Positions 1-64,000 of a stretch of DNA of 64,000 nucleotides are shown here, piece after piece. Below the pieces are notes generated by a model. It saw only the letters and a list, made by a program, of their open reading frames with translations. It was not told where the DNA came from and searched no databases. The position numbers were made by a program, and so were the translations under genes. Source of the DNA: Bacteroidetes bacterium HGW-Bacteroidetes-1 (GTDB lineage Bacteria; Bacteroidota; Bacteroidia; Bacteroidales; F082); assembly GCA_002842755.1 (NCBI GenBank), contig PHDU01000001.1:1-64000 (forward strand). The letters are read 5' to 3'. Within the stretch, counting starts at the first letter, position 1. The number at the start of each line of letters is the position of its first letter.

Positions 1-143
1 TTTAATTACGCAATAAATATAGCATAAATTATCTTATAAATAACAATTATTCTTCAATACTTATCAATTTTTTATTATTGTATATTGATGCTTGTGGAAT
101 GGGTTTTTAGACAGTCTGACGTTTAGCAAGGTTTTTTTTGTTA

Positions 144-491
144 TTAAAACAATTCAAGCTGTTGGGGAGTGCCCGGTCGCTTGGCCGGATCCTGACCACG
201 AAAAAATTCCATCATTCCAAACTGCTTATCCGTCAATGAAAAGAGTATAATTTCCCCGCGGGGAGCAAGAAATGATTTTACCCGCTTCGTATGCACTTCA
301 GCATTTTCGCGATTGCTGCAGTGGCGAACATAGATGGAATATTGCATCATCGTAAAGCCATCCTTTTGCAGATTTTTTCTGAATTGGGCGTAGTTTTTCC
401 GGTCTTTTTTGGTATCTGTTGGCAAGTCGAAAAAAACAAAAATCCACAAAATCTGATACTGATTTAATCGTTTGAAATATGTTTTATCCAA
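144..491 (-). CDS. cas2: CRISPR-associated endonuclease Cas2 (type II)
   Basis: Cas2 pairs with Cas1 as the central dimer of the spacer-integration complex. The 115-residue protein has the first beta strand of the ferredoxin-like fold ending in FFDLPTDTKKDR, where the Asp is the conserved metal-site residue, followed by DGFTMMQYSIYVRHC and ENAEVH, all typical of type II Cas2. There is no ATG ahead of the first strand; the only sensible start is a TTG two bases after the cas1 stop, so initiation probably depends on coupling to cas1. It is the last cas gene before the left edge. The 143 bases downstream are AT-rich and contain no repeat unit, so the array is presumably outside the window. Confidence 0.95.
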   Translation of the reverse strand: MDKTYFKRLNQYQILWIFVFFDLPTDTKKDRKNYAQFRKNLQKDGFTMMQYSIYVRHCSNRENAEVHTKRVKSFLAPRGEIILFSLTDKQFGMMEFFRGQDPAKRPGTPQQLELF

Positions 492-493
492 TC

Positions 494-1399
494 TTAAATT
501 TTTAGCTCAGGATATAATAATTTTCTCGAAGATCCTTCAAAACAGGCAGATAACGACGCTGTTGTGCGCTGCAAACCTACCATGAGCGGACTACTTTTTC
601 CATCAATATCAACATCTATTGCCGGAATTTGCAAAAGCTGCTTTTTGATTTCAGGCGTTAGTTCATCTTGATCAGGAAATCTTTTCACAACCTCAAGAAC
701 AACACGATCAACATAAGGGCGATAGGGCTCCATGATGTCAGAAGCCAGACACCATGGGTTGTATTTGTTGCGATGATGGATGCCTACGGCTGGCAAAAGT
801 CCGCTTGAAACAAGACCACGTGCAACAATGGCTAAAAGTACGGCATATCCATAATTCAACATCGCATTTGGGTTTTCACCTAACCTATCTCTTGAAAATG
901 AACTTTCAGTTCCAAAAAGATTCTCCCAATAGTAAGCTGCTGCACGTCCTTCAACATTTTGCGGGTCACCACTTTTAACCAGCTTCAGGTAATATTGCAT
1001 CTTGCTGTCATTTATTCCCAAACTTCTTAGTATGGCAGCCTGATTGCTGATTTTTGCAATGATAGTTTGCTGCCAAAGGTTCTTTTTTAAAGGCAGAGAA
1101 CATTCAAGCTGTTGATACATTTTTTCGGTAAAAGCATGATGCGCGAACATGGGCAACATCAATCCAAAAGGCAAATGTTTTGCATCGCAACTGATGATAG
1201 CAGTATTGTTTTGATTCAATTCAGCAATCAGCGCATTGGTAAGAGTAATATGCGGGTTGTCCAACACAACAACTCCAACATCTTCGATGGGAATGATAGC
1301 AGGTGGTTTGTTCTCCTTTTCCGGAAAATCAATATGCATCTGCATGTCTTTCTTTTTCAGATAACAAGGATTACCAAAATAAAGGGTGCGTTTTATCAT
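494..1399 (-). CDS. cas1: CRISPR-associated integrase Cas1 (type II)
   Basis: Cas1 catalyses insertion of new spacers into the array. The 301 residues carry the expected metal-binding triad: Glu150 in NVEGRAAAYYW, His208 in GIHHRNKYNPWCLASD and Glu224 in DIMEPYRP. Length and N-terminal beta domain match type II Cas1 enzymes. The start MIKRTLYFGN is duplicated, with only synonymous differences, in a relic near 2264. The gene lies 62 bases downstream of the rayT stop and 2 bases ahead of cas2, so rayT, cas1 and cas2 look co-transcribed with cas9. Sequence of the motif region is intact, so spacer acquisition may be functional. Confidence 0.96.
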   Translation of the reverse strand: MIKRTLYFGNPCYLKKKDMQMHIDFPEKENKPPAIIPIEDVGVVVLDNPHITLTNALIAELNQNNTAIISCDAKHLPFGLMLPMFAHHAFTEKMYQQLECSLPLKKNLWQQTIIAKISNQAAILRSLGINDSKMQYYLKLVKSGDPQNVEGRAAAYYWENLFGTESSFSRDRLGENPNAMLNYGYAVLLAIVARGLVSSGLLPAVGIHHRNKYNPWCLASDIMEPYRPYVDRVVLEVVKRFPDQDELTPEIKKQLLQIPAIDVDIDGKSSPLMVGLQRTTASLSACFEGSSRKLLYPELKI

Positions 1400-1461
1400 T
1401 TTCGTTATAAGTTCTATTTATGAAAAGAATATTAGCAGTTTTATTTTCACAGGTTTTAATA

Positions 1462-2115
1462 CTATGTCAAACCATGACTCTCCGAAAATAATTGAACAGT
1501 TAGTCCCAACTCATTCGCTCTCTTCAAATTACCAAAAACGCACTCACGCTTCCCCATATAGCCGCCCAGGGAAGAAAATTCCCAGTCTTCAGCTTTGGTT
1601 ACCAGCCCTACTTTTATCGGATTGGAATGAATATAGTTGAAACATTGCTGTGGATATTGAAGTTCCCACTTTTCGATGTTAATCATTGTAGCACCGGATG
1701 ATGTAAACCAGTTATGTGCTACTCTACTCGTTTCATTAAGACAGATAGCTTTCGTTTTTTGCCTGAAAAGTGAGCCGGTGCGATTTTCTTGTTTATTAAT
1801 AGCACGGGTATAAGAGGCAAGCATTATTCCGATGGAATGGTTGAAAGAAATTGGTTTGTTGTCTGGGTCATAGATAGTCGGAGTGCGACTTTGAGTCGCG
1901 CCCCGACTATCTATGACGGCATAAAGCCTCTCAACCTCAACCATCAAATGAAAATGATTCGGCATCAAACACCAGGCAAGCAGATTTCCAAATGGAACAA
2001 TATGATTGCATAGTTTATCAACAAAAAACAAATAGTTTTCGCGGCTAAAAAAGATTTTCTGCCGGTTATTTCCCTGGTTATAAATATGGTAGATGCCATT
2101 GCGTTCGAAATTCAT
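1462..2115 (-). CDS. REP-associated tyrosine transposase (RayT, Y1/HUH family) inside the cas operon
   Basis: A 217-residue HUH single-strand DNA nuclease of the IS200-like/RayT family. His54 and His56 in MPNHFHLMV form the metal-binding HUH motif, and Tyr102 in ASYTRAINKQ is the likely nucleophile; GSLFRQK and the C-terminal NYIHSNPIKVGL segment are typical of RayT. Members nick and rejoin REP-type hairpins; most are single-copy and immobile. Residues about 67-83 are encoded by a perfect palindrome (1869-1915) that looks like a REP unit inserted in frame in a loop after the HUH strand. The ATG overlaps the stop of a 50-codon relic of cas1 (ATGA), implying translational coupling. Location between cas9 and cas1 is not standard. 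Confidence 0.88.
   Translation of the reverse strand: MNFERNGIYHIYNQGNNRQKIFFSRENYLFFVDKLCNHIVPFGNLLAWCLMPNHFHLMVEVERLYAVIDSRGATQSRTPTIYDPDNKPISFNHSIGIMLASYTRAINKQENRTGSLFRQKTKAICLNETSRVAHNWFTSSGATMINIEKWELQYPQQCFNYIHSNPIKVGLVTKAEDWEFSSLGGYMGKRECVFGNLKRANELGLTVQLFSESHGLT
1869..1915. repeat. REP-like perfect palindrome within rayT
   Basis: The outer 13-base arms catagatagtcgg (1869-1881) and ccgactatctatg (1903-1915) are exact reverse complements. Inside, gcgact (1885-1890) and agtcgc (1894-1899) form a second hairpin around a ttg loop. The GTCGG/CCGAC foot and GC-rich inner stem resemble REP units recognised by RayT proteins. It preserves the reading frame of rayT and codes for a Ser/Thr/Arg-rich loop. 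Confidence 0.8.
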
Positions 2116-2264
2116 ATCACTGAGATTAATGAGATTGAGATATTTCCGAGACGATCAGTGTTGACTTTGAAGCAGAGATATTGAGCGACTATCAATGATT
2201 TCATAACAAATCTGTGATCCAAACTATACAATTTGTTGCCGAAATAGAGTGTACGTTTTATCAT
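2112..2264 (-). pseudogene. Relic of a cas1 5' end, now a 50-codon leader ORF ahead of rayT
   Basis: Twenty-six bases after the cas9 stop, an ATG at 2264 opens a frame beginning MIKRTLYFGN, identical to residues 1-10 of the intact cas1 at 1399. The two copies differ at six third-codon positions (Arg, Thr, Leu, Phe, Gly, Asn codons), all synonymous. A few more residues (K-L-Y-S-L) could correspond to the usual N-P-x-Y-L stretch, after which similarity is lost and the frame runs through unrelated sequence to a TGA that overlaps the rayT ATG. This position directly after cas9 is where cas1 normally starts in type II-C loci, so it is best read as the stump of the original cas1. Confidence 0.75.
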
Positions 2265-2290
2265 ATAAACAACTGATTAATCAACTTGAA

Positions 2291-5200
2291 TTATTCTCCT
2301 ACCGATACTATATTTCCGCAATGATTAACTCTAACCTTAATAAGGTCTTTTAAATTGGTTGGCGTCTGAATAAAATAATGAGTAATTCCAATTAAGTATT
2401 TCTTTGATTTTAAAGTGTCCCCATCTACAGCTTTTGTTTCAAGATGGTGATTAAAAACATAATTTTTTGTTGAAATTTTCTGAACTCTAAATAAATTAGG
2501 ACTTATGAGAAAGTAATTTTTGGAATCAAGTAAATCTATTTCTTTGGGGTTAAATCCTGTTTTTTCATTTGGAAATACAAAATACTCATTCTGCTTCATG
2601 CTAAACAGGAATTCCCAACCTTCGTCCTTCCTATAATCCTTGTCTATAATAGGCAGTCCCTGATTGACACGCATTGTTGCTTCAAAAAATGAAACGACAT
2701 TTTCCTGTAGAATTCCTTTATCGTCATTATAAATTGCGACATGATGATTGTTGCCTGTATTAACAAAATCAACAGCTTGCTTTTTACCTTCAGTATCCAA
2801 AATAAGAACTCCATCTTTATCTCTTTTGTCGTGTAATGCCACTGCATTATTGATTCCAGTAATGGTTACACGCTTTATTGATATTCCTTTTTCCTCATTC
2901 AACCAGATTGGGTTCTCATCCAAATTTGAAAAAGCTTTTTTACTGTCTCCTCCAAATTCATTCAAACGGACTTGTAATAATTCTCTAATTTTCTTGTCAA
3001 TAACCTTTTCAATTTTCAAATCTGGTGTTATGTCTTTCCTAATAGTATAAATTGTCACTACACCAACAGTTTTTATTTTTTCAGGGACTTGTAGTGTTTG
3101 TAAATCATTCAGGTAAAGCGGATTTTTGTCTAAACTATTCTTACCCGTAAAAGCTTTTTTTGGGTCTTTATCAAACTCAATCAAACGTTTCAAAAGGGCT
3201 ATACGATAGGATTTTTTTGCTACAGTTGCGATTTTCTCTTCATTGAATGCTGATCCTACTTTCTCCATTTTTGAAATAAATCGCTTAATACTACCATAAA
3301 CAGTCTCCAAATGAAGTTGGCCTCTGGGAGTGAGTTGCTTCTTTTTATTTGTTCCGTTTTTTTTATCTGTTTCATTAATATTAATCGTTGCAACTTTATT
3401 TTTAGCCTTGATCGAAATCAAGGTATTTTCCAGATGTTTTTTTGCCTCATATCGAAAATCATTTAAAGGTATTGGCGGTTTAAATTTTAACTTCCCTCTT
3501 TCATCACGATACAGCTCTTTTTGCTCTATTCCGTAAATACTTCCTGCTTTATCGCTTCTAGCATTTAGGTTATTAAGATATTGGATAAAACTTCGTTTTG
3601 TAAAAGCAATAGTTAGAGCATCCATTGCATGATGTCTATGGTCGTTTCTTTTTGTCCAATCTTTAATACGTCTTATTTTATGTCCATCTCTATTTTCAAT
3701 TGTTTCGGTCATGCCAAGCATTTCGAATTTTCCCCAATTCAGCTCCTGCATTACGTCAATCAGTTGCCAATCTTCTCTCAATCGATCCGTTATTGAACCA
3801 GTAGTTGAAATTACTTCTTTAACCAATTCTTCTAAAATTGCTTTAGCTTTTTTTGCTATGTATTGTGAATCTCTGAGATCGCGGGCAATAAAGTCATCAG
3901 GAATATCTTCACCTTTCATCTTAAGCTTATTATATTTCCCTCTGGAAATTTTTCCAGCTTTATACAACTCCTCTAGTCGATCAAGATATTCTATCAATCC
4001 ATTTTGGCCATATTTTGCTAAAACATATTCATAAGCAGTATAGTTCCCTTTATCAATATTTGCCGCCCTAGTTTCAATTGTTTTATTTGAAAAGGAATCG
4101 TCAAAAAGCCTTGATTGAGGTATTATATGTTCAATATCAAATTCTTTACTAAACAACTTTTCCTGCGCAATGTATGTATTAGTATACAACGTTTTGAACC
4201 CTCTGGATTCTAATTCAAGATAAAGTTTGTAGCGTATAATGTCGTTTCTACTAACGTTCGAAATACCAAATTCACTTTGAAGGATTGCACGATATTTCTC
4301 ATGTTCAATTGTTGCAATATTTATAGCATTTGTTAGATCTTCCCTTTCCTTTGCGCTCTTTTTAAGTTCACGTGCCAACTCTATTCTAATCTCATCAGGC
4401 TTTCCATAAGCATCAACAACTGTATTAACCACATTTATCATTTGGTTAATAATTTTCTCTACAACAGGATTACGCAAGCTATTTTTAGGCAAGATTTCAA
4501 GTTTATCTTTTAAGACTTTAGTATCCAGTTCTTCCTTTGTTAACGAACTCTTAGAATGCCGGTATCCTGCATACTTACAAGCTTCACTAAAATCATTTCC
4601 AGCCTTTAAATAGGGTAAAATCTTTCGAATTGCTTTAGAACTTAAACTTCCATAATCCTGCTGGAAACTAACATTTGCCAGAATTACAGCGTATTCCTTC
4701 TCAAAACCAAATAATTCAGTAATTTTATTTACTAATTTTTCATTACCAGTTTTTGAATCGTCTCCTTCATAAGAATACAACAAATGCCAGAATTTATAAG
4801 CTGCTTGCCTTTCAAATTCAATTCCTTCTAATTCTGAATTAAAGAAAAGAATATCTGTATTATAATTTAATCCGGTAAAAATTGATTTTACAGTTGAACT
4901 TATTTGAGCATAATTCATTTTCGAAAAATCGAACTCACCGTGACCAGTTAATTCAATAATCCTGAAGTAAGCTTCAAATAATACTGCTTGAGTTCTATTT
5001 CCTTCAATCTCTTTATAATTCAGGTCAAGTTCTATTGGGTTAGCAAATAAAAGTTTTAATACATCCGCCTTTGTAAGCTTATTTTTCAGAGTCAATTCTT
5101 TGAATAATAAATCTTTTTCTTCCTGATCCAATAGTCTTCTTTTATTGTTATTTTTTTCAAATACTTCAAGATTATTGAGAATTTGCCAAATTTTAAACTC

Positions 5201-6433
5201 CTGAAATAATGGTGATGATTTCGGGCACACTTTAAAACCAACTGTTCTTTTCTTCTTCTTTCCATCAACTAAGATCTCAATTTGTCTATTTTCGAATTCA
5301 CAAAAACCGATAAGACCTTTTTGACTTTTTAACCTTCTCTGATAAAAAATAATAATATTCCTTACTTCATGTTTCAATTCAGGTGTAAGTTTCTCATGAA
5401 ATGTTGACTGCTTTTCCCAGATTACATCAAACTCATCTAAATAATCCTGGCGGTAAAAAACTTGATTTTTTAATCGGGTATGAGAATTCATTTCCAATTG
5501 TGACATTAGATATTGCCCGACAGTCAGTTTATTAAAATAAAGTTCTTTACTTCTATCACTAATTGAGCCCAAATAGCCACTAGAACTGTTTAAGTTGGTA
5601 TTAATTTCAGTAATTACATACGCTGCTTCTTCTTTTAGTAATTGAGAATCTATTGCTTTACTTCTCCATTTATAGGCTTGTAACCTTTTTTCATCCCTAG
5701 TATTCTTGTTTTCAGCAATGTTAAAACCAAACTTTTTCCAAAAAGCTGCGGAGGTAACTCTTTGTCCCTTTCCTTCAATTTCATTTCTGAATTCTTTTGT
5801 AAATATTTCAGGATAAAACTGCGACTGAAAGTTCCACACCCTACCAAATTCGGATATTAAATCTGACCTGTAGAAATCAGGTACATGTTTTTTATTCTCG
5901 AGAAGTAACCCTAAAACTAACTGACCGGGAGTCAGATTTTCATCATAAAGTTTTTTCGCAATACCCATTCCGTCAATCAATTGTCCTTCTTCTTGATTTT
6001 TTGCTTTACGACTGCTCTTATATCCGCGTTTTTTGTTGATCATTAGCAATACACGAGCAAATTCTGACAATGAAATTTCTTCTGTTGCTGCTCTCGCTCT
6101 TAGTCTGTAAGTTTCAAAAGTGCTCCTATTTCCGTTTTCCGAAAAAGTAGTATCATCACTTACAAGGCCATTAATTCTAAGAATTTCTATAAGGTTTTCT
6201 CTCCGGAGCTTATATCGTTGAAGATTCCTACGCATACTCCTTTTAAGAGTTCTGTCAGCAGTTGTAGTTATGCTTTTACCTCGTTCAAAATTTGATTGCT
6301 CATCAACAGTCAAAGGATTTACTCTAACTCCAAGTTTAACTATCGAAGATTGTTCGGTATTATTTTCTGCCTCATTTACCAAAGCCCAACCAATACTGTT
6401 GGTACCTAAATCAAGTCCTAAAATTTTTTTCAT
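2291..6433 (-). CDS. cas9: CRISPR-associated endonuclease Cas9 (type II-C)
   Basis: RNA-guided double-strand DNA nuclease, 1380 residues, in the size range of the large Bacteroidota type II-C enzymes. RuvC-I has Asp8 in GLDLGTNSIGWAL; an Arg-rich bridge helix follows (about residues 55-85); RuvC-II has Glu685 in IRIELARELKKS; HNH has His769 in DIEHIIPQS with Asn783 and Asn792 downstream; RuvC-III has His935 and Asp938 in HHAMDA. All catalytic residues are present, so cleavage activity is expected. The C-terminal ~350 residues form the PAM-interacting region and show no motif I can assign. A divergent tracrRNA lies about 40 bases upstream. No clear cas9 promoter box is visible on the minus strand; transcription may begin upstream of the tracrRNA. 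Confidence 0.98.
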   Translation of the reverse strand: MKKILGLDLGTNSIGWALVNEAENNTEQSSIVKLGVRVNPLTVDEQSNFERGKSITTTADRTLKRSMRRNLQRYKLRRENLIEILRINGLVSDDTTFSENGNRSTFETYRLRARAATEEISLSEFARVLLMINKKRGYKSSRKAKNQEEGQLIDGMGIAKKLYDENLTPGQLVLGLLLENKKHVPDFYRSDLISEFGRVWNFQSQFYPEIFTKEFRNEIEGKGQRVTSAAFWKKFGFNIAENKNTRDEKRLQAYKWRSKAIDSQLLKEEAAYVITEINTNLNSSSGYLGSISDRSKELYFNKLTVGQYLMSQLEMNSHTRLKNQVFYRQDYLDEFDVIWEKQSTFHEKLTPELKHEVRNIIIFYQRRLKSQKGLIGFCEFENRQIEILVDGKKKKRTVGFKVCPKSSPLFQEFKIWQILNNLEVFEKNNNKRRLLDQEEKDLLFKELTLKNKLTKADVLKLLFANPIELDLNYKEIEGNRTQAVLFEAYFRIIELTGHGEFDFSKMNYAQISSTVKSIFTGLNYNTDILFFNSELEGIEFERQAAYKFWHLLYSYEGDDSKTGNEKLVNKITELFGFEKEYAVILANVSFQQDYGSLSSKAIRKILPYLKAGNDFSEACKYAGYRHSKSSLTKEELDTKVLKDKLEILPKNSLRNPVVEKIINQMINVVNTVVDAYGKPDEIRIELARELKKSAKEREDLTNAINIATIEHEKYRAILQSEFGISNVSRNDIIRYKLYLELESRGFKTLYTNTYIAQEKLFSKEFDIEHIIPQSRLFDDSFSNKTIETRAANIDKGNYTAYEYVLAKYGQNGLIEYLDRLEELYKAGKISRGKYNKLKMKGEDIPDDFIARDLRDSQYIAKKAKAILEELVKEVISTTGSITDRLREDWQLIDVMQELNWGKFEMLGMTETIENRDGHKIRRIKDWTKRNDHRHHAMDALTIAFTKRSFIQYLNNLNARSDKAGSIYGIEQKELYRDERGKLKFKPPIPLNDFRYEAKKHLENTLISIKAKNKVATININETDKKNGTNKKKQLTPRGQLHLETVYGSIKRFISKMEKVGSAFNEEKIATVAKKSYRIALLKRLIEFDKDPKKAFTGKNSLDKNPLYLNDLQTLQVPEKIKTVGVVTIYTIRKDITPDLKIEKVIDKKIRELLQVRLNEFGGDSKKAFSNLDENPIWLNEEKGISIKRVTITGINNAVALHDKRDKDGVLILDTEGKKQAVDFVNTGNNHHVAIYNDDKGILQENVVSFFEATMRVNQGLPIIDKDYRKDEGWEFLFSMKQNEYFVFPNEKTGFNPKEIDLLDSKNYFLISPNLFRVQKISTKNYVFNHHLETKAVDGDTLKSKKYLIGITHYFIQTPTNLKDLIKVRVNHCGNIVSVGE

Positions 6434-6439
6434 ATTGTA

Positions 6440-6469
6440 TTGACTTTTGAGTTTTTGATCTTATATTTG
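6440..6469 (+). promoter_or_regulatory. Promoter of the tracrRNA
   Basis: TTG at 6440-6442 and a perfect TATATTTG (TAnnTTTG -7 box) at 6462-6469 are separated by 19 bases, the Bacteroidota spacing. Predicted transcription start is about 6475, exactly at the beginning of the anti-repeat. It lies inside the short gap upstream of cas9, facing away from it. Confidence 0.75.
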
Positions 6470-6474
6470 CATCA

Positions 6475-6548
6475 CAATCTAAAGCAATTCACAATAAGGA
6501 TTATTCCGTTGTGAAAACATTTAAGGCGGGGTAACTCGCCTTTTTTTT
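6475..6548 (+). ncRNA. tracrRNA of the type II-C CRISPR system
   Basis: A ~74-base transcript is predicted between a promoter and an intrinsic terminator. The 5' part caatctaaagcaattcacaa (6475-6494) is the anti-repeat; its complement ttgtgaattgctttagattg fits the GTTGTGA-TTGCTTT start of repeats I recall from Bacteroidota type II-C arrays. Then comes a small hairpin region around aaggattattcc, the segment gttgtgaaaacattt and the terminal hairpin aaggcg...cgcctt followed by eight T. It should pair with the crRNA repeat to load Cas9. The array itself is not in the window, so complementarity cannot be confirmed here. Confidence 0.85.
6523..6548 (+). terminator. Intrinsic terminator / 3' hairpin of tracrRNA
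   Basis: Stem aaggcg (6523-6528) pairs with cgcctt (6537-6542) around gggtaact, and runs into T8. It serves as the 3' hairpin of the tracrRNA and as its terminator. Confidence 0.85.
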
Positions 6549-6838
6549 GTTGATAATCCAATAGCAAACTTCTGAGCATAAAAAAATACTCCACAACACT
6601 TCAGCGTGTTGTATTTTCAGAATCGCATTCAGCGCCATACATTGTAATAGTATCATCTGGTCACTATTTGTTGTTCATCAATAATTCCGCCCATTATTTT
6701 ATGCAGCAACCAGCCGATGATTTGAAGTTCGAAAGATAAATAAATTTTTTATTATTTGTAAAAAAAATGATCATTTAAAAATGATGATATTGTATAGTTC
6801 GATTTATATTCTAACATTCTATCATCTTCCCACTCCAA
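6549..6838. other. Gene-free spacer between tracrRNA and hydrogenase operon end
   Basis: Apart from a 7-bp hairpin, acaacac (6593-6599) with gtgttgt (6606-6612), I see nothing coding. Any promoter for cas9 should lie here or in the tracrRNA gap, but no CAAAnnTA (minus-strand -7 box) is found. Frames on the minus strand overlap the terminator at 6845-6873 and are not convincing genes. Confidence 0.5.
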
Positions 6839-6873
6839 CAAAAAATCCCGAAGACTATAAAAGTCTCCGGGAT
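6839..6873 (-). terminator. Intrinsic terminator of the hydrogenase operon
   Basis: Arms atcccgaagact (6845-6856) and agtctccgggat (6862-6873) pair over 12 bases with one G-U, and on the minus strand are followed by a six-T run. It lies about 60 bases after the last gene of the operon. Confidence 0.85.
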
Positions 6874-6932
6874 CATACTCAAAAAAAATTTGGTCGGGCC
6901 TTGCGGCAAAAAAAAAATAATATAAAAAAATG

Positions 6933-7910
6933 TTATTCAAAGTTCTTTTTCATGTACTGTAGTCTTTCAAAACCTGCAGTGTTTTCAGGATATTTGTTTA
7001 CAAGACCTCTGAAGTCTTCTATGTTGCTATAGCCTTTCTTCTTCATCCAGTCGGAAAGACCATTCACAATTTCACGCAGATATGGAATGCCGTTTTGATA
7101 TAAAGTAGTGCAAACCTGCGTTACGGTAGCACCTGCAAGAAGCTGTTTAGCAACACCTATTGAATAATGGATGCCTGTTGAAGCAGCAATATCTGTCGGG
7201 ATACCGCTTGCTGTAAGAAGAGCGATCCAACGCAATGAGATTGACTTTTCATCCGGATTCGAAAAAACATTGTCCGTCACAACTTTTGCTGTGGCAATAT
7301 CCACATCAGGGTTGTAAAAACGATTGAATAAAACAAGCCCATCCGTACCTGCTTCTGCCAACCGGTATGCCATTGCATAGATGTTGGTAAAATACGATCC
7401 CATTTTTACTGATACAGGAATCGTCACTCTTTCCTTCACACTAGTCAGAATTTCTATATAAGTATCTTCTATCTGAAGACTGGATACATTTCTATCAAAC
7501 GGGAAAATGGCAATATTAAGCTCAATTGCATCCGCTCCCGCGTCCTGAAGCTTGGCAGCAAAATGAGTCCACCCAACAGGGCTCACACAGTTAACGCTTG
7601 CAATCACAGGAATTGATACAGCTTTTTTTGCCTCTGTGATAAGACGAAGATAATCCTCAACGCCAGCCCCTTTTGATATGTTCATCACAAATTCGGATGC
7701 TTCGGGATACCAGAAATAAAGTTCATTCTTACGCAGGTTTGTTTCGATTCTGGCATTGATTTGTTCTTCAAACAGTGATTTAAGTACAATTGCCCCGGCT
7801 CCTGCTTTTGCACATGCCTTAACATTTTCAATGTTTCCGGTCAGCTTGGAACTGCTAACCACAATAGGATTCTTTAAATTTAACCCGAGATAAGTTGTTG
7901 ATAAATCCAT
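6933..7910 (-). CDS. Dihydroorotate-dehydrogenase-like flavoprotein at the end of the hox operon
   Basis: A 325-residue TIM-barrel FMN protein of the DHOD family. The N-terminus MDLSTTYLGLNLKNPIVVSSSKLTG, the strand containing GAGAIVLKSLFEEQI, VIASVNCVS, and the C-terminal phosphate-binding GLVLFNRF and GIHYSIGVAKQLLAGA region follow the class. In true dihydroorotate dehydrogenases the strand after AIELN carries the catalytic Cys or Ser (ELNxSCPN); here it reads ELNIAIFPFDRN, with no such residue, so pyrimidine synthesis is unlikely. The gene follows the hydrogenase protease by 20 bases and precedes the terminator, so it belongs to the operon. A role as electron partner or reductase linked to the hydrogenase is inference only. 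Confidence 0.8.
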   Translation of the reverse strand: MDLSTTYLGLNLKNPIVVSSSKLTGNIENVKACAKAGAGAIVLKSLFEEQINARIETNLRKNELYFWYPEASEFVMNISKGAGVEDYLRLITEAKKAVSIPVIASVNCVSPVGWTHFAAKLQDAGADAIELNIAIFPFDRNVSSLQIEDTYIEILTSVKERVTIPVSVKMGSYFTNIYAMAYRLAEAGTDGLVLFNRFYNPDVDIATAKVVTDNVFSNPDEKSISLRWIALLTASGIPTDIAASTGIHYSIGVAKQLLAGATVTQVCTTLYQNGIPYLREIVNGLSDWMKKKGYSNIEDFRGLVNKYPENTAGFERLQYMKKNFE

Positions 7911-7930
7911 TTTCTGTTATTTTAAATTCT

Positions 7931-8434
7931 TTAATTTTCTGTCGTCAATGCATTGATAAGAGTCAACGGCTGTTTCGTCAAAAGAAAAGGTTTAAAAAAA
8001 TCAAATGCCATTTCAAGGTTTTCTTTTGCCTTTTCCGACATTTCTTCTTTAAAATCCCATTCGTATCCTTTGATGTGAATCAGCCAGGCTATGGGTGTAA
8101 CACCATATATTTTTCTGCAAAGATCTATTACAAATGAAGGGGATACTGCATGCATTGAAAATTCAACCCTTGCGTCTGAGGCATCAACTTCCGATAATGA
8201 GAAGTGTTCAATATTTTCTTCCTGTGATGCATCTACGAAAACCACAGCCGTTGCTTTTGATACCGTATCAGCATCTTCAATGTTCAATTGATAATTACAA
8301 TCGGTAACGATATGATGTAAAGTATTTTGTATGATAAAATCATCTACTTTCTGGATAAAAGCAGCACCCAGACCATCATCCTGACGACCCGGGTTACCAT
8401 ATCCATAAATCAGTATTTTATCTGAATCTGTCAT
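7931..8434 (-). CDS. hoxW: Hydrogenase maturation protease (HoxW/HyaD family)
   Basis: Cleaves the C-terminal extension of the nickel-bearing large subunit once the active site is assembled. The N-terminal GYGNPGRQDDGLG carries the first conserved Asp/Glu-type nickel ligand, AVVFVDAS the second Asp, and SMHAVSPS the His. The motif HIKGYEWDF is typical of proteases acting on group 3 enzymes. I chose the ATG at 8434, two bases after the hoxH stop, rather than the upstream TTG; this gives 167 residues. The intimate linkage to hoxH indicates that this is its substrate. Confidence 0.88.
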   Translation of the reverse strand: MTDSDKILIYGYGNPGRQDDGLGAAFIQKVDDFIIQNTLHHIVTDCNYQLNIEDADTVSKATAVVFVDASQEENIEHFSLSEVDASDARVEFSMHAVSPSFVIDLCRKIYGVTPIAWLIHIKGYEWDFKEEMSEKAKENLEMAFDFFKPFLLTKQPLTLINALTTEN

Positions 8435-8436
8435 TC

Positions 8437-9891
8437 TCAATGGGATCTTTTTCGATCAATAACCTGTTCGTTGTGATCAAGTAATGTTATTTCAAGTGGC
8501 ATTTTACCCAATGCATGCGTAGCGCAACTCAAACAAGGATCATAAGCACGAATTGCGACTTCAACTGCATTCATCATAGGTTCAGTAATTATCTCCTTGC
8601 CTGTCATAATTTTTTTTGCAACAAAATTTACCGAACGGTTCATCGGCTCATTGTTGTTGGTGGTAGATACGATCAGATTAGCCATTTCAATCTGATCATT
8701 ATCATTTATGCGGTAATGATGGAATAAGGTGCCACGGGGAGCTTCGATAACACCAACACCTTCTTTAATTTTTTGGCCCTTTGTAACGAGGTCATCACCC
8801 ATAATTTCAGGGTCGTTGAGCAACTCGCGGATCATTTCAGCTGCATGAAGTGTTTCAATTAAGCGGGCATAGTGCATATGCAAGCAATGGTTATTTGGCT
8901 TTCCATTCGTCAAAGCTTTGTATTTTTCGAACTCAGCCTGTGCCAGTGGTGTTGGGATGAAATCGATAGTATTCAAACGGGCAAGTGGGCCAACGCGATA
9001 CCAACCTTTTTCTTTTCCGTATTCTTTGAGGTATGGAAACTTCATATAACTCCAGCTCCGCACTTCCTCTTCAATATAATTGGCGTATTCCTGGCAATCT
9101 ACATCATTGAGTATTTTCTTCCCATCAGCGTCAACAGCGCGAAGCACCCCATTGTACAAGTCAAGAGCACCGTCTTTTCTGACAATGCTCAGATGATTAC
9201 TTGGGAAAAACGCAAAATTGTCGATAAAATCTTTATTGGCAAAATAGTATTTCTTGAAGAAATCCAGTGCCTCTTCTGCCCAGGATACCATCTTGTCCGC
9301 ATTGAGCGGGTCAGCACCTTTCAAAAACTCATCCCGTTCTTCAATTGAAAGGCTTTTATTGATTCCACCAGGAATGGCTCCGGTTCCGTGAATTTTTTTC
9401 CCGGCTGTGGCGCGGATTATTTCCTGTCCAAATTTACGCATCATTACGCCTTGAACAGCCAATGCAGGATTGGTGAGTGCTATACCTATGATATTCCGGA
9501 TGGCCGGATCACCATCAACTCCAAAGAGAAAATCAGGAGCACTGAGATGGAAAAAGTGCAAGGCATGAGATTGGAAAAACTGACCATAATGCATAAGCCG
9601 ACGCATTTTTTCTCCAGTACGCGTCAATCCTTCTCCGGTACCTGCGCCAACAATTACATCCAAAGCTTTTGCTGCTGCGAGATGATGACTAACCGGACAA
9701 ATTCCGCACAAACGTTGCACAAGAACCGGCGCTTCCCAATAGGGTCTTCCTTGCACAAAACGTTCAAATCCGCGGAATTCAACAATATGCAATCTGCTTT
9801 GCTGGATGTTTCCTTGTTCATCCATTAGAATGGTTACCTTTCCGTGACCTTCGACACGGGTTACAGGTTCTATGGTAATTTTTTTAGACAT
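8437..9891 (-). CDS. hoxH: Bidirectional [NiFe] hydrogenase, large (catalytic) subunit HoxH
   Basis: Carries the Ni-Fe site that interconverts H2 with protons and electrons. The N-terminal ligand pair is Cys62 and Cys65 in RLCGICPVSHH; the C-terminal pair is Cys453 and Cys456 in DPCLSCATHALGKMP. About 24 residues follow His459 and would be removed by the protease encoded next. The 484-residue length and the motif pattern fit the NAD(P)-linked group 3 (HoxH-like) enzymes rather than membrane uptake hydrogenases. It is transcribed after hoxY with an 18-base gap. None of the hyp genes for Ni-Fe cofactor assembly lies in the window. Confidence 0.95.
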   Translation of the reverse strand: MSKKITIEPVTRVEGHGKVTILMDEQGNIQQSRLHIVEFRGFERFVQGRPYWEAPVLVQRLCGICPVSHHLAAAKALDVIVGAGTGEGLTRTGEKMRRLMHYGQFFQSHALHFFHLSAPDFLFGVDGDPAIRNIIGIALTNPALAVQGVMMRKFGQEIIRATAGKKIHGTGAIPGGINKSLSIEERDEFLKGADPLNADKMVSWAEEALDFFKKYYFANKDFIDNFAFFPSNHLSIVRKDGALDLYNGVLRAVDADGKKILNDVDCQEYANYIEEEVRSWSYMKFPYLKEYGKEKGWYRVGPLARLNTIDFIPTPLAQAEFEKYKALTNGKPNNHCLHMHYARLIETLHAAEMIRELLNDPEIMGDDLVTKGQKIKEGVGVIEAPRGTLFHHYRINDNDQIEMANLIVSTTNNNEPMNRSVNFVAKKIMTGKEIITEPMMNAVEVAIRAYDPCLSCATHALGKMPLEITLLDHNEQVIDRKRSH

Positions 9892-9909
9892 GATTTACGA
9901 CGGTTTAGT

Positions 9910-10458
9910 TTAGTCAAATTTCACAACTTCGTAGGGCAGCTTCAAAGGATCGCCAGTAATTAAAGCTACCAGGGCGTCCCAAATAAGATCAGCACGTGGC
10001 GGACATCCTGGAAGGAAATAGTCAATTTTGACGATTTCATGACAGGGATAAACCCTGTCGAGCAGCATTGGAAGCTCATCATCATTCGGCAGAATATGAT
10101 CTGTATTCAATTGCACCGTAGGTCCGCCTATATATGCTTCGTGCAGACATTCTTCAATGGGAATTCCATTGCGTAAGGCAGGCAGGCCGCCCATGATGGC
10201 ACATTCACCCAAAGAAATAAGGATTTTACAATTCTTTCGGAACGAACGAAGTACTTCAACATTCTCGCTGTTGCAGCAGCCTCCTTCGATAATACCAATA
10301 TCAACAGGCTTGGTAAAAGTTTTAATATCATCCACCGGGGACTTATTGAACTCCACCAGCTCTATCAAGGTTAGAATGCGTTCGTCAATATCAAGAATTG
10401 ACATATGGCAGCCGAAACATCCGGCCAAAGAAGTAGTTGCTAAAATAGGTTTACTCAT
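9910..10458 (-). CDS. hoxY: Bidirectional [NiFe] hydrogenase, small subunit HoxY
   Basis: Holds the proximal [4Fe-4S] cluster that passes electrons between HoxH and the diaphorase. The four ligands are visible as Cys14 and Cys17 in SLAGCFGCHMS, a Cys in LISLGECAIMGG and a Cys in DYFLPGCPPRAD; GGCCNSEN matches the strand common to NuoB-like 20-kDa subunits. At 182 residues it lacks the extra cluster domain and the Tat signal of membrane-bound small subunits, indicating a cytoplasmic enzyme. It lies 18 bases downstream of hoxU. Confidence 0.94.
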   Translation of the reverse strand: MSKPILATTSLAGCFGCHMSILDIDERILTLIELVEFNKSPVDDIKTFTKPVDIGIIEGGCCNSENVEVLRSFRKNCKILISLGECAIMGGLPALRNGIPIEECLHEAYIGGPTVQLNTDHILPNDDELPMLLDRVYPCHEIVKIDYFLPGCPPRADLIWDALVALITGDPLKLPYEVVKFD

Positions 10459-10476
10459 GATATTTTCCTCCTTAAA

Positions 10477-11172
10477 TTATACTTTAACATTACTTCCAAT
10501 GGGATTATGATCGAATTTTCTTTTCCCAATAGGTATAGCAAATCCTTTTTCTTTGACGATAATGGAACCTACCGGACAATTTCTCATTGCCTCTTCTGCC
10601 TGAGCATCAGTCATTGTGGAAGCTAATTCAGCATCAAGAACAACCTCAAGGTGGTTGCCTCTTCCACGGAAAGCAAAGAAAGATCGGTCTTCTGCATCTT
10701 TTATTGACTTGATGCACCGTTTGCAAAGGATACATCTGTTCTGGTCTTTTATAATTTTCGGAGAAGATGCGTCAATACCTTTTACAGGGAAATCAAAGGG
10801 GAAACGTGGCACCATCATTTGATAAAGGTAACCCAAGGCCTGAAGTTCACAATTGCCACTTTTCTCGCAAGAGGGACAAAAGTGATTGCCACTGACAAAA
10901 AGCAATTCTATTATGCTCTTTCTCAGTTCACTGATTTCAGCAGAAGTGCTTTCGATTTCCATTCCATCGGCTACAGGAGTAGTGCAGGAAGTCATCAGAC
11001 GACCGTTGATTTTTACAGTACAGATACGACATGAACCTTTCGGTTTCAAATTCGGCATATTACAAAGTGTAGGAATATAAACGCCATTTTTCTTAGCTGC
11101 TTCAATGATATAAGTTCCAGCCTCTGCCATGCATTCTACGCCGTCAATCTTGAATTTTATTAGATTACTCAT
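10477..11172 (-). CDS. hoxU: NAD(P)-linked hydrogenase diaphorase subunit HoxU
   Basis: Iron-sulfur relay between HoxF and HoxY, homologous to the N-terminus of NuoG. It starts with a plant-type [2Fe-2S] domain (CNMPNLKPKGSCRICTVKING...SC), then the His-Cys3 cluster motif HFCPSCEKSGNC, and a ferredoxin-like motif RCILCKRCIKSI with a final Cys-Pro near residue 205. The ATG at 11172 (MSNLIKFKIDG) is preferred to a TTG six bases upstream; 231 residues result, the usual HoxU length. It lies 26 bases downstream of hoxF. Confidence 0.93.
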   Translation of the reverse strand: MSNLIKFKIDGVECMAEAGTYIIEAAKKNGVYIPTLCNMPNLKPKGSCRICTVKINGRLMTSCTTPVADGMEIESTSAEISELRKSIIELLFVSGNHFCPSCEKSGNCELQALGYLYQMMVPRFPFDFPVKGIDASSPKIIKDQNRCILCKRCIKSIKDAEDRSFFAFRGRGNHLEVVLDAELASTMTDAQAEEAMRNCPVGSIIVKEKGFAIPIGKRKFDHNPIGSNVKV

Positions 11173-11198
11173 GATCAAATATTTTTCAGTTTGTTAAA

Positions 11199-13007
11199 TC
11201 AGTGGTGGTTAAAATTAGGAACACGTCCAACGAATTTGCATGACTCTTTTACTGAAGCTGTTAAATCGAAACCCTCATCAAATTCCTTGTCTTTTTGAAT
11301 CAAATCTTCATACAGATGGTGGAAATTTTTCAAACTGCTGATGATAGGATTTCCTGCTGTTTGACCGAGGCCGCAACGGCTTGCTAAAAGTATCTTACCC
11401 CATTCCTTAAGATCTGTTAGATCTTTTTTCACACCTTTACCGTTAATTATTTTCAATAACTTGTTATGCATCACCTGAGGCATATTACGACAGGTACTGC
11501 ATGACCCACAGGATTCATCAATAAAAAATTCCATAAAATTAAGTACGACCTCTTTCAAAAGATTGCGTTGTTTACCAAAAATAATCATCGAACCACCTGT
11601 CGAAAGGTCAGAATATCCTAAAGTGCGGTGAAATTCATCTTTGGCGATAAGTGTTCCGGAAGGACCTCCAACCTGAACAGCCTGAACATCATAAGCTCCA
11701 ACCATATCAAGCATATCTTCCACATTAAAACCCCAGTTCACTTCGTAAACTCCGGGGAACATGCAATCACCTGAAATGCTCAGGATTTTTGTTCCTGTTG
11801 AATCTTCCGTTCCAAACTGAGTAAACCATTCTCCACCTTTTTCGATGATTCTGACAGCAGTTGCAAAAGTTTCTACATTATTTATTATGGTAGGAAAGTT
11901 AAGGTATCCCTTTTCAACAGGGAATGGGGGTTTGTCACGAGGTTCACCACGTTTGCCTTCCAGAGATTCAAGCAAAGCCGATTCCTCTCCGCAAACATAA
12001 GCTCCAGCACCAAACTGGATGCGGATATCAAAGTCAAAACCTTCTATTTCACCAATTTTTGAACCAAGGAAATTTTGTTCTCTCATCTTATCAAGAACAG
12101 ATTCAAGATAATCTTTCATATATCGATACTCATACCGAAGGTATAGAATACCTTCTTCGCCTCCAATGGCATAGCCTGCAACAGCCATTCCTTCAAAAAC
12201 AAGTTCTGGTTTCTCGGTCAGAATTACTCTGTCTTTAAATGTTCCAGGTTCGCCCTCATCTGCATTACAAACTACATAATGCTTCTCCCCTTTTGCCCTG
12301 CGACAAAATTCCCATTTGAAACCAGTAGGAAAACCAGCTCCTCCACGGCCTCTGATATGACTGTGTTTAATTTCAGCAATTACAGCTTCTGGTGACATTT
12401 CAGGAAGAATTGATTGAACAACTTTTCCGGTCTTATAATCATCGGAAAGGATCATTCCTTTTCGGCGTATATTGCTTGATACCATTGCTTTAAGTTCTGG
12501 ATGCTGGTTCTTTCCATCTCCATAACTTTCATTGCTCAATTCTTCAAGTTCACGGCCTTCACGCATATGGCGTACGATTTCACGCACACGGTAAGGAGTA
12601 AGCCTTGTGAAAACTTTATTGTTTATGATTGCAGCTGGTTCCTGATCATTCATACCAATACAAGCAGTATCAAACAGTCCGATCAATCCATCGTCAGTAA
12701 CTTTGCCGAAAGTTGTACCCACTTCTTTTTCAAAGGCTTCTTTGATTGCCTGGCGGCCAAACATATAAGATACAACGCTGTTGTTTAGATAAATGGCATA
12801 CTTACCCCTTGGTTTAACACTTAAGAAATGATAGAAGGTGATAACTTGTTCAACATCGACCTGTGAAATTCCAAGTGTGAGAGCCATCAATTCGATGGCC
12901 TTACGGCTTATGTAACCAAACTCCTCCTGAATATCAATAAGAATATCCATTAAACGGTTACTGTCGCTGCCATATTTGTCAATGATTTGTTTGACGATAT
13001 TTTCCAT
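11199..13007 (-). CDS. hoxF: NAD(P)H-binding diaphorase subunit HoxF with N-terminal NuoE-like domain
   Basis: Oxidises or reduces NAD(P) with FMN and a [4Fe-4S] cluster. Residues about 1-155 form a NuoE/HoxE-like thioredoxin-fold domain; the rest is NuoF-like, with RGRGGAGFPTGFKWEF and CNADEGEPGTFKDR (FMN/NAD site), GAGAYVCGEESALLES, and the cluster motif ESCGSCSTCRNM plus a later Cys in ASRCGLGQ. In the N-terminal domain only one of the four usual [2Fe-2S] cysteines (Cys116 in TACIGMN) remains, so that cluster is probably absent. I chose the ATG at 13007 (MENIVKQ), giving 602 residues, since the longer frame needs a TTG. It is the first gene of the operon. Confidence 0.92.
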   Translation of the reverse strand: MENIVKQIIDKYGSDSNRLMDILIDIQEEFGYISRKAIELMALTLGISQVDVEQVITFYHFLSVKPRGKYAIYLNNSVVSYMFGRQAIKEAFEKEVGTTFGKVTDDGLIGLFDTACIGMNDQEPAAIINNKVFTRLTPYRVREIVRHMREGRELEELSNESYGDGKNQHPELKAMVSSNIRRKGMILSDDYKTGKVVQSILPEMSPEAVIAEIKHSHIRGRGGAGFPTGFKWEFCRRAKGEKHYVVCNADEGEPGTFKDRVILTEKPELVFEGMAVAGYAIGGEEGILYLRYEYRYMKDYLESVLDKMREQNFLGSKIGEIEGFDFDIRIQFGAGAYVCGEESALLESLEGKRGEPRDKPPFPVEKGYLNFPTIINNVETFATAVRIIEKGGEWFTQFGTEDSTGTKILSISGDCMFPGVYEVNWGFNVEDMLDMVGAYDVQAVQVGGPSGTLIAKDEFHRTLGYSDLSTGGSMIIFGKQRNLLKEVVLNFMEFFIDESCGSCSTCRNMPQVMHNKLLKIINGKGVKKDLTDLKEWGKILLASRCGLGQTAGNPIISSLKNFHHLYEDLIQKDKEFDEGFDLTASVKESCKFVGRVPNFNHH

Positions 13008-13074
13008 GAATTTAAAATTGGATGAGTGATTCAATTTCAAGGAACAAAAAATCCTGTTGTTAATTTGTTCACAG

Positions 13075-13082
13075 CAAAAGTA
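13075..13082 (-). promoter_or_regulatory. -7 box of the hox operon promoter
   Basis: TACTTTTG on the minus strand matches TAnnTTTG and would start a transcript about 60 bases before hoxF. No good -33 TTTG is visible at the expected distance. Confidence 0.5.
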
Positions 13083-13243
13083 AAGCGTTTTTCTCCTTTA
13101 AAAGCCCTATCTTGAAATTTAGAATGTTTTTAAATTACATTTCCAGATTTGGAGCCAACTATTTGCAAAAGAATACCATTTGATATAATAAAAGCCGCAT
13201 AGAATGTAAAGAATCTCTTAGGCCAGATATCTTTAGATTTCTA

Positions 13244-13912
13244 TTAGAATTTCCTTACTGCTCTCACAATGTGACGCTTCCCGGGTGGGCCAGGCAAACG
13301 TTCCACTATAAAACCGGTATCTCTAAGCGCTTGTTTCACAATCCCTTTTGAACTATAGGTGACCAAGACACCTCCGGGTTTCATTGATTCAAACATTTTG
13401 GAAAAGACTTCTTTGGTCCACAATTCAGGTTGCACATTTGGGCTGAAGGCATCAAAATATATCAAATCATATCTCTCTTTTTCAACCTTGAAATCTCTTA
13501 GGTCACTCTTATTTTTGTGTAAAGTAAAAAAATCGTTTACTCTAATGTCTTCTTCCCAATTTGATGAATGCATACTATTGAATGCATCTCTATAATTATC
13601 AAAACCAGGTAAATATGCATAATTCAACTGGTGAATTACATCCATACTGAGTGGGTAAGCTTCAATCGTTTTATAATAAATTGAAGATTCAGGAGCTGAA
13701 CTTAAGGTAAGCAAAGCATTTAGGCCAGTTCCAAAACCCATCTCAATAATATTCAGGTTTTTTTTTCCGGAAAGCAAGGGTAAGAGTCCGTTTTGAATAA
13801 AGATTAACATCGATTCCGTGATTGCGCCATGCGTAGAATGATAAGTTTCATTCAATTCACCATGAAAAAGACTCATGGACTGATCCTCTGTAATTATTTT
13901 TTTTACAGTCAT
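13244..13912 (-). CDS. mnmD: tRNA (5-methylaminomethyl-2-thiouridine)-methyltransferase MnmD
   Basis: SAM-dependent methyltransferase for the last step of wobble-uridine modification, a stand-alone equivalent of the MnmC N-terminal domain. HGELNETYHSTHGAITES is the family's N-terminal signature, IIEMGFGTGLNALL is the SAM-binding loop, YDLIYFDAFSPNVQPELW the catalytic/Asp strand, and PGPPGKRHIVRA the C-terminal motif. The ATG at 13912 (MTVKKI) lies one base after the stop of the upstream lipoprotein gene (TGA-A-ATG), so it is preferred to an upstream start within that gene. Length is 222 residues. No partner oxidoreductase (MnmC2) is fused or adjacent. Confidence 0.88.
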   Translation of the reverse strand: MTVKKIITEDQSMSLFHGELNETYHSTHGAITESMLIFIQNGLLPLLSGKKNLNIIEMGFGTGLNALLTLSSAPESSIYYKTIEAYPLSMDVIHQLNYAYLPGFDNYRDAFNSMHSSNWEEDIRVNDFFTLHKNKSDLRDFKVEKERYDLIYFDAFSPNVQPELWTKEVFSKMFESMKPGGVLVTYSSKGIVKQALRDTGFIVERLPGPPGKRHIVRAVRKF

Positions 13913-13913
13913 T

Positions 13914-15203
13914 TCAACTATTTCGGTGAACAATAATGAAATCAAGAATTGAAATTTCGACTGGAAATTGTTTCAGGATTGCACCATTCATATCCAACCG
14001 CAGCAATTCATGCTCAAAAGCAATATAAATCAATTTATTTTTCTTGTCGTAATTGAGAACAAAGGATTCGGAATTTTCAAATATCAATTCCAGTTCGTTG
14101 GAACCTAGGTAATACCGATAGATTTTGTTTTTTGAAGCCAGTAACAAAATGTCATTGCCAATGAATTCAATTGTAGTTGGCTGAAAAGCCTCGCTTGTAA
14201 ATACTGCTTGATAAAGCTGTGATAAAAAGTCAAACCTTTTTATTAAAAAACCATTCTCCTTTTCTACGACTAAAATTGAAGCATTTTGATGCTCCAACTC
14301 AGCATATCCAATCAATGGTCCATCCAAAAAATCTCTTCGATACATTAATCCGCTTGCATTATAATACATACCAATGAAATACTTTCCTTCACTGACAGTT
14401 TCTTGTCCTGCAATAATATAGTTTTCACTCTGACATAAAAAATGGGTAATTGTATCTGGCTGCGTGGGTGTTGAAACGACTACATTTCCAGTCATGCCTT
14501 GTAAAACACGAATCAAGCCTGCTCTATCAGAAATAATAACATTGTTGTCTCGAACCGCAAGCGCTGTAAAGATTTTTTCAGGGTACAAAGATGGGTATGT
14601 CCAAGCCTGCCCAAAGTCATTTAAATCCAGAGCGATTATTTCAGAGGGTTTTGCTGTCATCAAATACATTTTATCAGTGGTTGTAATCGCTCTGATTGCC
14701 AGTACTTCTCTTTGCAAGTATACCTTCCTATGTATTTTATCAGACATAAGATCGAGTTTCCAGATAGCGCTATTGTCGTTCAAATGTTCCAGCAAAAGAA
14801 CTTCAGTTATAAAATCAGTCGGCGGAAAATAATTAAACTTGAGATACTTGTTCTTTTGATTGATACCATCCTCAACCTGAACATGCAGCGTTAGAATTGA
14901 ATTATTCAGACTGTTATCCGGATAAAAAGCATGCCTGATAATAGTGTCGATTGCCATGGCATGAATAAAAAGAGGGTTTACAACAGAAACTCCTTCCTCA
15001 TTTAAAAGAGAAAGTCTGATACGCTCAAGCTTCTTGTCGTCCCTGATTTGCACCTCAAAATAGATGCTGTCAGAAGTAATAGTTGCGCCATCTTTTGGAT
15101 ACAAGAATTCGATTTCCGGAATCTGCTTATCTGCACTCTTTGAACAACTGATCAGCATCATGGAAAAGAAAAAAAACACAAAAGCTGCTCTTTGAATTTG
15201 CAT
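13914..15203 (-). CDS. Predicted lipoprotein with Ig-like and beta-propeller-like region
   Basis: A 429-residue exported protein of unknown function. Residues 1-20 form a lipoprotein signal (long Phe/Leu/Met core, then LISCS with Cys20 as the lipidated residue). Residues about 27-125 resemble an Ig/cadherin-type domain (IEFLYPKDGATITSDSIYFEVQIRDD). From about 130 the chain is rich in short strands separated by turns (for example DKMYLMTAKPSEIIALDLN, NNVIISDRAGLIRVL), in keeping with a WD/YncE-like propeller. It is tightly linked to mnmD (one base apart), which probably reflects shared transcription only. Confidence 0.7.
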   Translation of the reverse strand: MQIQRAAFVFFFFSMMLISCSKSADKQIPEIEFLYPKDGATITSDSIYFEVQIRDDKKLERIRLSLLNEEGVSVVNPLFIHAMAIDTIIRHAFYPDNSLNNSILTLHVQVEDGINQKNKYLKFNYFPPTDFITEVLLLEHLNDNSAIWKLDLMSDKIHRKVYLQREVLAIRAITTTDKMYLMTAKPSEIIALDLNDFGQAWTYPSLYPEKIFTALAVRDNNVIISDRAGLIRVLQGMTGNVVVSTPTQPDTITHFLCQSENYIIAGQETVSEGKYFIGMYYNASGLMYRRDFLDGPLIGYAELEHQNASILVVEKENGFLIKRFDFLSQLYQAVFTSEAFQPTTIEFIGNDILLLASKNKIYRYYLGSNELELIFENSESFVLNYDKKNKLIYIAFEHELLRLDMNGAILKQFPVEISILDFIIVHRNS

Positions 15204-15269
15204 CGCTGATATCTTGTTTTTATCTTTGGCTAAATTAATTCATTTCATCCAAACAAACAGAAACAGAAA

Positions 15270-15977
15270 ATGATCTACAATTTAAACCTTTCAAAAGTAC
15301 TTTTTCTTGATATTGAAACAGTTCCAATGCAACAGCATTACGAAGACCTGAGTGATGCGATGCAGCGCCTTTGGAATAAAAAGGCAAGACAGTTGAAAAC
15401 AGAAAAAGAGTCAACACCCAAAGAGCTGTATGGCAGAGCCGGAATATATGCCGAATTTGGAAAAATAATTGTCATTTCGGTCGGTTATTTTAACGGTACC
15501 GATTTCAGATTGAAGTCATTTTATGGTGACGATGAAAAAATACTTCTTGAGGAATTTGCTGAACTGCTCAATCGCCATTATTATAATCCAGACGACCTGC
15601 TTTGTGCGCATAATGGTAAAGAATTTGACTTTCCATACATTGCCAGACGCATGGTTATCAACGGCATAGAGTTGCCAGTAATTCTACAAATTGCGGGCAA
15701 GAAACCCTGGGAGGTAAAACATCTCGACACCATGGAATTGTGGAAGTTCGGTGATTTTAAAAGCTACACCTCGCTCGATCTGTTAACGACCATTTTTAAC
15801 ATCCCCACTCCAAAAGACGACATTGATGGTAGCATGGTTGGCAATGTCTACTGGGAAGAAAAAAATCTTGAACGTATAAAAAACTACTGTCAAAAGGATG
15901 TTCTCGCCATTGCGCAATTGATGCGACGATTCCTTAACCAAACGCTGATAAGGGAAGACCAGATTGTTTTTGCCTGA
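15270..15977 (+). CDS. 3'-5' exonuclease, PolB-exonuclease-like (DEDD)
   Basis: A 235-residue stand-alone DEDD nuclease related to the proofreading domain of family B polymerases. Exo I is LFLDIETVP (Asp14, Glu16), Exo II is in AHNGKEFDFPYIARRM, and Exo III is in IKNYCQKDVLAIAQLM with its catalytic Asp. The family (PF10108-type) is common in Bacteroidota and its cellular role is not firmly known. It diverges from the lipoprotein gene and is followed after about 100 bases by a Cas4-like nuclease gene in the same direction. Confidence 0.82.
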   Translation: MIYNLNLSKVLFLDIETVPMQQHYEDLSDAMQRLWNKKARQLKTEKESTPKELYGRAGIYAEFGKIIVISVGYFNGTDFRLKSFYGDDEKILLEEFAELLNRHYYNPDDLLCAHNGKEFDFPYIARRMVINGIELPVILQIAGKKPWEVKHLDTMELWKFGDFKSYTSLDLLTTIFNIPTPKDDIDGSMVGNVYWEEKNLERIKNYCQKDVLAIAQLMRRFLNQTLIREDQIVFA

Positions 15978-16081
15978 CAATTGCTTCCTTTAAAAACGAA
16001 ATATTACAATTATTTAATTTTTATTGCAGCTTAGTTCATTTTGCAAAGCTGCTTTAAACTGAAATACCATAAGACCCATTT

Positions 16082-17545
16082 ATGTCAAAACACCTTCTCT
16101 CAAAATCCACTTTTATTCGTAGCCAGCAATGCCAAAAATCACTTTACCTGCATAAAAAAAGACCCTTTCTCAGAGACAAACTGAGTGCCGTACAACTTGC
16201 AAAATTCAGGAGAGGGACCGGTGTTGGGGTTCTTGCACGTGAACTTTTTCCTGGAGGAATTGATATGAGTCCTCGTTCACCTTCGCAATATGAGCAAAAA
16301 AGAAATGAGACTGCTGAAGCACTTTCAAACCATGAAATCAATGTTCTTTATGAAGCAGTTTTTCAATTCGATGATGTGCTGATTATGCTTGACATATTGG
16401 TCAGGGATGGTGACAATTGGGTTGCCTATGAAGTTAAAAGTTCAAGGTCACTTTCCGAAACATACATGAAGGATGCAGCACTACAGCATTATGTCCTTAA
16501 TGGATGCAATGTAAAATTATCGGATTTTGTTTTGGTTTATATCAATTCGGACTATGTTTTTAATTACGAACTTGATCTAAATCAATTGTTTATAAAAAGA
16601 AGTGTGCTTACTGAATCAGAATTACAAGCAGAAACAATCGGACACCAAATAACACTGTCGAAGCTAACTTTGGAGCTTTCAAACTCGCCCCAATTATCTA
16701 TAGGGATACATTGTAATAAGCCTTACCCCTGCGACTTCATTGGTCATTGCTGGAAAAACATTCCGTCCAACAGCATCCTGCATCTTACTACTTTTGACGA
16801 AGACCTGAGGTTCAAATTAATTAATCAAGGCATCAACACAATCGATGATCTCCCGAAAGAAATGATTCAGAATGAATGTCAACAACTTCAGATTGAAGCG
16901 CTTACTATCAACGAAATCACATACAACGCCAATAAAATAAAAGTATATTTGAATTCTATAAACAGTACATTAAAAAAACAGGGATCAGTTTCTTTAAAGC
17001 TACTTGTTCATCGACCTGCTGTTCCTTTCATTTATCTTACACAGCCTTATCAACTGCTTCCACTTGCGCTTTCAATAAGAAACAATGATACTAATGCCAC
17101 TGAGTCGATATCTTTTACATTGGATTTGAAAGGTTTAGAAGACTTTTCTAAAATAATGAACACCATTTTTAATGAAAATAATCTTGTAATTACTGACGAT
17201 ACCGATATTATTATGGAAACATTATTCAATGTTCAATCCATTCTCTCAGCATCATTTTCCTTTTCACCTGAAAGCGCAAAAGAGCAACTCATTGGAATTC
17301 ATCAATTGATCAATGAGGGTCAGGTTTTTCATCCTGTTTTAAGAAACGATTGGAATATGAATGATACAATTTTGGCTTTGACCGGCAAAAATAATTCGCT
17401 AAAAGAGGAGGTTTATCTTATTAATGATCTATTGAAGGCCGATGGCAATGAAGAAACCGCCCGGATTTTACAGCGTCTTGCAACCTATCCACAAGCAATA
17501 TTTCAATTGTTTGAAAAAATACAGCAACTGCAAAATATGAAATGA
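16082..17545 (+). CDS. Cas4-like PD-(D/E)XK nuclease with Fe-S cysteines, DUF2779-like C-terminus
   Basis: A 487-residue protein with an N-terminal restriction-endonuclease fold: Asp104 in MLDILVRDG and Glu117-x-Lys119 in AYEVKSS complete the PD-(D/E)XK motif. Cys17 together with Cys211, Cys217 and Cys223 (CNKPYPCDFIGHCW) reproduces the Cas4/AddB arrangement that binds a [4Fe-4S] cluster. The second half aligns by eye with DUF2779, in which a DEDD exonuclease begins LDFET; here the equivalent stretch reads LKLLVHRPAVPF before TQPYQLLPLALS, so the exonuclease acidic residues look lost. It is far from the cas locus and is more likely a repair factor than an adaptation protein. Confidence 0.72.
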   Translation: MSKHLLSKSTFIRSQQCQKSLYLHKKRPFLRDKLSAVQLAKFRRGTGVGVLARELFPGGIDMSPRSPSQYEQKRNETAEALSNHEINVLYEAVFQFDDVLIMLDILVRDGDNWVAYEVKSSRSLSETYMKDAALQHYVLNGCNVKLSDFVLVYINSDYVFNYELDLNQLFIKRSVLTESELQAETIGHQITLSKLTLELSNSPQLSIGIHCNKPYPCDFIGHCWKNIPSNSILHLTTFDEDLRFKLINQGINTIDDLPKEMIQNECQQLQIEALTINEITYNANKIKVYLNSINSTLKKQGSVSLKLLVHRPAVPFIYLTQPYQLLPLALSIRNNDTNATESISFTLDLKGLEDFSKIMNTIFNENNLVITDDTDIIMETLFNVQSILSASFSFSPESAKEQLIGIHQLINEGQVFHPVLRNDWNMNDTILALTGKNNSLKEEVYLINDLLKADGNEETARILQRLATYPQAIFQLFEKIQQLQNMK

Positions 17546-17620
17546 GATGATTAAAAATCAATTCATTTCTTGACACATTAAATATTTATAAACAAATCAA
17601 ATCTCCTTTATTCTAATTGT

Positions 17621-17628
17621 TATTTTTG
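17621..17628 (+). promoter_or_regulatory. -7 box immediately upstream of dnaB
   Basis: TATTTTTG matches TAnnTTTG and ends four bases before the ATG. If used, the transcript would begin at or within a few bases of the start codon. No convincing -33 element is seen 19 bases upstream. Confidence 0.45.
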
Positions 17629-17632
17629 ACGC

Positions 17633-19159
17633 ATGGAGAAAAGTACCAGAAAACCAAAAAATAATTTTGCAATAAGTCCGAATGATCAGCAGCGAGACCT
17701 TCTGCTTCAGCACGGACGCGTTCCACCACAAGCGACTGACCTTGAAGATGTTGTATTAGGCGCAATGATGCTGGAAAAAGATGCTGTGAATGCAGTTATC
17801 GACATTTTGCAACCGGGAGTGTTTTATAAAGAAGCACATCAAAAGATTTTTGAGGCAATTCAAAACCTCTTTACCAAGTCGGAACCTATTGATATTTTGA
17901 CGGTAACCAATGAATTGCGTTTAGCAGGTCACCTTGAAATTGTTGGAGGACCTTACTATATTTCACAACTTACCAACAGGGTGGTATCGGCTGCCAATAT
18001 TGAGTTTCACGCACGCATCATACTTCAGAAACATATTCAGCGGGAGCTTATTCGCATTTCATCAGACATTATCAAAGATGCTTACGAAGACACTACAGAT
18101 GTTTTCGATTTACTTGATAAAGCTGAATCAGGGTTGTTTTCGGTGAGTGAAACCAATCTTAGAAGGAGTTTTAGCACAATGCCTGATTTGGTACAGGCAG
18201 CTATTAAAGATATTGAAAACGCAAAAAACAACGAATCAAACCTTAGAGGTGTACCCTCAGGATATTCAGAGCTTGATCGTATTACACAAGGTTGGCAAAA
18301 ATCGGACCTCATCATTTTAGCTGCCAGACCCAGCATGGGTAAAACAGCGCTTGCGCTTAACCTTGCCCGAAATGCTGCTGTTACCTACAACAGGCCTGTT
18401 GCTTTCTTCTCATTGGAAATGTCATCCGTTCAGCTCGTCACACGTCTGATTTCAAGTGAAAGTTTTTTGCCTGCTGAAAAATTACGCAAAGGTGACCTGA
18501 AGCACTATGAATGGCAGCAACTGACAACAAAAATTACCCCGTTGGTCAACGCCAAGATGTTTATTGATGATACACCTCAGCTGTCAATTTTTGAACTTCG
18601 TGCAAAGTGCCGCCGCCTTAAACAACAGCATGATATTCATATGGTCTTCGTTGATTATCTTCAGTTGATGACATCTGGTGGCGAAAATCGTGGAAACCGG
18701 GAGCAGGAAATCAGCAACATTTCAAGATCGCTAAAAAGTCTTGCCAAAGAACTTGATATTCCAGTGCTGGCACTATCCCAGCTAAGCCGTTCGGTCGAAA
18801 GCCGACCCGGATCTAAGAAACCTATCCTATCCGACTTGCGTGAATCCGGAGCTATAGAGCAAGACGCTGATATGGTAATCTTCATCTACCGGCCAGAATA
18901 CTATGGCCTGACAGAAGACGGCGAAAACAACAATACACAGGGACTTGCTGTTATCAACATTGCAAAACACCGAAATGGTAAGCTTGGCGATGTCAATCTT
19001 AAATTTGTTGGCCAGTTTGCCCGCTTTGATGAACCAGATAATTTTGAAAAGAAACCTGCCGATATCGCTCCGAATGAAGGGTTTGAAACCCGAATTATGT
19101 CTTCCAGAATGAATGACGATTTCGATTCGTCCAGTGAAAATGATGTAACACCTTTTTAA
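17633..19159 (+). CDS. dnaB: Replicative DNA helicase DnaB
   Basis: Ring helicase that unwinds the replication fork. The N-terminal primase-binding domain (about residues 35-140, starting VPPQATDLEDVVLGAMM) is followed by a linker and a RecA-like domain with Walker A ARPSMGKTA (Lys237), Walker B MVFVDYLQLM, and the SDLRESGAIEQDADMVIF arginine-finger region. Length of 508 residues is normal and no intein is present. A perfect TATTTTTG box ends four bases before the ATG (17621-17628), suggesting a very short or absent 5' leader. Confidence 0.97.
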   Translation: MEKSTRKPKNNFAISPNDQQRDLLLQHGRVPPQATDLEDVVLGAMMLEKDAVNAVIDILQPGVFYKEAHQKIFEAIQNLFTKSEPIDILTVTNELRLAGHLEIVGGPYYISQLTNRVVSAANIEFHARIILQKHIQRELIRISSDIIKDAYEDTTDVFDLLDKAESGLFSVSETNLRRSFSTMPDLVQAAIKDIENAKNNESNLRGVPSGYSELDRITQGWQKSDLIILAARPSMGKTALALNLARNAAVTYNRPVAFFSLEMSSVQLVTRLISSESFLPAEKLRKGDLKHYEWQQLTTKITPLVNAKMFIDDTPQLSIFELRAKCRRLKQQHDIHMVFVDYLQLMTSGGENRGNREQEISNISRSLKSLAKELDIPVLALSQLSRSVESRPGSKKPILSDLRESGAIEQDADMVIFIYRPEYYGLTEDGENNNTQGLAVINIAKHRNGKLGDVNLKFVGQFARFDEPDNFEKKPADIAPNEGFETRIMSSRMNDDFDSSSENDVTPF

Positions 19160-19171
19160 TACAAAATATTG

Positions 19172-20005
19172 ATGAAAAGCCAAAGTAAAATATTTATCAT
19201 CACTTTTTCAATGCTCATATTAGCCGCACAGTCTTTTGCCGCGAATGAAAAAGACCTTTCTTACAAACTTCAAAAAGGGGATAAGTATAACCTCAACATT
19301 ACCAACCGGCAGACTATCAACATGAATATGATGGGTCAAAGCATGAATCTTATTCAAAACATAAGTATCAATCAAGAAGTATTTGTTGCTGAAAAAGACG
19401 ATAAAAATAATTATACACTTGAGATGGAATATAAACGAATTCAATTTCAACAAAATGCAATGGGAATGGAAGTGAACTGGGATTCGGATCATCCTGACAC
19501 TACTGATTTCATGTCGAAACAGATTGGGGCATCACTTGGAAAAGCCATTGAAAAAACGATAACAGCTGTTATAGATTCAAGAGGGAACCCTATCAGCATC
19601 AATAAAAGCGAAGTAATCGAGCAAGCCAACAGTATTTCAGGATTTGAGTCAGGAATGATGGTGGTGTATGCAGATAAAAGTGTGAAGGAAGGGGAAACCT
19701 GGCAGGTTACAATGAAACCAGATCCAAATAGTGATTTTGTAATCGTTTCAGAATACAAACTCGATGAAATCCGTGGCAAAACAGCAAACATAAGCTTTAT
19801 TGGAACCATTACAGGCACTCAAATCATGGGTGAAACAGCTGATATTAAGGGTACTATCACTGGCAAAACGCAGATCAATGTAGCCACAGGATGGATAATC
19901 TCTGCCAGCATTAACCAGAATATGGAAATGGAAATGGAGCAGCAAGGCGTGAAAGTTCCAATGCAGATGAGTAGTTTTATTGAAATCACCTCATCAAATA
20001 ATTAA
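19172..20005 (+). CDS. Exported DUF6263-like protein
   Basis: A 277-residue protein with an N-terminal signal peptide (Ile/Phe/Leu-rich core ending SFA-AN near residue 23). The mature part is beta-rich: LSYKLQKGDKYNLNITNRQTIN, a Met-rich stretch MNMMGQSMN, then VKEGETWQVTMKPDP and a final NMEMEMEQQGV segment. This pattern is that of the DUF6263 family, periplasmic or envelope proteins without known function. The ATG at 19172 is taken; a TTG one codon earlier is possible. It follows dnaB by 12 bases and ends at a strong terminator, so it may share dnaB transcription. Confidence 0.75.
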   Translation: MKSQSKIFIITFSMLILAAQSFAANEKDLSYKLQKGDKYNLNITNRQTINMNMMGQSMNLIQNISINQEVFVAEKDDKNNYTLEMEYKRIQFQQNAMGMEVNWDSDHPDTTDFMSKQIGASLGKAIEKTITAVIDSRGNPISINKSEVIEQANSISGFESGMMVVYADKSVKEGETWQVTMKPDPNSDFVIVSEYKLDEIRGKTANISFIGTITGTQIMGETADIKGTITGKTQINVATGWIISASINQNMEMEMEQQGVKVPMQMSSFIEITSSNN

Positions 20006-20030
20006 AAAAGGTATATTAAAGCTATTACGC

Positions 20031-20073
20031 AAAAAACCATTGATGTGTTTGAATTGACATCAATGGTTTTTTT
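20031..20073 (+). terminator. Intrinsic terminator after the DUF6263 gene
   Basis: aaaaaaccattgatgt pairs with acatcaatggttttttt around a gtttgaattg loop. The stem is 14 bp and ends in a T-run on both strands. Confidence 0.88.
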
Positions 20074-20212
20074 ACTTATAAAAAGGCACACCTGTCAAAA
20101 AGTAATGACTGATTAAAGTAAACTGATTTAAAAGGCTAACAATTTGATTTATTCAAAAAAAGTCTGACAGATATGTTTATTTTTGTTTTAAACAAAGTGT
20201 CAAAATAAAGAG

Positions 20213-20932
20213 ATGTCAAGAATCCAAACTGTCCTGAAAACAACATTCGGTATTTTAAAAAAGATAATTTTCGGTTTGGGATTGATATTTGGTTTTATGC
20301 TCATTCTCAGTTTTACTGAGTATCCATATTTAGCCTACCATTGGCTGGGGACCAATCAAATCGAAAAACAAAGCAAAAGTGATTATATCATACTTCTCGG
20401 AGCTGGTGGGATGCCAAGCCCTCAGGGATTATTGCGTTGTTATTATGCTGCCAATGCAGCCATTGTTGATCCGGAGAGCGCGATCCTTATCGCACTCCCT
20501 GCGGATACAAATAATTTCACAGCAAGTGATCACTATGCTATGATTGCCGAACTTAAAAAACGAGGAATTGATTCAACCCGAATTTTTTCAGAATCGAAAG
20601 GAACCAATACGCACAGGCAAGCCTTAGAAATAAAAAGAATGATCAAAGACCCTGAAGCACGGCTTTTGATTATCACCTCTCCTGATCACATGCATCGTAG
20701 CATCCTTTCATTTCGTAAAATCGGCTTCAAGCATGTAAATGGAATTCCAACCTTTGAAAATTCATTTGATGAATATCTTCTTTTAGAAAAAAATGCAGAA
20801 GATGAGGTGATTACAAAACCTGAAAGCAATCTTGACCTGCGTTACAATATGTGGAGTTATCTGCAATACGAAATCCTTGTGATCAGGGAGTACACTGCAA
20901 TAACGTATTATAAGTTAAAGGGTTACATTTGA
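20213..20932 (+). CDS. YdcF/SanA-family (DUF218) membrane-anchored protein
   Basis: A 239-residue protein with one N-terminal transmembrane helix (about residues 17-37) followed by a DUF218 domain: SDYIILLGAGG at the first strand, ILIALPADT, SKGTNTHRQALEIKRM and LLIITSPDHMHRSI. These correspond to the conserved elements of the YdcF/SanA/ElyC group, tied to envelope polysaccharide metabolism and vancomycin tolerance in other bacteria. The domain would face the periplasm. It is a single gene between two terminators. Confidence 0.83.
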   Translation: MSRIQTVLKTTFGILKKIIFGLGLIFGFMLILSFTEYPYLAYHWLGTNQIEKQSKSDYIILLGAGGMPSPQGLLRCYYAANAAIVDPESAILIALPADTNNFTASDHYAMIAELKKRGIDSTRIFSESKGTNTHRQALEIKRMIKDPEARLLIITSPDHMHRSILSFRKIGFKHVNGIPTFENSFDEYLLLEKNAEDEVITKPESNLDLRYNMWSYLQYEILVIREYTAITYYKLKGYI

Positions 20933-20970
20933 TGGCTTACCTAAGTCTGTTTCGAAAACATAGAAATAAA

Positions 20971-21002
20971 AAAAAGTCTGACATCATAAAGCAGTCAGAC
21001 TT
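20971..21002 (-). terminator. Intrinsic terminator of sucC
   Basis: aagtctgac (20974-20982) and gtcagactt (20994-21002) pair exactly; on the minus strand the stem runs into a T-rich tract. It lies 22 bases past the sucC stop. Confidence 0.82.
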
Positions 21003-21024
21003 ATTGATCTATATACAAACTTGG

Positions 21025-22215
21025 TTATTGTAAAACTTCATTTACCAGAGAAGCTGCGTCCTGCAGACGAATTGCAGAGAAGACCCTCAAACCTGATTTA
21101 TCAATTAGTTCTTTTCCTTCTTCAGCGTTTGTACCTTGCAACCGCACAATAATCGGGACTTCAATTTCACCAATATTATTGTAGGCATCAACAATACCCT
21201 GAGCAACCCGATCACAACGTACGATGCCACCGAAAATATTTACAAGAATAGCCTTTACATTCGGATCTTTAAGAATGATACGAAATGCTTCTTCTACCCT
21301 TTTTGCATTGGCTGTTCCGCCAACGTCAAGAAAGTTAGCTGGCTCACCACCCGACATTTTAATCATATCCATTGTAGCCATCGCTAATCCTGCACCATTT
21401 ACCATACAGCCAACGTTGCCATCCAGCTTAACGAAGTTTAAGTCAAAACGACTCGCTTCGACTTCAATTGGATCCTCTTCGTTCAGATCTCTCATTCCAA
21501 AAATGTCCAACTGACGATATAGTGCGTTGTTATCAATGGCTACCTTTGCATCAGCTGCAAAAACGCGATCATCTGCTGCTTTTATCACAGGATTTATTTC
21601 AAAAAGACTGGCATCTGATCCCTCATAGGCTTTATAAAGAGCATCTACAAACTTTACCATTTCTTTAAATGCCTTTCCGGAAAGGCCAAGATTAAAGGCA
21701 ATTTTACGGGCTTGAAAAGCCTGAAGTCCAACGCGAGGATCAATTTCTTCCGTAAAAATCTCATCCGGAGTTTCTTCTGCAACTTTCTCAATATCCATTC
21801 CACCATGCGGTGAATACATAATCATATTCCTTCCAATGGTTCTGTTAAGCAGAATACTCATATAAATTTCTGTCACTGGCTCAGGGCCCGGATAATAGAT
21901 ATTTTGTTCGATCAGCACTTTTCGCACTAGCTTTCCTTCTACACTGGTTTGGGGTGTAACGAGCATCATGCCAATGATCTGATCTGTATAAAACTCAACC
22001 TCCTCAATAGTTTTGGCAATTTTCACTCCACCACCTTTACCACGTCCACCAGCGTGAATTTGTGCTTTGACAGCCCATTTATCGGAACCGGTCACTTTCT
22101 GTATCTCCTTGGCTGCTTCCACAGCCTTGGCTGGTGATTCGGCCACAATACCAAAAGGTACGGAAACACCGAAACTACTCAATATCTGTTTACCCTGAAA
22201 TTCGTGTAAGTTCAT
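21025..22215 (-). CDS. sucC: Succinate-CoA ligase (ADP-forming) subunit beta
   Basis: Forms the nucleotide-binding half of succinyl-CoA synthetase in the TCA cycle. [12 protein letters not shown] and [20 protein letters not shown] open the ATP-grasp domain; LFEINPVI supplies the metal-binding acid and Asn; [28 protein letters not shown] and [11 protein letters not shown] belong to the CoA-ligase domain. At 396 residues it is full length. The alpha subunit gene sucD is not adjacent, unlike in many bacteria. Confidence 0.96.
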
Positions 22216-22243
22216 ATCAAAAAATTCTGATTTTTATAAAGGC

Positions 22244-22273
22244 CAAAATTAGCACATTTTGTTCAAAGCAAAA
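22244..22273 (-). promoter_or_regulatory. Promoter of sucC
   Basis: On the minus strand TTTTG (22273-22269) precedes TAATTTTG (22251-22244) with 17 bases between, close to the Bacteroidota promoter layout. The start would lie about 20 bases before sucC. Confidence 0.55.
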
Positions 22274-22368
22274 CCCTGGTCATTGAAAAGTTTAGGTTTT
22301 TATTTGCTTTCCACAAACAAATCAGAAAATGGTGTTGGCTGTTTATCACAACGATGCGCCAAAATTCT

Positions 22369-22376
22369 TAACTTTG
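22369..22376 (+). promoter_or_regulatory. -7 box of the ABC ATPase gene
   Basis: TAACTTTG matches TAnnTTTG and lies 20 bases before the ATG at 22397. No clear -33 box is seen. Confidence 0.45.
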
Positions 22377-22396
22377 CCACTTGTTAAAAATATTTC

Positions 22397-23047
22397 ATGA
22401 TTACTGCCCAAGGTATCTTTAAAAAATTTGGAGATCTTAATGTTCTCAAAAGCATAGATTTGAGCGTGAAACAAGGAGAAATTATCTCCATTGTTGGCGC
22501 ATCTGGTGCAGGAAAATCGACGCTATTACAAATTATTGGCACCTTATTAAAACCTGATTCAGGATCTGTAATGATTGATAATATTGATGTCAGCAGACTT
22601 ACTGATCAGAAATTGTCGGCATTTAGAAATCAAAAAATAGGGTTTGTTTTCCAATTTCATCATCTGTTACCCGAATTTACAGCTATTGAAAATATTTGTA
22701 TTCCAGCTTACATTGCAGGAGTAACTAAAAAGAACGCAACCGAAAGAGCAAAGCAGTTACTCGATTATTTTAAACTAACTGACAGAGCCGAACATAAACC
22801 AGCTGCACTTTCTGGCGGTGAACAACAAAGAATTGCTGTTGCAAGAGCTTTGATGAACAAACCAGCAGTTATCCTTGCCGATGAACCTTCGGGAAATCTG
22901 GATTCAACTTCCGCAGCTGAATTACATAAGCTCTTTTTTCAACTCAGAGATGAATTCAATCAAACTTTCGTCATTGTTACACATAATCCTGAATTGGCTG
23001 AAATGGCTGACAGAAAACTTGTTATCATAGATGGTCGATTTGAATAA
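22397..23047 (+). CDS. ABC transporter ATP-binding protein, LolD/MacB type
   Basis: A 216-residue ATPase of the LolD/FtsE/MacB group: Walker [10 protein letters not shown] (residues 34-42), Q-loop [18 protein letters not shown], signature [15 protein letters not shown] and Walker [14 protein letters not shown]. LolD proteins energise release of lipoproteins from the inner membrane; MacB-type ones drive efflux. No permease gene is adjacent, so the partner cannot be named. The next gene starts 52 bases downstream in the same direction. Confidence 0.88.
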
Positions 23048-23099
23048 TCCTGCAATAATCCACAGTTCGTATCGTTAACTATAGTTACACAAATTAAAG

Positions 23100-26000
23100 A
23101 TGTTTCATTTTATGCGCCTTTCTTTTACATTTTCATACCTTTATCTTTTGTTTACTTTCTTATTGTCGGGTGGATCAATTCTGGCACAAGAAACACTTTC
23201 TTTTAAAAGCATTATAACTTCTGCGAATGAAAAATTTACAGAAAAAGACTATATAAGTGCAAAGACCTACTATGAAATGGCACTTCGCATCAAAGAAGAT
23301 GACGCATTTTCAAAACAAAGACTGTCAGAAACAATTGAATTGATTCAGAAGCAGTTGGAAACACAAGGAGTGTTTTACAGGTATCTCGATCAGGGCGATC
23401 AACTCAATCGGGAAGGAAAACTGGAAGATGCTTTGTTTTTCTACAATAAGGCATTGGAGATTTTTCCAGCAGATAAATACACATTGGCACAGGCAGATAA
23501 AATAAATAAAACCCTTGAAGAGGCTGCAAACCGTAAACAAAATTACAATCAAAGCATGGAATTGGGTGATCAGTTACTCCTGTCTCAGAAATATGAGGAA
23601 GCTTTGGTCCAATTCAATCAGGCAAGTACAATTTTTGCTGATGAATCTTTGCCAAAAGAAAAAATTGAATCTACTAAGAAATTGTTGGAACTTCAAAAAC
23701 AAAAAGAGGTTAGCTTCCAGCAGTTTATTACAGAAGCTAACAATCAGATAAGCAGAAAAAATTATCAGGATGCCATAAAAAACTTGCTTGAAGCACTGGC
23801 GATAATTCCTGATGATGCTAAAACGACTGCCTTGCTGGAGGAAACCAGGCAGTTGCTTGACAAGTCAAATCTTTACAAAGAAGCACTTGCAAAGGCAGAT
23901 GATGCTTACGAAAAAAAACTGTTTGAACAATCCATCACTTTATATCAAAATGCGCTTGAAATTTGGCCCAATCAGCCCTACCCTGCTGACATGATTTTAC
24001 GCATCAACCAATCACTCAACAGCGAAAAATATCTGAAGGAAGTTGCCTTAAAAGAATATCTTGCTCAGGCAAATACTTTCTACGCTAACCAACAGTTTGA
24101 AGATGCTTTGCAGGCTTATAATAAAGTACTTGAAATAGACCCAGAGCACAAACAGGCAGGTGATCGTCTAACAGAAATAAGTTTTATTATTTCCCAAAAT
24201 AAGGCAAAACAGCAAAATGAGATATTGTTTGCTCAATTTATAACTACTGGTGACAGTGCTATGTCAGCTGGAAAGTATGAAGAGGCTTTAGCCGACTACC
24301 AAGAAGCGCTAAATATAAAGCCGGACAACAGTGACGTTAAAATCAAAATAAACAATGTTGAATCATTGCTGAACAAAGCACAAGCATTGCTGGAAAAAGC
24401 CGCTGCTTATGAGCGCATCATTACTGAAGCAGATATGCTTCTGTCGCAAAATGAGCTTAATAACGCCAGGCAACGCTATGAATCTGCAATTCAGATCGAC
24501 AATACACAGACATATCCGGTTGATCAGATTAAAAAAGTTGATCTGATGCTTGTCGATCAGGCAGAAAAGAATAAAGCAAATTTGAAATATAATGAACTAA
24601 TCGCATCTGCTCTTAAACATTTTGAAGCCAGGAACCTGAATGAAGCCCGGTCAGAATATGTGAAAGCAAGCGAGTTTAAACCTGAAGACGAAACACCCCA
24701 TCAACAAATTATAATTATTGATCGTATGCTGGCTGATGAAGTATTATCGAGAGCAAAAGATGAACAATACAATAACCTGCTCGATATGGCTTCTTCGGCT
24801 TTTGATGTAAATAATTTTGAATTGGCAATTGGAAAATACGAAGAAGCTTCATTACTCAAACCTGAAGAATCTCTCCCAAAAGAAAAAATTGAACAAATTA
24901 AACTTCTTTTGAATGAGAAACTTACGTTAGCTCAAAAAGAAAAAGAATTTAGCGAACTTATATTACTTGCTGATTCACAATTTGAAAATAAAAATTATGA
25001 GGCTTCTCTTGAAAATTACAGGATAGCCCTAGGCATTTTCATTGACAGACAACATCCATCTGACCGTATTCAGCAGATTGATCAAATTTTCAAAGAAATA
25101 GCAGCAGCTCAGGCATTGGATGAAAACTACAACAAGCTCATCTCTAACGCTGACGACTTGTTTGCTAGCGCTGAATATCCGAAAGCTCAAACCATTTACA
25201 ATGAAGCAATAGTTTTAAAACCTGATGAAATTTATCCTAAAAATCAACTAGATAAGATAAATGTAATCATGTCTGACATGGTAAAAGAGGTTGAACTACT
25301 AGGTGTTTATAACGAACATATTGCTCAAGCAGATCAACTTTTCAATACCAAAAGTTATGATCAGTCAAAAGAACGATATGAAAAAGCACTTCAATTAAGA
25401 CCTGAAGAAAACTATCCCAAAGAGCAACTGCTGCTTATTGATGAAAGCCTGAAGTTAATAGCAGAAGCGAAAGCTATAGAGAGCCGGATTGACAAACTCA
25501 GGGCAGAAGGTGACAATTATTTCGGGAACAAAAAATACACTGATGCCAACGCTGCATTTGATCAAATCCTTCTCCTCGATCCAGACAATTCACATGCACA
25601 AGCAAAAAAAGCAGAGATTGCATTAGCCCTTGCATCATTGGCACGGGAAAACCAGCAACGTTACGATGAAGCCATCGCAGACGCTGAGAAAAATGTCGGG
25701 TTGAAAGAGTACAAGCTCGCAGTTGTATCCTACAAAACTGCTTTAGGATATAAACCTGATGACACTTTTGCCAACACAAGAATTTCTCAGGTTGAAGCCA
25801 TCATACAGGAAGAACTGCTTGTTTTAAAAACTGAATACAATAAATTTATAACAGCAGCAGACAAGAGTTATAACATTAAGAATTACGACAATGCGATCGA
25901 AAGTTATCTGAAAGCAGAAAATATTAAACCAGATGAACGGTATCCACGTGAAATGATTCATAAAATCGCGCAAATTATTGAAGAAAACAAGATAAGAGAA

Positions 26001-26333
26001 CTTAACTCTGCTGCAACGCTTATTGCTTCAAATGTATCAAAACGATTCACTTTTGAACCCGTGGATGTTATTGAACGAAGAGCTAATTACATTCTCATAA
26101 AAGCAAAGAATACTGGCAATTCTGCATTTCCACTTATTGTTAATTTTGGAAGTGCAAGCAGTCGAAACGGCGGTTTTGTTTTACCTATTCCTGCATCGGA
26201 AGAATACAATGACTTTGTTGTTCGCATCGGATCGCAATATAAGTGGTTTAGTGAAGACAATACCTGGATTGAGCTACTTCCTGAAAATGGAGAAGTAGAG
26301 GTTAGCATTATTCAGATTTCAAAAGGCAACTAA
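23100..26333 (+). CDS. Exported protein with about sixteen TPR-like repeats
   Basis: A 1077-residue protein starting with a signal peptide (MRLSFTFSYLYLLFTFLLSG...LAQ). Residues about 34-975 consist of some sixteen tandem units of 57-60 residues. Each has the pattern aromatic-x3-I-x2-A-D-x2-F-x4-Y-x2-A-x3-Y-x2-A-L-x-hydrophobic-x-P-x5-YP, followed by a long charged helix with I-x2-I. Each unit is one TPR hairpin plus a coiled linker, so the chain should be a long alpha-solenoid or rod. The last ~100 residues are beta-rich (NYILIKAKNTGNSAFPLIVNFG...VEVSIIQISKG). It probably serves as a periplasmic or surface scaffold; no enzyme motif is visible. Confidence 0.75.
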   Translation: MFHFMRLSFTFSYLYLLFTFLLSGGSILAQETLSFKSIITSANEKFTEKDYISAKTYYEMALRIKEDDAFSKQRLSETIELIQKQLETQGVFYRYLDQGDQLNREGKLEDALFFYNKALEIFPADKYTLAQADKINKTLEEAANRKQNYNQSMELGDQLLLSQKYEEALVQFNQASTIFADESLPKEKIESTKKLLELQKQKEVSFQQFITEANNQISRKNYQDAIKNLLEALAIIPDDAKTTALLEETRQLLDKSNLYKEALAKADDAYEKKLFEQSITLYQNALEIWPNQPYPADMILRINQSLNSEKYLKEVALKEYLAQANTFYANQQFEDALQAYNKVLEIDPEHKQAGDRLTEISFIISQNKAKQQNEILFAQFITTGDSAMSAGKYEEALADYQEALNIKPDNSDVKIKINNVESLLNKAQALLEKAAAYERIITEADMLLSQNELNNARQRYESAIQIDNTQTYPVDQIKKVDLMLVDQAEKNKANLKYNELIASALKHFEARNLNEARSEYVKASEFKPEDETPHQQIIIIDRMLADEVLSRAKDEQYNNLLDMASSAFDVNNFELAIGKYEEASLLKPEESLPKEKIEQIKLLLNEKLTLAQKEKEFSELILLADSQFENKNYEASLENYRIALGIFIDRQHPSDRIQQIDQIFKEIAAAQALDENYNKLISNADDLFASAEYPKAQTIYNEAIVLKPDEIYPKNQLDKINVIMSDMVKEVELLGVYNEHIAQADQLFNTKSYDQSKERYEKALQLRPEENYPKEQLLLIDESLKLIAEAKAIESRIDKLRAEGDNYFGNKKYTDANAAFDQILLLDPDNSHAQAKKAEIALALASLARENQQRYDEAIADAEKNVGLKEYKLAVVSYKTALGYKPDDTFANTRISQVEAIIQEELLVLKTEYNKFITAADKSYNIKNYDNAIESYLKAENIKPDERYPREMIHKIAQIIEENKIRELNSAATLIASNVSKRFTFEPVDVIERRANYILIKAKNTGNSAFPLIVNFGSASSRNGGFVLPIPASEEYNDFVVRIGSQYKWFSEDNTWIELLPENGEVEVSIIQISKGN

Positions 26334-26426
26334 AAGGCAAAAAATCTTTCTTAGTACTGAAGTTATTAATTTAACCAATGTTTTGAGAAAATTTACCTGC
26401 ATTTTTTTAGCAACAACATATTAAAT

Positions 26427-26668
26427 TCAACCTGAATTACGATCTATCTGTTTGGTAAGATTGCCTTTGCTGAGCAACCATTTGGTATCATCAGCAAAAT
26501 GAACTATACGCTCTTATCTATAAGAACGATCTCTTTATCTGATTCAGAAAACAAACCCGTCATAAATAATTCAACCAATCCATCTATAAAATACCGAACA
26601 TCATGCCATTGCTGCATTTTTTGAAGATCGTACAATAAATTCAATAAATTTGCTTCCTGACATGAGAA
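26427..26668 (-). pseudogene. Possible eroded coding remnant in a 417-base gap
   Basis: The gap 26334-26750 has no intact gene. On the minus strand, a frame open from 26668 to a TAG at 26504 reads protein-like (CQEANLLNLLYDLQKMQQ, then WHDVRYFIDGLVELFM), and a second frame from 26504 to a TGA at 26427 continues in the same style (VHFADDTKWLLSKGNLTKQI). A single frameshift would join them. No start codon, promoter or family is recognised, so this is a tentative relic. Confidence 0.3.
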
Positions 26669-26750
26669 TCAATCCGACAAACTTTTTGGGCAGTTTGGTT
26701 GTCATAACAAAACAATAGATTGTTCCAATGACAAAAAAAATAGGAATCAG

Positions 26751-28226
26751 ATGACGCCATTAGAGAAGCATTTTCAATATTTTCGAGAAAGAACAGTTGG
26801 TAATGAATTGATTTTCAATAGTCCTTATGGACCTCAGAAACTCCTTTATGCTGATTGGATTGCCAGCGGAAGATTGTATTATCCAATAGAAGATCGGATT
26901 ACAAAAGTAATTGGACCTTATGTGGGCAATACCCACACCGAAACCAGTGAAACTGGAACACTTATGACCAAAGCCTATCATTATGCTCATAATAAAATAA
27001 AAAAACACGTAAATGCCGGAGCAAATGATGTTATAATAACTGCCGGCACAGGAATGACCACTGTGATAAATAAAATGCAGAGAATCATGGGTTTAAAAAA
27101 CTGTCACACAATAAAAGGGCATGATTGTTTACAGAAAAACGAAAAACCAGTTGTATTTTTAAGTCATATGGAGCATCACTCCAATCATACAAACTGGTTT
27201 GAAACCAATGTTGATGTCGTAGTTCTTAAACCCACCAAAGATTTGCTGATCGATCTGGACGAGTTACGTTTTCAACTTGAAAAATACAAGCAACGCGTCT
27301 TTAAGATAGGCTCATTTACAGCATGTTCTAATGTCACAGGAATTGAAACACCTATTCATGAAATGGCAAAAATTATGCACGAATATGGAGGGATTATTTT
27401 CGTAGATTATGCAGCTTCAGCACCCTATGTTGATATTGACATGCACCCAGCCGATGATGAAATGAAAAAACTTGATGCCATTTTCTTTAGTCCTCATAAA
27501 TTTCTCGGTGGTCCAGGTAGTTCAGGAGTTATGATTTTTGATCAAACACTCTATAACAGTCCATCCCCTGATAATCCAGGTGGGGGAACTGTGGATTGGA
27601 CTAATCCCTGGGGTGAATACAAATATATCGACGATATAGAAGTAAGAGAAGATGGTGGTACGCCAGGATTTTTACAAGCAATTCGAACAGCTCTTGCCAT
27701 CGAAGTTAAAAACCAAATGGATACAAGAAAGATGCTTTTACGGGAACAAGTTCTGGTTGCAAAAGCATTTAAAGAGTTTCAAAAGATTAAGGGGGTGCAT
27801 ATTCTCGCTGACAACATTGAAAAACGTCTAGGTGTTTTATCCTTTTATCTCAAAGATGTGCACTTTAATCTGGTTGTAAAAATACTCAACGATCGCTTTG
27901 GCATTCAGGTAAGAGGAGGATGCGCATGTGCCGGAACTTATGGGCATTATTTATTGGATGTTAGCCATGATAAATCAAGAAAAATTACTGAACTTATCAA
28001 CCATGGTGATCTTTCGCAGAAACCGGGTTGGATTCGTGCCTCATTGCATCCAACAATGACAGATGAAGAGCTTGATGTATTAATTTTTGGAGTGACTGAA
28101 ATTATGCGACACCATCGCAAATGGCAGAACGATTATAAATATAATAAATATTACAATGAGTTTCATCACATCAACGAAATTCCCGATAAGACAGATTTGA
28201 TCAAACCTTGGTTCGTATTTGAATAA
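26751..28226 (+). CDS. Class V aminotransferase-fold PLP enzyme (cysteine desulfurase-like)
   Basis: A 491-residue PLP enzyme. Lys250 in FFSPHKFLGGPGSSG is the Schiff-base lysine; VDYAASAPYVDIDM holds the Asp pairing with the pyridine nitrogen; SHMEHHSN and TAGTGMTTVINK belong to the cofactor site. GGCACAGTYGHYLLD near residue 385 sits where cysteine desulfurases carry their active Cys, but it is followed by a longer C-terminal region than SufS/IscS. Substrate is not deducible. It stands alone, facing the rel cluster. Confidence 0.8.
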   Translation: MTPLEKHFQYFRERTVGNELIFNSPYGPQKLLYADWIASGRLYYPIEDRITKVIGPYVGNTHTETSETGTLMTKAYHYAHNKIKKHVNAGANDVIITAGTGMTTVINKMQRIMGLKNCHTIKGHDCLQKNEKPVVFLSHMEHHSNHTNWFETNVDVVVLKPTKDLLIDLDELRFQLEKYKQRVFKIGSFTACSNVTGIETPIHEMAKIMHEYGGIIFVDYAASAPYVDIDMHPADDEMKKLDAIFFSPHKFLGGPGSSGVMIFDQTLYNSPSPDNPGGGTVDWTNPWGEYKYIDDIEVREDGGTPGFLQAIRTALAIEVKNQMDTRKMLLREQVLVAKAFKEFQKIKGVHILADNIEKRLGVLSFYLKDVHFNLVVKILNDRFGIQVRGGCACAGTYGHYLLDVSHDKSRKITELINHGDLSQKPGWIRASLHPTMTDEELDVLIFGVTEIMRHHRKWQNDYKYNKYYNEFHHINEIPDKTDLIKPWFVFE

Positions 28227-28275
28227 AACCTGTTTTTACAATCCTTTGGACAAACTTCTTCTGAAGTATTTCTTG

Positions 28276-28443
28276 TTAGAATGGAACGCGATGAGGATAC
28301 ATCATCCTGACGATAAAAAACAATGCAAGCGCCATAACGCCTATTAGAATAAAAGTAATTCCTAAAACCTTTTTCTTTTTGATAAAAAACCAACTTGCAA
28401 GCCCGAAAAACGCCAGCGCAAGCACCAACAATTGTATTACCAT
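28276..28443 (-). CDS. Small two-helix membrane protein
   Basis: A 55-codon gene starts at an ATG 15 bases after the stop of the (p)ppGpp synthetase gene. The sequence has a first hydrophobic helix (MVIQLLVLALAFFGLASWFF), a basic loop of four Lys (IKKKKV), a second helix (about residues 28-45) and a short basic tail ending PHRVPF. The helix-KKKK-helix organisation is unlikely to arise by chance. It is probably co-transcribed with rel; function unknown. Confidence 0.6.
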   Translation of the reverse strand: MVIQLLVLALAFFGLASWFFIKKKKVLGITFILIGVMALALFFIVRMMYPHRVPF

Positions 28444-28458
28444 GGTATATTTGTTACA

Positions 28459-30645
28459 TTAATCTATACGTGTTACGCGTTCAACACCCTGGACTTTACT
28501 TATACGGTGAATTAGCTGATCAAGATGATCTGTATCTTTTATCTGAAGTAAAATTTTTCCATTGAAACGACCATCCCGTGAATCAAAGCTGATACTCCGC
28601 ATGATGACTTTTAGGTCGTTGGAAATCAACTTTGTAATTTCACCTACCAAGCCTAATGTATCCTGACCTACTACACGGATAGCCGCCTGAAAAGTGGGAT
28701 TATCTTTCGCCTCTTTCCATTTCACTTTAAGAAACCTATAACCATATCTTGTCTTTAACCTTAATGCATTCGGACAGGAAGTTCTGTGAATGGTTATCCC
28801 AGTATTAATGGTAACAAATCCAAAAACATCATCGCCTGGAATGGGATTACAGCATTTTGCAAGTTTAAAATTAACATTGCTTATATTGTCGTCTATCAAT
28901 AAAAAATCATCCTTTGAGTCAGACTTTAATGAATGTTTAACTTCCTGTGGTTGCTCTGTCTGCTCATGTCGTGCACTTACCTTTTCATCTGAGCTAAGAC
29001 TTACAAGGTGTTTTTTTAGTTCAACAAGGTTCAATTTTTCAGTTGCAATCATATGATATAATTGCACCGATGAAGATGTTTTATAGTATTTAACAAGGTG
29101 GTTGATTATATCATCAGAATAAGTAATTTTCCAGTTTTTTAGTTTTCTTAATAATAATCCCTTACCAATCTCGGCCTCTTTTAACTCCTCCTCTTTCAAA
29201 TACCGCTTTATCTTACTTTTCGCTCTATCAGTATTAACAAAGCCCAGCCAATCATGCTTTGGTGATTGTTTTTTACTGGTTAAAATCTCCACTTTGTCGC
29301 CATTCTGCAGTACATGTCTGATGGGTACAATACGGTTATTAACCCTTGCTCCATTGCAGGTTGAACCAACTTGTGTGTGGACCTCATACGCAAAGTCCAA
29401 TACAGTAGAACCACCGTTCAATTGTTTAAGGTCACCATTGGGTGTAAAAATAAAAATCTTATCGTATTGATTTTGTTTTCGTTTGTAAGAATCAAAACGT
29501 ATCTGATCCGGGTTGTCCAGTACATCTCTCACTTGATTAAGCCAGTCTTCGGCTTCCTTTTTACCTTGTTGTTCTTTGTACATCCAATGTGCAGCCTGGC
29601 CTTTTTCTGCGACTATATCCATTCGCTCCGAACGAATCTGAACTTCAACCCATTTGTCATCAGGTGCTTTCAGGGTGGTGTGAAGCGACTCATAGCCTGA
29701 TGCTTTTGGTGTAGTTATCCAATCTCTCAATCTTTTCGGATTTGGGCTATATAAGTTAGTCACAATTGAATATACTCTCCAGCAGTCTTCTTTTTCCTTT
29801 TTGGGACTACTTCTCGTAATAATACGCATAGCAAACAGATCATAAACCTGTTCAAAATCAACATTTTGATCTCTCATCTTTGCCCAAATACTGGGTATCG
29901 ATTTAGTTCTCCATTTAATAGAGCAATCTAAACCCTGTTCTTTTAACTGCTCTTCGATAGGCTGAATGAGATGACTCATGAACAGATCCTGTTTATCCTT
30001 GCTGGCTTTTATCTTCTCACTAATAGAGTCAAACATGCTTGGATTTTCAAATCTCATCACCCTTTCTTCAAACTCAGCTTTTATGGAATAAAGACCCAAA
30101 CGATGCGTGATAGGGATATAAAAATGCTTAACTTCCAAAATAAACTTTTCTATCTTTTTTCCGTTTGAATCTTCAGGGGATCTGAGGTCATAAAGGCGAT
30201 GAGCAACCTTTAGAAGTATTACTCGAATATCTTCAATTAAAGAGAGAAAGAGTTTTCTGAATTGGTCAGAGTGGAATGAAAGACGCTCGGTTGGCAATTC
30301 TGAAATCTTTCTAAATCCCTTTATAATGATGGATACATCCTTATTATAACGGGTCTCCAATTGAACTGATTTTTCATAGCCAGATACCTCCATTCCATGC
30401 AAAAGTGCAGCAATGACTGTTGATGTTCTGAGTCCAATTTCAACAACTGCGATACGTGCCACTTCAAGGTAGTGCATAATCATTGGCTTGCCACTTGCCA
30501 GCATTTTGCCCTCATACAAAGTTGAGGCCTCTTGAAAAGCTTGTTTGATTAATTCTTTCTCTTCAGCAGATACAGTTTTATCGAGTGAGCCAAGTAATTG
30601 CTGAAACGCCTGTTGAATCATTTGTTGATCTGTCATGCTTTCCAT
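28459..30645 (-). CDS. RelA/SpoT-family (p)ppGpp synthetase with degenerate hydrolase domain
   Basis: A 728-residue RSH protein making the stringent-response alarmone. The synthetase domain is intact (VYDLFAMRII, RLRDWITTPKASGYESLHTT, VEVQIRSERMD, EKGQAAHW), as are the TGS domain (IFIFTPNGDLKQL), the zinc-finger-like CCNPIPGDDVFGF and the C-terminal ACT domain. In the N-terminal HD domain the metal-binding HDxxED motif is changed: His83 is followed by Gly84 and no ED pair follows, and the later ADRLHN Asp is His149 (VAHRLYDLR). It should therefore be a synthetase-only enzyme, functionally RelA-like. Confidence 0.9.
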   Translation of the reverse strand: MESMTDQQMIQQAFQQLLGSLDKTVSAEEKELIKQAFQEASTLYEGKMLASGKPMIMHYLEVARIAVVEIGLRTSTVIAALLHGMEVSGYEKSVQLETRYNKDVSIIIKGFRKISELPTERLSFHSDQFRKLFLSLIEDIRVILLKVAHRLYDLRSPEDSNGKKIEKFILEVKHFYIPITHRLGLYSIKAEFEERVMRFENPSMFDSISEKIKASKDKQDLFMSHLIQPIEEQLKEQGLDCSIKWRTKSIPSIWAKMRDQNVDFEQVYDLFAMRIITRSSPKKEKEDCWRVYSIVTNLYSPNPKRLRDWITTPKASGYESLHTTLKAPDDKWVEVQIRSERMDIVAEKGQAAHWMYKEQQGKKEAEDWLNQVRDVLDNPDQIRFDSYKRKQNQYDKIFIFTPNGDLKQLNGGSTVLDFAYEVHTQVGSTCNGARVNNRIVPIRHVLQNGDKVEILTSKKQSPKHDWLGFVNTDRAKSKIKRYLKEEELKEAEIGKGLLLRKLKNWKITYSDDIINHLVKYYKTSSSVQLYHMIATEKLNLVELKKHLVSLSSDEKVSARHEQTEQPQEVKHSLKSDSKDDFLLIDDNISNVNFKLAKCCNPIPGDDVFGFVTINTGITIHRTSCPNALRLKTRYGYRFLKVKWKEAKDNPTFQAAIRVVGQDTLGLVGEITKLISNDLKVIMRSISFDSRDGRFNGKILLQIKDTDHLDQLIHRISKVQGVERVTRID

Positions 30646-30733
30646 GAAGTAATGCGTATAATTCTACTAAAAAAAACGTTTGCACCTTATTATGATACAA
30701 ACGTTTTATTCTGTTCAATTTGTAATCATCCTA

Positions 30734-31744
30734 TTATTTTTTTCCAGAGCCAAGTTCTTTACCCGAACCCGGCTGGTTTTGATTTCCAGATTCTGAGATA
30801 CTCTCACGCATCCTTGTGTCAGCCTGAATATTCTGAAATTTATAATAATCCATAATACCAAGATTACCCGATTTGAAGGCTTCAGCTATTGCCTGAGGAA
30901 TAAGAGCTTCAGCTTGAATTACATTGGCTCTGGCTTCTTGTGCTTTTGCTTTCATTTCTTGCTCTAATGCTACAGCCATTGCTCTTCGTTCTTCAGCTTT
31001 CGCCTGTGCAATATTCTTGTCAGCCTGTGCCTGATCCATCTGAAGTACTGCACCAATATTCTTACCAATATCAATATCGGCAATATCAATGGATAAAATT
31101 TCAAATGCTGTTCCGGAATCGAGTCCCTTTCGTAAAACCACTTTTGAAATTGAATCCGGATTTTCCAGTACAGATTTATGAGAATCGGCTGACCCAATTG
31201 AAGATACAATTCCTTCACCAACTCGGGCCAAAACAGTTTCTTCTCCTGCACCTCCAACCAACTGTCGAATATTTGCTCTAACGGTTACACGTGCAATAGC
31301 AATGAGCTGTATTCCATCTTTGGCAACAGCTGCTACTTTTTTTGTGTCAATTACTTTTGGGTTCACTGACATCTGAACAGCCAACAGAACATCACGACCT
31401 GCAAGGTCAATCGCTGTTGCAGTTTTAAAATTCAGTTCGATATTTGCTTTATCAGCAGAAATCAATGCATTCACAACTTGCTGAACCCTTCCTCCTGCAA
31501 GAAAATGCGCTTCAAGATCATCACGCTCTAATCTTATTCCTGCTTTTGTAGCAGCAATCAAACTATTAACAATAACTGAAGGCGGGACTTTGCGCCATCT
31601 CATCAAGATCAGTTGAAGTAACGAAATTCTTACCCCTGATACGAGTGCGGTAAACCACAATCCCACAGGTATGAAATAAAACAGGAACCAAATCAAAAAT
31701 ATGGCACCTAATCCAATTGCAATAATTACATACATTTCTTCCAT
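30734..31744 (-). CDS. floA: Flotillin-like protein FloA
   Basis: A 336-residue membrane scaffold of the FloA (UPF0365) family. An N-terminal hydrophobic segment (about residues 5-27) re-enters or anchors the membrane, followed by [21 protein letters not shown], an SPFB/PHB-like domain and an Ala/Glu-rich coiled coil ([30 protein letters not shown]). FloA organises membrane microdomains. nfeD lies three bases upstream, the typical partnership. Confidence 0.95.
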
Positions 31745-31747
31745 CTT

Positions 31748-32215
31748 CTATAAAGTTTTAGATTTAATAATAATTTTACTTCCTTCGATTTTCAAAATTT
31801 CAATATCTGTTTCTTCGTCAATGAATTCTGATCGGGACTGAACTTCAAATATAGTATCACTAATATAAGCTTTACCTACTGGAGCACAACGTGTTATTGT
31901 TCTACCAACATCACCAACTTTCACGATATCAGTATTAACTGTATTCACTTTTCCATCAATATTTGTTTTTAACATGGCTTTGTCCCACGTTTTTGATCGA
32001 AGAGCATAAACTAAAGCAGCCAGATTTATTACAATAGTTCCTAGCAAAACATAAATTCCAACAGTAGTTCCCATTCTGCTAAATGAAAGATAAATTGCAG
32101 TTGCCATAAGGCCAAAACCTAAAACGCCTGCAAATCCACCCCCTGGAATAACCAGTATTTCAAGAAGAACCATCAGGAGGCCCAAACCAATTAAAACTAG
32201 AATAACTGTCCACAT
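31748..32215 (-). CDS. NfeD-like membrane protein
   Basis: A 155-residue protein with two to three transmembrane helices (about residues 3-75) and a C-terminal OB-fold domain of the NfeD family (VGDVGRTITRCAPVGKAYISDTIFEVQSRSEFIDEETDIEILKIEG). NfeD proteins accompany SPFH/flotillin proteins. It is the short form without the serine-protease domain. It sits three bases upstream of floA and eight downstream of clpS. Confidence 0.88.
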   Translation of the reverse strand: MWTVILVLIGLGLLMVLLEILVIPGGGFAGVLGFGLMATAIYLSFSRMGTTVGIYVLLGTIVINLAALVYALRSKTWDKAMLKTNIDGKVNTVNTDIVKVGDVGRTITRCAPVGKAYISDTIFEVQSRSEFIDEETDIEILKIEGSKIIIKSKTL

Positions 32216-32222
32216 AAAATAC

Positions 32223-32495
32223 TTATTGAATGCTTGCTGTTAGATTTCTGTTCCTAAACTCTTCATAAACGGGCTTTAATTCATAAAGAGGCCCTGATTT
32301 CACCGCACACTTTCCTTTAAAATGCACAATCCATGTACAAGTCTCTGCTTGCTCAAGACTGTGATTGCATACCTCAATCAATGTTTCAATCACAAAATCA
32401 AATGTATTGAAATCATCATTAAACAAAACTATTTCCTTTGGCTCATCTTCCTGCACCTGTGAGAAATCAACCGGAAGTTCTTTTTGCTTTACCAT
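32223..32495 (-). CDS. clpS: ATP-dependent Clp protease adaptor ClpS
   Basis: A 90-residue adaptor that delivers N-degron substrates to ClpA-type unfoldases. IVLFNDDFNTFDFVIETL and EQAETCTWIVHFKGKCAVKSG include the NDD and H-x-x-G-x-C-x-V-x-x-G signatures. It is the first gene of a run with nfeD and floA. Confidence 0.93.
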   Translation of the reverse strand: MVKQKELPVDFSQVQEDEPKEIVLFNDDFNTFDFVIETLIEVCNHSLEQAETCTWIVHFKGKCAVKSGPLYELKPVYEEFRNRNLTASIQ

Positions 32496-32717
32496 ATTTT
32501 ATAATACTGATTGATGCGTTAAAGATACAAAAATATGATGTTGAATCAATAATTGGTTAAAATCAATGTTAAAAAAATGCCAACCAGCGATAACCCGATC
32601 TTAAGCGATTGATTGCTTAACATTTAAGTCTATTTAATTGATCAACATTTATATCTTGGTAGCTTTAAAATAAATATTTATTAAACTGAACACACTATTG
32701 TATTTGAATGAAATCAA

Positions 32718-32725
32718 TACTTTTG
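32718..32725 (+). promoter_or_regulatory. -7 box abutting the Nudix gene
   Basis: TACTTTTG ends four bases before the ATG at 32730, as in dnaB. A leaderless or nearly leaderless transcript is possible. Confidence 0.45.
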
Positions 32726-32729
32726 ATGT

Positions 32730-33383
32730 ATGAATAGCTCCAATACTTACAATGCAAATTTCATTGCACTATTGAAATGCAGGCTTTTAGATCCATTACC
32801 TGGTGATAAGGCACATTTAACTTTAGAGCCTGAAACACGGAAAAAATTCAAATTTCAATTCAATCACACCTCTCCTGCTCGTGAAAGCGCTGTTCTGATA
32901 CTTTTATTTCCTGAAAATGATGGTATTGCTACCGTTTTAATAAAAAGAAATGAATACGAAGGTATTCATAGCGGACAAGTGGCATTTCCTGGTGGAAAAA
33001 AAGAAGATCAGGATAACAGCGACTATGATATTGCATTGCGTGAAGCACATGAAGAGATTGGCATCTTAAAGTATGATGTTGAAATTCTTGGCAAGCTATC
33101 GAAGATCTATATACCCCCAAGCAACTATAATGTTCAACCAATTGTTGGATGGATTTCATATAAACCCAATTTTGTAAGGCAACAATCAGAGGTAGCACTG
33201 ATATTTAATGTAGCGATACACGAACTGCTTAATCCACATAATTTACAGACAAAAACCATTGTTTTAAACGATGGCATTTCAATAAATGTTCCATGCTACT
33301 ATCTTAAAGAACAGATAGTCTGGGGAGCAACATCAATGATTTTAAGTGAGTTTATCGAAATACTAAAAGATATCTCAAATTAG
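32730..33383 (+). CDS. Nudix hydrolase, CoA pyrophosphatase-like
   Basis: A 217-residue Nudix protein. The box GGKKEDQDNS...ALREAHEEIGI keeps the metal-binding REAHEE core; the preceding VLIKRNEYEGIHSGQVAFPGGK matches the CoA-pyrophosphatase (NudL/YeaB) signature, in which the LLTKR...H.GQVAFPGG stretch is diagnostic. It would split CoA or its derivatives into phosphopantetheine and 3',5'-ADP. Its end overlaps the convergent osmC-type gene by four bases. Confidence 0.85.
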   Translation: MNSSNTYNANFIALLKCRLLDPLPGDKAHLTLEPETRKKFKFQFNHTSPARESAVLILLFPENDGIATVLIKRNEYEGIHSGQVAFPGGKKEDQDNSDYDIALREAHEEIGILKYDVEILGKLSKIYIPPSNYNVQPIVGWISYKPNFVRQQSEVALIFNVAIHELLNPHNLQTKTIVLNDGISINVPCYYLKEQIVWGATSMILSEFIEILKDISN

Positions 33384-33793
33384 AGCACTACTATCTTACT
33401 CGTTATTTCGGCACCTTTTTTTAACAATTCACTCACTCCACAATATCTTTCTTGTGACAAACTGACAGCTTTCTCTAACTTTTCCACATCAAGATTTTCA
33501 CCTTTAAACATGTAAGTAAGATGAATTTTATGATAATATTTTGGATGTTCTTCGGTAAGCTCTCCCTCAACTTCAACATTAAACCAACTTGGCTCAACAC
33601 GCATTTTTTTTAAAATAGAAACTACATCCATCCCGGTGCAGCCTCCCAAAGATGCTAATGTCAGAGGTTTTGGACGCGGACCGGCATTATGGCCACCAAC
33701 TGTTTCATCTGCATCAATAATTAATTTGAAACCATTAACATCAGCTTCAAATGACATATCACCTGTCCAGGTAACATCAACTTTATTATTCAT
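33380..33793 (-). CDS. OsmC/Ohr-family peroxiredoxin-like protein
   Basis: A 137-residue OsmC-fold protein. LASLGGCTGMDVVSILKKMR contains the first reactive Cys and SQERYCGVSELLKKG the second, the pair that reduces organic hydroperoxides with thiols. The ATG at 33793 is preferred to a TTG two codons upstream. It lies nine bases before the stop-end of the BtuG-like gene on the same strand and could be the last gene of the B12 operon, although its function is unrelated. Confidence 0.88.
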   Translation of the reverse strand: MNNKVDVTWTGDMSFEADVNGFKLIIDADETVGGHNAGPRPKPLTLASLGGCTGMDVVSILKKMRVEPSWFNVEVEGELTEEHPKYYHKIHLTYMFKGENLDVEKLEKAVSLSQERYCGVSELLKKGAEITSKIVVL

Positions 33794-33802
33794 ATTCAAT
33801 TT

Positions 33803-34861
33803 TTATTTATTAAAACCAATAAATCCTGGAATAATTCCAGATTTTAATGAGTCAATAATTATGCCATCCGACCTAAACCTAAATACATATCCATTTTGCA
33901 TATAGTTTCCTGCGTCGGTAACAATCACTTCAGAAGATTCTGGCTCAATCGCCAAAGCAAAGTAATTTCTGTTTCCCTCCTCTACAAATTCTGTATCAGG
34001 AAGGTCATTGTCCTGAATACTCATCCTAAATATTCCATTATTCAAATAATAAAGGGTATCCTTTGTTCCATTTAATGTCAATTGTTCAGGAGCCATCTCA
34101 ATTTGAGGGAAATCAAATCTTTTCTCAATGACTAATGTTTTCGGATTGATTCTAAACAGAGCAGGTATTTCATCGTTCATAAAACCTCCGCTGCATAAAA
34201 CCCAAAGTTTATTATCTTTATCAAGCACCATACTGTTGGGCTCTTTTGCAACCACAATACTGTCAATCAGCTGATCCAGACCAATATCAATCACCTGAAT
34301 CGTGTTATTTGATGCTGTTTGATTGTATTGAGACCAATTAGCCGCGAAAACATTATTTTCAAAAAGAACCAACTGCTCTGTGCTTTTCCCGGTTTGAATC
34401 GTTCCTAATGGTTGCATGGTAGATGTTTGAAAGACAAATATTCCTGGCGTATAAATATCTGAGACATAAGATTTTTCAGCATCAATAACACAAACATATC
34501 GGGGAGAATGTAAGTTACTTATCTTACCAGCCAATTTGCCAGTTGAAGCATTGATGGCCCAAATTGTACCACTATTGTTTAAAACAATAAAAGCTATATG
34601 TTTCCAGAATGTCATGCTCTGCGCTACATCTCCCAATGGAATACCGTTTTTTTGATAAAAAAGATTATTCTTTATTTGAAGTGATTCATAACTGTAATAA
34701 GAAAGGGAAGCATTTCCTGCAGTATAATTTCCTTGGTTCAGTATATAAAAACCACTGCCAAGCTTCTGTTCAGCAATGGGTGGTTCTTCAACGATGTCCA
34801 TTTTGCTGCAAGAGAATAGGAAAAACAAAAGAAAACAACAAATTCTATGCCTTGTGTTCAT
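33803..34861 (-). CDS. BtuG-like beta-propeller lipoprotein of the B12 operon
   Basis: A 352-residue surface lipoprotein: signal ending LFSCS with lipidated Cys about residue 18. The mature chain has repeated propeller blades (for example FYILNQGNYTAGNASLSYYSYES, KLWVLCSGGFM, DTLYYLNNGIFRMSI) of the YncE/DUF5074 kind. Such propellers include BtuG, the high-affinity B12-binding partner of BtuB in Bacteroides. It directly follows the BtuB-like receptor gene (19-base gap) in an operon led by a cobalamin riboswitch, which supports the same role. Binding itself is inferred. Confidence 0.78.
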   Translation of the reverse strand: MNTRHRICCFLLFFLFSCSKMDIVEEPPIAEQKLGSGFYILNQGNYTAGNASLSYYSYESLQIKNNLFYQKNGIPLGDVAQSMTFWKHIAFIVLNNSGTIWAINASTGKLAGKISNLHSPRYVCVIDAEKSYVSDIYTPGIFVFQTSTMQPLGTIQTGKSTEQLVLFENNVFAANWSQYNQTASNNTIQVIDIGLDQLIDSIVVAKEPNSMVLDKDNKLWVLCSGGFMNDEIPALFRINPKTLVIEKRFDFPQIEMAPEQLTLNGTKDTLYYLNNGIFRMSIQDNDLPDTEFVEEGNRNYFALAIEPESSEVIVTDAGNYMQNGYVFRFRSDGIIIDSLKSGIIPGFIGFNK

Positions 34862-34880
34862 ATCTTTCTAAAATTTCATT

Positions 34881-36851
34881 TTAATTCTTGAGGTTATCAT
34901 TTCTACTTTCAAAATGATAGTTTAAAACCATCTCAAAATTTCTTCCCGGCATAGGACGCCATATAACTGCCTGATAGCTTTTATCAAAGATATTATTCAC
35001 TTTAAAAGAAGCACTCCACCTTTTTAGTTGATAGCCAATTGACAGATGATGAAGCGTATAAGCTGGTAGTTGGGTAAAAAATTGATCATTATCAGCAAAA
35101 GTAGTGTTGCGAATACCTGTATAATCGATACTATAATTTATGAAAGCTTTGTGATAGTTCATATAAAGAAAAGCGTTGCCATGGTATCTTGGTATGTAGA
35201 TTAACTGTTTTCCCGAGACATCTTCAATTTTAGCAACCGGACTTTCATCCGTTGTGACGGTATAGGCAAAATTCGTAATCACCTGAAAATTGATAGGGTA
35301 TACATCAAATTTTAAAAACTGATGCCACTCTAATCCACGGGCAAAAACACGTGCTATGTTTTCAGGAACCCAATAACGATAGGCAGTAGGTCGCCATTGT
35401 ATCCAGTCTCTCACATCAGAAAGGTAAGCTGAAAAACGCAACTTCAAATGCCCCGACTCCATTTCAGGCTTCCACGTTGCACCAAATTCTGTGCTAAAGC
35501 CTTTCTCTTGTTTCAAAGCAGCATTTCCTCCCGGAAACCAAAATAAATCATTCATTGTAGGGTATCTGAATATTTTGCTGGCTCCAAAATTTAAGTAAAG
35601 TGAGCGGACTCTTTTAGGGTTAATTTGTAATTCAATGGCAGGACTTATGCCTTCAGGTAGATTATTAATCCAATCATAGCGGAACATAAGCTTTCCTTTT
35701 GAATAAGGATTGATGTTAGTCTCTACACCTATCATTGAAGAAGTTTTTATCCTACTTTGATCACTTTCATAATTGTTGGTTTTAACAGACTCAACGTCAT
35801 AGAGCATTTGTGCAATTAATTTTGTATTCTTTGATATTTGATGCTCAGTCACAAAACTGTTCATCCAGACTTTTGACTCGTTTTTGGAATCGATCCTTGT
35901 AACAATAACATAAGGAGCTAAAGCACTGTTGGTCATCAAAAAGTAGTGCTGATTTTCAAAAAAAAGCGCAGTTTTCGCCTCAATTTTTCCACCTTTCCAA
36001 TACCGTTTAAATCCTAAGATGTTTCTATGAAAACGATCATTTTGAAATTCTTTGGGATCTCCACCCCTCTCCAGATTGGTCATAATAGGAGGCAAATTTC
36101 TGTCATTCCATTGATTCCAGCTTGTAAAATTCAGAAGGTTCTTTCCAAAATTCAGATTAACTTCCTGTAAGAACCCCATATTGTGATAATCAGCATTTTT
36201 CTGGTTCATATATTGGTGAGGCCAGGATGCAGTATTTAAGTATCTGAAATTATTTTCACTTGATTTTTTAAACAATCTGGTCTTGACTTGTAATTTTTTG
36301 CCACCATATGAAACAGACCCAAATGAACCGAATGTATTGAAGTCTCCAAAAGATTGTCTAAAATCAACTGTCAATCCTGTATTAAAAATAACTGCATTTT
36401 CAAGCTCAACCAACCCTCCAGCGCCTCCTGGTCGGTTGACGGCAGAGCCACTCCAGGCCAGACTCACATGATCGACAAAATAAACTGGTATCACCGAAAA
36501 GTCAATTTGGCCTAGCTGTGGTCCGTTGACCGGAAATCCATTCCACAATACAGTGGTATGATTGGCTGTTGTTCCTCGAAATGATGCAGTTGACAATCCA
36601 CCTGGACCATTTGATTTGATATATAGGTTGCTATGAAGGTGCATCAAATCGGATAAACTGCCAGCAGAAAATGATCTTAATGCCAGTGTGTCAAGTTTTT
36701 GAACAGAAAATTGCCTTTCAACATCCAGTGCCTTAGCTCTCACTTCAACCTGTATAAGTTGAATCGTATCAGGAATTTCAGCTTTTGAATAAACTACTGA
36801 AGCCTGCATACATATGAGAATAAGCACCATCTGTAAGGTAATAAATTTCAT
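34881..36851 (-). CDS. TonB-dependent outer-membrane receptor, BtuB-like (cobalamin)
   Basis: A 656-residue receptor with a signal peptide (cleaved near residue 24), a plug domain (about residues 30-160: LSDLMHLHSNLYIKSNGPGGLSTASFRGTTANHTTVLWNGFPVN, DHVSLAWSGSA) and a 22-strand-type barrel rich in alternating aromatic strands. It is shorter than SusC-type receptors and lacks their extra N-terminal domain, as expected for BtuB. The riboswitch upstream of the operon and the flanking BtuG-like gene point to B12 or related corrinoids. Its start overlaps the preceding stop (ATGA). Confidence 0.9.
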   Translation of the reverse strand: MKFITLQMVLILICMQASVVYSKAEIPDTIQLIQVEVRAKALDVERQFSVQKLDTLALRSFSAGSLSDLMHLHSNLYIKSNGPGGLSTASFRGTTANHTTVLWNGFPVNGPQLGQIDFSVIPVYFVDHVSLAWSGSAVNRPGGAGGLVELENAVIFNTGLTVDFRQSFGDFNTFGSFGSVSYGGKKLQVKTRLFKKSSENNFRYLNTASWPHQYMNQKNADYHNMGFLQEVNLNFGKNLLNFTSWNQWNDRNLPPIMTNLERGGDPKEFQNDRFHRNILGFKRYWKGGKIEAKTALFFENQHYFLMTNSALAPYVIVTRIDSKNESKVWMNSFVTEHQISKNTKLIAQMLYDVESVKTNNYESDQSRIKTSSMIGVETNINPYSKGKLMFRYDWINNLPEGISPAIELQINPKRVRSLYLNFGASKIFRYPTMNDLFWFPGGNAALKQEKGFSTEFGATWKPEMESGHLKLRFSAYLSDVRDWIQWRPTAYRYWVPENIARVFARGLEWHQFLKFDVYPINFQVITNFAYTVTTDESPVAKIEDVSGKQLIYIPRYHGNAFLYMNYHKAFINYSIDYTGIRNTTFADNDQFFTQLPAYTLHHLSIGYQLKRWSASFKVNNIFDKSYQAVIWRPMPGRNFEMVLNYHFESRNDNLKN

Positions 36852-37840
36852 CGCTTGAATATTTTAAACGAATAAATCGATTCCGCATTCTCAATTTTAA
36901 GCAAATAAATCCCTGACTTCAAGGATGCAAGAGGAATAGAATTGTTTTGTCCAAAAATTTGATGCTCAAATATCTTTTGTCCATTCAAATCGAAAAGGCT
37001 AACCATAGAAGATTCAATATCATCACTATAAATGGTTATTACATTGGTAAACGGATTTGGAAAAACAGAAAAAATAATGCCGGAAAATTCTTCAAATCCT
37101 GTATTATTTTCATTGTGAATCACTCCGACAGCATCCAGATCAAAACCGGATGATGGAAAGGGCGTTGGCCATGGATCATTGATCATGTGACCTTGGGCAT
37201 CTTGCGAGCCATTGATAGGATTGAGTGTTCCAACAACATCTATCACCCGGATATGAGTGATACGATTAAGGTCAATGTCACTGCTCTGCGGCAGATCATT
37301 CAAATCAAAAGGCACTCCGTACAAGCCTCTGTACTTTCCTGCCAGATTGTTTACTTTCTGTGCTTCGATTGTTCCAAAGGTTGCAATTTGAATTTCTGTC
37401 TGAGTAAGTGAAACAGATGGAAACCTTTCGTAATGAACCCCATCACTACTCGCTTCAACATGAGCCAACTCAAGAAATAAATCATCAAAACTATTTTCAA
37501 AAACTGCAAAATCAGCTCCAGGACCATTTCTTAAGGGAATTGCAAATTGAAGGATTGCCGCTCCCCCATCACCCAAACTAATAGCATTCAAATCGGCTTT
37601 CCCTGTTCCTGCTGTTATTTCTCCAAAAGATGCATACCCTTTTTCCGGATCGTCTATCTGAACCAAACCGCGAACAATGGAGCATTCTGCTGCCCATGCA
37701 ACAAATATACTGCTATCAGCATGAATGGCATCTGTACCTTCCTGTCCGGCGGGTGGTGCGTATTGCCCATTTACTTTAACACCACCATAGGCAAGCAGCA
37801 ATATTACAATGATTTGAAATCTAAAAGCAGTAAATTTCAT
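36848..37840 (-). CDS. T9SS-exported surface protein of the B12 operon
   Basis: A 330-residue protein with a signal peptide and a C-terminal type IX secretion tail (about residues 255-330: SVFPNPFTNVITIY, FDLNGQKIFEH, LASLKSGIYLLKI, FKIFKR). The body has the motif LGDGGAAILQFAIPLRNGPGADFAVFENSF, a beta-sandwich type also found in PEP-CTERM surface proteins, and ITHIRVIDVVGT. It overlaps the receptor gene by four bases and follows another T9SS protein by nine, so it works in the same operon. Whether it binds corrinoid is unknown. Confidence 0.78.
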   Translation of the reverse strand: MKFTAFRFQIIVILLLAYGGVKVNGQYAPPAGQEGTDAIHADSSIFVAWAAECSIVRGLVQIDDPEKGYASFGEITAGTGKADLNAISLGDGGAAILQFAIPLRNGPGADFAVFENSFDDLFLELAHVEASSDGVHYERFPSVSLTQTEIQIATFGTIEAQKVNNLAGKYRGLYGVPFDLNDLPQSSDIDLNRITHIRVIDVVGTLNPINGSQDAQGHMINDPWPTPFPSSGFDLDAVGVIHNENNTGFEEFSGIIFSVFPNPFTNVITIYSDDIESSMVSLFDLNGQKIFEHQIFGQNNSIPLASLKSGIYLLKIENAESIYSFKIFKR

Positions 37841-37849
37841 AATAAATTG

Positions 37850-39142
37850 CTATAGTTTCAGAAATTTAGTACTCACCGAAATCCCATCTTTATCTAAATA
37901 AATCAATGTATAAAACCCTTTTTTCAGGTAAGAAACATCCACTTCGTTTGAACCATTTCCATTGTCGGAAGACGAATTCATAACCACTTGCCCAACAGCG
38001 TTTAAAATGCTCAGTTTATAAGTGTGATGTAATTTGCTATAAGAAAAGAAAAGTTTATCCGAAACAGGGTTTGGAGAAACAGATAGCTTTTCTGATTTCT
38101 GCTCTGCTACCTGAGAAATATTTCTATAATCAAAAACCAAACTCTCGGCAGATATTCCAGCCTCAAATGTGTCGGTCTGATTTCCGGATAAATCAAAAAT
38201 ATGTCCTTCTCCAAACGAGAAGTAATCTGTTGTTGTTGCAAAGAAGGATTGTGATAATGCATCAAATGCAACATCTGCAAAATATGTAAAATTAGCCGAC
38301 CCGGGATCACCAACAATCACTGCCTGTGAAATCTGACGCGTGTCTAAGTTAATAGAGCCAATACCATTGTCTATCAGCAGGTATAAAAGATTGTCATGAA
38401 TTGCAACACCTTTGTTTATCACATGCGGAAAAGAAGAATGTTCAGTCTCCAATGTTTCAGGATTGATAAAGGAAATATTTCCGGTTGAAATACCCCACGG
38501 AGTTCGATTTACTGATACTATTAAATCATTGTATTTAAATAGGTTATAGATTCCTGCTCCGGCTTCACCCAAATTTAGCTCCTCAATAAAGCTTCCATCC
38601 AAAGCATTCAGAACGGCAATTTTTCCAACGGCACTCGTCCAATCACCTGGTACTGCAACGAAAATCCTATTGCCCCACTCAACCATTCCGGCTGCCTCAC
38701 CAGTTACTTCAGTAACAACAGACAATTGTTCCAAGGTAATCTTATTGTAAATTTTAATAAAATTTTCGGTCTCAGGATACTGGATTGAAACAAAGAGCAA
38801 GTCACCGGAAATAAGCATCATGCGTGGACCTGAGATTGAGGTGGAGGCTATTTTCTCAAAGGAATTCATATCGTACTTAACGATAGAATCAAGAGCCGCT
38901 ACATAAAGGAAATCATTATCGACCAAGGCATGTTGAACTGCCTGTGTTTTGATTTCACCAAAGGTGTTTTGAGAAAAATTCAACGGATCTAAAGACGTAA
39001 GAGTTACAAAATCGTCAGGATTCGAAAACGAGCCTCCTGAAGCTATTATAAGTTGATTGAGAACTTGCTGGCCTGTTGCTGCCAAACCGAATGATAGCAT
39101 CAACGCAATCATTGTTGATTTTAGAAATTTAGTACGACACAT
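37850..39142 (-). CDS. T9SS-exported beta-propeller protein, first gene of the B12 operon
   Basis: A 430-residue protein with signal peptide (MIALMLSFGLAATGQQ) and a YncE/DUF5074-like propeller (about residues 30-345: VQHALVDNDFLYVAALDS, MLISGDLLFVSIQYPE, NRIFVAVPGDW, DNLLYLLIDNGIGSIN). It ends with a T9SS tail (SVSPNPVSDKLFF, LSILNAVGQVV, SYLKKGFYTLIYL). It differs from the lipoprotein propeller of the same operon in using the type IX system for surface attachment. Being the first gene after the riboswitch, it is the most directly B12-controlled. Confidence 0.8.
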   Translation of the reverse strand: MCRTKFLKSTMIALMLSFGLAATGQQVLNQLIIASGGSFSNPDDFVTLTSLDPLNFSQNTFGEIKTQAVQHALVDNDFLYVAALDSIVKYDMNSFEKIASTSISGPRMMLISGDLLFVSIQYPETENFIKIYNKITLEQLSVVTEVTGEAAGMVEWGNRIFVAVPGDWTSAVGKIAVLNALDGSFIEELNLGEAGAGIYNLFKYNDLIVSVNRTPWGISTGNISFINPETLETEHSSFPHVINKGVAIHDNLLYLLIDNGIGSINLDTRQISQAVIVGDPGSANFTYFADVAFDALSQSFFATTTDYFSFGEGHIFDLSGNQTDTFEAGISAESLVFDYRNISQVAEQKSEKLSVSPNPVSDKLFFSYSKLHHTYKLSILNAVGQVVMNSSSDNGNGSNEVDVSYLKKGFYTLIYLDKDGISVSTKFLKL

Positions 39143-39197
39143 AAAAATGGTTTTAAGGTTAAAGTCATAAACACATTACCTCAAAACTCCAGGAAAT

Positions 39198-39244
39198 TTG
39201 TCGAGATCTTATAGGTTTCGACAAGCTTTTATCCCGAAAGCTTT
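39198..39244 (-). promoter_or_regulatory. Candidate expression platform hairpins of the cobalamin riboswitch
   Basis: ttgtcga (39198-39204) pairs with tcgacaa (39218-39224), and aagcttt (39223-39229) with aaagctt (39237-39243). The two stems overlap by two bases, so they compete. Neither has a T-run, suggesting control of translation or RNA stability rather than termination. Confidence 0.45.
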
Positions 39245-39257
39245 GTTTACAAAATGA

Positions 39258-39434
39258 TTTTGGCAGGTCTTCTGACTTACTCTCTTTTGGAGCCTTCCCA
39301 TCTGATTGCGATCAGGACAGTGGCATTTGATTCCAAAAGTTTATTCAATGAGCTTACAGCAGCGGGTACTGTCCGGGTTTTACACCCGATTCCCTATTAA
39401 GTCCTGAACATGCATTGTGTTCGGACACCATAAT
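39258..39434 (-). promoter_or_regulatory. Cobalamin riboswitch
   Basis: Read on the minus strand, the segment has the conserved core of the adenosylcobalamin class: a GGGAATCGGGTGTAAAACCC block, GGACAGTACCCGCTGCTGTA, CCACTG, GATGGGAAGG and the closing AGTCAGAAGACCTGCC. It lies about 115 bases before the first gene of the putative B12 uptake operon (39142 to 33803). High cobalamin should shut the operon down. Confidence 0.95.
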
Positions 39435-39439
39435 CAACG

Positions 39440-39447
39440 CAAAAATA
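39440..39447 (-). promoter_or_regulatory. -7 box of the B12 operon promoter
   Basis: TATTTTTG on the minus strand matches TAnnTTTG and would start the RNA within a few bases of the riboswitch 5' end. The rest of the gap to 39568 is AT-rich with no other feature seen, apart from TAATTTTG at 39543-39550 on the plus strand, a likely -7 box for the next gene. Confidence 0.55.
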
Positions 39448-39568
39448 CATTTATTTTAATAAATATATTCTTTTTGAAGATTAATAATTCTTAATTTTCG
39501 TACTAATAAAAGGTATCAAATGAAAACAAAAGCAACAATTGTTAATTTTGCTTTCTAAAAAAAATTAA

Positions 39569-40960
39569 ATGATAAAGATTCATTCATTATTTCTGTTTAT
39601 ATTGATTCTATGTGGCGGAGTGTATGCACAGGAAGATTCAAATCTAGGCTATAAAATTCATTTTCAATTAGATAACAAAAGTGACAGCACTTACTTTCTT
39701 GCTAACTATTACACCGATAAGTTCTTTATTGTTGACACAAGCGTATTGAATAAAGGCATCATTACATTTCAGGGGCAAGATTCATTATCTCAGGGAATAT
39801 ATATTCTTGCCAATCAAAAAAAAGAAAAACTATTAGAGTTTCTTGTAGGCCAGGATCAACACTTCAGTATTCACTTGGATCAAGAACTGAATCCTGCTAA
39901 AGCAGAAATAAACGGGAGTGAAGAAAACACCCTTTTTTTTAATCATCTTGTAAAAATAAATGATTCATATACAATTTTGAATCATTATAAACCTATACTC
40001 GAAAAACTGTCAGATGATAGTGAAGATAGAATCAAAATTACCGCAATGATTGATTCTGTCAACCAGTCGCTCATCGACTTCAGAAAAAGCATTGTTCAAA
40101 CGAAACCAGATATGCTGTTTTCAAAAATTTTGCTTGCGATGCAGGAACCAGAGATTCCGGAAAACTTAAAACTGGATCAGGAAGCTCAATTTAGGTTTTA
40201 TAAATCAAATTTTTGGAGCACTTTCGATTTATCTGATGAAAGATTACTATACACACCTTTGCTTCCCCGTAAACTTGAAACGTACTTCACTCAGATGGTT
40301 TTGCCCATTGCCGACACTGTTATTTTAGAGATAGATAAAATTATGCTACTCGCAAAAGGAAATCAAAAGATGGTAGATTATCTGGCCTGGCATTTCATTG
40401 CTGAGTATCAAACGCCCAAAATAATGGGTCTCGATAAGACATTTGTTTATCTTGCTGATGAATATGTTGCCAAAGATAAACTTAGCAGTATAACTCCTTC
40501 AATGCTTGAAAAAATAATGGAAAGAGCAAACAGGATGCGTCTCAGTCTTATTGGAGAAAAAGCACCAGAGTTATGGCTCATTGATACAACTGGTACCTTT
40601 CGCTCATTCAGAGAGCTGGATTCAGAGTTTACCGTTTTGATATTTTGGGATCAAACTTGTAGTCATTGCAAAAAAGAAATGGAAACATTAAACGATTTGG
40701 TGAACGAAAATATTCACGATATTGGTGTGTATGCAATCAATTCAACCAATGATTTTGAAGGATGGAAACACTATCTGCTTGAAAAGAATTACCCTTGGAT
40801 ACATGTCAATGGCACAAAGAGTATTACAGCTGATTTTCATGACCTTTTTGATATTTATAGTGTTCCGGTTATTTATCTTCTCGATAAATCAAAAACAATC
40901 ATTGGAAAGCGCATCAATGCATCTCAGATCAAGACTTTAATTGAGAATTATTCTAAATAG
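39569..40960 (+). CDS. Exported thioredoxin-fold (TlpA-like) protein with DUF4369/DUF5106 regions
   Basis: A 463-residue periplasmic protein. A signal peptide (to about residue 21, VYAQ) is followed by a DUF4369-like beta domain (YKIHFQLDNKSDSTYFLANYY), a helical DUF5106-like region (about residues 180-315) and a C-terminal thioredoxin fold (about 325-460) with the redox motif CSHC in WDQTCSHCKKEMETL and the cis-proline region FDIYSVPVIYLLDK. Such proteins are common in Bacteroidota and probably reduce disulfides in the envelope. No partner gene is adjacent. Confidence 0.82.
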   Translation: MIKIHSLFLFILILCGGVYAQEDSNLGYKIHFQLDNKSDSTYFLANYYTDKFFIVDTSVLNKGIITFQGQDSLSQGIYILANQKKEKLLEFLVGQDQHFSIHLDQELNPAKAEINGSEENTLFFNHLVKINDSYTILNHYKPILEKLSDDSEDRIKITAMIDSVNQSLIDFRKSIVQTKPDMLFSKILLAMQEPEIPENLKLDQEAQFRFYKSNFWSTFDLSDERLLYTPLLPRKLETYFTQMVLPIADTVILEIDKIMLLAKGNQKMVDYLAWHFIAEYQTPKIMGLDKTFVYLADEYVAKDKLSSITPSMLEKIMERANRMRLSLIGEKAPELWLIDTTGTFRSFRELDSEFTVLIFWDQTCSHCKKEMETLNDLVNENIHDIGVYAINSTNDFEGWKHYLLEKNYPWIHVNGTKSITADFHDLFDIYSVPVIYLLDKSKTIIGKRINASQIKTLIENYSK

Positions 40961-41035
40961 ATGAACCCATGATCTCTTCAAGGCAACTTTGCGCTTATTT
41001 TAGCGTTATTTGTGCTCTGCTGCTTTCAAAACTAA

Positions 41036-41848
41036 ATGAACAAATTATTCAAATTTAAACAATACAAGTCGAACCATAACAAAAAACGGTTTTACTTTCT
41101 TTTCATTTCTTTCTTTATAACTGGTTTAGTTTTGCTAAGTCCCTCAAAGTCTATTGCTCAAAGTATTGTACATCGAATGTACCTCTTTGATCCCGGGTTA
41201 ATCATAAACATAAGTACAGGGCCTTCTGTTTCGTTTACCGACATTAAAAAAAATACTGTTTTTCCTTCTTACAGTCCTGCAAACGAATGGAGAATGGCTT
41301 ATCAGTTTACAATAGGCTGGGATATAACACAATATTTGAGATTAGGGGGGCAATTGGCCTATGGGAATATTGCAGGTTCAAGACCTTCAAGGGATGCACA
41401 TTTTGAAGCAAAGCTTTTAGAATTGAATTTCAGCATGAACATGAACCCCATCCTCATGTTTATTCCTTACAGAACTGACCAGAAATGGGCTCCTTATTTT
41501 ATAATCGGTATTGGATTATCTTACTATAACTCGGCTCTGAAACAGATTTCAGATAATACATTGCTTGCACAAAGAGGTTATGGGAATGGAGGAGGCTTAT
41601 GGGGCTTTGTTATCGAAGGCGTTGCTATTGGAGGTATTGGGGTAAGTTATAAAATAAATGAGCATTGGAGTCTAAGATTTGAAACGGCAAATCGCTGGAT
41701 GAATTCTGATAAGTTAGATTCGGTTGAAAGCCTTGATAGGTCACCTTATGATTTTTATAACTTCACTACTTTTGGGATATCCTATAAGATTTTTAAAAAT
41801 AAAAGCTATCCCGTAATCCTTAAAAAAAAGAACCTGGCATTTGATTAG
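41036..41848 (+). CDS. Outer-membrane beta-barrel protein
   Basis: A 270-residue protein with an N-terminal signal anchor region (about residues 18-42, ending SIAQS). The mature chain has alternating amphipathic strands such as YLRLGGQLAYGNIAGS, KLLELNFSMNMNP, YFIIGIGLSYYNSAL and HWSLRFETANRWM, typical of eight-stranded OmpA/OprF-like barrels. The C-terminus is longer than a classic terminal Phe strand. Ligand or function cannot be deduced. Confidence 0.72.
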   Translation: MNKLFKFKQYKSNHNKKRFYFLFISFFITGLVLLSPSKSIAQSIVHRMYLFDPGLIINISTGPSVSFTDIKKNTVFPSYSPANEWRMAYQFTIGWDITQYLRLGGQLAYGNIAGSRPSRDAHFEAKLLELNFSMNMNPILMFIPYRTDQKWAPYFIIGIGLSYYNSALKQISDNTLLAQRGYGNGGGLWGFVIEGVAIGGIGVSYKINEHWSLRFETANRWMNSDKLDSVESLDRSPYDFYNFTTFGISYKIFKNKSYPVILKKKNLAFD

Positions 41849-41868
41849 CAGATAATTTTCCAGGTTCT
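41829..41868. terminator. Hairpin across the stop codon of the barrel gene
   Basis: agaacctgg (41829-41837) and ccaggttct (41860-41868) pair exactly with a 22-base loop holding the stop codon. A T-run follows only on the minus strand, where no gene needs termination, so the direction of action is unclear. Confidence 0.4.
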
Positions 41869-41999
41869 CATATAAACAAAAAACTATGATTTCTGGATTC
41901 CAAAAGCATTTTAAGTTTAAAACACACTTTTGCTTTGGTTGACTTTTTCAATTCGTTTCATTTTCATAAATTTGATGCTTCATTAAATACTCATTATTA

Positions 42000-44225
42000 A
42001 TGGTTACAAAAGCAAGGTTATTTAAAACTATTTTATTTGCGGCAGCCCTGTTGCAATTTTCTTCGATTCAATCGCAGACAAAAAAAAATATCGATCTAAA
42101 AGACATTTGGTCGAGCCGCGTTTTTAATTCGGAAGTAGTAAATGGCATGAATCCCGTTGCTGATGGCAGAAATTATGCGGTTATTGACGATGAAGGGATA
42201 AACGTGTTTGACTTTGAAAGTGGTTCATTGGTAAAAAATATCGTTAATCATAAGGAGATGGTTTCCGATAGTACTAAAGAACCTATCAAACTTCGATCTT
42301 ATACATTAAGCAGTGACGAGACAAAAATCCTTATTCCCACTGAAACAGAACTTATCTATCGGCACTCAACTAGATCGGTCTTTTACGTGTATGATATTTT
42401 AAAGAAGGCACTTACCCCTCTTTCTCTTCATGGAAAACAGCAACTTGCAACATTTTCACCAGACGGTTCAATGGTAGCATTTGTTAGAGAAAACAATATT
42501 TTTATTGTCTTCCTAGAGACAGGCAAAGAAAAACAAATCACTTTTGATGGTAAAGTAAATGAAATCATTAACGGAACAACCGATTGGGTTTATGAAGAGG
42601 AATTTAGTTTTACTCAGGCTTTTTTTTGGTCTGGAGACAGTAAAAAGATTGCTTATTATCGCTTTGATGAATCAAAAGTGAAAGAATTTCAGATGACCTA
42701 TTATAATGATTTATATCCTGAACAATATCGTTTCAAGTATCCCAAAGCTGGTGAAGACAACTCTCTTTTAAGCATCCATATTTATAATTTATCGACTGAT
42801 GGCACTATTAAGATGGATATAGGTCAAGAGACAGATATCTATATTCCCAGAATCGGCTGGACTCAAGATGCCAATTTACTTTCCATTCAACGATTAAACA
42901 GACATCAAAATCATCTGCAAATATTGCTTGCAAATGCTGAAACAGGATTTAGCACTTTGCTATACGAAGAAAAAAATCCCTATTACATTGACATCACAGA
43001 TAACCTGAGTTTTTTACCCGACGGCAAGAGTTTTATCATTAGCAGTGAAAAGGATGGCTATAATCACATTTATCATTATGACCTCACTGGAAAGCTAATT
43101 CAACAGCTTACGAAAGGAAAGTGGGATGTAACCGATATTTATGGTTACAGTTCTAAATTTAAAAAGATCTATTTTCAAAGTGCTGAAGTCTCTCCAATGG
43201 ATCGAAATATTTATGCAGTTGATTTAAAAGGGAAAAAAGAGCAACTCATTTCATTGCCAGGACAGAATTCAGCCTCATTCAGTTCCGATTACAGCTATTT
43301 CATTAACACTAATTCTACAATAAATCAGCCTTACTATATCACTATTAACAAAAATACAGGGAAAGAAGTAAGAGTTTTAAAAGACAATAAGATTCTTAAA
43401 GAAACACTCTCAAACTATCAATGGACTGATTTCAGTTTCTTTACCATCAAAGATTCTTCCACTAAACTTCCTGACGGAACACAGGTTCATCTCAATGGAT
43501 GGCAGTTATTACCCCCTGATTTTGATTCGACAAAACAATATCCAGTACTCCTATATATATATGGTGGTCCTGGAGCACAAACTGTAAATAATTCGTGGGG
43601 AGGTGCAAACAGTTTATGGTTCCAACTTTTAGCGCAATCTGGAATTATCGTAATTTCTATTGACAACAGAGGAACTGGTGCAAGAGGGGAATTATTCAAA
43701 AAAATGACCTACAAAGAATTAGGAAAATATGAAACAGAAGATTTGATCACCACTGCTCTCTATCTTAAAAATCTCAATTACGTGAATGCAGATAAAATAG
43801 GTGTATTTGGCTGGAGTTATGGTGGTTATATGTCAAGTCTGGCTATTACTAAGGGTGCTGATTACTTTCAATATGCAATCGCAGTTGCTCCAGTAACTAG
43901 CTGGCGCTATTACGATAACATTTATACTGAAAGATATATGCGTACACCCATTGAAAACCCTGATGGATATGACCAGAACTCGCCAATAAACCATGTTGAA
44001 AAAATGAAAGGTGACTATTTATTGATACATGGCAGTGGTGACGATAATGTACATTATCAAAACACCATGGAAATGATCAATGCACTAGTAAAAGCCAACA
44101 AGCCATTTGAATTGATGATTTATCCCAACAAAAATCATGGCATTTACGGAGGTAATACCAGACTCCACTTGTATGAAAAGATGACGAACTTTATTAAAAA
44201 GAATAATCTGTTTTTATTTCGATAA
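42000..44225 (+). CDS. S9B dipeptidyl peptidase IV-family serine protease
   Basis: Cleaves Xaa-Pro/Ala dipeptides from peptide N-termini in the periplasm. A signal peptide (to about residue 26) is followed by an eight-bladed propeller with the double-Glu motif DWVYEEEF (Glu199-Glu201) that binds the free N-terminus, and an alpha/beta-hydrolase domain with Ser606 in GWSYGGYMS, the Asp in GSGDDNVHY (681/682) and His713 in KNHGIYGG. All catalytic residues are present. Length of 741 residues is standard. It stands alone between the barrel gene and rpsU. Confidence 0.94.
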   Translation: MVTKARLFKTILFAAALLQFSSIQSQTKKNIDLKDIWSSRVFNSEVVNGMNPVADGRNYAVIDDEGINVFDFESGSLVKNIVNHKEMVSDSTKEPIKLRSYTLSSDETKILIPTETELIYRHSTRSVFYVYDILKKALTPLSLHGKQQLATFSPDGSMVAFVRENNIFIVFLETGKEKQITFDGKVNEIINGTTDWVYEEEFSFTQAFFWSGDSKKIAYYRFDESKVKEFQMTYYNDLYPEQYRFKYPKAGEDNSLLSIHIYNLSTDGTIKMDIGQETDIYIPRIGWTQDANLLSIQRLNRHQNHLQILLANAETGFSTLLYEEKNPYYIDITDNLSFLPDGKSFIISSEKDGYNHIYHYDLTGKLIQQLTKGKWDVTDIYGYSSKFKKIYFQSAEVSPMDRNIYAVDLKGKKEQLISLPGQNSASFSSDYSYFINTNSTINQPYYITINKNTGKEVRVLKDNKILKETLSNYQWTDFSFFTIKDSSTKLPDGTQVHLNGWQLLPPDFDSTKQYPVLLYIYGGPGAQTVNNSWGGANSLWFQLLAQSGIIVISIDNRGTGARGELFKKMTYKELGKYETEDLITTALYLKNLNYVNADKIGVFGWSYGGYMSSLAITKGADYFQYAIAVAPVTSWRYYDNIYTERYMRTPIENPDGYDQNSPINHVEKMKGDYLLIHGSGDDNVHYQNTMEMINALVKANKPFELMIYPNKNHGIYGGNTRLHLYEKMTNFIKKNNLFLFR

Positions 44226-44252
44226 AGCAGAAAAAAAATTGTACATATTATG

Positions 44253-44279
44253 TTTGAATAAAAACTTTTTATACTTTTG
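44253..44279 (+). promoter_or_regulatory. Promoter of rpsU
   Basis: TACTTTTG (44272-44279) followed by CAGCCC is a strong -7 box; TTTG at 44253-44256 is 15 bases upstream, shorter than the usual 19. Transcription would begin near 44286, leaving a ~50-base leader. Confidence 0.6.
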
Positions 44280-44334
44280 CAGCCCTAAAGTAACTAACTT
44301 CATTAATAATTTAAAGAAAGAGAGTGTATTTAAC

Positions 44335-44529
44335 ATGATCATCATTCCTGTAAAAGAAGGCGAGAGCATTGACAGAGCCTTAAAAAAGTACAAAAGAAAA
44401 TTTGAGAAGACCGGAGTAATCAAAGAACTTCGCAACCGTCAAAAATTCACTAAACCTTCAATTGTGAACAGAGAACAAAGACGTAAGGCTATTTATGTTC
44501 AAAAACTCCGTCAAGAGGAAGAAAATTAG
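44335..44529 (+). CDS. rpsU: 30S ribosomal protein S21
   Basis: A 64-residue ribosomal protein beginning MIIIPVKEGESIDRALKKYKRKFEKTG with the basic C-terminal helix REQRRKAIYVQKLRQ. The ATG at 44335 gives the normal S21 length; the frame is open further upstream but runs over the promoter. In Bacteroidota S21 helps hold the mRNA-binding site of the 30S subunit, which fits the scarcity of Shine-Dalgarno sequences in this window. Confidence 0.96.
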   Translation: MIIIPVKEGESIDRALKKYKRKFEKTGVIKELRNRQKFTKPSIVNREQRRKAIYVQKLRQEEEN

Positions 44530-44555
44530 TCCTCTTTTTACAAGAATCTTTTTCT

Positions 44556-44606
44556 AAAAAACTTTGATGTAAGTTAAATTTATACTAAATTTACATCAAA
44601 GTTTTT
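44556..44606 (+). terminator. Terminator hairpin between rpsU and xer
   Basis: aaaaactttgatgtaa pairs with ttacatcaaagttttt around an AT-rich loop of 18 bases and ends in a short T-run, seven bases before the next ATG. Confidence 0.75.
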
Positions 44607-44612
44607 ACTTTT

Positions 44613-45488
44613 ATGACAGTTCACAACTTCATCACCTATATACGTACTGAAAAACGTTTTTCTCATCATACGATCAAGGCATACCAAACTGACTTGGTGA
44701 TGTTTGAGAGTTTTCTGTTGTCAGATTATGAACTTTCTGATTCCAGTCAAGCAACTTCCAGCATGATCAGGGATTATGTTTCCACACTCAAGGAAGTTAA
44801 TATTGACAACAACAGTATCAACCGTAAATTATCTTCTATTAGGTCCTACTTTAATTTCTTGATAAAAAACGGCCAACTCTCAATGAATCCGGCAATTAGA
44901 ATTAAAGCTCTTAAAACAAAAAAGAGAACAGCCGCTTTTGTACCAAAAGAGGATATGAATAAGCATGAGAATATTGAACCCAATCCAGATTTTAAAGCTA
45001 TACGAAATCAATTAATTATTGAAATATTCTACCAGACAGGAATTCGTGCTTCGGAGTTAGTCTTTCTTAAAGAAAATGAAATCGATATGTTTTCACTGAC
45101 AATAAAAGTAACCGGAAAAAGAAATAAAGAACGTATCGTACCGTTTCATAGTAACATGAAAGATTTATTATTACGCTATCTGGATCATAAGAAAAGCCAC
45201 TATATGGAGTCAGATTATCTGATTGTTTCAAGTAACGGAAAGCCGGTTTCTTACCAAACAATATATAATATTGTTAATACTGAATTAAAGAAAATCACAA
45301 CCCTTACAAAAACAAGTCCACACATTCTACGTCACACTTTTGCAACCCATTTATTAAACAATGGTGCTAGTCTATTGTCAGTTAAAGAACTGCTTGGACA
45401 TTCAAGCCTTGCATCAACGCAGGTTTATACACATAATACAATCAATCAGTTAAAGAAAATTCATCAACAAGCCCACCCGAAAGGGTAA
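44613..45488 (+). CDS. Tyrosine recombinase XerC/XerD family
   Basis: A 291-residue site-specific recombinase with all catalytic residues: Arg145 (TGIRASEL), Lys169 (VTGKRNKERIVPF), His237 and Arg240 (HILRHTFATHLL), His263 (LLGHSSLASTQ) and Tyr272 (VYTH). The N-terminal SAM-like core-binding domain spans residues 1-95. Size and the HxLRHxxATHL form are those of XerC/D, which resolve chromosome dimers at dif, rather than of a phage or transposon integrase; no att site or element is seen nearby. It is followed by hpf after 31 bases, a common Bacteroidota linkage. Confidence 0.88.
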   Translation: MTVHNFITYIRTEKRFSHHTIKAYQTDLVMFESFLLSDYELSDSSQATSSMIRDYVSTLKEVNIDNNSINRKLSSIRSYFNFLIKNGQLSMNPAIRIKALKTKKRTAAFVPKEDMNKHENIEPNPDFKAIRNQLIIEIFYQTGIRASELVFLKENEIDMFSLTIKVTGKRNKERIVPFHSNMKDLLLRYLDHKKSHYMESDYLIVSSNGKPVSYQTIYNIVNTELKKITTLTKTSPHILRHTFATHLLNNGASLLSVKELLGHSSLASTQVYTHNTINQLKKIHQQAHPKG

Positions 45489-45506
45489 TTAAATATTTTT
45501 AAATTT

Positions 45507-45515
45507 AAAGGAGGT
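45507..45515 (+). promoter_or_regulatory. Strong Shine-Dalgarno sequence of hpf
   Basis: aaaggaggt ends four bases before the hpf ATG, a near-perfect anti-16S match. Almost no other gene in this window has one. Confidence 0.8.
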
Positions 45516-45519
45516 AATC

Positions 45520-45816
45520 ATGAAAGTAAACATCAATGCTGTACATTTTAAAGCCGATCATAAATTAGAGGCTTTTATCACCAACAAAATTGAAAAACTT
45601 ACAAGCCGATACACGGATGTTATTGGCTCAGAAGTTTTACTAAAATTAGAGAATGGAGATGATCCTGAAAATAAAATTGCAGAAATAAAACTACTAATAA
45701 AAGGTAATGATTTATTCGCAAGCAAACAAAGTAAGTCGTTTGAAGAGTCAACTGATGCTGCAGTTGACGCATTGAAGAAACAACTTGAAAAGTATAAAAG
45801 TAAGTTTATAAAATAA
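45520..45816 (+). CDS. hpf: Ribosome hibernation-promoting factor (HPF/YfiA)
   Basis: A 98-residue short-form HPF/RaiA-like factor that binds the 30S decoding site in non-growing cells. MKVNINAVHFKADHKLEAFITNKIEKLTSRY and the C-terminal SFEESTDAAVDALKKQLEKYKSK are typical. There is no C-terminal dimerisation domain, so it belongs to the short class. A strong Shine-Dalgarno sequence precedes it. Confidence 0.92.
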   Translation: MKVNINAVHFKADHKLEAFITNKIEKLTSRYTDVIGSEVLLKLENGDDPENKIAEIKLLIKGNDLFASKQSKSFEESTDAAVDALKKQLEKYKSKFIK

Positions 45817-45882
45817 TATTTAACTGATTATCAATACTTTATTTCGATATCTTGAATTTTTTGATTTTTTTTAAGGAAATCT

Positions 45883-45913
45883 TTTGTCAATTGGATTAAA
45901 GTATCTATTTTTG
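45883..45913 (+). promoter_or_regulatory. Promoter of the tRNA-tuf operon
   Basis: TTTG (45883-45886), 19 bases, then TATTTTTG (45906-45913): an exact Bacteroidota consensus. A 7-bp inverted repeat, gcagacc (45913-45919) with ggtctgc (45930-45936), straddles the expected start near 45920. Confidence 0.85.
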
Positions 45914-45971
45914 CAGACCTTTTTACGGGGGTCTGCATTTTATTTATGCGGAAAAAGTTCTTCAGCATTGT

Positions 45972-46045
45972 GCCGGTGTAGCTCAGTTGGCCAGAGCAGC
46001 TGATTTGTAATCAGCTGGTCGGGGGTTCGAATCCCTCCACCGGCT
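45972..46045 (+). tRNA. tRNA-Thr (TGT)
   Basis: Acceptor stem gccggtg pairs with caccggc; anticodon TGT lies in the loop of ctgatttgtaatcag; the T arm is gggggttcgaatccctc. First tRNA of the tuf operon; CCA is not encoded. Confidence 0.97.
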
Positions 46046-46066
46046 CATGTTTAAAATATAGTGATT

Positions 46067-46148
46067 GGGGGAGTACCAGAGCGGTCAAATGGGGCAGACT
46101 GTAAATCTGTTGGCGAAGCCTTCGGAGGTTCGAATCCTCCCTCCCCCA
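46067..46148 (+). tRNA. tRNA-Tyr (GTA)
   Basis: Acceptor stem gggggag pairs with ctccccc; anticodon GTA in cagactgtaaatctg; a long variable arm (ttggcgaagccttc) marks a class II tRNA. Confidence 0.97.
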
Positions 46149-46157
46149 CTTAATCAC

Positions 46158-46230
46158 GCGGGAATAGCTCATTTGGTAGAGCGACAGCCTTCCAAGCTGT
46201 AGGTGGCCGGTTCGAGCCCGGTTTCCCGCT
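46158..46230 (+). tRNA. tRNA-Gly (TCC)
   Basis: Acceptor stem gcgggaa pairs with ttcccgc; anticodon TCC in cagccttccaagctg; T arm gccggttcgagcccggt. Confidence 0.97.
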
Positions 46231-46235
46231 CCAAA

Positions 46236-46307
46236 GCCGATGTAGCTCAGTGGTAGAGCGCTTCCTTGGTAAGGAAGAGGTCACGAGTTCAATCCTCGTC
46301 ATTGGCT
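46236..46307 (+). tRNA. tRNA-Thr (GGT)
   Basis: Acceptor stem gccgatg pairs with cattggc with one G-U pair; anticodon GGT in cttccttggtaaggaag; T arm cacgagttcaatcctcg with minor mismatch. Confidence 0.96.
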
Positions 46308-46348
46308 CTAGAAGTTCATTATAAACACCTTTAATAAACAAAGTAGAT

Positions 46349-47536
46349 ATGGCTAAAGAAAAATTTGAAAGGACCAAGCCACACGTTAACATCGGCACCA
46401 TTGGTCACGTTGACCACGGAAAGACTACACTTACAGCGGCAATTACACTCTGTCTTGCTGATAGGGGTCTTGCCACATTTAAATCATTTGATTCTATTGA
46501 TGCTGCCCCTGAGGAAAAAGAAAGAGGCATTACAATCAATACAGCACACGTTGAATATCAAACAGTCTCGCGTCATTATGCGCACGTTGACTGTCCTGGT
46601 CACGCCGACTATGTAAAAAACATGGTAACGGGTGCTGCCCAAATGGATGGTGCAATTATCGTTGTTGCTGCTACAGACGGACCTATGCCACAAACACGTG
46701 AGCACATCCTGTTAGCACGCCAGGTTGGTGTACCAAGACTCGTTGTTTTCATGAATAAGGTTGACCTTGTTGATGACGAAGAACTGCTTGAATTGGTTGA
46801 AATGGAAATCAGGGAACTTCTTACATTCTACAAATTTGATGGAGATAATACCCCTGTTATTCAAGGTTCAGCTTTAGGTGGATTGAACAAAGAACCTAAA
46901 TGGGTAGAAAAAATCTATGAACTGATGGATGCATGTGACACATGGATTCCTCTGCCGGAACGCGATCAGGACAAACCATTCCTTATGCCTATTGAAGACG
47001 TATTTTCAATCACTGGTCGTGGTACTGTTGCTACTGGTAGAATTGAAACAGGTGTAATCAACACAGGTGATCAAGTTGATATTATTGGTATGGGTGCTGA
47101 AAAACTCAAATCAGTTGTTACCGGAGTAGAGATGTTTCGTAAAATTCTTGATCGTGGCGAAGCTGGTGATAATGCTGGTCTTCTTCTCCGTGGTATTGAC
47201 AAAGATGCTATTCGCAGAGGTATGGTTATCGCTGCTGTTGGGACTGTAAAACCTCATAAATTATTCAAAGCTGAAGTTTACATCCTTAAAAAAGAAGAAG
47301 GTGGTCGTCATACCCCATTCCACAACAAATACCGTCCACAGTTCTATTTCAGGACCACAGATGTAACAGGAGAAATTATACTTCCTGCTGGAGTTGAAAT
47401 GGTAATGCCTGGTGACAACCTAACAATTGAAGTTAGACTCATCGCAGAAATTGCAATGAACAAAGGTTTACGTTTTGCAATTCGTGAAGGTGGTCGTACT
47501 GTTGGAGCAGGACAGGTAACAGAAATTATTGAATAA
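46349..47536 (+). CDS. tuf: Elongation factor Tu
   Basis: GTPase that delivers aminoacyl-tRNA to the ribosome. G1 is [10 protein letters not shown]2 lies in [15 protein letters not shown]3 is DCPGHADY, G4 is NKVD and G5 GSAL; domains II and III follow with [15 protein letters not shown] and [13 protein letters not shown]. Length of 395 residues is complete. Four tRNA genes lie directly upstream in the same transcript, as in the tufB operon of enterobacteria. Confidence 0.99.
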
Positions 47537-47562
47537 TTAAGGTAACTTAATAAGGAAATACA

Positions 47563-47589
47563 AAAGGTACTCTTTTAAAGAGTACCTTT
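47563..47589 (+). terminator. Hairpin between tuf and tRNA-Trp
   Basis: aaaggtactcttt and aaagagtaccttt form a 13-bp stem with almost no loop, followed by gttaaaata. It may be a partial terminator or an RNA-processing site before tRNA-Trp. Confidence 0.6.
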
Positions 47590-47611
47590 GTTAAAATATT
47601 GTTTAACAAAC

Positions 47612-47684
47612 ACGGGTGTAGCTCAATTGGTAGAGTAGTGGTCTCCAAAACCATTGGTTGTGGGTTCAAATCCTACCACCCGTG
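47612..47684 (+). tRNA. tRNA-Trp (CCA)
   Basis: Acceptor stem acgggtg pairs with cacccgt; anticodon CCA in tggtctccaaaacca; T arm gtgggttcaaatcctac. It is located just before secE as in many bacteria. Confidence 0.97.
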
Positions 47685-47704
47685 CAAATAAAAGTTTAGA
47701 TTCA

Positions 47705-47902
47705 ATGTCAAAATTCAGCATGGTCAACTACGCGAAAGAAAGTTATATCGAATTGATGCAAAAGGTATCATGGCCTTCGTGGAGTGAGTTACAGAGTAGT
47801 GCTTTAGTAGTATCCATTGCTTCCCTTATAATCGCTGCGGTGGTTTATTTGATGGATATCACTTTTAGAACCTTGTTAGAAAATTTTTACAGACTTTTCT
47901 AA
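47705..47902 (+). CDS. secE: Preprotein translocase subunit SecE
   Basis: A 65-residue single-helix SecE. MSKFSMVNYAKESYIELMQKVSWPSWSELQ contains the amphipathic helix and the conserved VSWPSW; one transmembrane helix follows (about residues 34-54). The ATG at 47705 is chosen since the open frame upstream runs into the tRNA-Trp gene. It precedes nusG, the invariant order. Confidence 0.95.
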   Translation: MSKFSMVNYAKESYIELMQKVSWPSWSELQSSALVVSIASLIIAAVVYLMDITFRTLLENFYRLF

Positions 47903-47959
47903 CATTGATTATCATTGAATCTATGTTATGTGTTTTAACCTTCTCAAGTTTGACTCCAA

Positions 47960-48508
47960 ATGAGTGATCCTGTCGAAAAAAAGTGGTATGTAGTTCGGGC
48001 CATCAGCGGTAAAGAAAAAAAGGTAAAGGAATACCTTGATTCTGAAATCAGCCGGTTGGGATTGCAATCTCAAATATCACAGGTACTCATTCCTACTGAA
48101 AAGGTCTATCAGATAAGAAAAGGAAAAAAAATTAGCAAAGAGCGAAATTATTTTCCCGGATATATTCTGATAGAAGCGATTCTAACCGGTGAAATTCCAC
48201 ATATTGTGAAAACTATTCCAAATGTGTTGGGGTTTTTAGGGACAAAAGGAGAGCCAGACCCCTTACGTGCAAGTGAGGTTAAAAGAATTCTTGGTAAAGT
48301 AGATGAATTGTCGGAGATGGGTGAAGAAGTAAATATCCCATTCATTATTGGCGAAACAGTGGTAGTTACCGATGGTCCTTTTAACAGCTTTAGTGGTGTT
48401 ATCGAAGAAATCAATGAAGAGAAAAAGAAGTTGAAAGTAATGGTAAAGATTTTTGGAAGAAAAACACCGCTCGAGCTCAGTTTCATGCAAGTTGAAAAAG
48501 AGCAGTAG
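47960..48508 (+). CDS. nusG: Transcription antitermination factor NusG
   Basis: A 182-residue NusG with the NGN domain (KKWYVVRAISGKEKKVKEYL, NYFPGYILIEA, IPNVLGFLG) and a C-terminal KOW domain (VVVTDGPFNSFSGVIEEIN). It couples RNA polymerase to ribosome or Rho. It lacks the insertion seen in some Bacteroidota paralogues (UpxY-type), so this is the housekeeping copy. Confidence 0.97.
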   Translation: MSDPVEKKWYVVRAISGKEKKVKEYLDSEISRLGLQSQISQVLIPTEKVYQIRKGKKISKERNYFPGYILIEAILTGEIPHIVKTIPNVLGFLGTKGEPDPLRASEVKRILGKVDELSEMGEEVNIPFIIGETVVVTDGPFNSFSGVIEEINEEKKKLKVMVKIFGRKTPLELSFMQVEKEQ

Positions 48509-48553
48509 AGACACATCAACTTCCTTATTAGCAAATTATTATTAAGGATTAAA

Positions 48554-49000
48554 ATGGCAAAAGAAGTAAGCGCATTAATTAAACTGCAAATCAAAGGAGG
48601 AGCCGCTAATCCCTCTCCACCTGTTGGTCCTGCATTGGGATCGAAAGGTGTCAACATTATGGAGTTTTGCAAACAGTTCAATGCTCGTACACAGGAATTA
48701 GCCGGAAAAATTGTTCCGGTAATTATTACAGTGTACAAGGATAAATCGTTTGATTTTATTTTAAAATCTCCACCAGTTGCTATACAGATCAGAGAACTTT
48801 CCGCAATTAAAAAGGGTTCAGCAGAACCTAATCGCGTTAAAGTTGGTTCGATCAGCTGGGAACAAGTTCGGGCTATTGCTGAATCAAAAATGAAAGACTT
48901 AAATGCTTTTACAATTGAATCAGCTATGAAAATGGTAGCAGGAACTGCCCGCAGTATGGGAGTAAAGGTAACAGGCGACGCCCCATTTGAGATTAACTAA
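48554..49000 (+). CDS. rplK: 50S ribosomal protein L11
   Basis: A 148-residue L11: the N-terminal [34 protein letters not shown] is the trigger-loop-binding domain, and the C-terminal rRNA-binding domain ends [13 protein letters not shown]. It forms the GTPase-associated centre together with L10/L12. Full length. Confidence 0.98.
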
Positions 49001-49058
49001 CGCCATTGTGCGATAGTTATTTGCATTTTGTAGAACCCCTTAACACATTAAAAGTGAA

Positions 49059-49754
49059 ATGGCAAAATTAACCAGAAAACAGAAAGACGCTCTGGAACAG
49101 TTCGACAAAAGCAAGATTTACTCCTTGAATGAAGCAGTTGATATCGTCAAGAAAATCACATACACCAAATTTGATGCTTCAGTTGACCTGAATATCCGTT
49201 TGGGAGTTGACCCCAGAAAAGCAAACCAAATGGTACGCGGATCGGTCACACTACCTCATGGTACAGGTAAAACGATGCGGGTTTTAGTACTTTGTACGCC
49301 CGATAAGGAACAAGAAGCAAAAGATGCGGGAGCTGATTTCGTCGGTTTGGATGAGTATATTCAAAAAATCAAAGACGGATGGACAGATATTGACGTTGTT
49401 ATTACAACACCCAATGTAATGCCGAAAGTTGGTGCTTTGGGACGCATTTTAGGTCCACGTGGCCTGATGCCTAACCCAAAAACCGGAACGGTAACAATGG
49501 ACGTTGGAAAGGCAATTCAAGAAGTAAAAGCTGGTAAAATCGATTTTAAAGTCGATAAATATGGTATTGTCCATGCCGGTGTTGCTAAAGTAAGTTTTGA
49601 GAGCGACAAGATTACTGAAAACGCAAGGGAGTTGATTTTGACAATCAACAAACTTAAACCATCCGCTGCAAAAGGTACCTATGTGAAAAGTATTTTCATA
49701 TCAAGTACAATGAGCCCTGGTGTACAAATCGAACCCAAATCAGTAACAATCTAA
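49059..49754 (+). CDS. rplA: 50S ribosomal protein L1
   Basis: A 231-residue L1, the mobile stalk protein of the E site. Characteristic stretches are [49 protein letters not shown] and [17 protein letters not shown]. In other bacteria L1 represses its own operon by binding the leader of rplK; no clear mimic of the rRNA site was found here. Confidence 0.98.
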
Positions 49755-49776
49755 ATAAGAAAGGCAAGTTATTGAT

Positions 49777-50298
49777 ATGAGAAAAGAAGACAAATTAACG
49801 ATCATTGAAGCAATCACGAAACAATTGGGTTCCAATGCTAATTTTTATCTGACAGACATTTCAGATCTAAATGCAAAGAATACTGCAAGACTTCGTCAGT
49901 TATGCTTTACACGCGATATTAAATTGCTTGTTGTAAAAAATACATTGCTTCACAAAGCGATGGAGAGATCTTCTGTAGATATGAGTGAGTTGTACGTTGC
50001 CCTTAAAGGTGCTACAGCTATCATGTTTTCAGAAACAGGAAACGCTCCCGCTAAACTGATCAAAGAATTCCGTAAAACATCAAATCGTCCCATTCTCAAG
50101 GGAGCTTTTATTGAAGAAGCTGCCTACTTAGGAGATGATCAGATTGACTTCCTAGTGAATGTCAAATCTAAATTCGACTTGCTTGGTGAACTAATCGGTC
50201 TCTTGCAATCACCTGCCAAAAATGTGGTTGGTGCACTGCAATCGGGCGGTCAAAAACTCAGCGGAATTGTTAAAACGCTTTCTGAGAGATCGGAATAG
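49777..50298 (+). CDS. rplJ: 50S ribosomal protein L10
   Basis: A 173-residue L10, anchor of the L12 stalk. The N-terminal globular domain contains NFYLTDISDLNAKNTARLRQL and KLLVVKNTLLHKAME; the C-terminal helix (LIGLLQSPAKNVVGALQSG, then KLSGIVKTLSER) binds L12 dimers. Gap to rplL is 65 bases. Confidence 0.97.
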   Translation: MRKEDKLTIIEAITKQLGSNANFYLTDISDLNAKNTARLRQLCFTRDIKLLVVKNTLLHKAMERSSVDMSELYVALKGATAIMFSETGNAPAKLIKEFRKTSNRPILKGAFIEEAAYLGDDQIDFLVNVKSKFDLLGELIGLLQSPAKNVVGALQSGGQKLSGIVKTLSERSE

Positions 50299-50363
50299 AC
50301 TGAATTATTAGAATTCAAAGAAAATTAATATTAGAATTGTAAACATTTAAAAACGTAAATAAA

Positions 50364-50741
50364 ATGGCAGATTTGAAAGCTTTCGCCGAGCAGTTGGTTA
50401 ATCTCACAGTAAAAGAGGTAAACGAATTAGCCACCATTTTAAAAGATGTGTATGGTATCGAACCCGCTGCTGCAGCCGTAGCAGTAGCAGCAGCTCCAGC
50501 AAGTGCTGAGGTTGCAGAAGTAGAAGAAAAAACTTCTTTTGATGTCATCCTGAAATCAGCTGGTGCATCTAAACTGGCAGTTGTTAAATTGGTAAAAGAA
50601 CTAACCAGCCTTGGCTTGAAAGAAGCAAAAGAATTGGTTGATTCAGCTCCAAAACCTTTAAAAGAAGGTATTAGTAAAGACGAAGCTAATGCATTAAAAT
50701 CTCAGTTAGAAGAAGCTGGTGCAGAGGTTGAAGTTAAATAG
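50364..50741 (+). CDS. rplL: 50S ribosomal protein L7/L12
   Basis: A 125-residue L12: N-terminal dimerisation domain ([20 protein letters not shown]), Ala/Val-rich hinge (residues about 33-50) and C-terminal factor-binding domain ([40 protein letters not shown]). Full length and standard. Confidence 0.98.
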
Positions 50742-50777
50742 TAGGGTTAGAATTTCTGCAAAGAAATGAGGCAGTGT

Positions 50778-50811
50778 AACCTCTATCTCAAATAAAAATG
50801 AGATAGAGGTT
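50778..50811 (+). terminator. Attenuator-like hairpin between rplL and rpoB
   Basis: aacctctatctca (50778-50790) pairs perfectly over 13 bp with tgagatagaggtt (50799-50811), loop aataaaaa, then ttg. The T-run is short, which suits partial termination or RNA cleavage that lowers rpoBC relative to ribosomal proteins, as known in other bacteria. Confidence 0.75.
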
Positions 50812-50896
50812 TTGCGCCTATTTTGCATTTTGTGTAGATTGTTTCTTTTTTCCTTAATCTGTGCCTGCCTAAACAGGCTTCCAAAAACTTAAGACC

Positions 50897-53800
50897 TTGG
50901 CAGTAAAAATACCCAAAAGAATCAGTTTCGCATCCACTAAATCCAATTTTAAATATCCGGATTTTCTTGATATTCAGTTGCAGTCATTTCAGGATTTTTT
51001 CCAACTGGAAACAAATACTGAAAACCGCAAAGAAGAAGGCCTTTATAAAGTCTTCGCCGAGAATTTCCCGATTACGGATGCACGAAACAATTTTGTATTA
51101 GAATTTCTCGACTACTTTGTAGATCCTCCGCGATATACAATCGTTGAGTGTATTGAACGTGGCCTCACCTACAGCGTGCCACTCAAAGCAAAGTTAAAAC
51201 TATATTGTACCGACCCGGAGCACGAAGACTTTGAAACAATCGTCCAGGATGTTTATCTTGGAATGATTCCGTACATGACCCCAAAAGGGACCTTCGTACT
51301 TAACGGTGCTGAACGCGTGATAGTTTCACAGCTGCATCGATCTCCCGGTGTGTTTTTTGGTCAACACAAACACGCCAATGGTACACAGTTATATTCTGCT
51401 AGAATCATTCCTTTCAAAGGTTCATGGATGGAATTTTCTACTGACATTAACAATGTGATGTATGCATACATCGATCGGAAGAAAAAATTACCTGTAACGA
51501 CTTTATTGCGCGCTATCGGTTATGAAACCGATAAAGATATCCTCGAAATATTTAATCTGGCTGAAGAAGTAAAAGTAAGTAAAGCCGGATTAAAAAGGGT
51601 TCTTGGAAGAAAACTGGCAGCAAGAGTGGTTCGTTCATGGATAGAAGATTTTGTCGATGAGGATACTGGAGAGGTTGTTTCTATTGAGCGTAATGAGGTA
51701 ATCATTGAGCGTGAAACAATTCTTGAAAACGACCATATCGACCTAATTGTTGATTCTGGTGTCAAAGCTATCCTTTTACACCGCGAAGACTTCAACACCT
51801 CTGAGTACACAATTATCTTTAACACTTTGCAGAAAGATACTGCAAACTCTGAAAAAGAAGCTGTAGAGTTTATTTATCGTCAATTACGAAATGCTGAGCC
51901 CCCTGATGAAGAGACAGCGCGCGGTATTATTGATAAATTATTTTTCTCTGATAAACGTTACGATTTAGGTGAGGTTGGTCGTTATAGAATCAATAAGAAA
52001 CTAAATCTGCATACAGCTACAGATATCAAAGTACTTACAAAAGAAGATATCATTTCGATTATCAAATACCTTGTTGAACTGGCCAATAATAAAACTGATG
52101 TTGATGACATTGACCATTTAAGCAACAGACGTGTTCGTACTGTAGGTGAGCAGCTATATGCTCAGTTTGGTGTCGGTCTTGCAAGAATGGCACGTACTAT
52201 TCGTGAACGTATGAATGTTCGTGATAATGAAGTGTTTACACCTACAGATCTGATAAATGCTAAAACACTTTCATCTGTGATTAACTCGTTTTTCGGAACC
52301 AACCAGTTGTCACAGTTCATGGATCAAACGAATCCACTTTCCGAAGTTACGCACAAAAGAAGAATTTCAGCATTGGGACCAGGTGGTCTTTCTCGTGAAA
52401 GAGCCGGTTTTGAAGTTCGTGACGTGCATTATACCCACTATGGCAGGTTATGTACGATCGAAACCCCTGAAGGCCCTAATATTGGTCTTATTTCTTCTTT
52501 ATGTGTTTATGCTAAAATCAATAGACTAGGTTTTATAGAAACCCCATATCGTATTGTTAAAGATGGTGTTGTAGATGTTGATTCACAACCAGTTTATCTT
52601 AGTGCTGAAGAAGAAGAGAATAAAATCATTGCTCAGGCAAGTACCCCAATTAGTGATAATGGTCTTTTCAATGAAGAGCGTGTTAAAGTTCGTTATCAAG
52701 CAGATTATCCAATAATTGAGAGGGAAAAAGTTGATTATATTGATGTTGCGCCAAACCAAATTGCTTCAATTGCCGCATCATTAATTCCATTCTTGGAACA
52801 TGATGATGCGAACCGTGCTTTGATGGGATCGAACATGATGAGGCAGGCTGTTCCTTTGATTCAACCTGAATCTCCAATTGTCGGCACTGGCATTGAGCGT
52901 TCAGTTGCCGAGGACTCAAGAGTGCTTATCAATGCCGAAGGTATTGGTGAAGTAATTTTTGTAGATGCTACAAAAATTACAATCAGGTATAGCAGAACAG
53001 AAGAAGAAAAATTACTTAGTTTTGATGAAGATGTTCGTAGCTACCATTTAACCAAATATATACGTACAAACCAAAATACCTGTATTAACTTAAAGCCTAT
53101 CGTTAAAAGAGGTGATAAAGTTTTTAAAGGACAAGTTTTGTGTGAAGGTTACGCAACTCAAGATGGAGAATTAGCCATTGGAAGAAACCTTATGGTTGCT
53201 TTTATGCCTTGGAAAGGATATAATTTTGAGGATGCAATTGTAATTTCTGAGCGTATCGTAAAAGAGGATATATTTACTTCTGTTCACATAGAAGAATTCT
53301 CATCAGAGGTTCGCGATACCAAAAGAGGGATTGAGGAACTGACCAATGACATTCCTAATGTAAGTGCAGAAGCGACAAAAGATCTTGACGAAAACGGATT
53401 AATCAGAATTGGTGCAGAAGTAAGTGAAGGAGATATTCTGATTGGCAAGATTACCCCAAAAGGGGAAAGTGACCCAACACCTGAAGAGAAACTTCTCCGT
53501 GCCATATTTGGTGATAAAGCTGGCGATGTGAAGAATGCTTCATTAAAAGCACCGCCTTCAATGAAAGGAGTAGTTGTTAACAAAAAACTCTTCTCACGTG
53601 TTATCAAAGACAGGAAATCAAAAGCAAAAGATAAGGATCTAATCCAGGAACTAGAAGATACTTTCAACAGGCAATCAGCCGAGCTTAAAAATAAATTGGT
53701 TGATAAGCTAACTGTTCTGCTGAATGGCCGTACCTCTCAGGGTGTAATGAACAATTTTAAGGAAACAATGATTCCTAAGAAAGCGAAATTCACCCAGAAA

Positions 53801-54703
53801 TCATTGCTTGCACTTGAATATGGCAACATTAATCCAAATAAATGGACTACTGATAAAGAAGATAATGAAAAGATAAAAACGCTTATTCACAACTTCAATA
53901 TCAAGCAGAAAGAAATCTATGGTGTTTACAACCGTAAGAAATTTGTTGCTACTGTAGGTGATGAACTCCCCAATGGAATCGTTCAGATGGCCAAAGTTTA
54001 CGTTGCAAAGAAACGAAAACTTAATATTGGAGACAAAATGGCTGGGCGTCATGGAAACAAGGGTATTGTTGCAAAAATCGTTCGTGAAGAGGACATGCCT
54101 TTCCTCGAAGATGGAACCCCCGTTGATATTGTACTAAACCCATTAGGGGTGCCTTCTCGTATGAACCTTGGACAAATTTATGAAACCGTGCTAGGTTGGG
54201 CAGGAAAAAAACTTGGCGTTAAGTTTGCTACTCCAATCTTTGATGGAGCACACATCGATGAAATCAATGAATATTTGGTGAAAGCCGGATTACCTGAGAA
54301 CGGAAGTGTGTACCTTTATGATGGAGGCACGGGCGAAAAATTTGACCAGCCTGCAACGGTTGGATATATCTATATGCTGAAACTTCATCATATGGTTGAC
54401 GACAAAATGCATGCCCGCTCAATAGGTCCATATTCACTTATTACGCAGCAACCTTTGGGTGGTAAAGCTCAATTTGGAGGTCAGCGTTTTGGAGAAATGG
54501 AAGTATGGGCCATAGAGGCATTTGGTGCAAGTAATATCCTTCAGGAAATTCTGACAGTTAAGTCTGACGATGTGGTTGGCCGCGCAAAAGCTTACGAAGC
54601 AATTGTAAAAGGCGACAATATGCCTACACCCGGTATTCCGGAATCGTTTAATGTACTCGTGCATGAACTTCGTGGCCTTGGCCTTGAGGTAACATTCGAC
54701 TAA
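50897..54703 (+). CDS. rpoB: DNA-directed RNA polymerase subunit beta
   Basis: A 1268-residue beta subunit. The N-terminus reads [28 protein letters not shown]; the rifampicin pocket is [34 protein letters not shown] with no obvious resistance change; the C-terminal region has [14 protein letters not shown] and [18 protein letters not shown]. In-frame stops lie at 50870 and no ATG precedes FASTKSN, so the start is TTG at 50897, giving the expected N-terminal length. A UUG start for a core polymerase gene is unusual. Confidence 0.98.
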
Positions 54704-54714
54704 CAATTTTCAAC

Positions 54715-54746
54715 ATGCAATCCAATGCAATAGCATTGGATTGCAT
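54715..54746 (+). repeat. Perfect 14-bp inverted repeat between rpoB and rpoC
   Basis: atgcaatccaatgc (54715-54728) and gcattggattgcat (54733-54746) are exact complements around an aata loop. No T-run follows. It lies 11 bases after the rpoB stop and 35 before the rpoC ATG. Confidence 0.85.
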
Positions 54747-54780
54747 TTACAATTCTATTAATAAACATATTACATACAAT

Positions 54781-57700
54781 ATGGCTTTCAGGAAAGACAG
54801 TACAATCAGCAGCAATTTTTCAAAAATAACAATTAGCCTTGCCTCACCAGAATCAATTCTGGAGCGATCCAGTGGCGAGGTGCTTAAGCCTGAAACTATT
54901 AACTACCGCACCTACAAACCCGAACGTGATGGTTTGTTCTGTGAGCGCATTTTTGGTCCTGTAAAAGACTGGGAATGCCATTGTGGTAAATACAAAAGAA
55001 TCAGATATAAAGGTATTATATGTGACCGTTGCGGAGTTGAAGTTACGGAAAAAAAAGTTCGCCGTGAACGTATGGGACATATTCAGCTTGTTGTTCCAGT
55101 AGCACATATATGGTATTTTCGCTCGCTTCCCAATAAAATAGGAGCGCTTCTTGGTTTACAGACTAAGAAACTCGACATGATCATTTATTATGAACGTTAT
55201 GTCGTTATCCAGTCTGGTATTAAAGAAGCTGACGGGATAAATTATATGGATTTTTTGACAGAAGAGGAATATATTGACATTGCTGAGTCGTTGCCAGCTG
55301 ACAACCAACATCTTCCTGATACTGATCCAAATAAGTTTATTGCTAAAATGGGCGCTGAAGCAATCAGTGATCTATTAGCGCGCTTGGATCTTGATCAGAT
55401 GTCTTTTGAACTTCGGCATAAAGCAAATACTGAAACTTCTCAGCAGCGCAAACAGGAAGCTTTAAAACGACTTCAGGTATTTGAGGCATTCAGAGACGCA
55501 CGTACACGTATCGAAAACAGACCAGAGTGGATGATTGTTAAGGTCGTCCCAGTAATACCACCTGAACTGAGACCATTGGTTCCATTGGATGGTGGCCGTT
55601 TTGCAACTTCCGACCTTAACGATTTGTATCGTCGTGTAATTATCAGGAATAATCGATTAAAGAGACTTATAGAAATCAAAGCTCCAGATGTAATCATGCG
55701 TAATGAAAAGCGTATGTTACAGGAAGCCGTGGATTCACTTTTTGACAATTCCAGAAAAGCGAGTGCCGTTAAAACAGAATCAAATCGTCCACTTAAATCT
55801 TTAAGCGATAGCTTGAAAGGAAAGCAAGGTCGCTTCCGTCAAAATCTGCTTGGAAAACGTGTTGACTATTCAGGACGTTCTGTAATTGTGGTAGGACCTG
55901 AGTTGAACCTTAATGAATGTGGTATCCCGAAAGATATGGCTTCTGAGTTATTTAAGCCTTTTATCATCAGGAAAATGCTTGAAAGAGGTATCGTTAAGAC
56001 CGTTAAATCAGCGAAAAAAATTGTTGACAGAAAGGATCCTGTTGTCTGGGATATTCTTGAGAATATTCTGAAAGGTCATCCTATCATGCTTAACCGTGCC
56101 CCTACCCTTCACAGGCTTGGTATTCAGGCATTCCAACCTAAACTTGTAGAAGGTAAAGCCATCCAGCTGCATCCGCTGGTTTGTACAGCTTTTAATGCCG
56201 ACTTTGACGGTGACCAGATGGCTGTTCACCTTCCTCTTGGCAATGCTGCCATTCTGGAGGCACAAGTTCTTATGCTTGCTTCTCATAACATTTTGAATCC
56301 TGCCAACGGTGCACCTATTACGGTTCCTTCACAAGACATGGTTCTTGGATTGTACTATATTACGAAAGCTCGTAAAAGCACCCCTGAACATATTGTTAAA
56401 GGGGAAGGAAGACGATTCTATGGACCTGAGGAAGTAATCATTGCTTATAATGAAAAGAATGTGGATTTACATGCCAATATTAATGTTGCTGTAAATGTTC
56501 GTGAAAATAAGGTTCTAGTTTCAAAAATCATTGAAACTACTGTTGGGCGTGTACTTTTTAACGAAGTAGTTCCGGAAGGTTTTGGCTTTATTAATCAACT
56601 TCTTACAAAGAAATCACTTCGTGATATTATTGGAGAAATGGTTAAAATGTTAGGAACTGCTGCTGCTGCAAAGTTTCTTGATGACATCAAAAATCTTGGT
56701 TTCCAAATGGCTTATAAAGGAGGGTTATCTTTCAACCTTGGAAATGTCAAGATCCCTGCAGCAAAAGAAGAGCTCATAAACCAAGCCAATGTGGAGGTTG
56801 AGGAAGTACTTTCCAATTATAATATGGGATTTATTACAAATAATGAACGTTATAATCAGATTATTGATATTTGGACACATACCAACTCAAAATTGACAAA
56901 TACCGTTATGCAGATGCTGATCAATGATGATCAGGGCTTCAATCCGGTATATATGATGCTTGATTCCGGGGCCAGAGGTTCCAAAGAACAAATTCGTCAG
57001 CTTTCAGGAATGAGAGGTTTGATGGCCAAGCCGCAAAAATCAGGTGCAACAGGTGGAGAAATTATTGAAAATCCAATTCTTTCCAATTTTAAGGAAGGAC
57101 TTACGGTTCTTGAATATTTTATTTCAACACACGGTGCGCGTAAAGGTTTGGCGGATACTGCTCTCAAAACTGCCGATGCCGGTTATCTAACACGTCGCTT
57201 GGTCGATGTATCTCAGGATGTCGTAATTACTGAAAAAGACTGCGGAACATTGCGTGGTTTGACCATTTCTGCTCTGAAGAAAAGTGAAGAAATAGTTGAA
57301 AGTTTGTTTGACCGTATCTTAGGAAGGGTTGCACTTCATGATATTTATCATCCTCAATCAGGCGAATTGATTATTGCAGGTGGTGAAGAAATAACAGAGG
57401 ATGTTGCTGATGTAATTGGAAGCTCTCCAATTGAAAATGTTGAAATTAGATCTGTTTTGACCTGTGAGTCGAAGCAAGGTGTTTGTGCCAATTGTTATGG
57501 TCGTAATCTTGCTTCAGGCAAGCTTGTTCAAAAAGGAGAAGCTGTAGGTGTAATTGCTGCTCAATCCATTGGAGAACCTGGTACACAGCTTACTTTAAGA
57601 ACTTTCCACGTTGGAGGTACTGCTTCGAATATCGCTATCATGTCGAAAATAGAAGCCAAATATGATGGTGTTATCGAAATTGATGAACTTCGTTTTGTTG

Positions 57701-59088
57701 AAACGGTAAAAGATGACAAAACCTATGATGTTGTTATTGGACGTTCAGCTGAGATGAAAATCATTGATAAAAAAACAGGAATTATTCTTACTTCCGGGAA
57801 CATCCCTTATGGGGCAAATTTGTATGTGAAAAACGGAAGTATTATAAAAAAAGGAGATCAGATCAGTGATTGGGATCCATATAATGCTGTTATTCTATCT
57901 GAGTATGAAGGGAAAATTGGTTTCGAAAACATAATTGAAGGTATAACTTATAGGGTAGAATCTGACGAGCAAACCGGATATAATGAGAAAGTAATTATCG
58001 AAAACAGGCTTAAAACAAAAAATCCTGTAATTAAAATCCTTGATAAAGATAACGTACTCATTAAAACATATGATATCCCTGTTGGAGCACACGTTGTGGT
58101 TGAAGAAGGAGATAAAGTAAAAGCAGGTGGTATGCTTGTTAAAATACCAAGAGCTATTGGCAAATCCGGTGATATCACTGGAGGTTTACCAAGGGTCACT
58201 GAATTATTTGAAGCAAGAAATCCATCCGAACCCGCTATAGTTTCTGAAATCGATGGTGTTGTTTCGTTTGGAAAAAAACTCAAGCGAGGTAACCGTGAAA
58301 TAATTGTAACATCAAAAACAGGAGAGGAAAAAAGTTATCTCGTGCCAACTTCCAAGCAGATACTTGCGCAGGAAAATGACTTTGTTAAAGCAGGTACACC
58401 GCTGTCAGAAGGTGCAATGACGCCCGCAGACATTCTTGCGATCAAAGGTCCAATGAAGGTTCAAGAATACATTGTGAACGAAGTGCAGGAGGTTTATCGT
58501 CTTCAAGGTGTAAAAATAAATGACAAGCATTTTGAGGTTATTGTTCGTCAAATGATGCGTAAAGTTGAAGTTGAAGACCCGGGTGACACACGTTTTCTTG
58601 AAGGTGAGTTAATTAACAAAATTGACTTCCAGGAAGAGAATGATGAGATTTTTGGTAAAAAAGTCGTAACAGATCCAGGTGATTCCGACACATTGCGTCA
58701 GGGACAAATCATCACTGCACGAAAAATGCGTGACGAAAACTCTTTGCTTAAAAGGAAAGATAAAAAACTGGTTGAAGCCCGAGACGCAAAGCCGGCAACA
58801 GCTTTTCAAAAACTCCAAGGTATCACCAGAGCCTCCTTGCAGACCAATAGCTTTATTTCAGCAGCATCTTTCCAGGAAACAACAAAGGTGCTTACAATGG
58901 CTGCTATTAACGCAAAATCAGATGAATTGAAAGGCCTGAAGGAAAACGTAATTGTAGGTCATAAAATTCCTGCCGGAACTGGTTTATTGGATTATGATGA
59001 TTTGATAGTTGGATCAAAGGCTGAATATGAAGCTGTTATGGAAACAGCTTCACGTTCCTTAAAGGTAGGTTCAGAGAAATATAAATAA
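54781..59088 (+). CDS. rpoC: DNA-directed RNA polymerase subunit beta'
   Basis: A 1435-residue beta' subunit. [24 protein letters not shown] is the usual Bacteroidota start; an ATG 66 bases upstream lies within the inverted repeat and is rejected. The N-terminal zinc site is [20 protein letters not shown], the catalytic loop is [12 protein letters not shown] with three Asp, the bridge/trigger region includes [22 protein letters not shown], and the second zinc motif is [13 protein letters not shown]. All key residues are present. Confidence 0.98.
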
Positions 59089-59104
59089 ACAGACAGTATT
59101 GAAT

Positions 59105-59139
59105 AATCTCCCTCTTGAAATATTGAGAGGGAGATTTTT
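59105..59139 (+). terminator. Terminator after rpoC
   Basis: aatctccctct (59105-59115) pairs with agagggagatt (59126-59136) and leads into T5. It precedes the DUF3467 gene, which would need read-through or its own promoter. Confidence 0.82.
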
Positions 59140-59160
59140 ACTGACATAAATCAAATTAAT

Positions 59161-59469
59161 ATGGTTGATAATAAAAATCAAATCAACATTGAGTTGAGTG
59201 AAGAAATTGCTGAAGGCATTTATTCAAATTTAGCCATCATTACGCATTCACATTCAGAATTCGTAATCGATTTCGTTAAATTAATGCCTGGTGTTCAAAA
59301 GGCAAAGGTAAAATCACGGATCATTTTGACCCCTGAACATGCGAAAAGATTGCATAAAGCATTGGTTGATAATTTAAAGAAATATGAATCAGTGCATGGA
59401 CTAATCAAAGATTCAGGCAATGATGGTATGCCTCCATTTCCAATGGGAGGCCCTACCGCTCAGGCTTAA
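59161..59469 (+). CDS. DUF3467 domain protein
   Basis: A 102-residue protein of the DUF3467 family: NIELSEEIAEGIYSNLAIITHSHSEFVIDF, KLMPGVQKAKVKSRIILTPEHAKRL and a Gly/Pro-rich tail ending FPMGGPT. The family is widespread, and in Bacteroidota it commonly sits right after rpoC. Function is unknown. The gene lies between two terminators. Confidence 0.88.
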   Translation: MVDNKNQINIELSEEIAEGIYSNLAIITHSHSEFVIDFVKLMPGVQKAKVKSRIILTPEHAKRLHKALVDNLKKYESVHGLIKDSGNDGMPPFPMGGPTAQA

Positions 59470-59470
59470 A

Positions 59471-59507
59471 AAAAAGAGGCTGCAATTTTGCAGCCTCTTT
59501 TTTTTTA
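59471..59507. terminator. Bidirectional terminator
   Basis: aaaaagaggctgca (59471-59484) pairs with tgcagcctcttttt (59489-59502) around attt, with T-runs on both strands. It ends the DUF3467 gene and, reading leftwards, the helicase gene whose stop codon overlaps it. Confidence 0.92.
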
Positions 59508-62500
59508 AGAAACCTTCTCTACTTCTATTTCCTCATCTGCTCCAAAATAAACCAGATACCCTTCAACTGGTTTTGATTCAAGTTCAAAAACATAATTCAT
59601 ATAACCTTTTATTTGATTCCCATGTTTTTCAAGCTTAGCACCAGTCTTATAATCAATCAAGAGAATTCTGTTTTCAAAGTAAGAAAGTCGGTCTATACGA
59701 TATACTTTACCATCTTTACTTAGAAGTTCAACTTCTGTTTTAATGTTTGCCGTCTCATCAAATCCAAAACTGAGCAAAGGGTGAAATAAAATTCTCTGGA
59801 TTTGCGATTTGACCTTATCAAACTCGGTTAATTTCAGCAACCCATTTTCGATATATTTTGACAGAATGTGTTCCATATCTGAAGAATAATGAATTTCAGA
59901 CAAAATTAAATGAATGAGGTTGCCCCAAACCAAAGCCTCATTGGTCTTATTTAAGATATTCAACGTTTGAAGCTCTGAAGTAACCATTAATTTTGTTTGC
60001 CAATAGGAGGAAATAAAAACTTTGGTCTTATTATCATCTATCGCATGTATGTCGTTCTTCAATTTTAATTTGATTGGATGCTTTCCAAAGGTATATTTCA
60101 ATTGTTCTTCATTCCAAATATCTTTATGCGCTAAAAAGTCACGAAAAAAAACGGGATAAGTAAAACTAACTTCAGTTGATTTAGGTTTTGGAGAAAGAAT
60201 ATACATCCGTTCTGAAGGCCTGGTCATTGCTACATACAACACGTTCATTACGTCAAGTTTTGATTTATCGGATTCATTTACATATAAATCAGCAAAACGT
60301 GTGTTTTCAACACTCTTATTAAGTGGTATCAAACCAGTTTCAAGTTTTCCTATTCCCTCTTCTCTTAAATCAACCCATGCTTCTGTCAATGAATTTTTCC
60401 CGGGACTTGAAGATACAAAAGGCAAAATAACAACAGGAAACTCAAGTCCTTTTGCTTTATGAATTGTCATTACTTTAACCGCATTCGTTTCTTCGGGAAC
60501 AATCACGGACCTTTTACCTTTAACTTCATCCCAGTATGAAAGAAAATCTTCAAGGCTGCCTCTTTCATTCACCTGAAAACGATGAACTTCATCCATAAGA
60601 AACTGAATATAGGGATCGGGAGTTGACTCCAGATTGAGTAATCTCACAGTTTGTTCAACCACATCATAGACAGTTATACCTTTGATACCCATCTCATTCA
60701 AATTGGCAATTTTTTGCAACGCCGTTATTTGCTCTTCCTCCTGAAGCTGACTCAATTGAATCACAAGTTTACCAAAGTCATTTGAGCTTTTGTCTATCGA
60801 AAAGTCATACAAATTATTCATCAACTCTGTCCTATTTATTCGATCTTCAGGTTGCAAATAAAAACGCATGACATTTATGATCAATCGTACACTTGATGAA
60901 GCGTTAAGGAGTAAAGAATCGGCTGAAACAACGCCAATAGAATGATTGGCTAAAAATCGCGCAATCTGGTTTCCGGTTGTATTGGCTCTGGATAGGACCG
61001 CAATATCTCTCCAATTATAGCCATCATCCACCAATTGATTAACCAATTCAAGTATATGATCAAGGTATGATTGCATTTTACTTTTTGCGTTACCTGCCTC
61101 ATCCATGAAATGAAATGTAGTTGACCCCTCGTCCATTGTTTTAGCAGATTTTTGGCGCTGATCACTATATACGAATTGCATTGATTCAGGCAGTTTATCC
61201 TTTACAAAATCAAAAAAATCATTATTAAAGGAAACAATACCAGCTGCAGAACGATAATTTGTATCCAGATTCGAAAAAGCATAATGTTGCTTCATCAATT
61301 GCTCTATTCGTATCAATGATTCTTGATTGTCTGATCTGAATACCTTTGGAAGGATTAAAAACTGCTCAACTTCTCCACTTCTGAAACGATAAATGGATTG
61401 TTTTCCATCCCCAACAATTAGATTTTGATTTGCGTTTGCAAGGGAGTTCTCAATTAAAGGAAGAAAATTTTGCCATTGTAGGACTGAAGTATCCTGAAAC
61501 TCATCCAATAAAAAATGACTGTATCTTTCACCTAGTCGCTCATAAATAAACGGGACCGCTGCATTCTGTAATAATCGTGCAATACTTTTATTAAATTCCG
61601 AAATGTGAATAATTTGCTTTTCGGTGCCAATATCCCGAATAATCTGCAACATCTGTGATTGAAGCGCAAAGGCATAAATATTTTTCCGAAGTAATTTATA
61701 AAGATTAAAACGTTTAAATTCATTGAGATAAAAAGCCTCAAGCAATTTCAAACATGATTTCATCTGAGGTTCAATTATGCGAAATGAATTGGAGAGATCA
61801 GAAACTGAAGTTTTTTTTATGAATTCCTTTTCTCCTGAAAAATGAGAATGAATTGTTTTTGCTAAAAATACTTTTTCAATTTCCCTATTTGAAAGACTTT
61901 CAATCACTGAACCAATTCCTCTCGACCCTCCAGCTAATTCGAAGCGGTCAATTTGTTGGGAGTCAAGTAATCCAAGCATTTTATCTGCTATTAATTTTAC
62001 TCTAAACTCCATCTCATTGACTGTATTAAGAATCAATTCTTTTGCATGATTGATATCTTCCTCAGTAAGAATAGAAGCATTTCGTGCATATAAATAGGCC
62101 TCCTCTTTCAACAATTTCTTTGAAAAAGTCTTAAGTTCCTTCTCAACCTGAAAATCAGATTCCTCATTCATCAAATGCATTACAAAACCAATAATTGTTT
62201 CTGTAACAAATTCGTCCTGACCTATTTTACTCATGAGAATATCTGCCATAAGTTGTGCTAGTTGTTCGCTTTCGAGTTCAACTTCAAACTGAGATGGAAG
62301 ATTCAGATCGCGTGTAAATGTTCTCACAAGACGATGTGCAAAAGAATCTATTGTACTGATACTAAAATCACTATAATGATGTAGAATATTTGAAAATACC
62401 CTTGAAGCATTGCTAGTAATTGTTTTTTCATCCTGCATCAGATTAGCCTGCAGGTTTTTTATGAGTATATTTCGTGCAACTACGTTTGATTCAGCGGGAT

Positions 62501-62684
62501 TTACCAACAACCAAAGTGAATGCAAAACGCGTTCTTTCAGTTCGTTAGCAGCCTTATTTGTAAAAGTAACAGCAAGAATATTACGATAAAGTCCAGGTTT
62601 TCGCAAAACCAGTCCCAGATATTCCAAAACAAGCGTATATGTTTTGCCTGAACCGGCAGATGATCTGTAAACCTTTAAGGTCAT
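59505..62684 (-). CDS. AddA-like UvrD-family helicase with C-terminal PD-(D/E)XK nuclease
   Basis: A 1059-residue helicase-nuclease for processing double-strand DNA ends. Walker A is RSSAGSGKTYTL, motif Ia AVTFTNKAANELKERV, Walker B FLLDEFQDTSVLQWQNFLPLIE, motif III VGDGKQSIYRFR, motif IV-V TIHKAKGLEFPVVILPF, motif VI LYVAMTRPSERMY. The C-terminal nuclease has VYRIDRLSYF and ILLIDYKTGAK, giving the D...D-x-K core. There is no adjacent AddB gene. Its start overlaps the upstream T9SS gene by four bases. Symbol is left open as AddA and RecB-type forms are hard to separate here. Confidence 0.9.
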   Translation of the reverse strand: MTLKVYRSSAGSGKTYTLVLEYLGLVLRKPGLYRNILAVTFTNKAANELKERVLHSLWLLVNPAESNVVARNILIKNLQANLMQDEKTITSNASRVFSNILHHYSDFSISTIDSFAHRLVRTFTRDLNLPSQFEVELESEQLAQLMADILMSKIGQDEFVTETIIGFVMHLMNEESDFQVEKELKTFSKKLLKEEAYLYARNASILTEEDINHAKELILNTVNEMEFRVKLIADKMLGLLDSQQIDRFELAGGSRGIGSVIESLSNREIEKVFLAKTIHSHFSGEKEFIKKTSVSDLSNSFRIIEPQMKSCLKLLEAFYLNEFKRFNLYKLLRKNIYAFALQSQMLQIIRDIGTEKQIIHISEFNKSIARLLQNAAVPFIYERLGERYSHFLLDEFQDTSVLQWQNFLPLIENSLANANQNLIVGDGKQSIYRFRSGEVEQFLILPKVFRSDNQESLIRIEQLMKQHYAFSNLDTNYRSAAGIVSFNNDFFDFVKDKLPESMQFVYSDQRQKSAKTMDEGSTTFHFMDEAGNAKSKMQSYLDHILELVNQLVDDGYNWRDIAVLSRANTTGNQIARFLANHSIGVVSADSLLLNASSSVRLIINVMRFYLQPEDRINRTELMNNLYDFSIDKSSNDFGKLVIQLSQLQEEEQITALQKIANLNEMGIKGITVYDVVEQTVRLLNLESTPDPYIQFLMDEVHRFQVNERGSLEDFLSYWDEVKGKRSVIVPEETNAVKVMTIHKAKGLEFPVVILPFVSSSPGKNSLTEAWVDLREEGIGKLETGLIPLNKSVENTRFADLYVNESDKSKLDVMNVLYVAMTRPSERMYILSPKPKSTEVSFTYPVFFRDFLAHKDIWNEEQLKYTFGKHPIKLKLKNDIHAIDDNKTKVFISSYWQTKLMVTSELQTLNILNKTNEALVWGNLIHLILSEIHYSSDMEHILSKYIENGLLKLTEFDKVKSQIQRILFHPLLSFGFDETANIKTEVELLSKDGKVYRIDRLSYFENRILLIDYKTGAKLEKHGNQIKGYMNYVFELESKPVEGYLVYFGADEEIEVEKVS

Positions 62685-63772
62685 GGTGTCTTAATGATAA
62701 ACTTTTGTCTCATGCTTTCTCCGTTAAAATTTACTTCAAGAAAATAAATTCCGGTGGACTGCCCTGACAACTGCCATGGCAGCCGATATGTATTACAGCC
62801 TTCTTCTAAGATAAAATCTGAAGTCTCAAATACACATGTTCCTTGCAGGTTACTAACTCTGATCAGTGCTTTCCCGAGAAAATTGCTGCATACATTAAAA
62901 TACATCTCGCTTTCCGATGGATTAGGAAATACTTTTAGAACAGTGTTGGTCATCAATTCATTTGTACCAACGGTAAGATCCCTTATGGAATCCTTATAAA
63001 CCACAATTGTCCCAAGTAAATCATCCAATGTACAATGAAGCAAAGGAATGTCCTGATTTTTTCCAATCCATTTGTATTCAATATAATTACGCTCTACTCT
63101 TGTTCCCAGTCCAATAGTATCTATGAAGACACTATCAATTTCAAATACAGTAGATTTTAAGCGCAGAACATCAAAGTTCCCAAAAGGAGTTTTGAGAATT
63201 CCCCAACCATCGACAACATTACTGCGTTCGCGCTGAACAGAAATATATCCAATACCTGCAAGGGCAAACTCCAAATCGGCATTTGATTCAAAAGTGTCGC
63301 CCATGCTCATGGGGAAATTGTATAATACGTCAGGCGATGTAAATTTCAGTGGAAGTGGAATTCCTGATATTATTAAGCCATATCCGAAATCACGGAATGA
63401 TGAAGTTGTATTGCTAAAAAACTGATAAGCATCGTCAATTGGTAAGCCAGCTAAAAGCGTCTCTGTATTCACGCGCCAGGCAAGATTAGCGCTTGCAAGA
63501 AAAGAAGGCCAAAAGAAAAACGGTGTTTGTAAAACCGTCTTTACAGTATCAAGCCGTTGATTTTCCGGATACAATGAAGGATAATCCCAAACATAATTCT
63601 CGCCAGTTTGAGCAAAATCAATTGTTGTCGGATTCAAGGAAATACTGGTACGAAGCGTATCACCACTTGAAGGCATATCACTTGAAACAATAGTAATTTG
63701 AGAAAATACTGGTGAAATGAAAGCTATTATGATTGCAGAGAAAAGTGCAATAAATTTAGATTTGTTTATCAT
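62681..63772 (-). CDS. T9SS-exported protein of unknown function
   Basis: A 363-residue protein with a signal peptide (IALFSAIIIAFISPVFS, about residue 24) and a C-terminal type IX sorting domain (VFPNPSESEMYFNV, ALIRVSNLQGTCVFET, STGIYFLEVNFNGESMRQKFIIK). The body (SGDTLRTSISLNPTTIDFAQTGENYVWDYPSL) resembles other Bacteroidota surface proteins without assigned function. It overlaps tamB upstream and the helicase downstream by four bases each. Confidence 0.82.
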   Translation of the reverse strand: MINKSKFIALFSAIIIAFISPVFSQITIVSSDMPSSGDTLRTSISLNPTTIDFAQTGENYVWDYPSLYPENQRLDTVKTVLQTPFFFWPSFLASANLAWRVNTETLLAGLPIDDAYQFFSNTTSSFRDFGYGLIISGIPLPLKFTSPDVLYNFPMSMGDTFESNADLEFALAGIGYISVQRERSNVVDGWGILKTPFGNFDVLRLKSTVFEIDSVFIDTIGLGTRVERNYIEYKWIGKNQDIPLLHCTLDDLLGTIVVYKDSIRDLTVGTNELMTNTVLKVFPNPSESEMYFNVCSNFLGKALIRVSNLQGTCVFETSDFILEEGCNTYRLPWQLSGQSTGIYFLEVNFNGESMRQKFIIKTP

Positions 63773-64000
63773 TTATTTAATTGTTTTTTGTTTTTTTTAC
63801 GTGTGAATAATTCCCCAAATTGATCAAACTCCTGACGGAAGGAAACACCAATACCCTGTGTAAATGGACTATAGTTATCAAAAGCACTCGAATTAAGCCA
63901 GGTATTATAGTTTGAATGATTAAACGCTTTGAGACGCAATCGTCCATCAGGGGTAATTTTAACACTAATATCAACATCTCCAACAATATTGCTCACATTT
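63769..64000 (-). CDS. TamB-like (DUF490) translocation protein, C-terminal fragment
   Basis: The frame is open to the right edge, so only the last ~76 residues are seen. ISVKITPDGRLRLKAFNHSN and SPFTQGIGVSFRQEFDQFGELFTRKK match the C-terminus of Bacteroidota TamB/DUF490 proteins, large periplasm-spanning factors that work with TamA/BamA-like barrels in lipid transport or outer-membrane assembly. The remainder lies beyond position 64000. Confidence 0.8.
   Translation of the reverse strand, partial: NVSNIVGDVDISVKITPDGRLRLKAFNHSNYNTWLNSSAFDNYSPFTQGIGVSFRQEFDQFGELFTRKKNKKQLNK

Follow-up and report, generated by a model that had tools for sequence, protein, structure and literature searches.

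At one end of a 64,000-nucleotide stretch of Bacteroidota DNA (the window; C162:1–64000), a type II-C CRISPR-Cas locus encodes the peptide MIKRTLYFGN twice on the minus strand, once as the start of intact cas1 (1399) and once from the ATG of a 50-codon ORF behind cas9 (2264), with a transposase-like gene, rayT, lying between the two. What does the second start record, and which part of the locus came from elsewhere? A first-pass annotation, right in every detail about the two starts and their six third-position differences, took them as the outcome of recombination between two type II-C loci, with rayT-cas1-cas2 as the imported part. Recombination is well supported by the cas1 stump behind cas9 and by strongly discordant Cas9 and Cas1 trees, but its direction was probably the reverse, as a Cas9-B-like tail within the ORF, the promoter, the repeats and parallel tails in loci L069 and L089 point to cas9 as the part that moved.

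Organization of the locus

All cas genes lie on the minus strand, with only rayT and the 50-codon ORF, hereafter the scar ORF, between them. They comprise cas2 (144–491, 115 aa; Pfam CRISPR_Cas2, 7e-20; TIGR01573, 1e-20), which is 82–84% identical to cas2 of the loci nearest in Cas1; intact cas1 (494–1399, 301 aa; type II Cas1 model TIGR03639, 286.6 bits); and a type A cas9 (2291–6433, 1380 aa; TIGR01865 (Csn1/Cas9), 499.4 bits). HNH_4 and RuvC_III domains are found in Cas9, and the type II cas1 and cas2 have neither csn2 nor cas4 beside them, the far side of cas2 being cut by the contig end; this is the gene content of type II-C. Divergent from cas9, a tracrRNA is predicted on the plus strand (6463–6548, ends estimated), with an anti-repeat, an invariant core and a terminator; the core, AAGCAATTCACAATAAGGATTATTCCGTTGTGAAAACAT, is nearly identical across loci with type A, type B and some type O Cas9. 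An Rfam scan of positions 1–8000, tracrRNA region included, returned nothing.

The contig starts (1–30) about where the CRISPR arrays of relatives begin, ~1.35–1.38 kb past the cas1 start, which corresponds to positions ~20–50 of the window. Array repeats of this genome are found on a separate contig, C179, from 28838 to the contig end, which falls inside the array. They were located with a repeat pattern taken from relatives, most of whose array repeats end in GAAAGCAATTCACAAC or a similar sequence; an exact search with the anti-repeat gave only the anti-repeat itself. The C179 repeats fit in sequence the window's tracrRNA-like sequence, with its conserved core upstream of cas9, and we infer that this array belongs to the window's cas locus.

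Two former cas1 starts

The scar ORF (2112–2264, minus strand) opens with codons 1–10 of cas1 (2235–2264), which would derive from the donor of cas9, and closes with a TGA that overlaps the ATG of rayT (ATGA). The 26-nt spacer between the cas9 stop and this stump (2265–2290) resembles the distance that natively separates cas9 from cas1 in A-type loci, which is 14, 27, 58 and 63 nt in L041, L076, L120 and L044, respectively. Over their 30 nt, the starts at 1399 and 2264 differ at six sites, 6/6 of which are third codon positions; when six random substitutions were simulated in these codons, all six were synonymous with P ~ 4e-5. A profile built from the Cas1 N-termini of other loci scores the relic at 25.6 bits; the region's highest-scoring dinucleotide shuffle among 5000 reaches 10.5 bits, and no other real peptide from a six-frame translation of the window exceeds 8.3 bits. 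A cruder control over all loci, made by a greedy shuffle with plain-shuffle fallback and showing outliers, as opposed to the proper dinucleotide shuffle of the window control, brought 1/26,949 shuffled peptides to 19.7 bits, still below the relic. Judged by codon pattern and profile score, the stump at 2264 is a genuine former cas1 start, which bears out the earlier view that both copies were once real. The closest donor candidate for the stump, L105, is identical at 28/30 positions, a match too short to carry much meaning.

The same class of scar has arisen in an independent lineage: in the isolate Flavobacterium rhamnosiphilum LB3P52 (L119), the end of cas9 overlaps a cas1 start of 27 codons, after which come a Y1 transposase gene and intact cas1, the two cas1 starts differing at 12 sites, 12/12 of them third positions. 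This parallel bears on whether the window is an assembly chimera of two organisms' loci. The source genome, probably a metagenome bin, is fragmented (195 contigs) with a contamination of 3.6%, which would leave room for such an artefact; an isolate with the same scar class speaks against it, as does the exact identity run between the window's two cas1 starts, which is only 11 nt and would have given a k-mer assembler little reason to join there, so that a chimera is scarcely credible.

Hardly better are the prospects of a transposon insertion that duplicated the cas1 start, either as a target duplication or by bringing along a copy of cas1 within the rayT element. A Y1-type transposase gene does stand between the copies, and L129 has both a duplicated cas1 N-terminus and palindromes near its rayT. 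In the window, however, the six differences are synonymous only, and the probable Cas9 tail that separates the stump from rayT (see below) would go unexplained; moreover, among loci with a transposase in the gap, a second cas1 start occurs only in the window, L119 and L129, and IS200/IS605-type elements are not known to make a target duplication. In L129 itself, the second start extends over ~65 codons between rayT and cas1, with differences that are not only synonymous and palindromes near both copies, perhaps the product of palindrome-mediated duplication.

A probable Cas9-B tail behind the stump

Two features of the scar ORF are absent from the first-pass annotation, namely the ATGA overlap with rayT and the character of its last third, CFKVNTDRLGNISISLISVI, which resembles a Cas9 C-terminus. 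The tail CFKVNTDRLGNI compares with the tail CWKLKTDRLGNI of long type B Cas9, of which CWKLKTDRLGNIIQVTR (L040) and CIKLRVDRLGNISL (L063) are example C-termini; the window's own Cas9, which is of the other type (A), ends in KVRVNHCGNIVSVGE. With a Cas9-B tail profile the relic scores 17.0 bits; none of 5000 dinucleotide shuffles scores as high (maximum 12.6 bits), and real peptides from the rest of the window reach at most 6.6 bits. The match spans 12 residues (about 2139–2174) and is separated from the cas1 stump by 20 codons; the putative remnant as a whole, CFKVNTDRLGNI followed by SISLISVI, occupies 2112–2174 on the minus strand. In the cruder all-loci control, one tail score among 26,949 shuffled peptides reached 17.9 bits, so that the probability of a chance tail hit among the ~1,000 peptides surveyed is a few per cent. 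Taken alone, the match is good but not overwhelming, and much weight is carried by its position, by the ATGA overlap with rayT and by the parallel in L069; on this combined basis, the tail is probably the C-terminal end of a lost Cas9-B.

Parallel remnants are found in other loci. L069, whose cas9 is of a third type, has a Cas9-B tail (KAVCWKLKVDRLGNITQFIR, 50.7 bits) between that gene and a window-type rayT; in L089, the Cas9-B tail LKTDRLGNITI (18.0 bits) comes directly after the stop of a Cas9-A gene; and in L118, a Cas9-A tail (34.0 bits) stands behind a different Cas9. Relics of Cas9 N-termini, also sought in the cas9-cas1 gaps, gave nothing above controls. The stub in L118 is followed, in the place of rayT, by an ORF (8814–9233) that weakly matches (0.0014) a family of anti-phage proteins, and some other gaps between cas9 and cas1 (L116, L128, L020, L024, L027–L029) are filled by longer ORFs of ~280–340 codons.

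A DNA search of the scar region against its own genome found no second copy, and the scar is therefore not a dispersed repeat. The idea that the ORF tail is a Bacteroidota intergenic repeat was dropped, given this lack of a genomic copy and the way in which Cas9 C-termini line up with the tail.

An open frame whose stop overlaps the start of rayT, as in coupled genes, could also suggest a functional small gene, for example one for a leader peptide through which translation of rayT is coupled to cas9. That is very unlikely for an ORF whose two ends match unrelated proteins, the N-terminus of Cas1 and the C-terminus of Cas9; nor does any of the relatives examined have it as an intact short gene, in keeping with its earlier description as a leftover.

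Which part of the locus moved

Quick trees with SH-aLRT support were made for Cas9 and Cas1 from 49 loci. Types A, B and O are clades of the Cas9 tree (support 98–100), in which the window groups with L061 and L089, the latter 73% identical to it; in the Cas1 tree, the window belongs to a clade with L060–L064 and L036. Explaining the distribution of Cas9 types over the Cas1 tree takes 22 changes, of which well-supported branches force 13 or more for A and for B, and the types cluster no more than shuffled labels do. AU tests, for groups picked after the trees were seen, reject a clade of the window, L061 and L089 in Cas1 (p 5.7e-8) and the placement of the window with its Cas1 clade in Cas9 (p 2.0e-9). 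Across this locus set the Cas9 and Cas1 trees are discordant; the congruence that the first-pass annotation had named as fatal to a recombination was not found.

The boundaries of the exchanged unit emerge from L103 and L114, whose Cas1 proteins differ by 1.7% and whose Cas9 proteins differ by 69%. Their DNA is nearly identical from the tracrRNA core across the promoter to ~nt 38 of cas9, diverges over the rest of the gene and becomes alike again shortly past the stop, indicating that the unit on the move is essentially the cas9 gene. Correlations covering 42–59 loci show the array repeats to follow Cas1 (partial Mantel r 0.71) and not Cas9 (0.08), and likewise the stretch from tracrRNA to cas9, which holds the promoter (0.41 and 0.00); the anti-repeat, too, mostly goes with Cas1 (0.43 and 0.14). 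Exchange of Cas9 with retention of the rest of the CRISPR locus is thus recurrent across Bacteroidota.

In the window, the 45 nt that precede cas9 (6434–6478) are closest to those of L063 (identity 0.89), followed by L036 (0.74) and L060 (0.72), all three being Cas9-B loci of the window's Cas1 clade. One exception to the pattern of flanks following Cas1 is the 3' hairpin of the tracrRNA, a variable part, which in the window resembles that of A-type loci L061 and L064 and over the locus set correlates weakly with Cas9 (partial r 0.115), so that the move may have included some of the tracrRNA. This hairpin excepted, the sequence flanking the window's cas9 belongs, by these similarities, to the Cas1 lineage, and promoter, rayT, cas1, cas2 and array repeats look resident.

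These observations weigh on the reading that cas9A and its cas1 stump are old and that rayT-cas1-cas2 came from another lineage. The junction by itself has no direction, and a cas1 stump behind cas9 fits an import of this kind; yet the promoter is closest to those of Cas9-B loci from the Cas1 clade to which the window belongs, repeats and promoter follow Cas1, and the array repeat of this genome is of the Cas1-clade type. Also contrary to it are a Cas1 tree that sorts by host taxa where names are known (such as Flavobacterium and Cyclobacteriaceae) and the parallel Cas9-B tails of L069 and L089. An imported adaptation module is accordingly improbable and already disfavoured. Most likely, cas9 was the incoming gene, a polarity based on the 45-nt promoter and on relatives rather than on a host tree.

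In a separate observation, the Cas9-B genes of L095 and L106, and those of L114 and L119, are 92–98% alike at nt 76–200 and 58–62% alike, near background, in their last 200 nt; perhaps the C-terminal, probably PAM-interacting, part was exchanged alone.

A transposase-like gene between cas9 and cas1

The rayT gene (1462–2115, minus strand) encodes a 217-residue protein resembling REP-associated tyrosine transposases, in which the HUH (NHFH) and tyrosine (YIHSNP) motifs are intact. It combines the HUH motif and a single catalytic tyrosine with a REP-like palindrome inside the gene, and its score against NCBIfam REP_Tyr_transpos (NF047646; 7e-13, 48.7 bits) lies below the curated cut-off of 80; cas-linked RAYT-like homologues, with motifs mostly intact, reach 50–65 bits and are likewise below. 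The palindrome (1867–1917) is an in-frame insertion with 24-nt arms that are 92% complementary. In-frame insertions of REP-like palindromes or repeats are seen at the same part of rayT in L069, L073, L089 and the window, and L069 also has near-identical palindromes on both sides of the gene.

Homologues of rayT occupy the same position in L069, L073, L089, L141, L143–L147, L151, L154 and L166, and an intact Cas9-B precedes a window-type rayT in L073, L141, L143–L146, L151 and L166. More broadly, a Y1/RAYT-type gene is found in the cas9-cas1 gap of 33/94 distinct loci, a figure that does not count independent events, since some of these loci share descent; in 34/34 rows (one locus appearing twice) the gene has the orientation of the cas genes. 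These gap transposases (L035–L139 and the window) fall into several different RAYT/IS200 groups. When RAYT homologues were sampled without regard to cas genes, 11 of the top 30 for the window's rayT (itself included) proved to lie near cas1, as did 11/30 for another RAYT type. Cas-linked and free RAYTs are intermixed in the RAYT tree, which argues for several gains or losses, and other members of the window's Cas1 clade have another rayT type or none, so that the window's rayT may be a separate arrival. In L038, repeated RAYT-like fragments lie upstream of an intact RAYT gene (~ −1000 to −740 before cas1), as if the unit had been duplicated.

To account for the scars, it is enough that rayT be a bystander, a spacer that tolerates sloppy joins. 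A more active part for rayT and REP, in which Y1 transposases of one orientation break DNA here and type II-C loci act as exchange platforms, with cas9 as a cassette between constant cas9 and cas1 starts, is conceivable but doubtful.

Proposed course of events

The ORF at 2264–2112 is, with good probability, a scar that formed when cas9A and the first codons of its own cas1 replaced a resident cas9B, of which the last codons remained. A Cas9-like tail after the cas1 stump implies that, to the right of the join, the locus once read cas9B-rayT-cas1-cas2, and the full ancestral order would have been tracrRNA / cas9B - rayT - cas1 - cas2 - array. The donor would have been a locus with cas9A directly abutting its own cas1, whose DNA displaced cas9B. 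The left join may lie at the very start of cas9 or close by, where types A and B encode much the same MKKILGLDLG and could have offered homology; this placement, inferred for the window, is directly visible in pairs of Flavobacterium loci. On the right, the join would fall at about codon 10 of the donor cas1, tied non-homologously to the last codons of cas9B; joining cas1 to a cas9 tail, it is not a crossover at matching positions. Such a sloppy right end would have been harmless, and kept, because rayT and its spacer separate cas9 from the resident cas1. Finally, the near-constant half of the repeat and the shared tracrRNA core plausibly present a constant guide interface, through which a foreign Cas9 could work with the resident guides. 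The order of these steps, the mechanism of joining and the function of the hybrid system are proposals drawn from sequence comparison.

A variant of this replacement of cas9B by cas9A, in which cas9 is still the changed part and the route differs, starts from tandem loci, cas9A-cas1A-cas2A-cas9B-rayT-cas1-cas2, and removes everything from codon 10 of cas1A to the end of cas9B in one deletion. A single step would then account for a join that is non-homologous, keeps both sides in one orientation and leaves the genes flanking it intact. This route is possible though unlikely: no complete tandem pair was noticed in the gene maps of ~95 loci, which were viewed for other purposes, and a Cas9-B-type promoter to the left of cas9 is not given by tandem insertion itself.

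Comparison with known systems

The scars are physical fossils of Cas9 exchange, which elsewhere is mostly inferred from trees, and they show the cas9 gene to be the moving part and promoter, tracrRNA core, cas1-cas2 and array to be fixed. Replacing Cas9 would probably also alter PAM recognition and so provide a fast answer to phage escape; a second question is posed by the transposase gene that recurs within the operon. In the literature searched, an incomplete body with few subscription journals, nothing was found on residual cas1 starts and Cas9 tails or their recurrence, on Cas9 exchange this broad over fixed Cas1 and repeats, or on RAYT/Y1 genes in the operon between cas9 and cas1.

The kind of event is itself already known from Flavobacterium psychrophilum, in which Fp1Cas9 was replaced by Fp2Cas9 between tracrRNA and cas1 (PMC10309648). 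According to the portion of that report available to us, cas9 was likewise swapped in a Bacteroidota type II-C locus and other parts were kept, whereas the case concerns a single species, the donor is thought to be another Flavobacterium, homologous recombination is proposed, and a leftover cas1 start, a Cas9 tail and rayT do not figure in that portion. RAYT / TnpA-REP subclass 2.4, whose hosts include Bacteroidetes, has in-frame REP insertions inside the gene (PMC6006769), and the window's rayT resembles it in such an insertion and in encoding a Y1 HUH transposase; CRISPR is unmentioned there, whereas here the gene recurs between cas9 and cas1. With type II-C CRISPR-Cas systems in general, the locus shares the order cas9-cas1-cas2, a divergent tracrRNA and 46-nt repeats, and it differs in having rayT inside the operon and a scar ORF behind cas9.

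In their study of how Cas9, dual-RNA and Cas1 co-evolve, Fonfara et al. (PMC3936727) found Cas9 and Cas1 trees to agree largely, with exchange confined to Cas9s that are closely related. Both studies have in common that type II loci are transferred horizontally and that repeat-tracrRNA pairing limits exchange. The present locus set does not bear out that tree agreement and runs counter to the restriction of guide sharing to closely related Cas9s: in it, Cas9s of deeply separated types, ~70% different, take turns beside Cas1, repeats and a tracrRNA core that are nearly identical, and, if the hybrid loci are active, natural Cas9s that far apart should accept one common guide scaffold.
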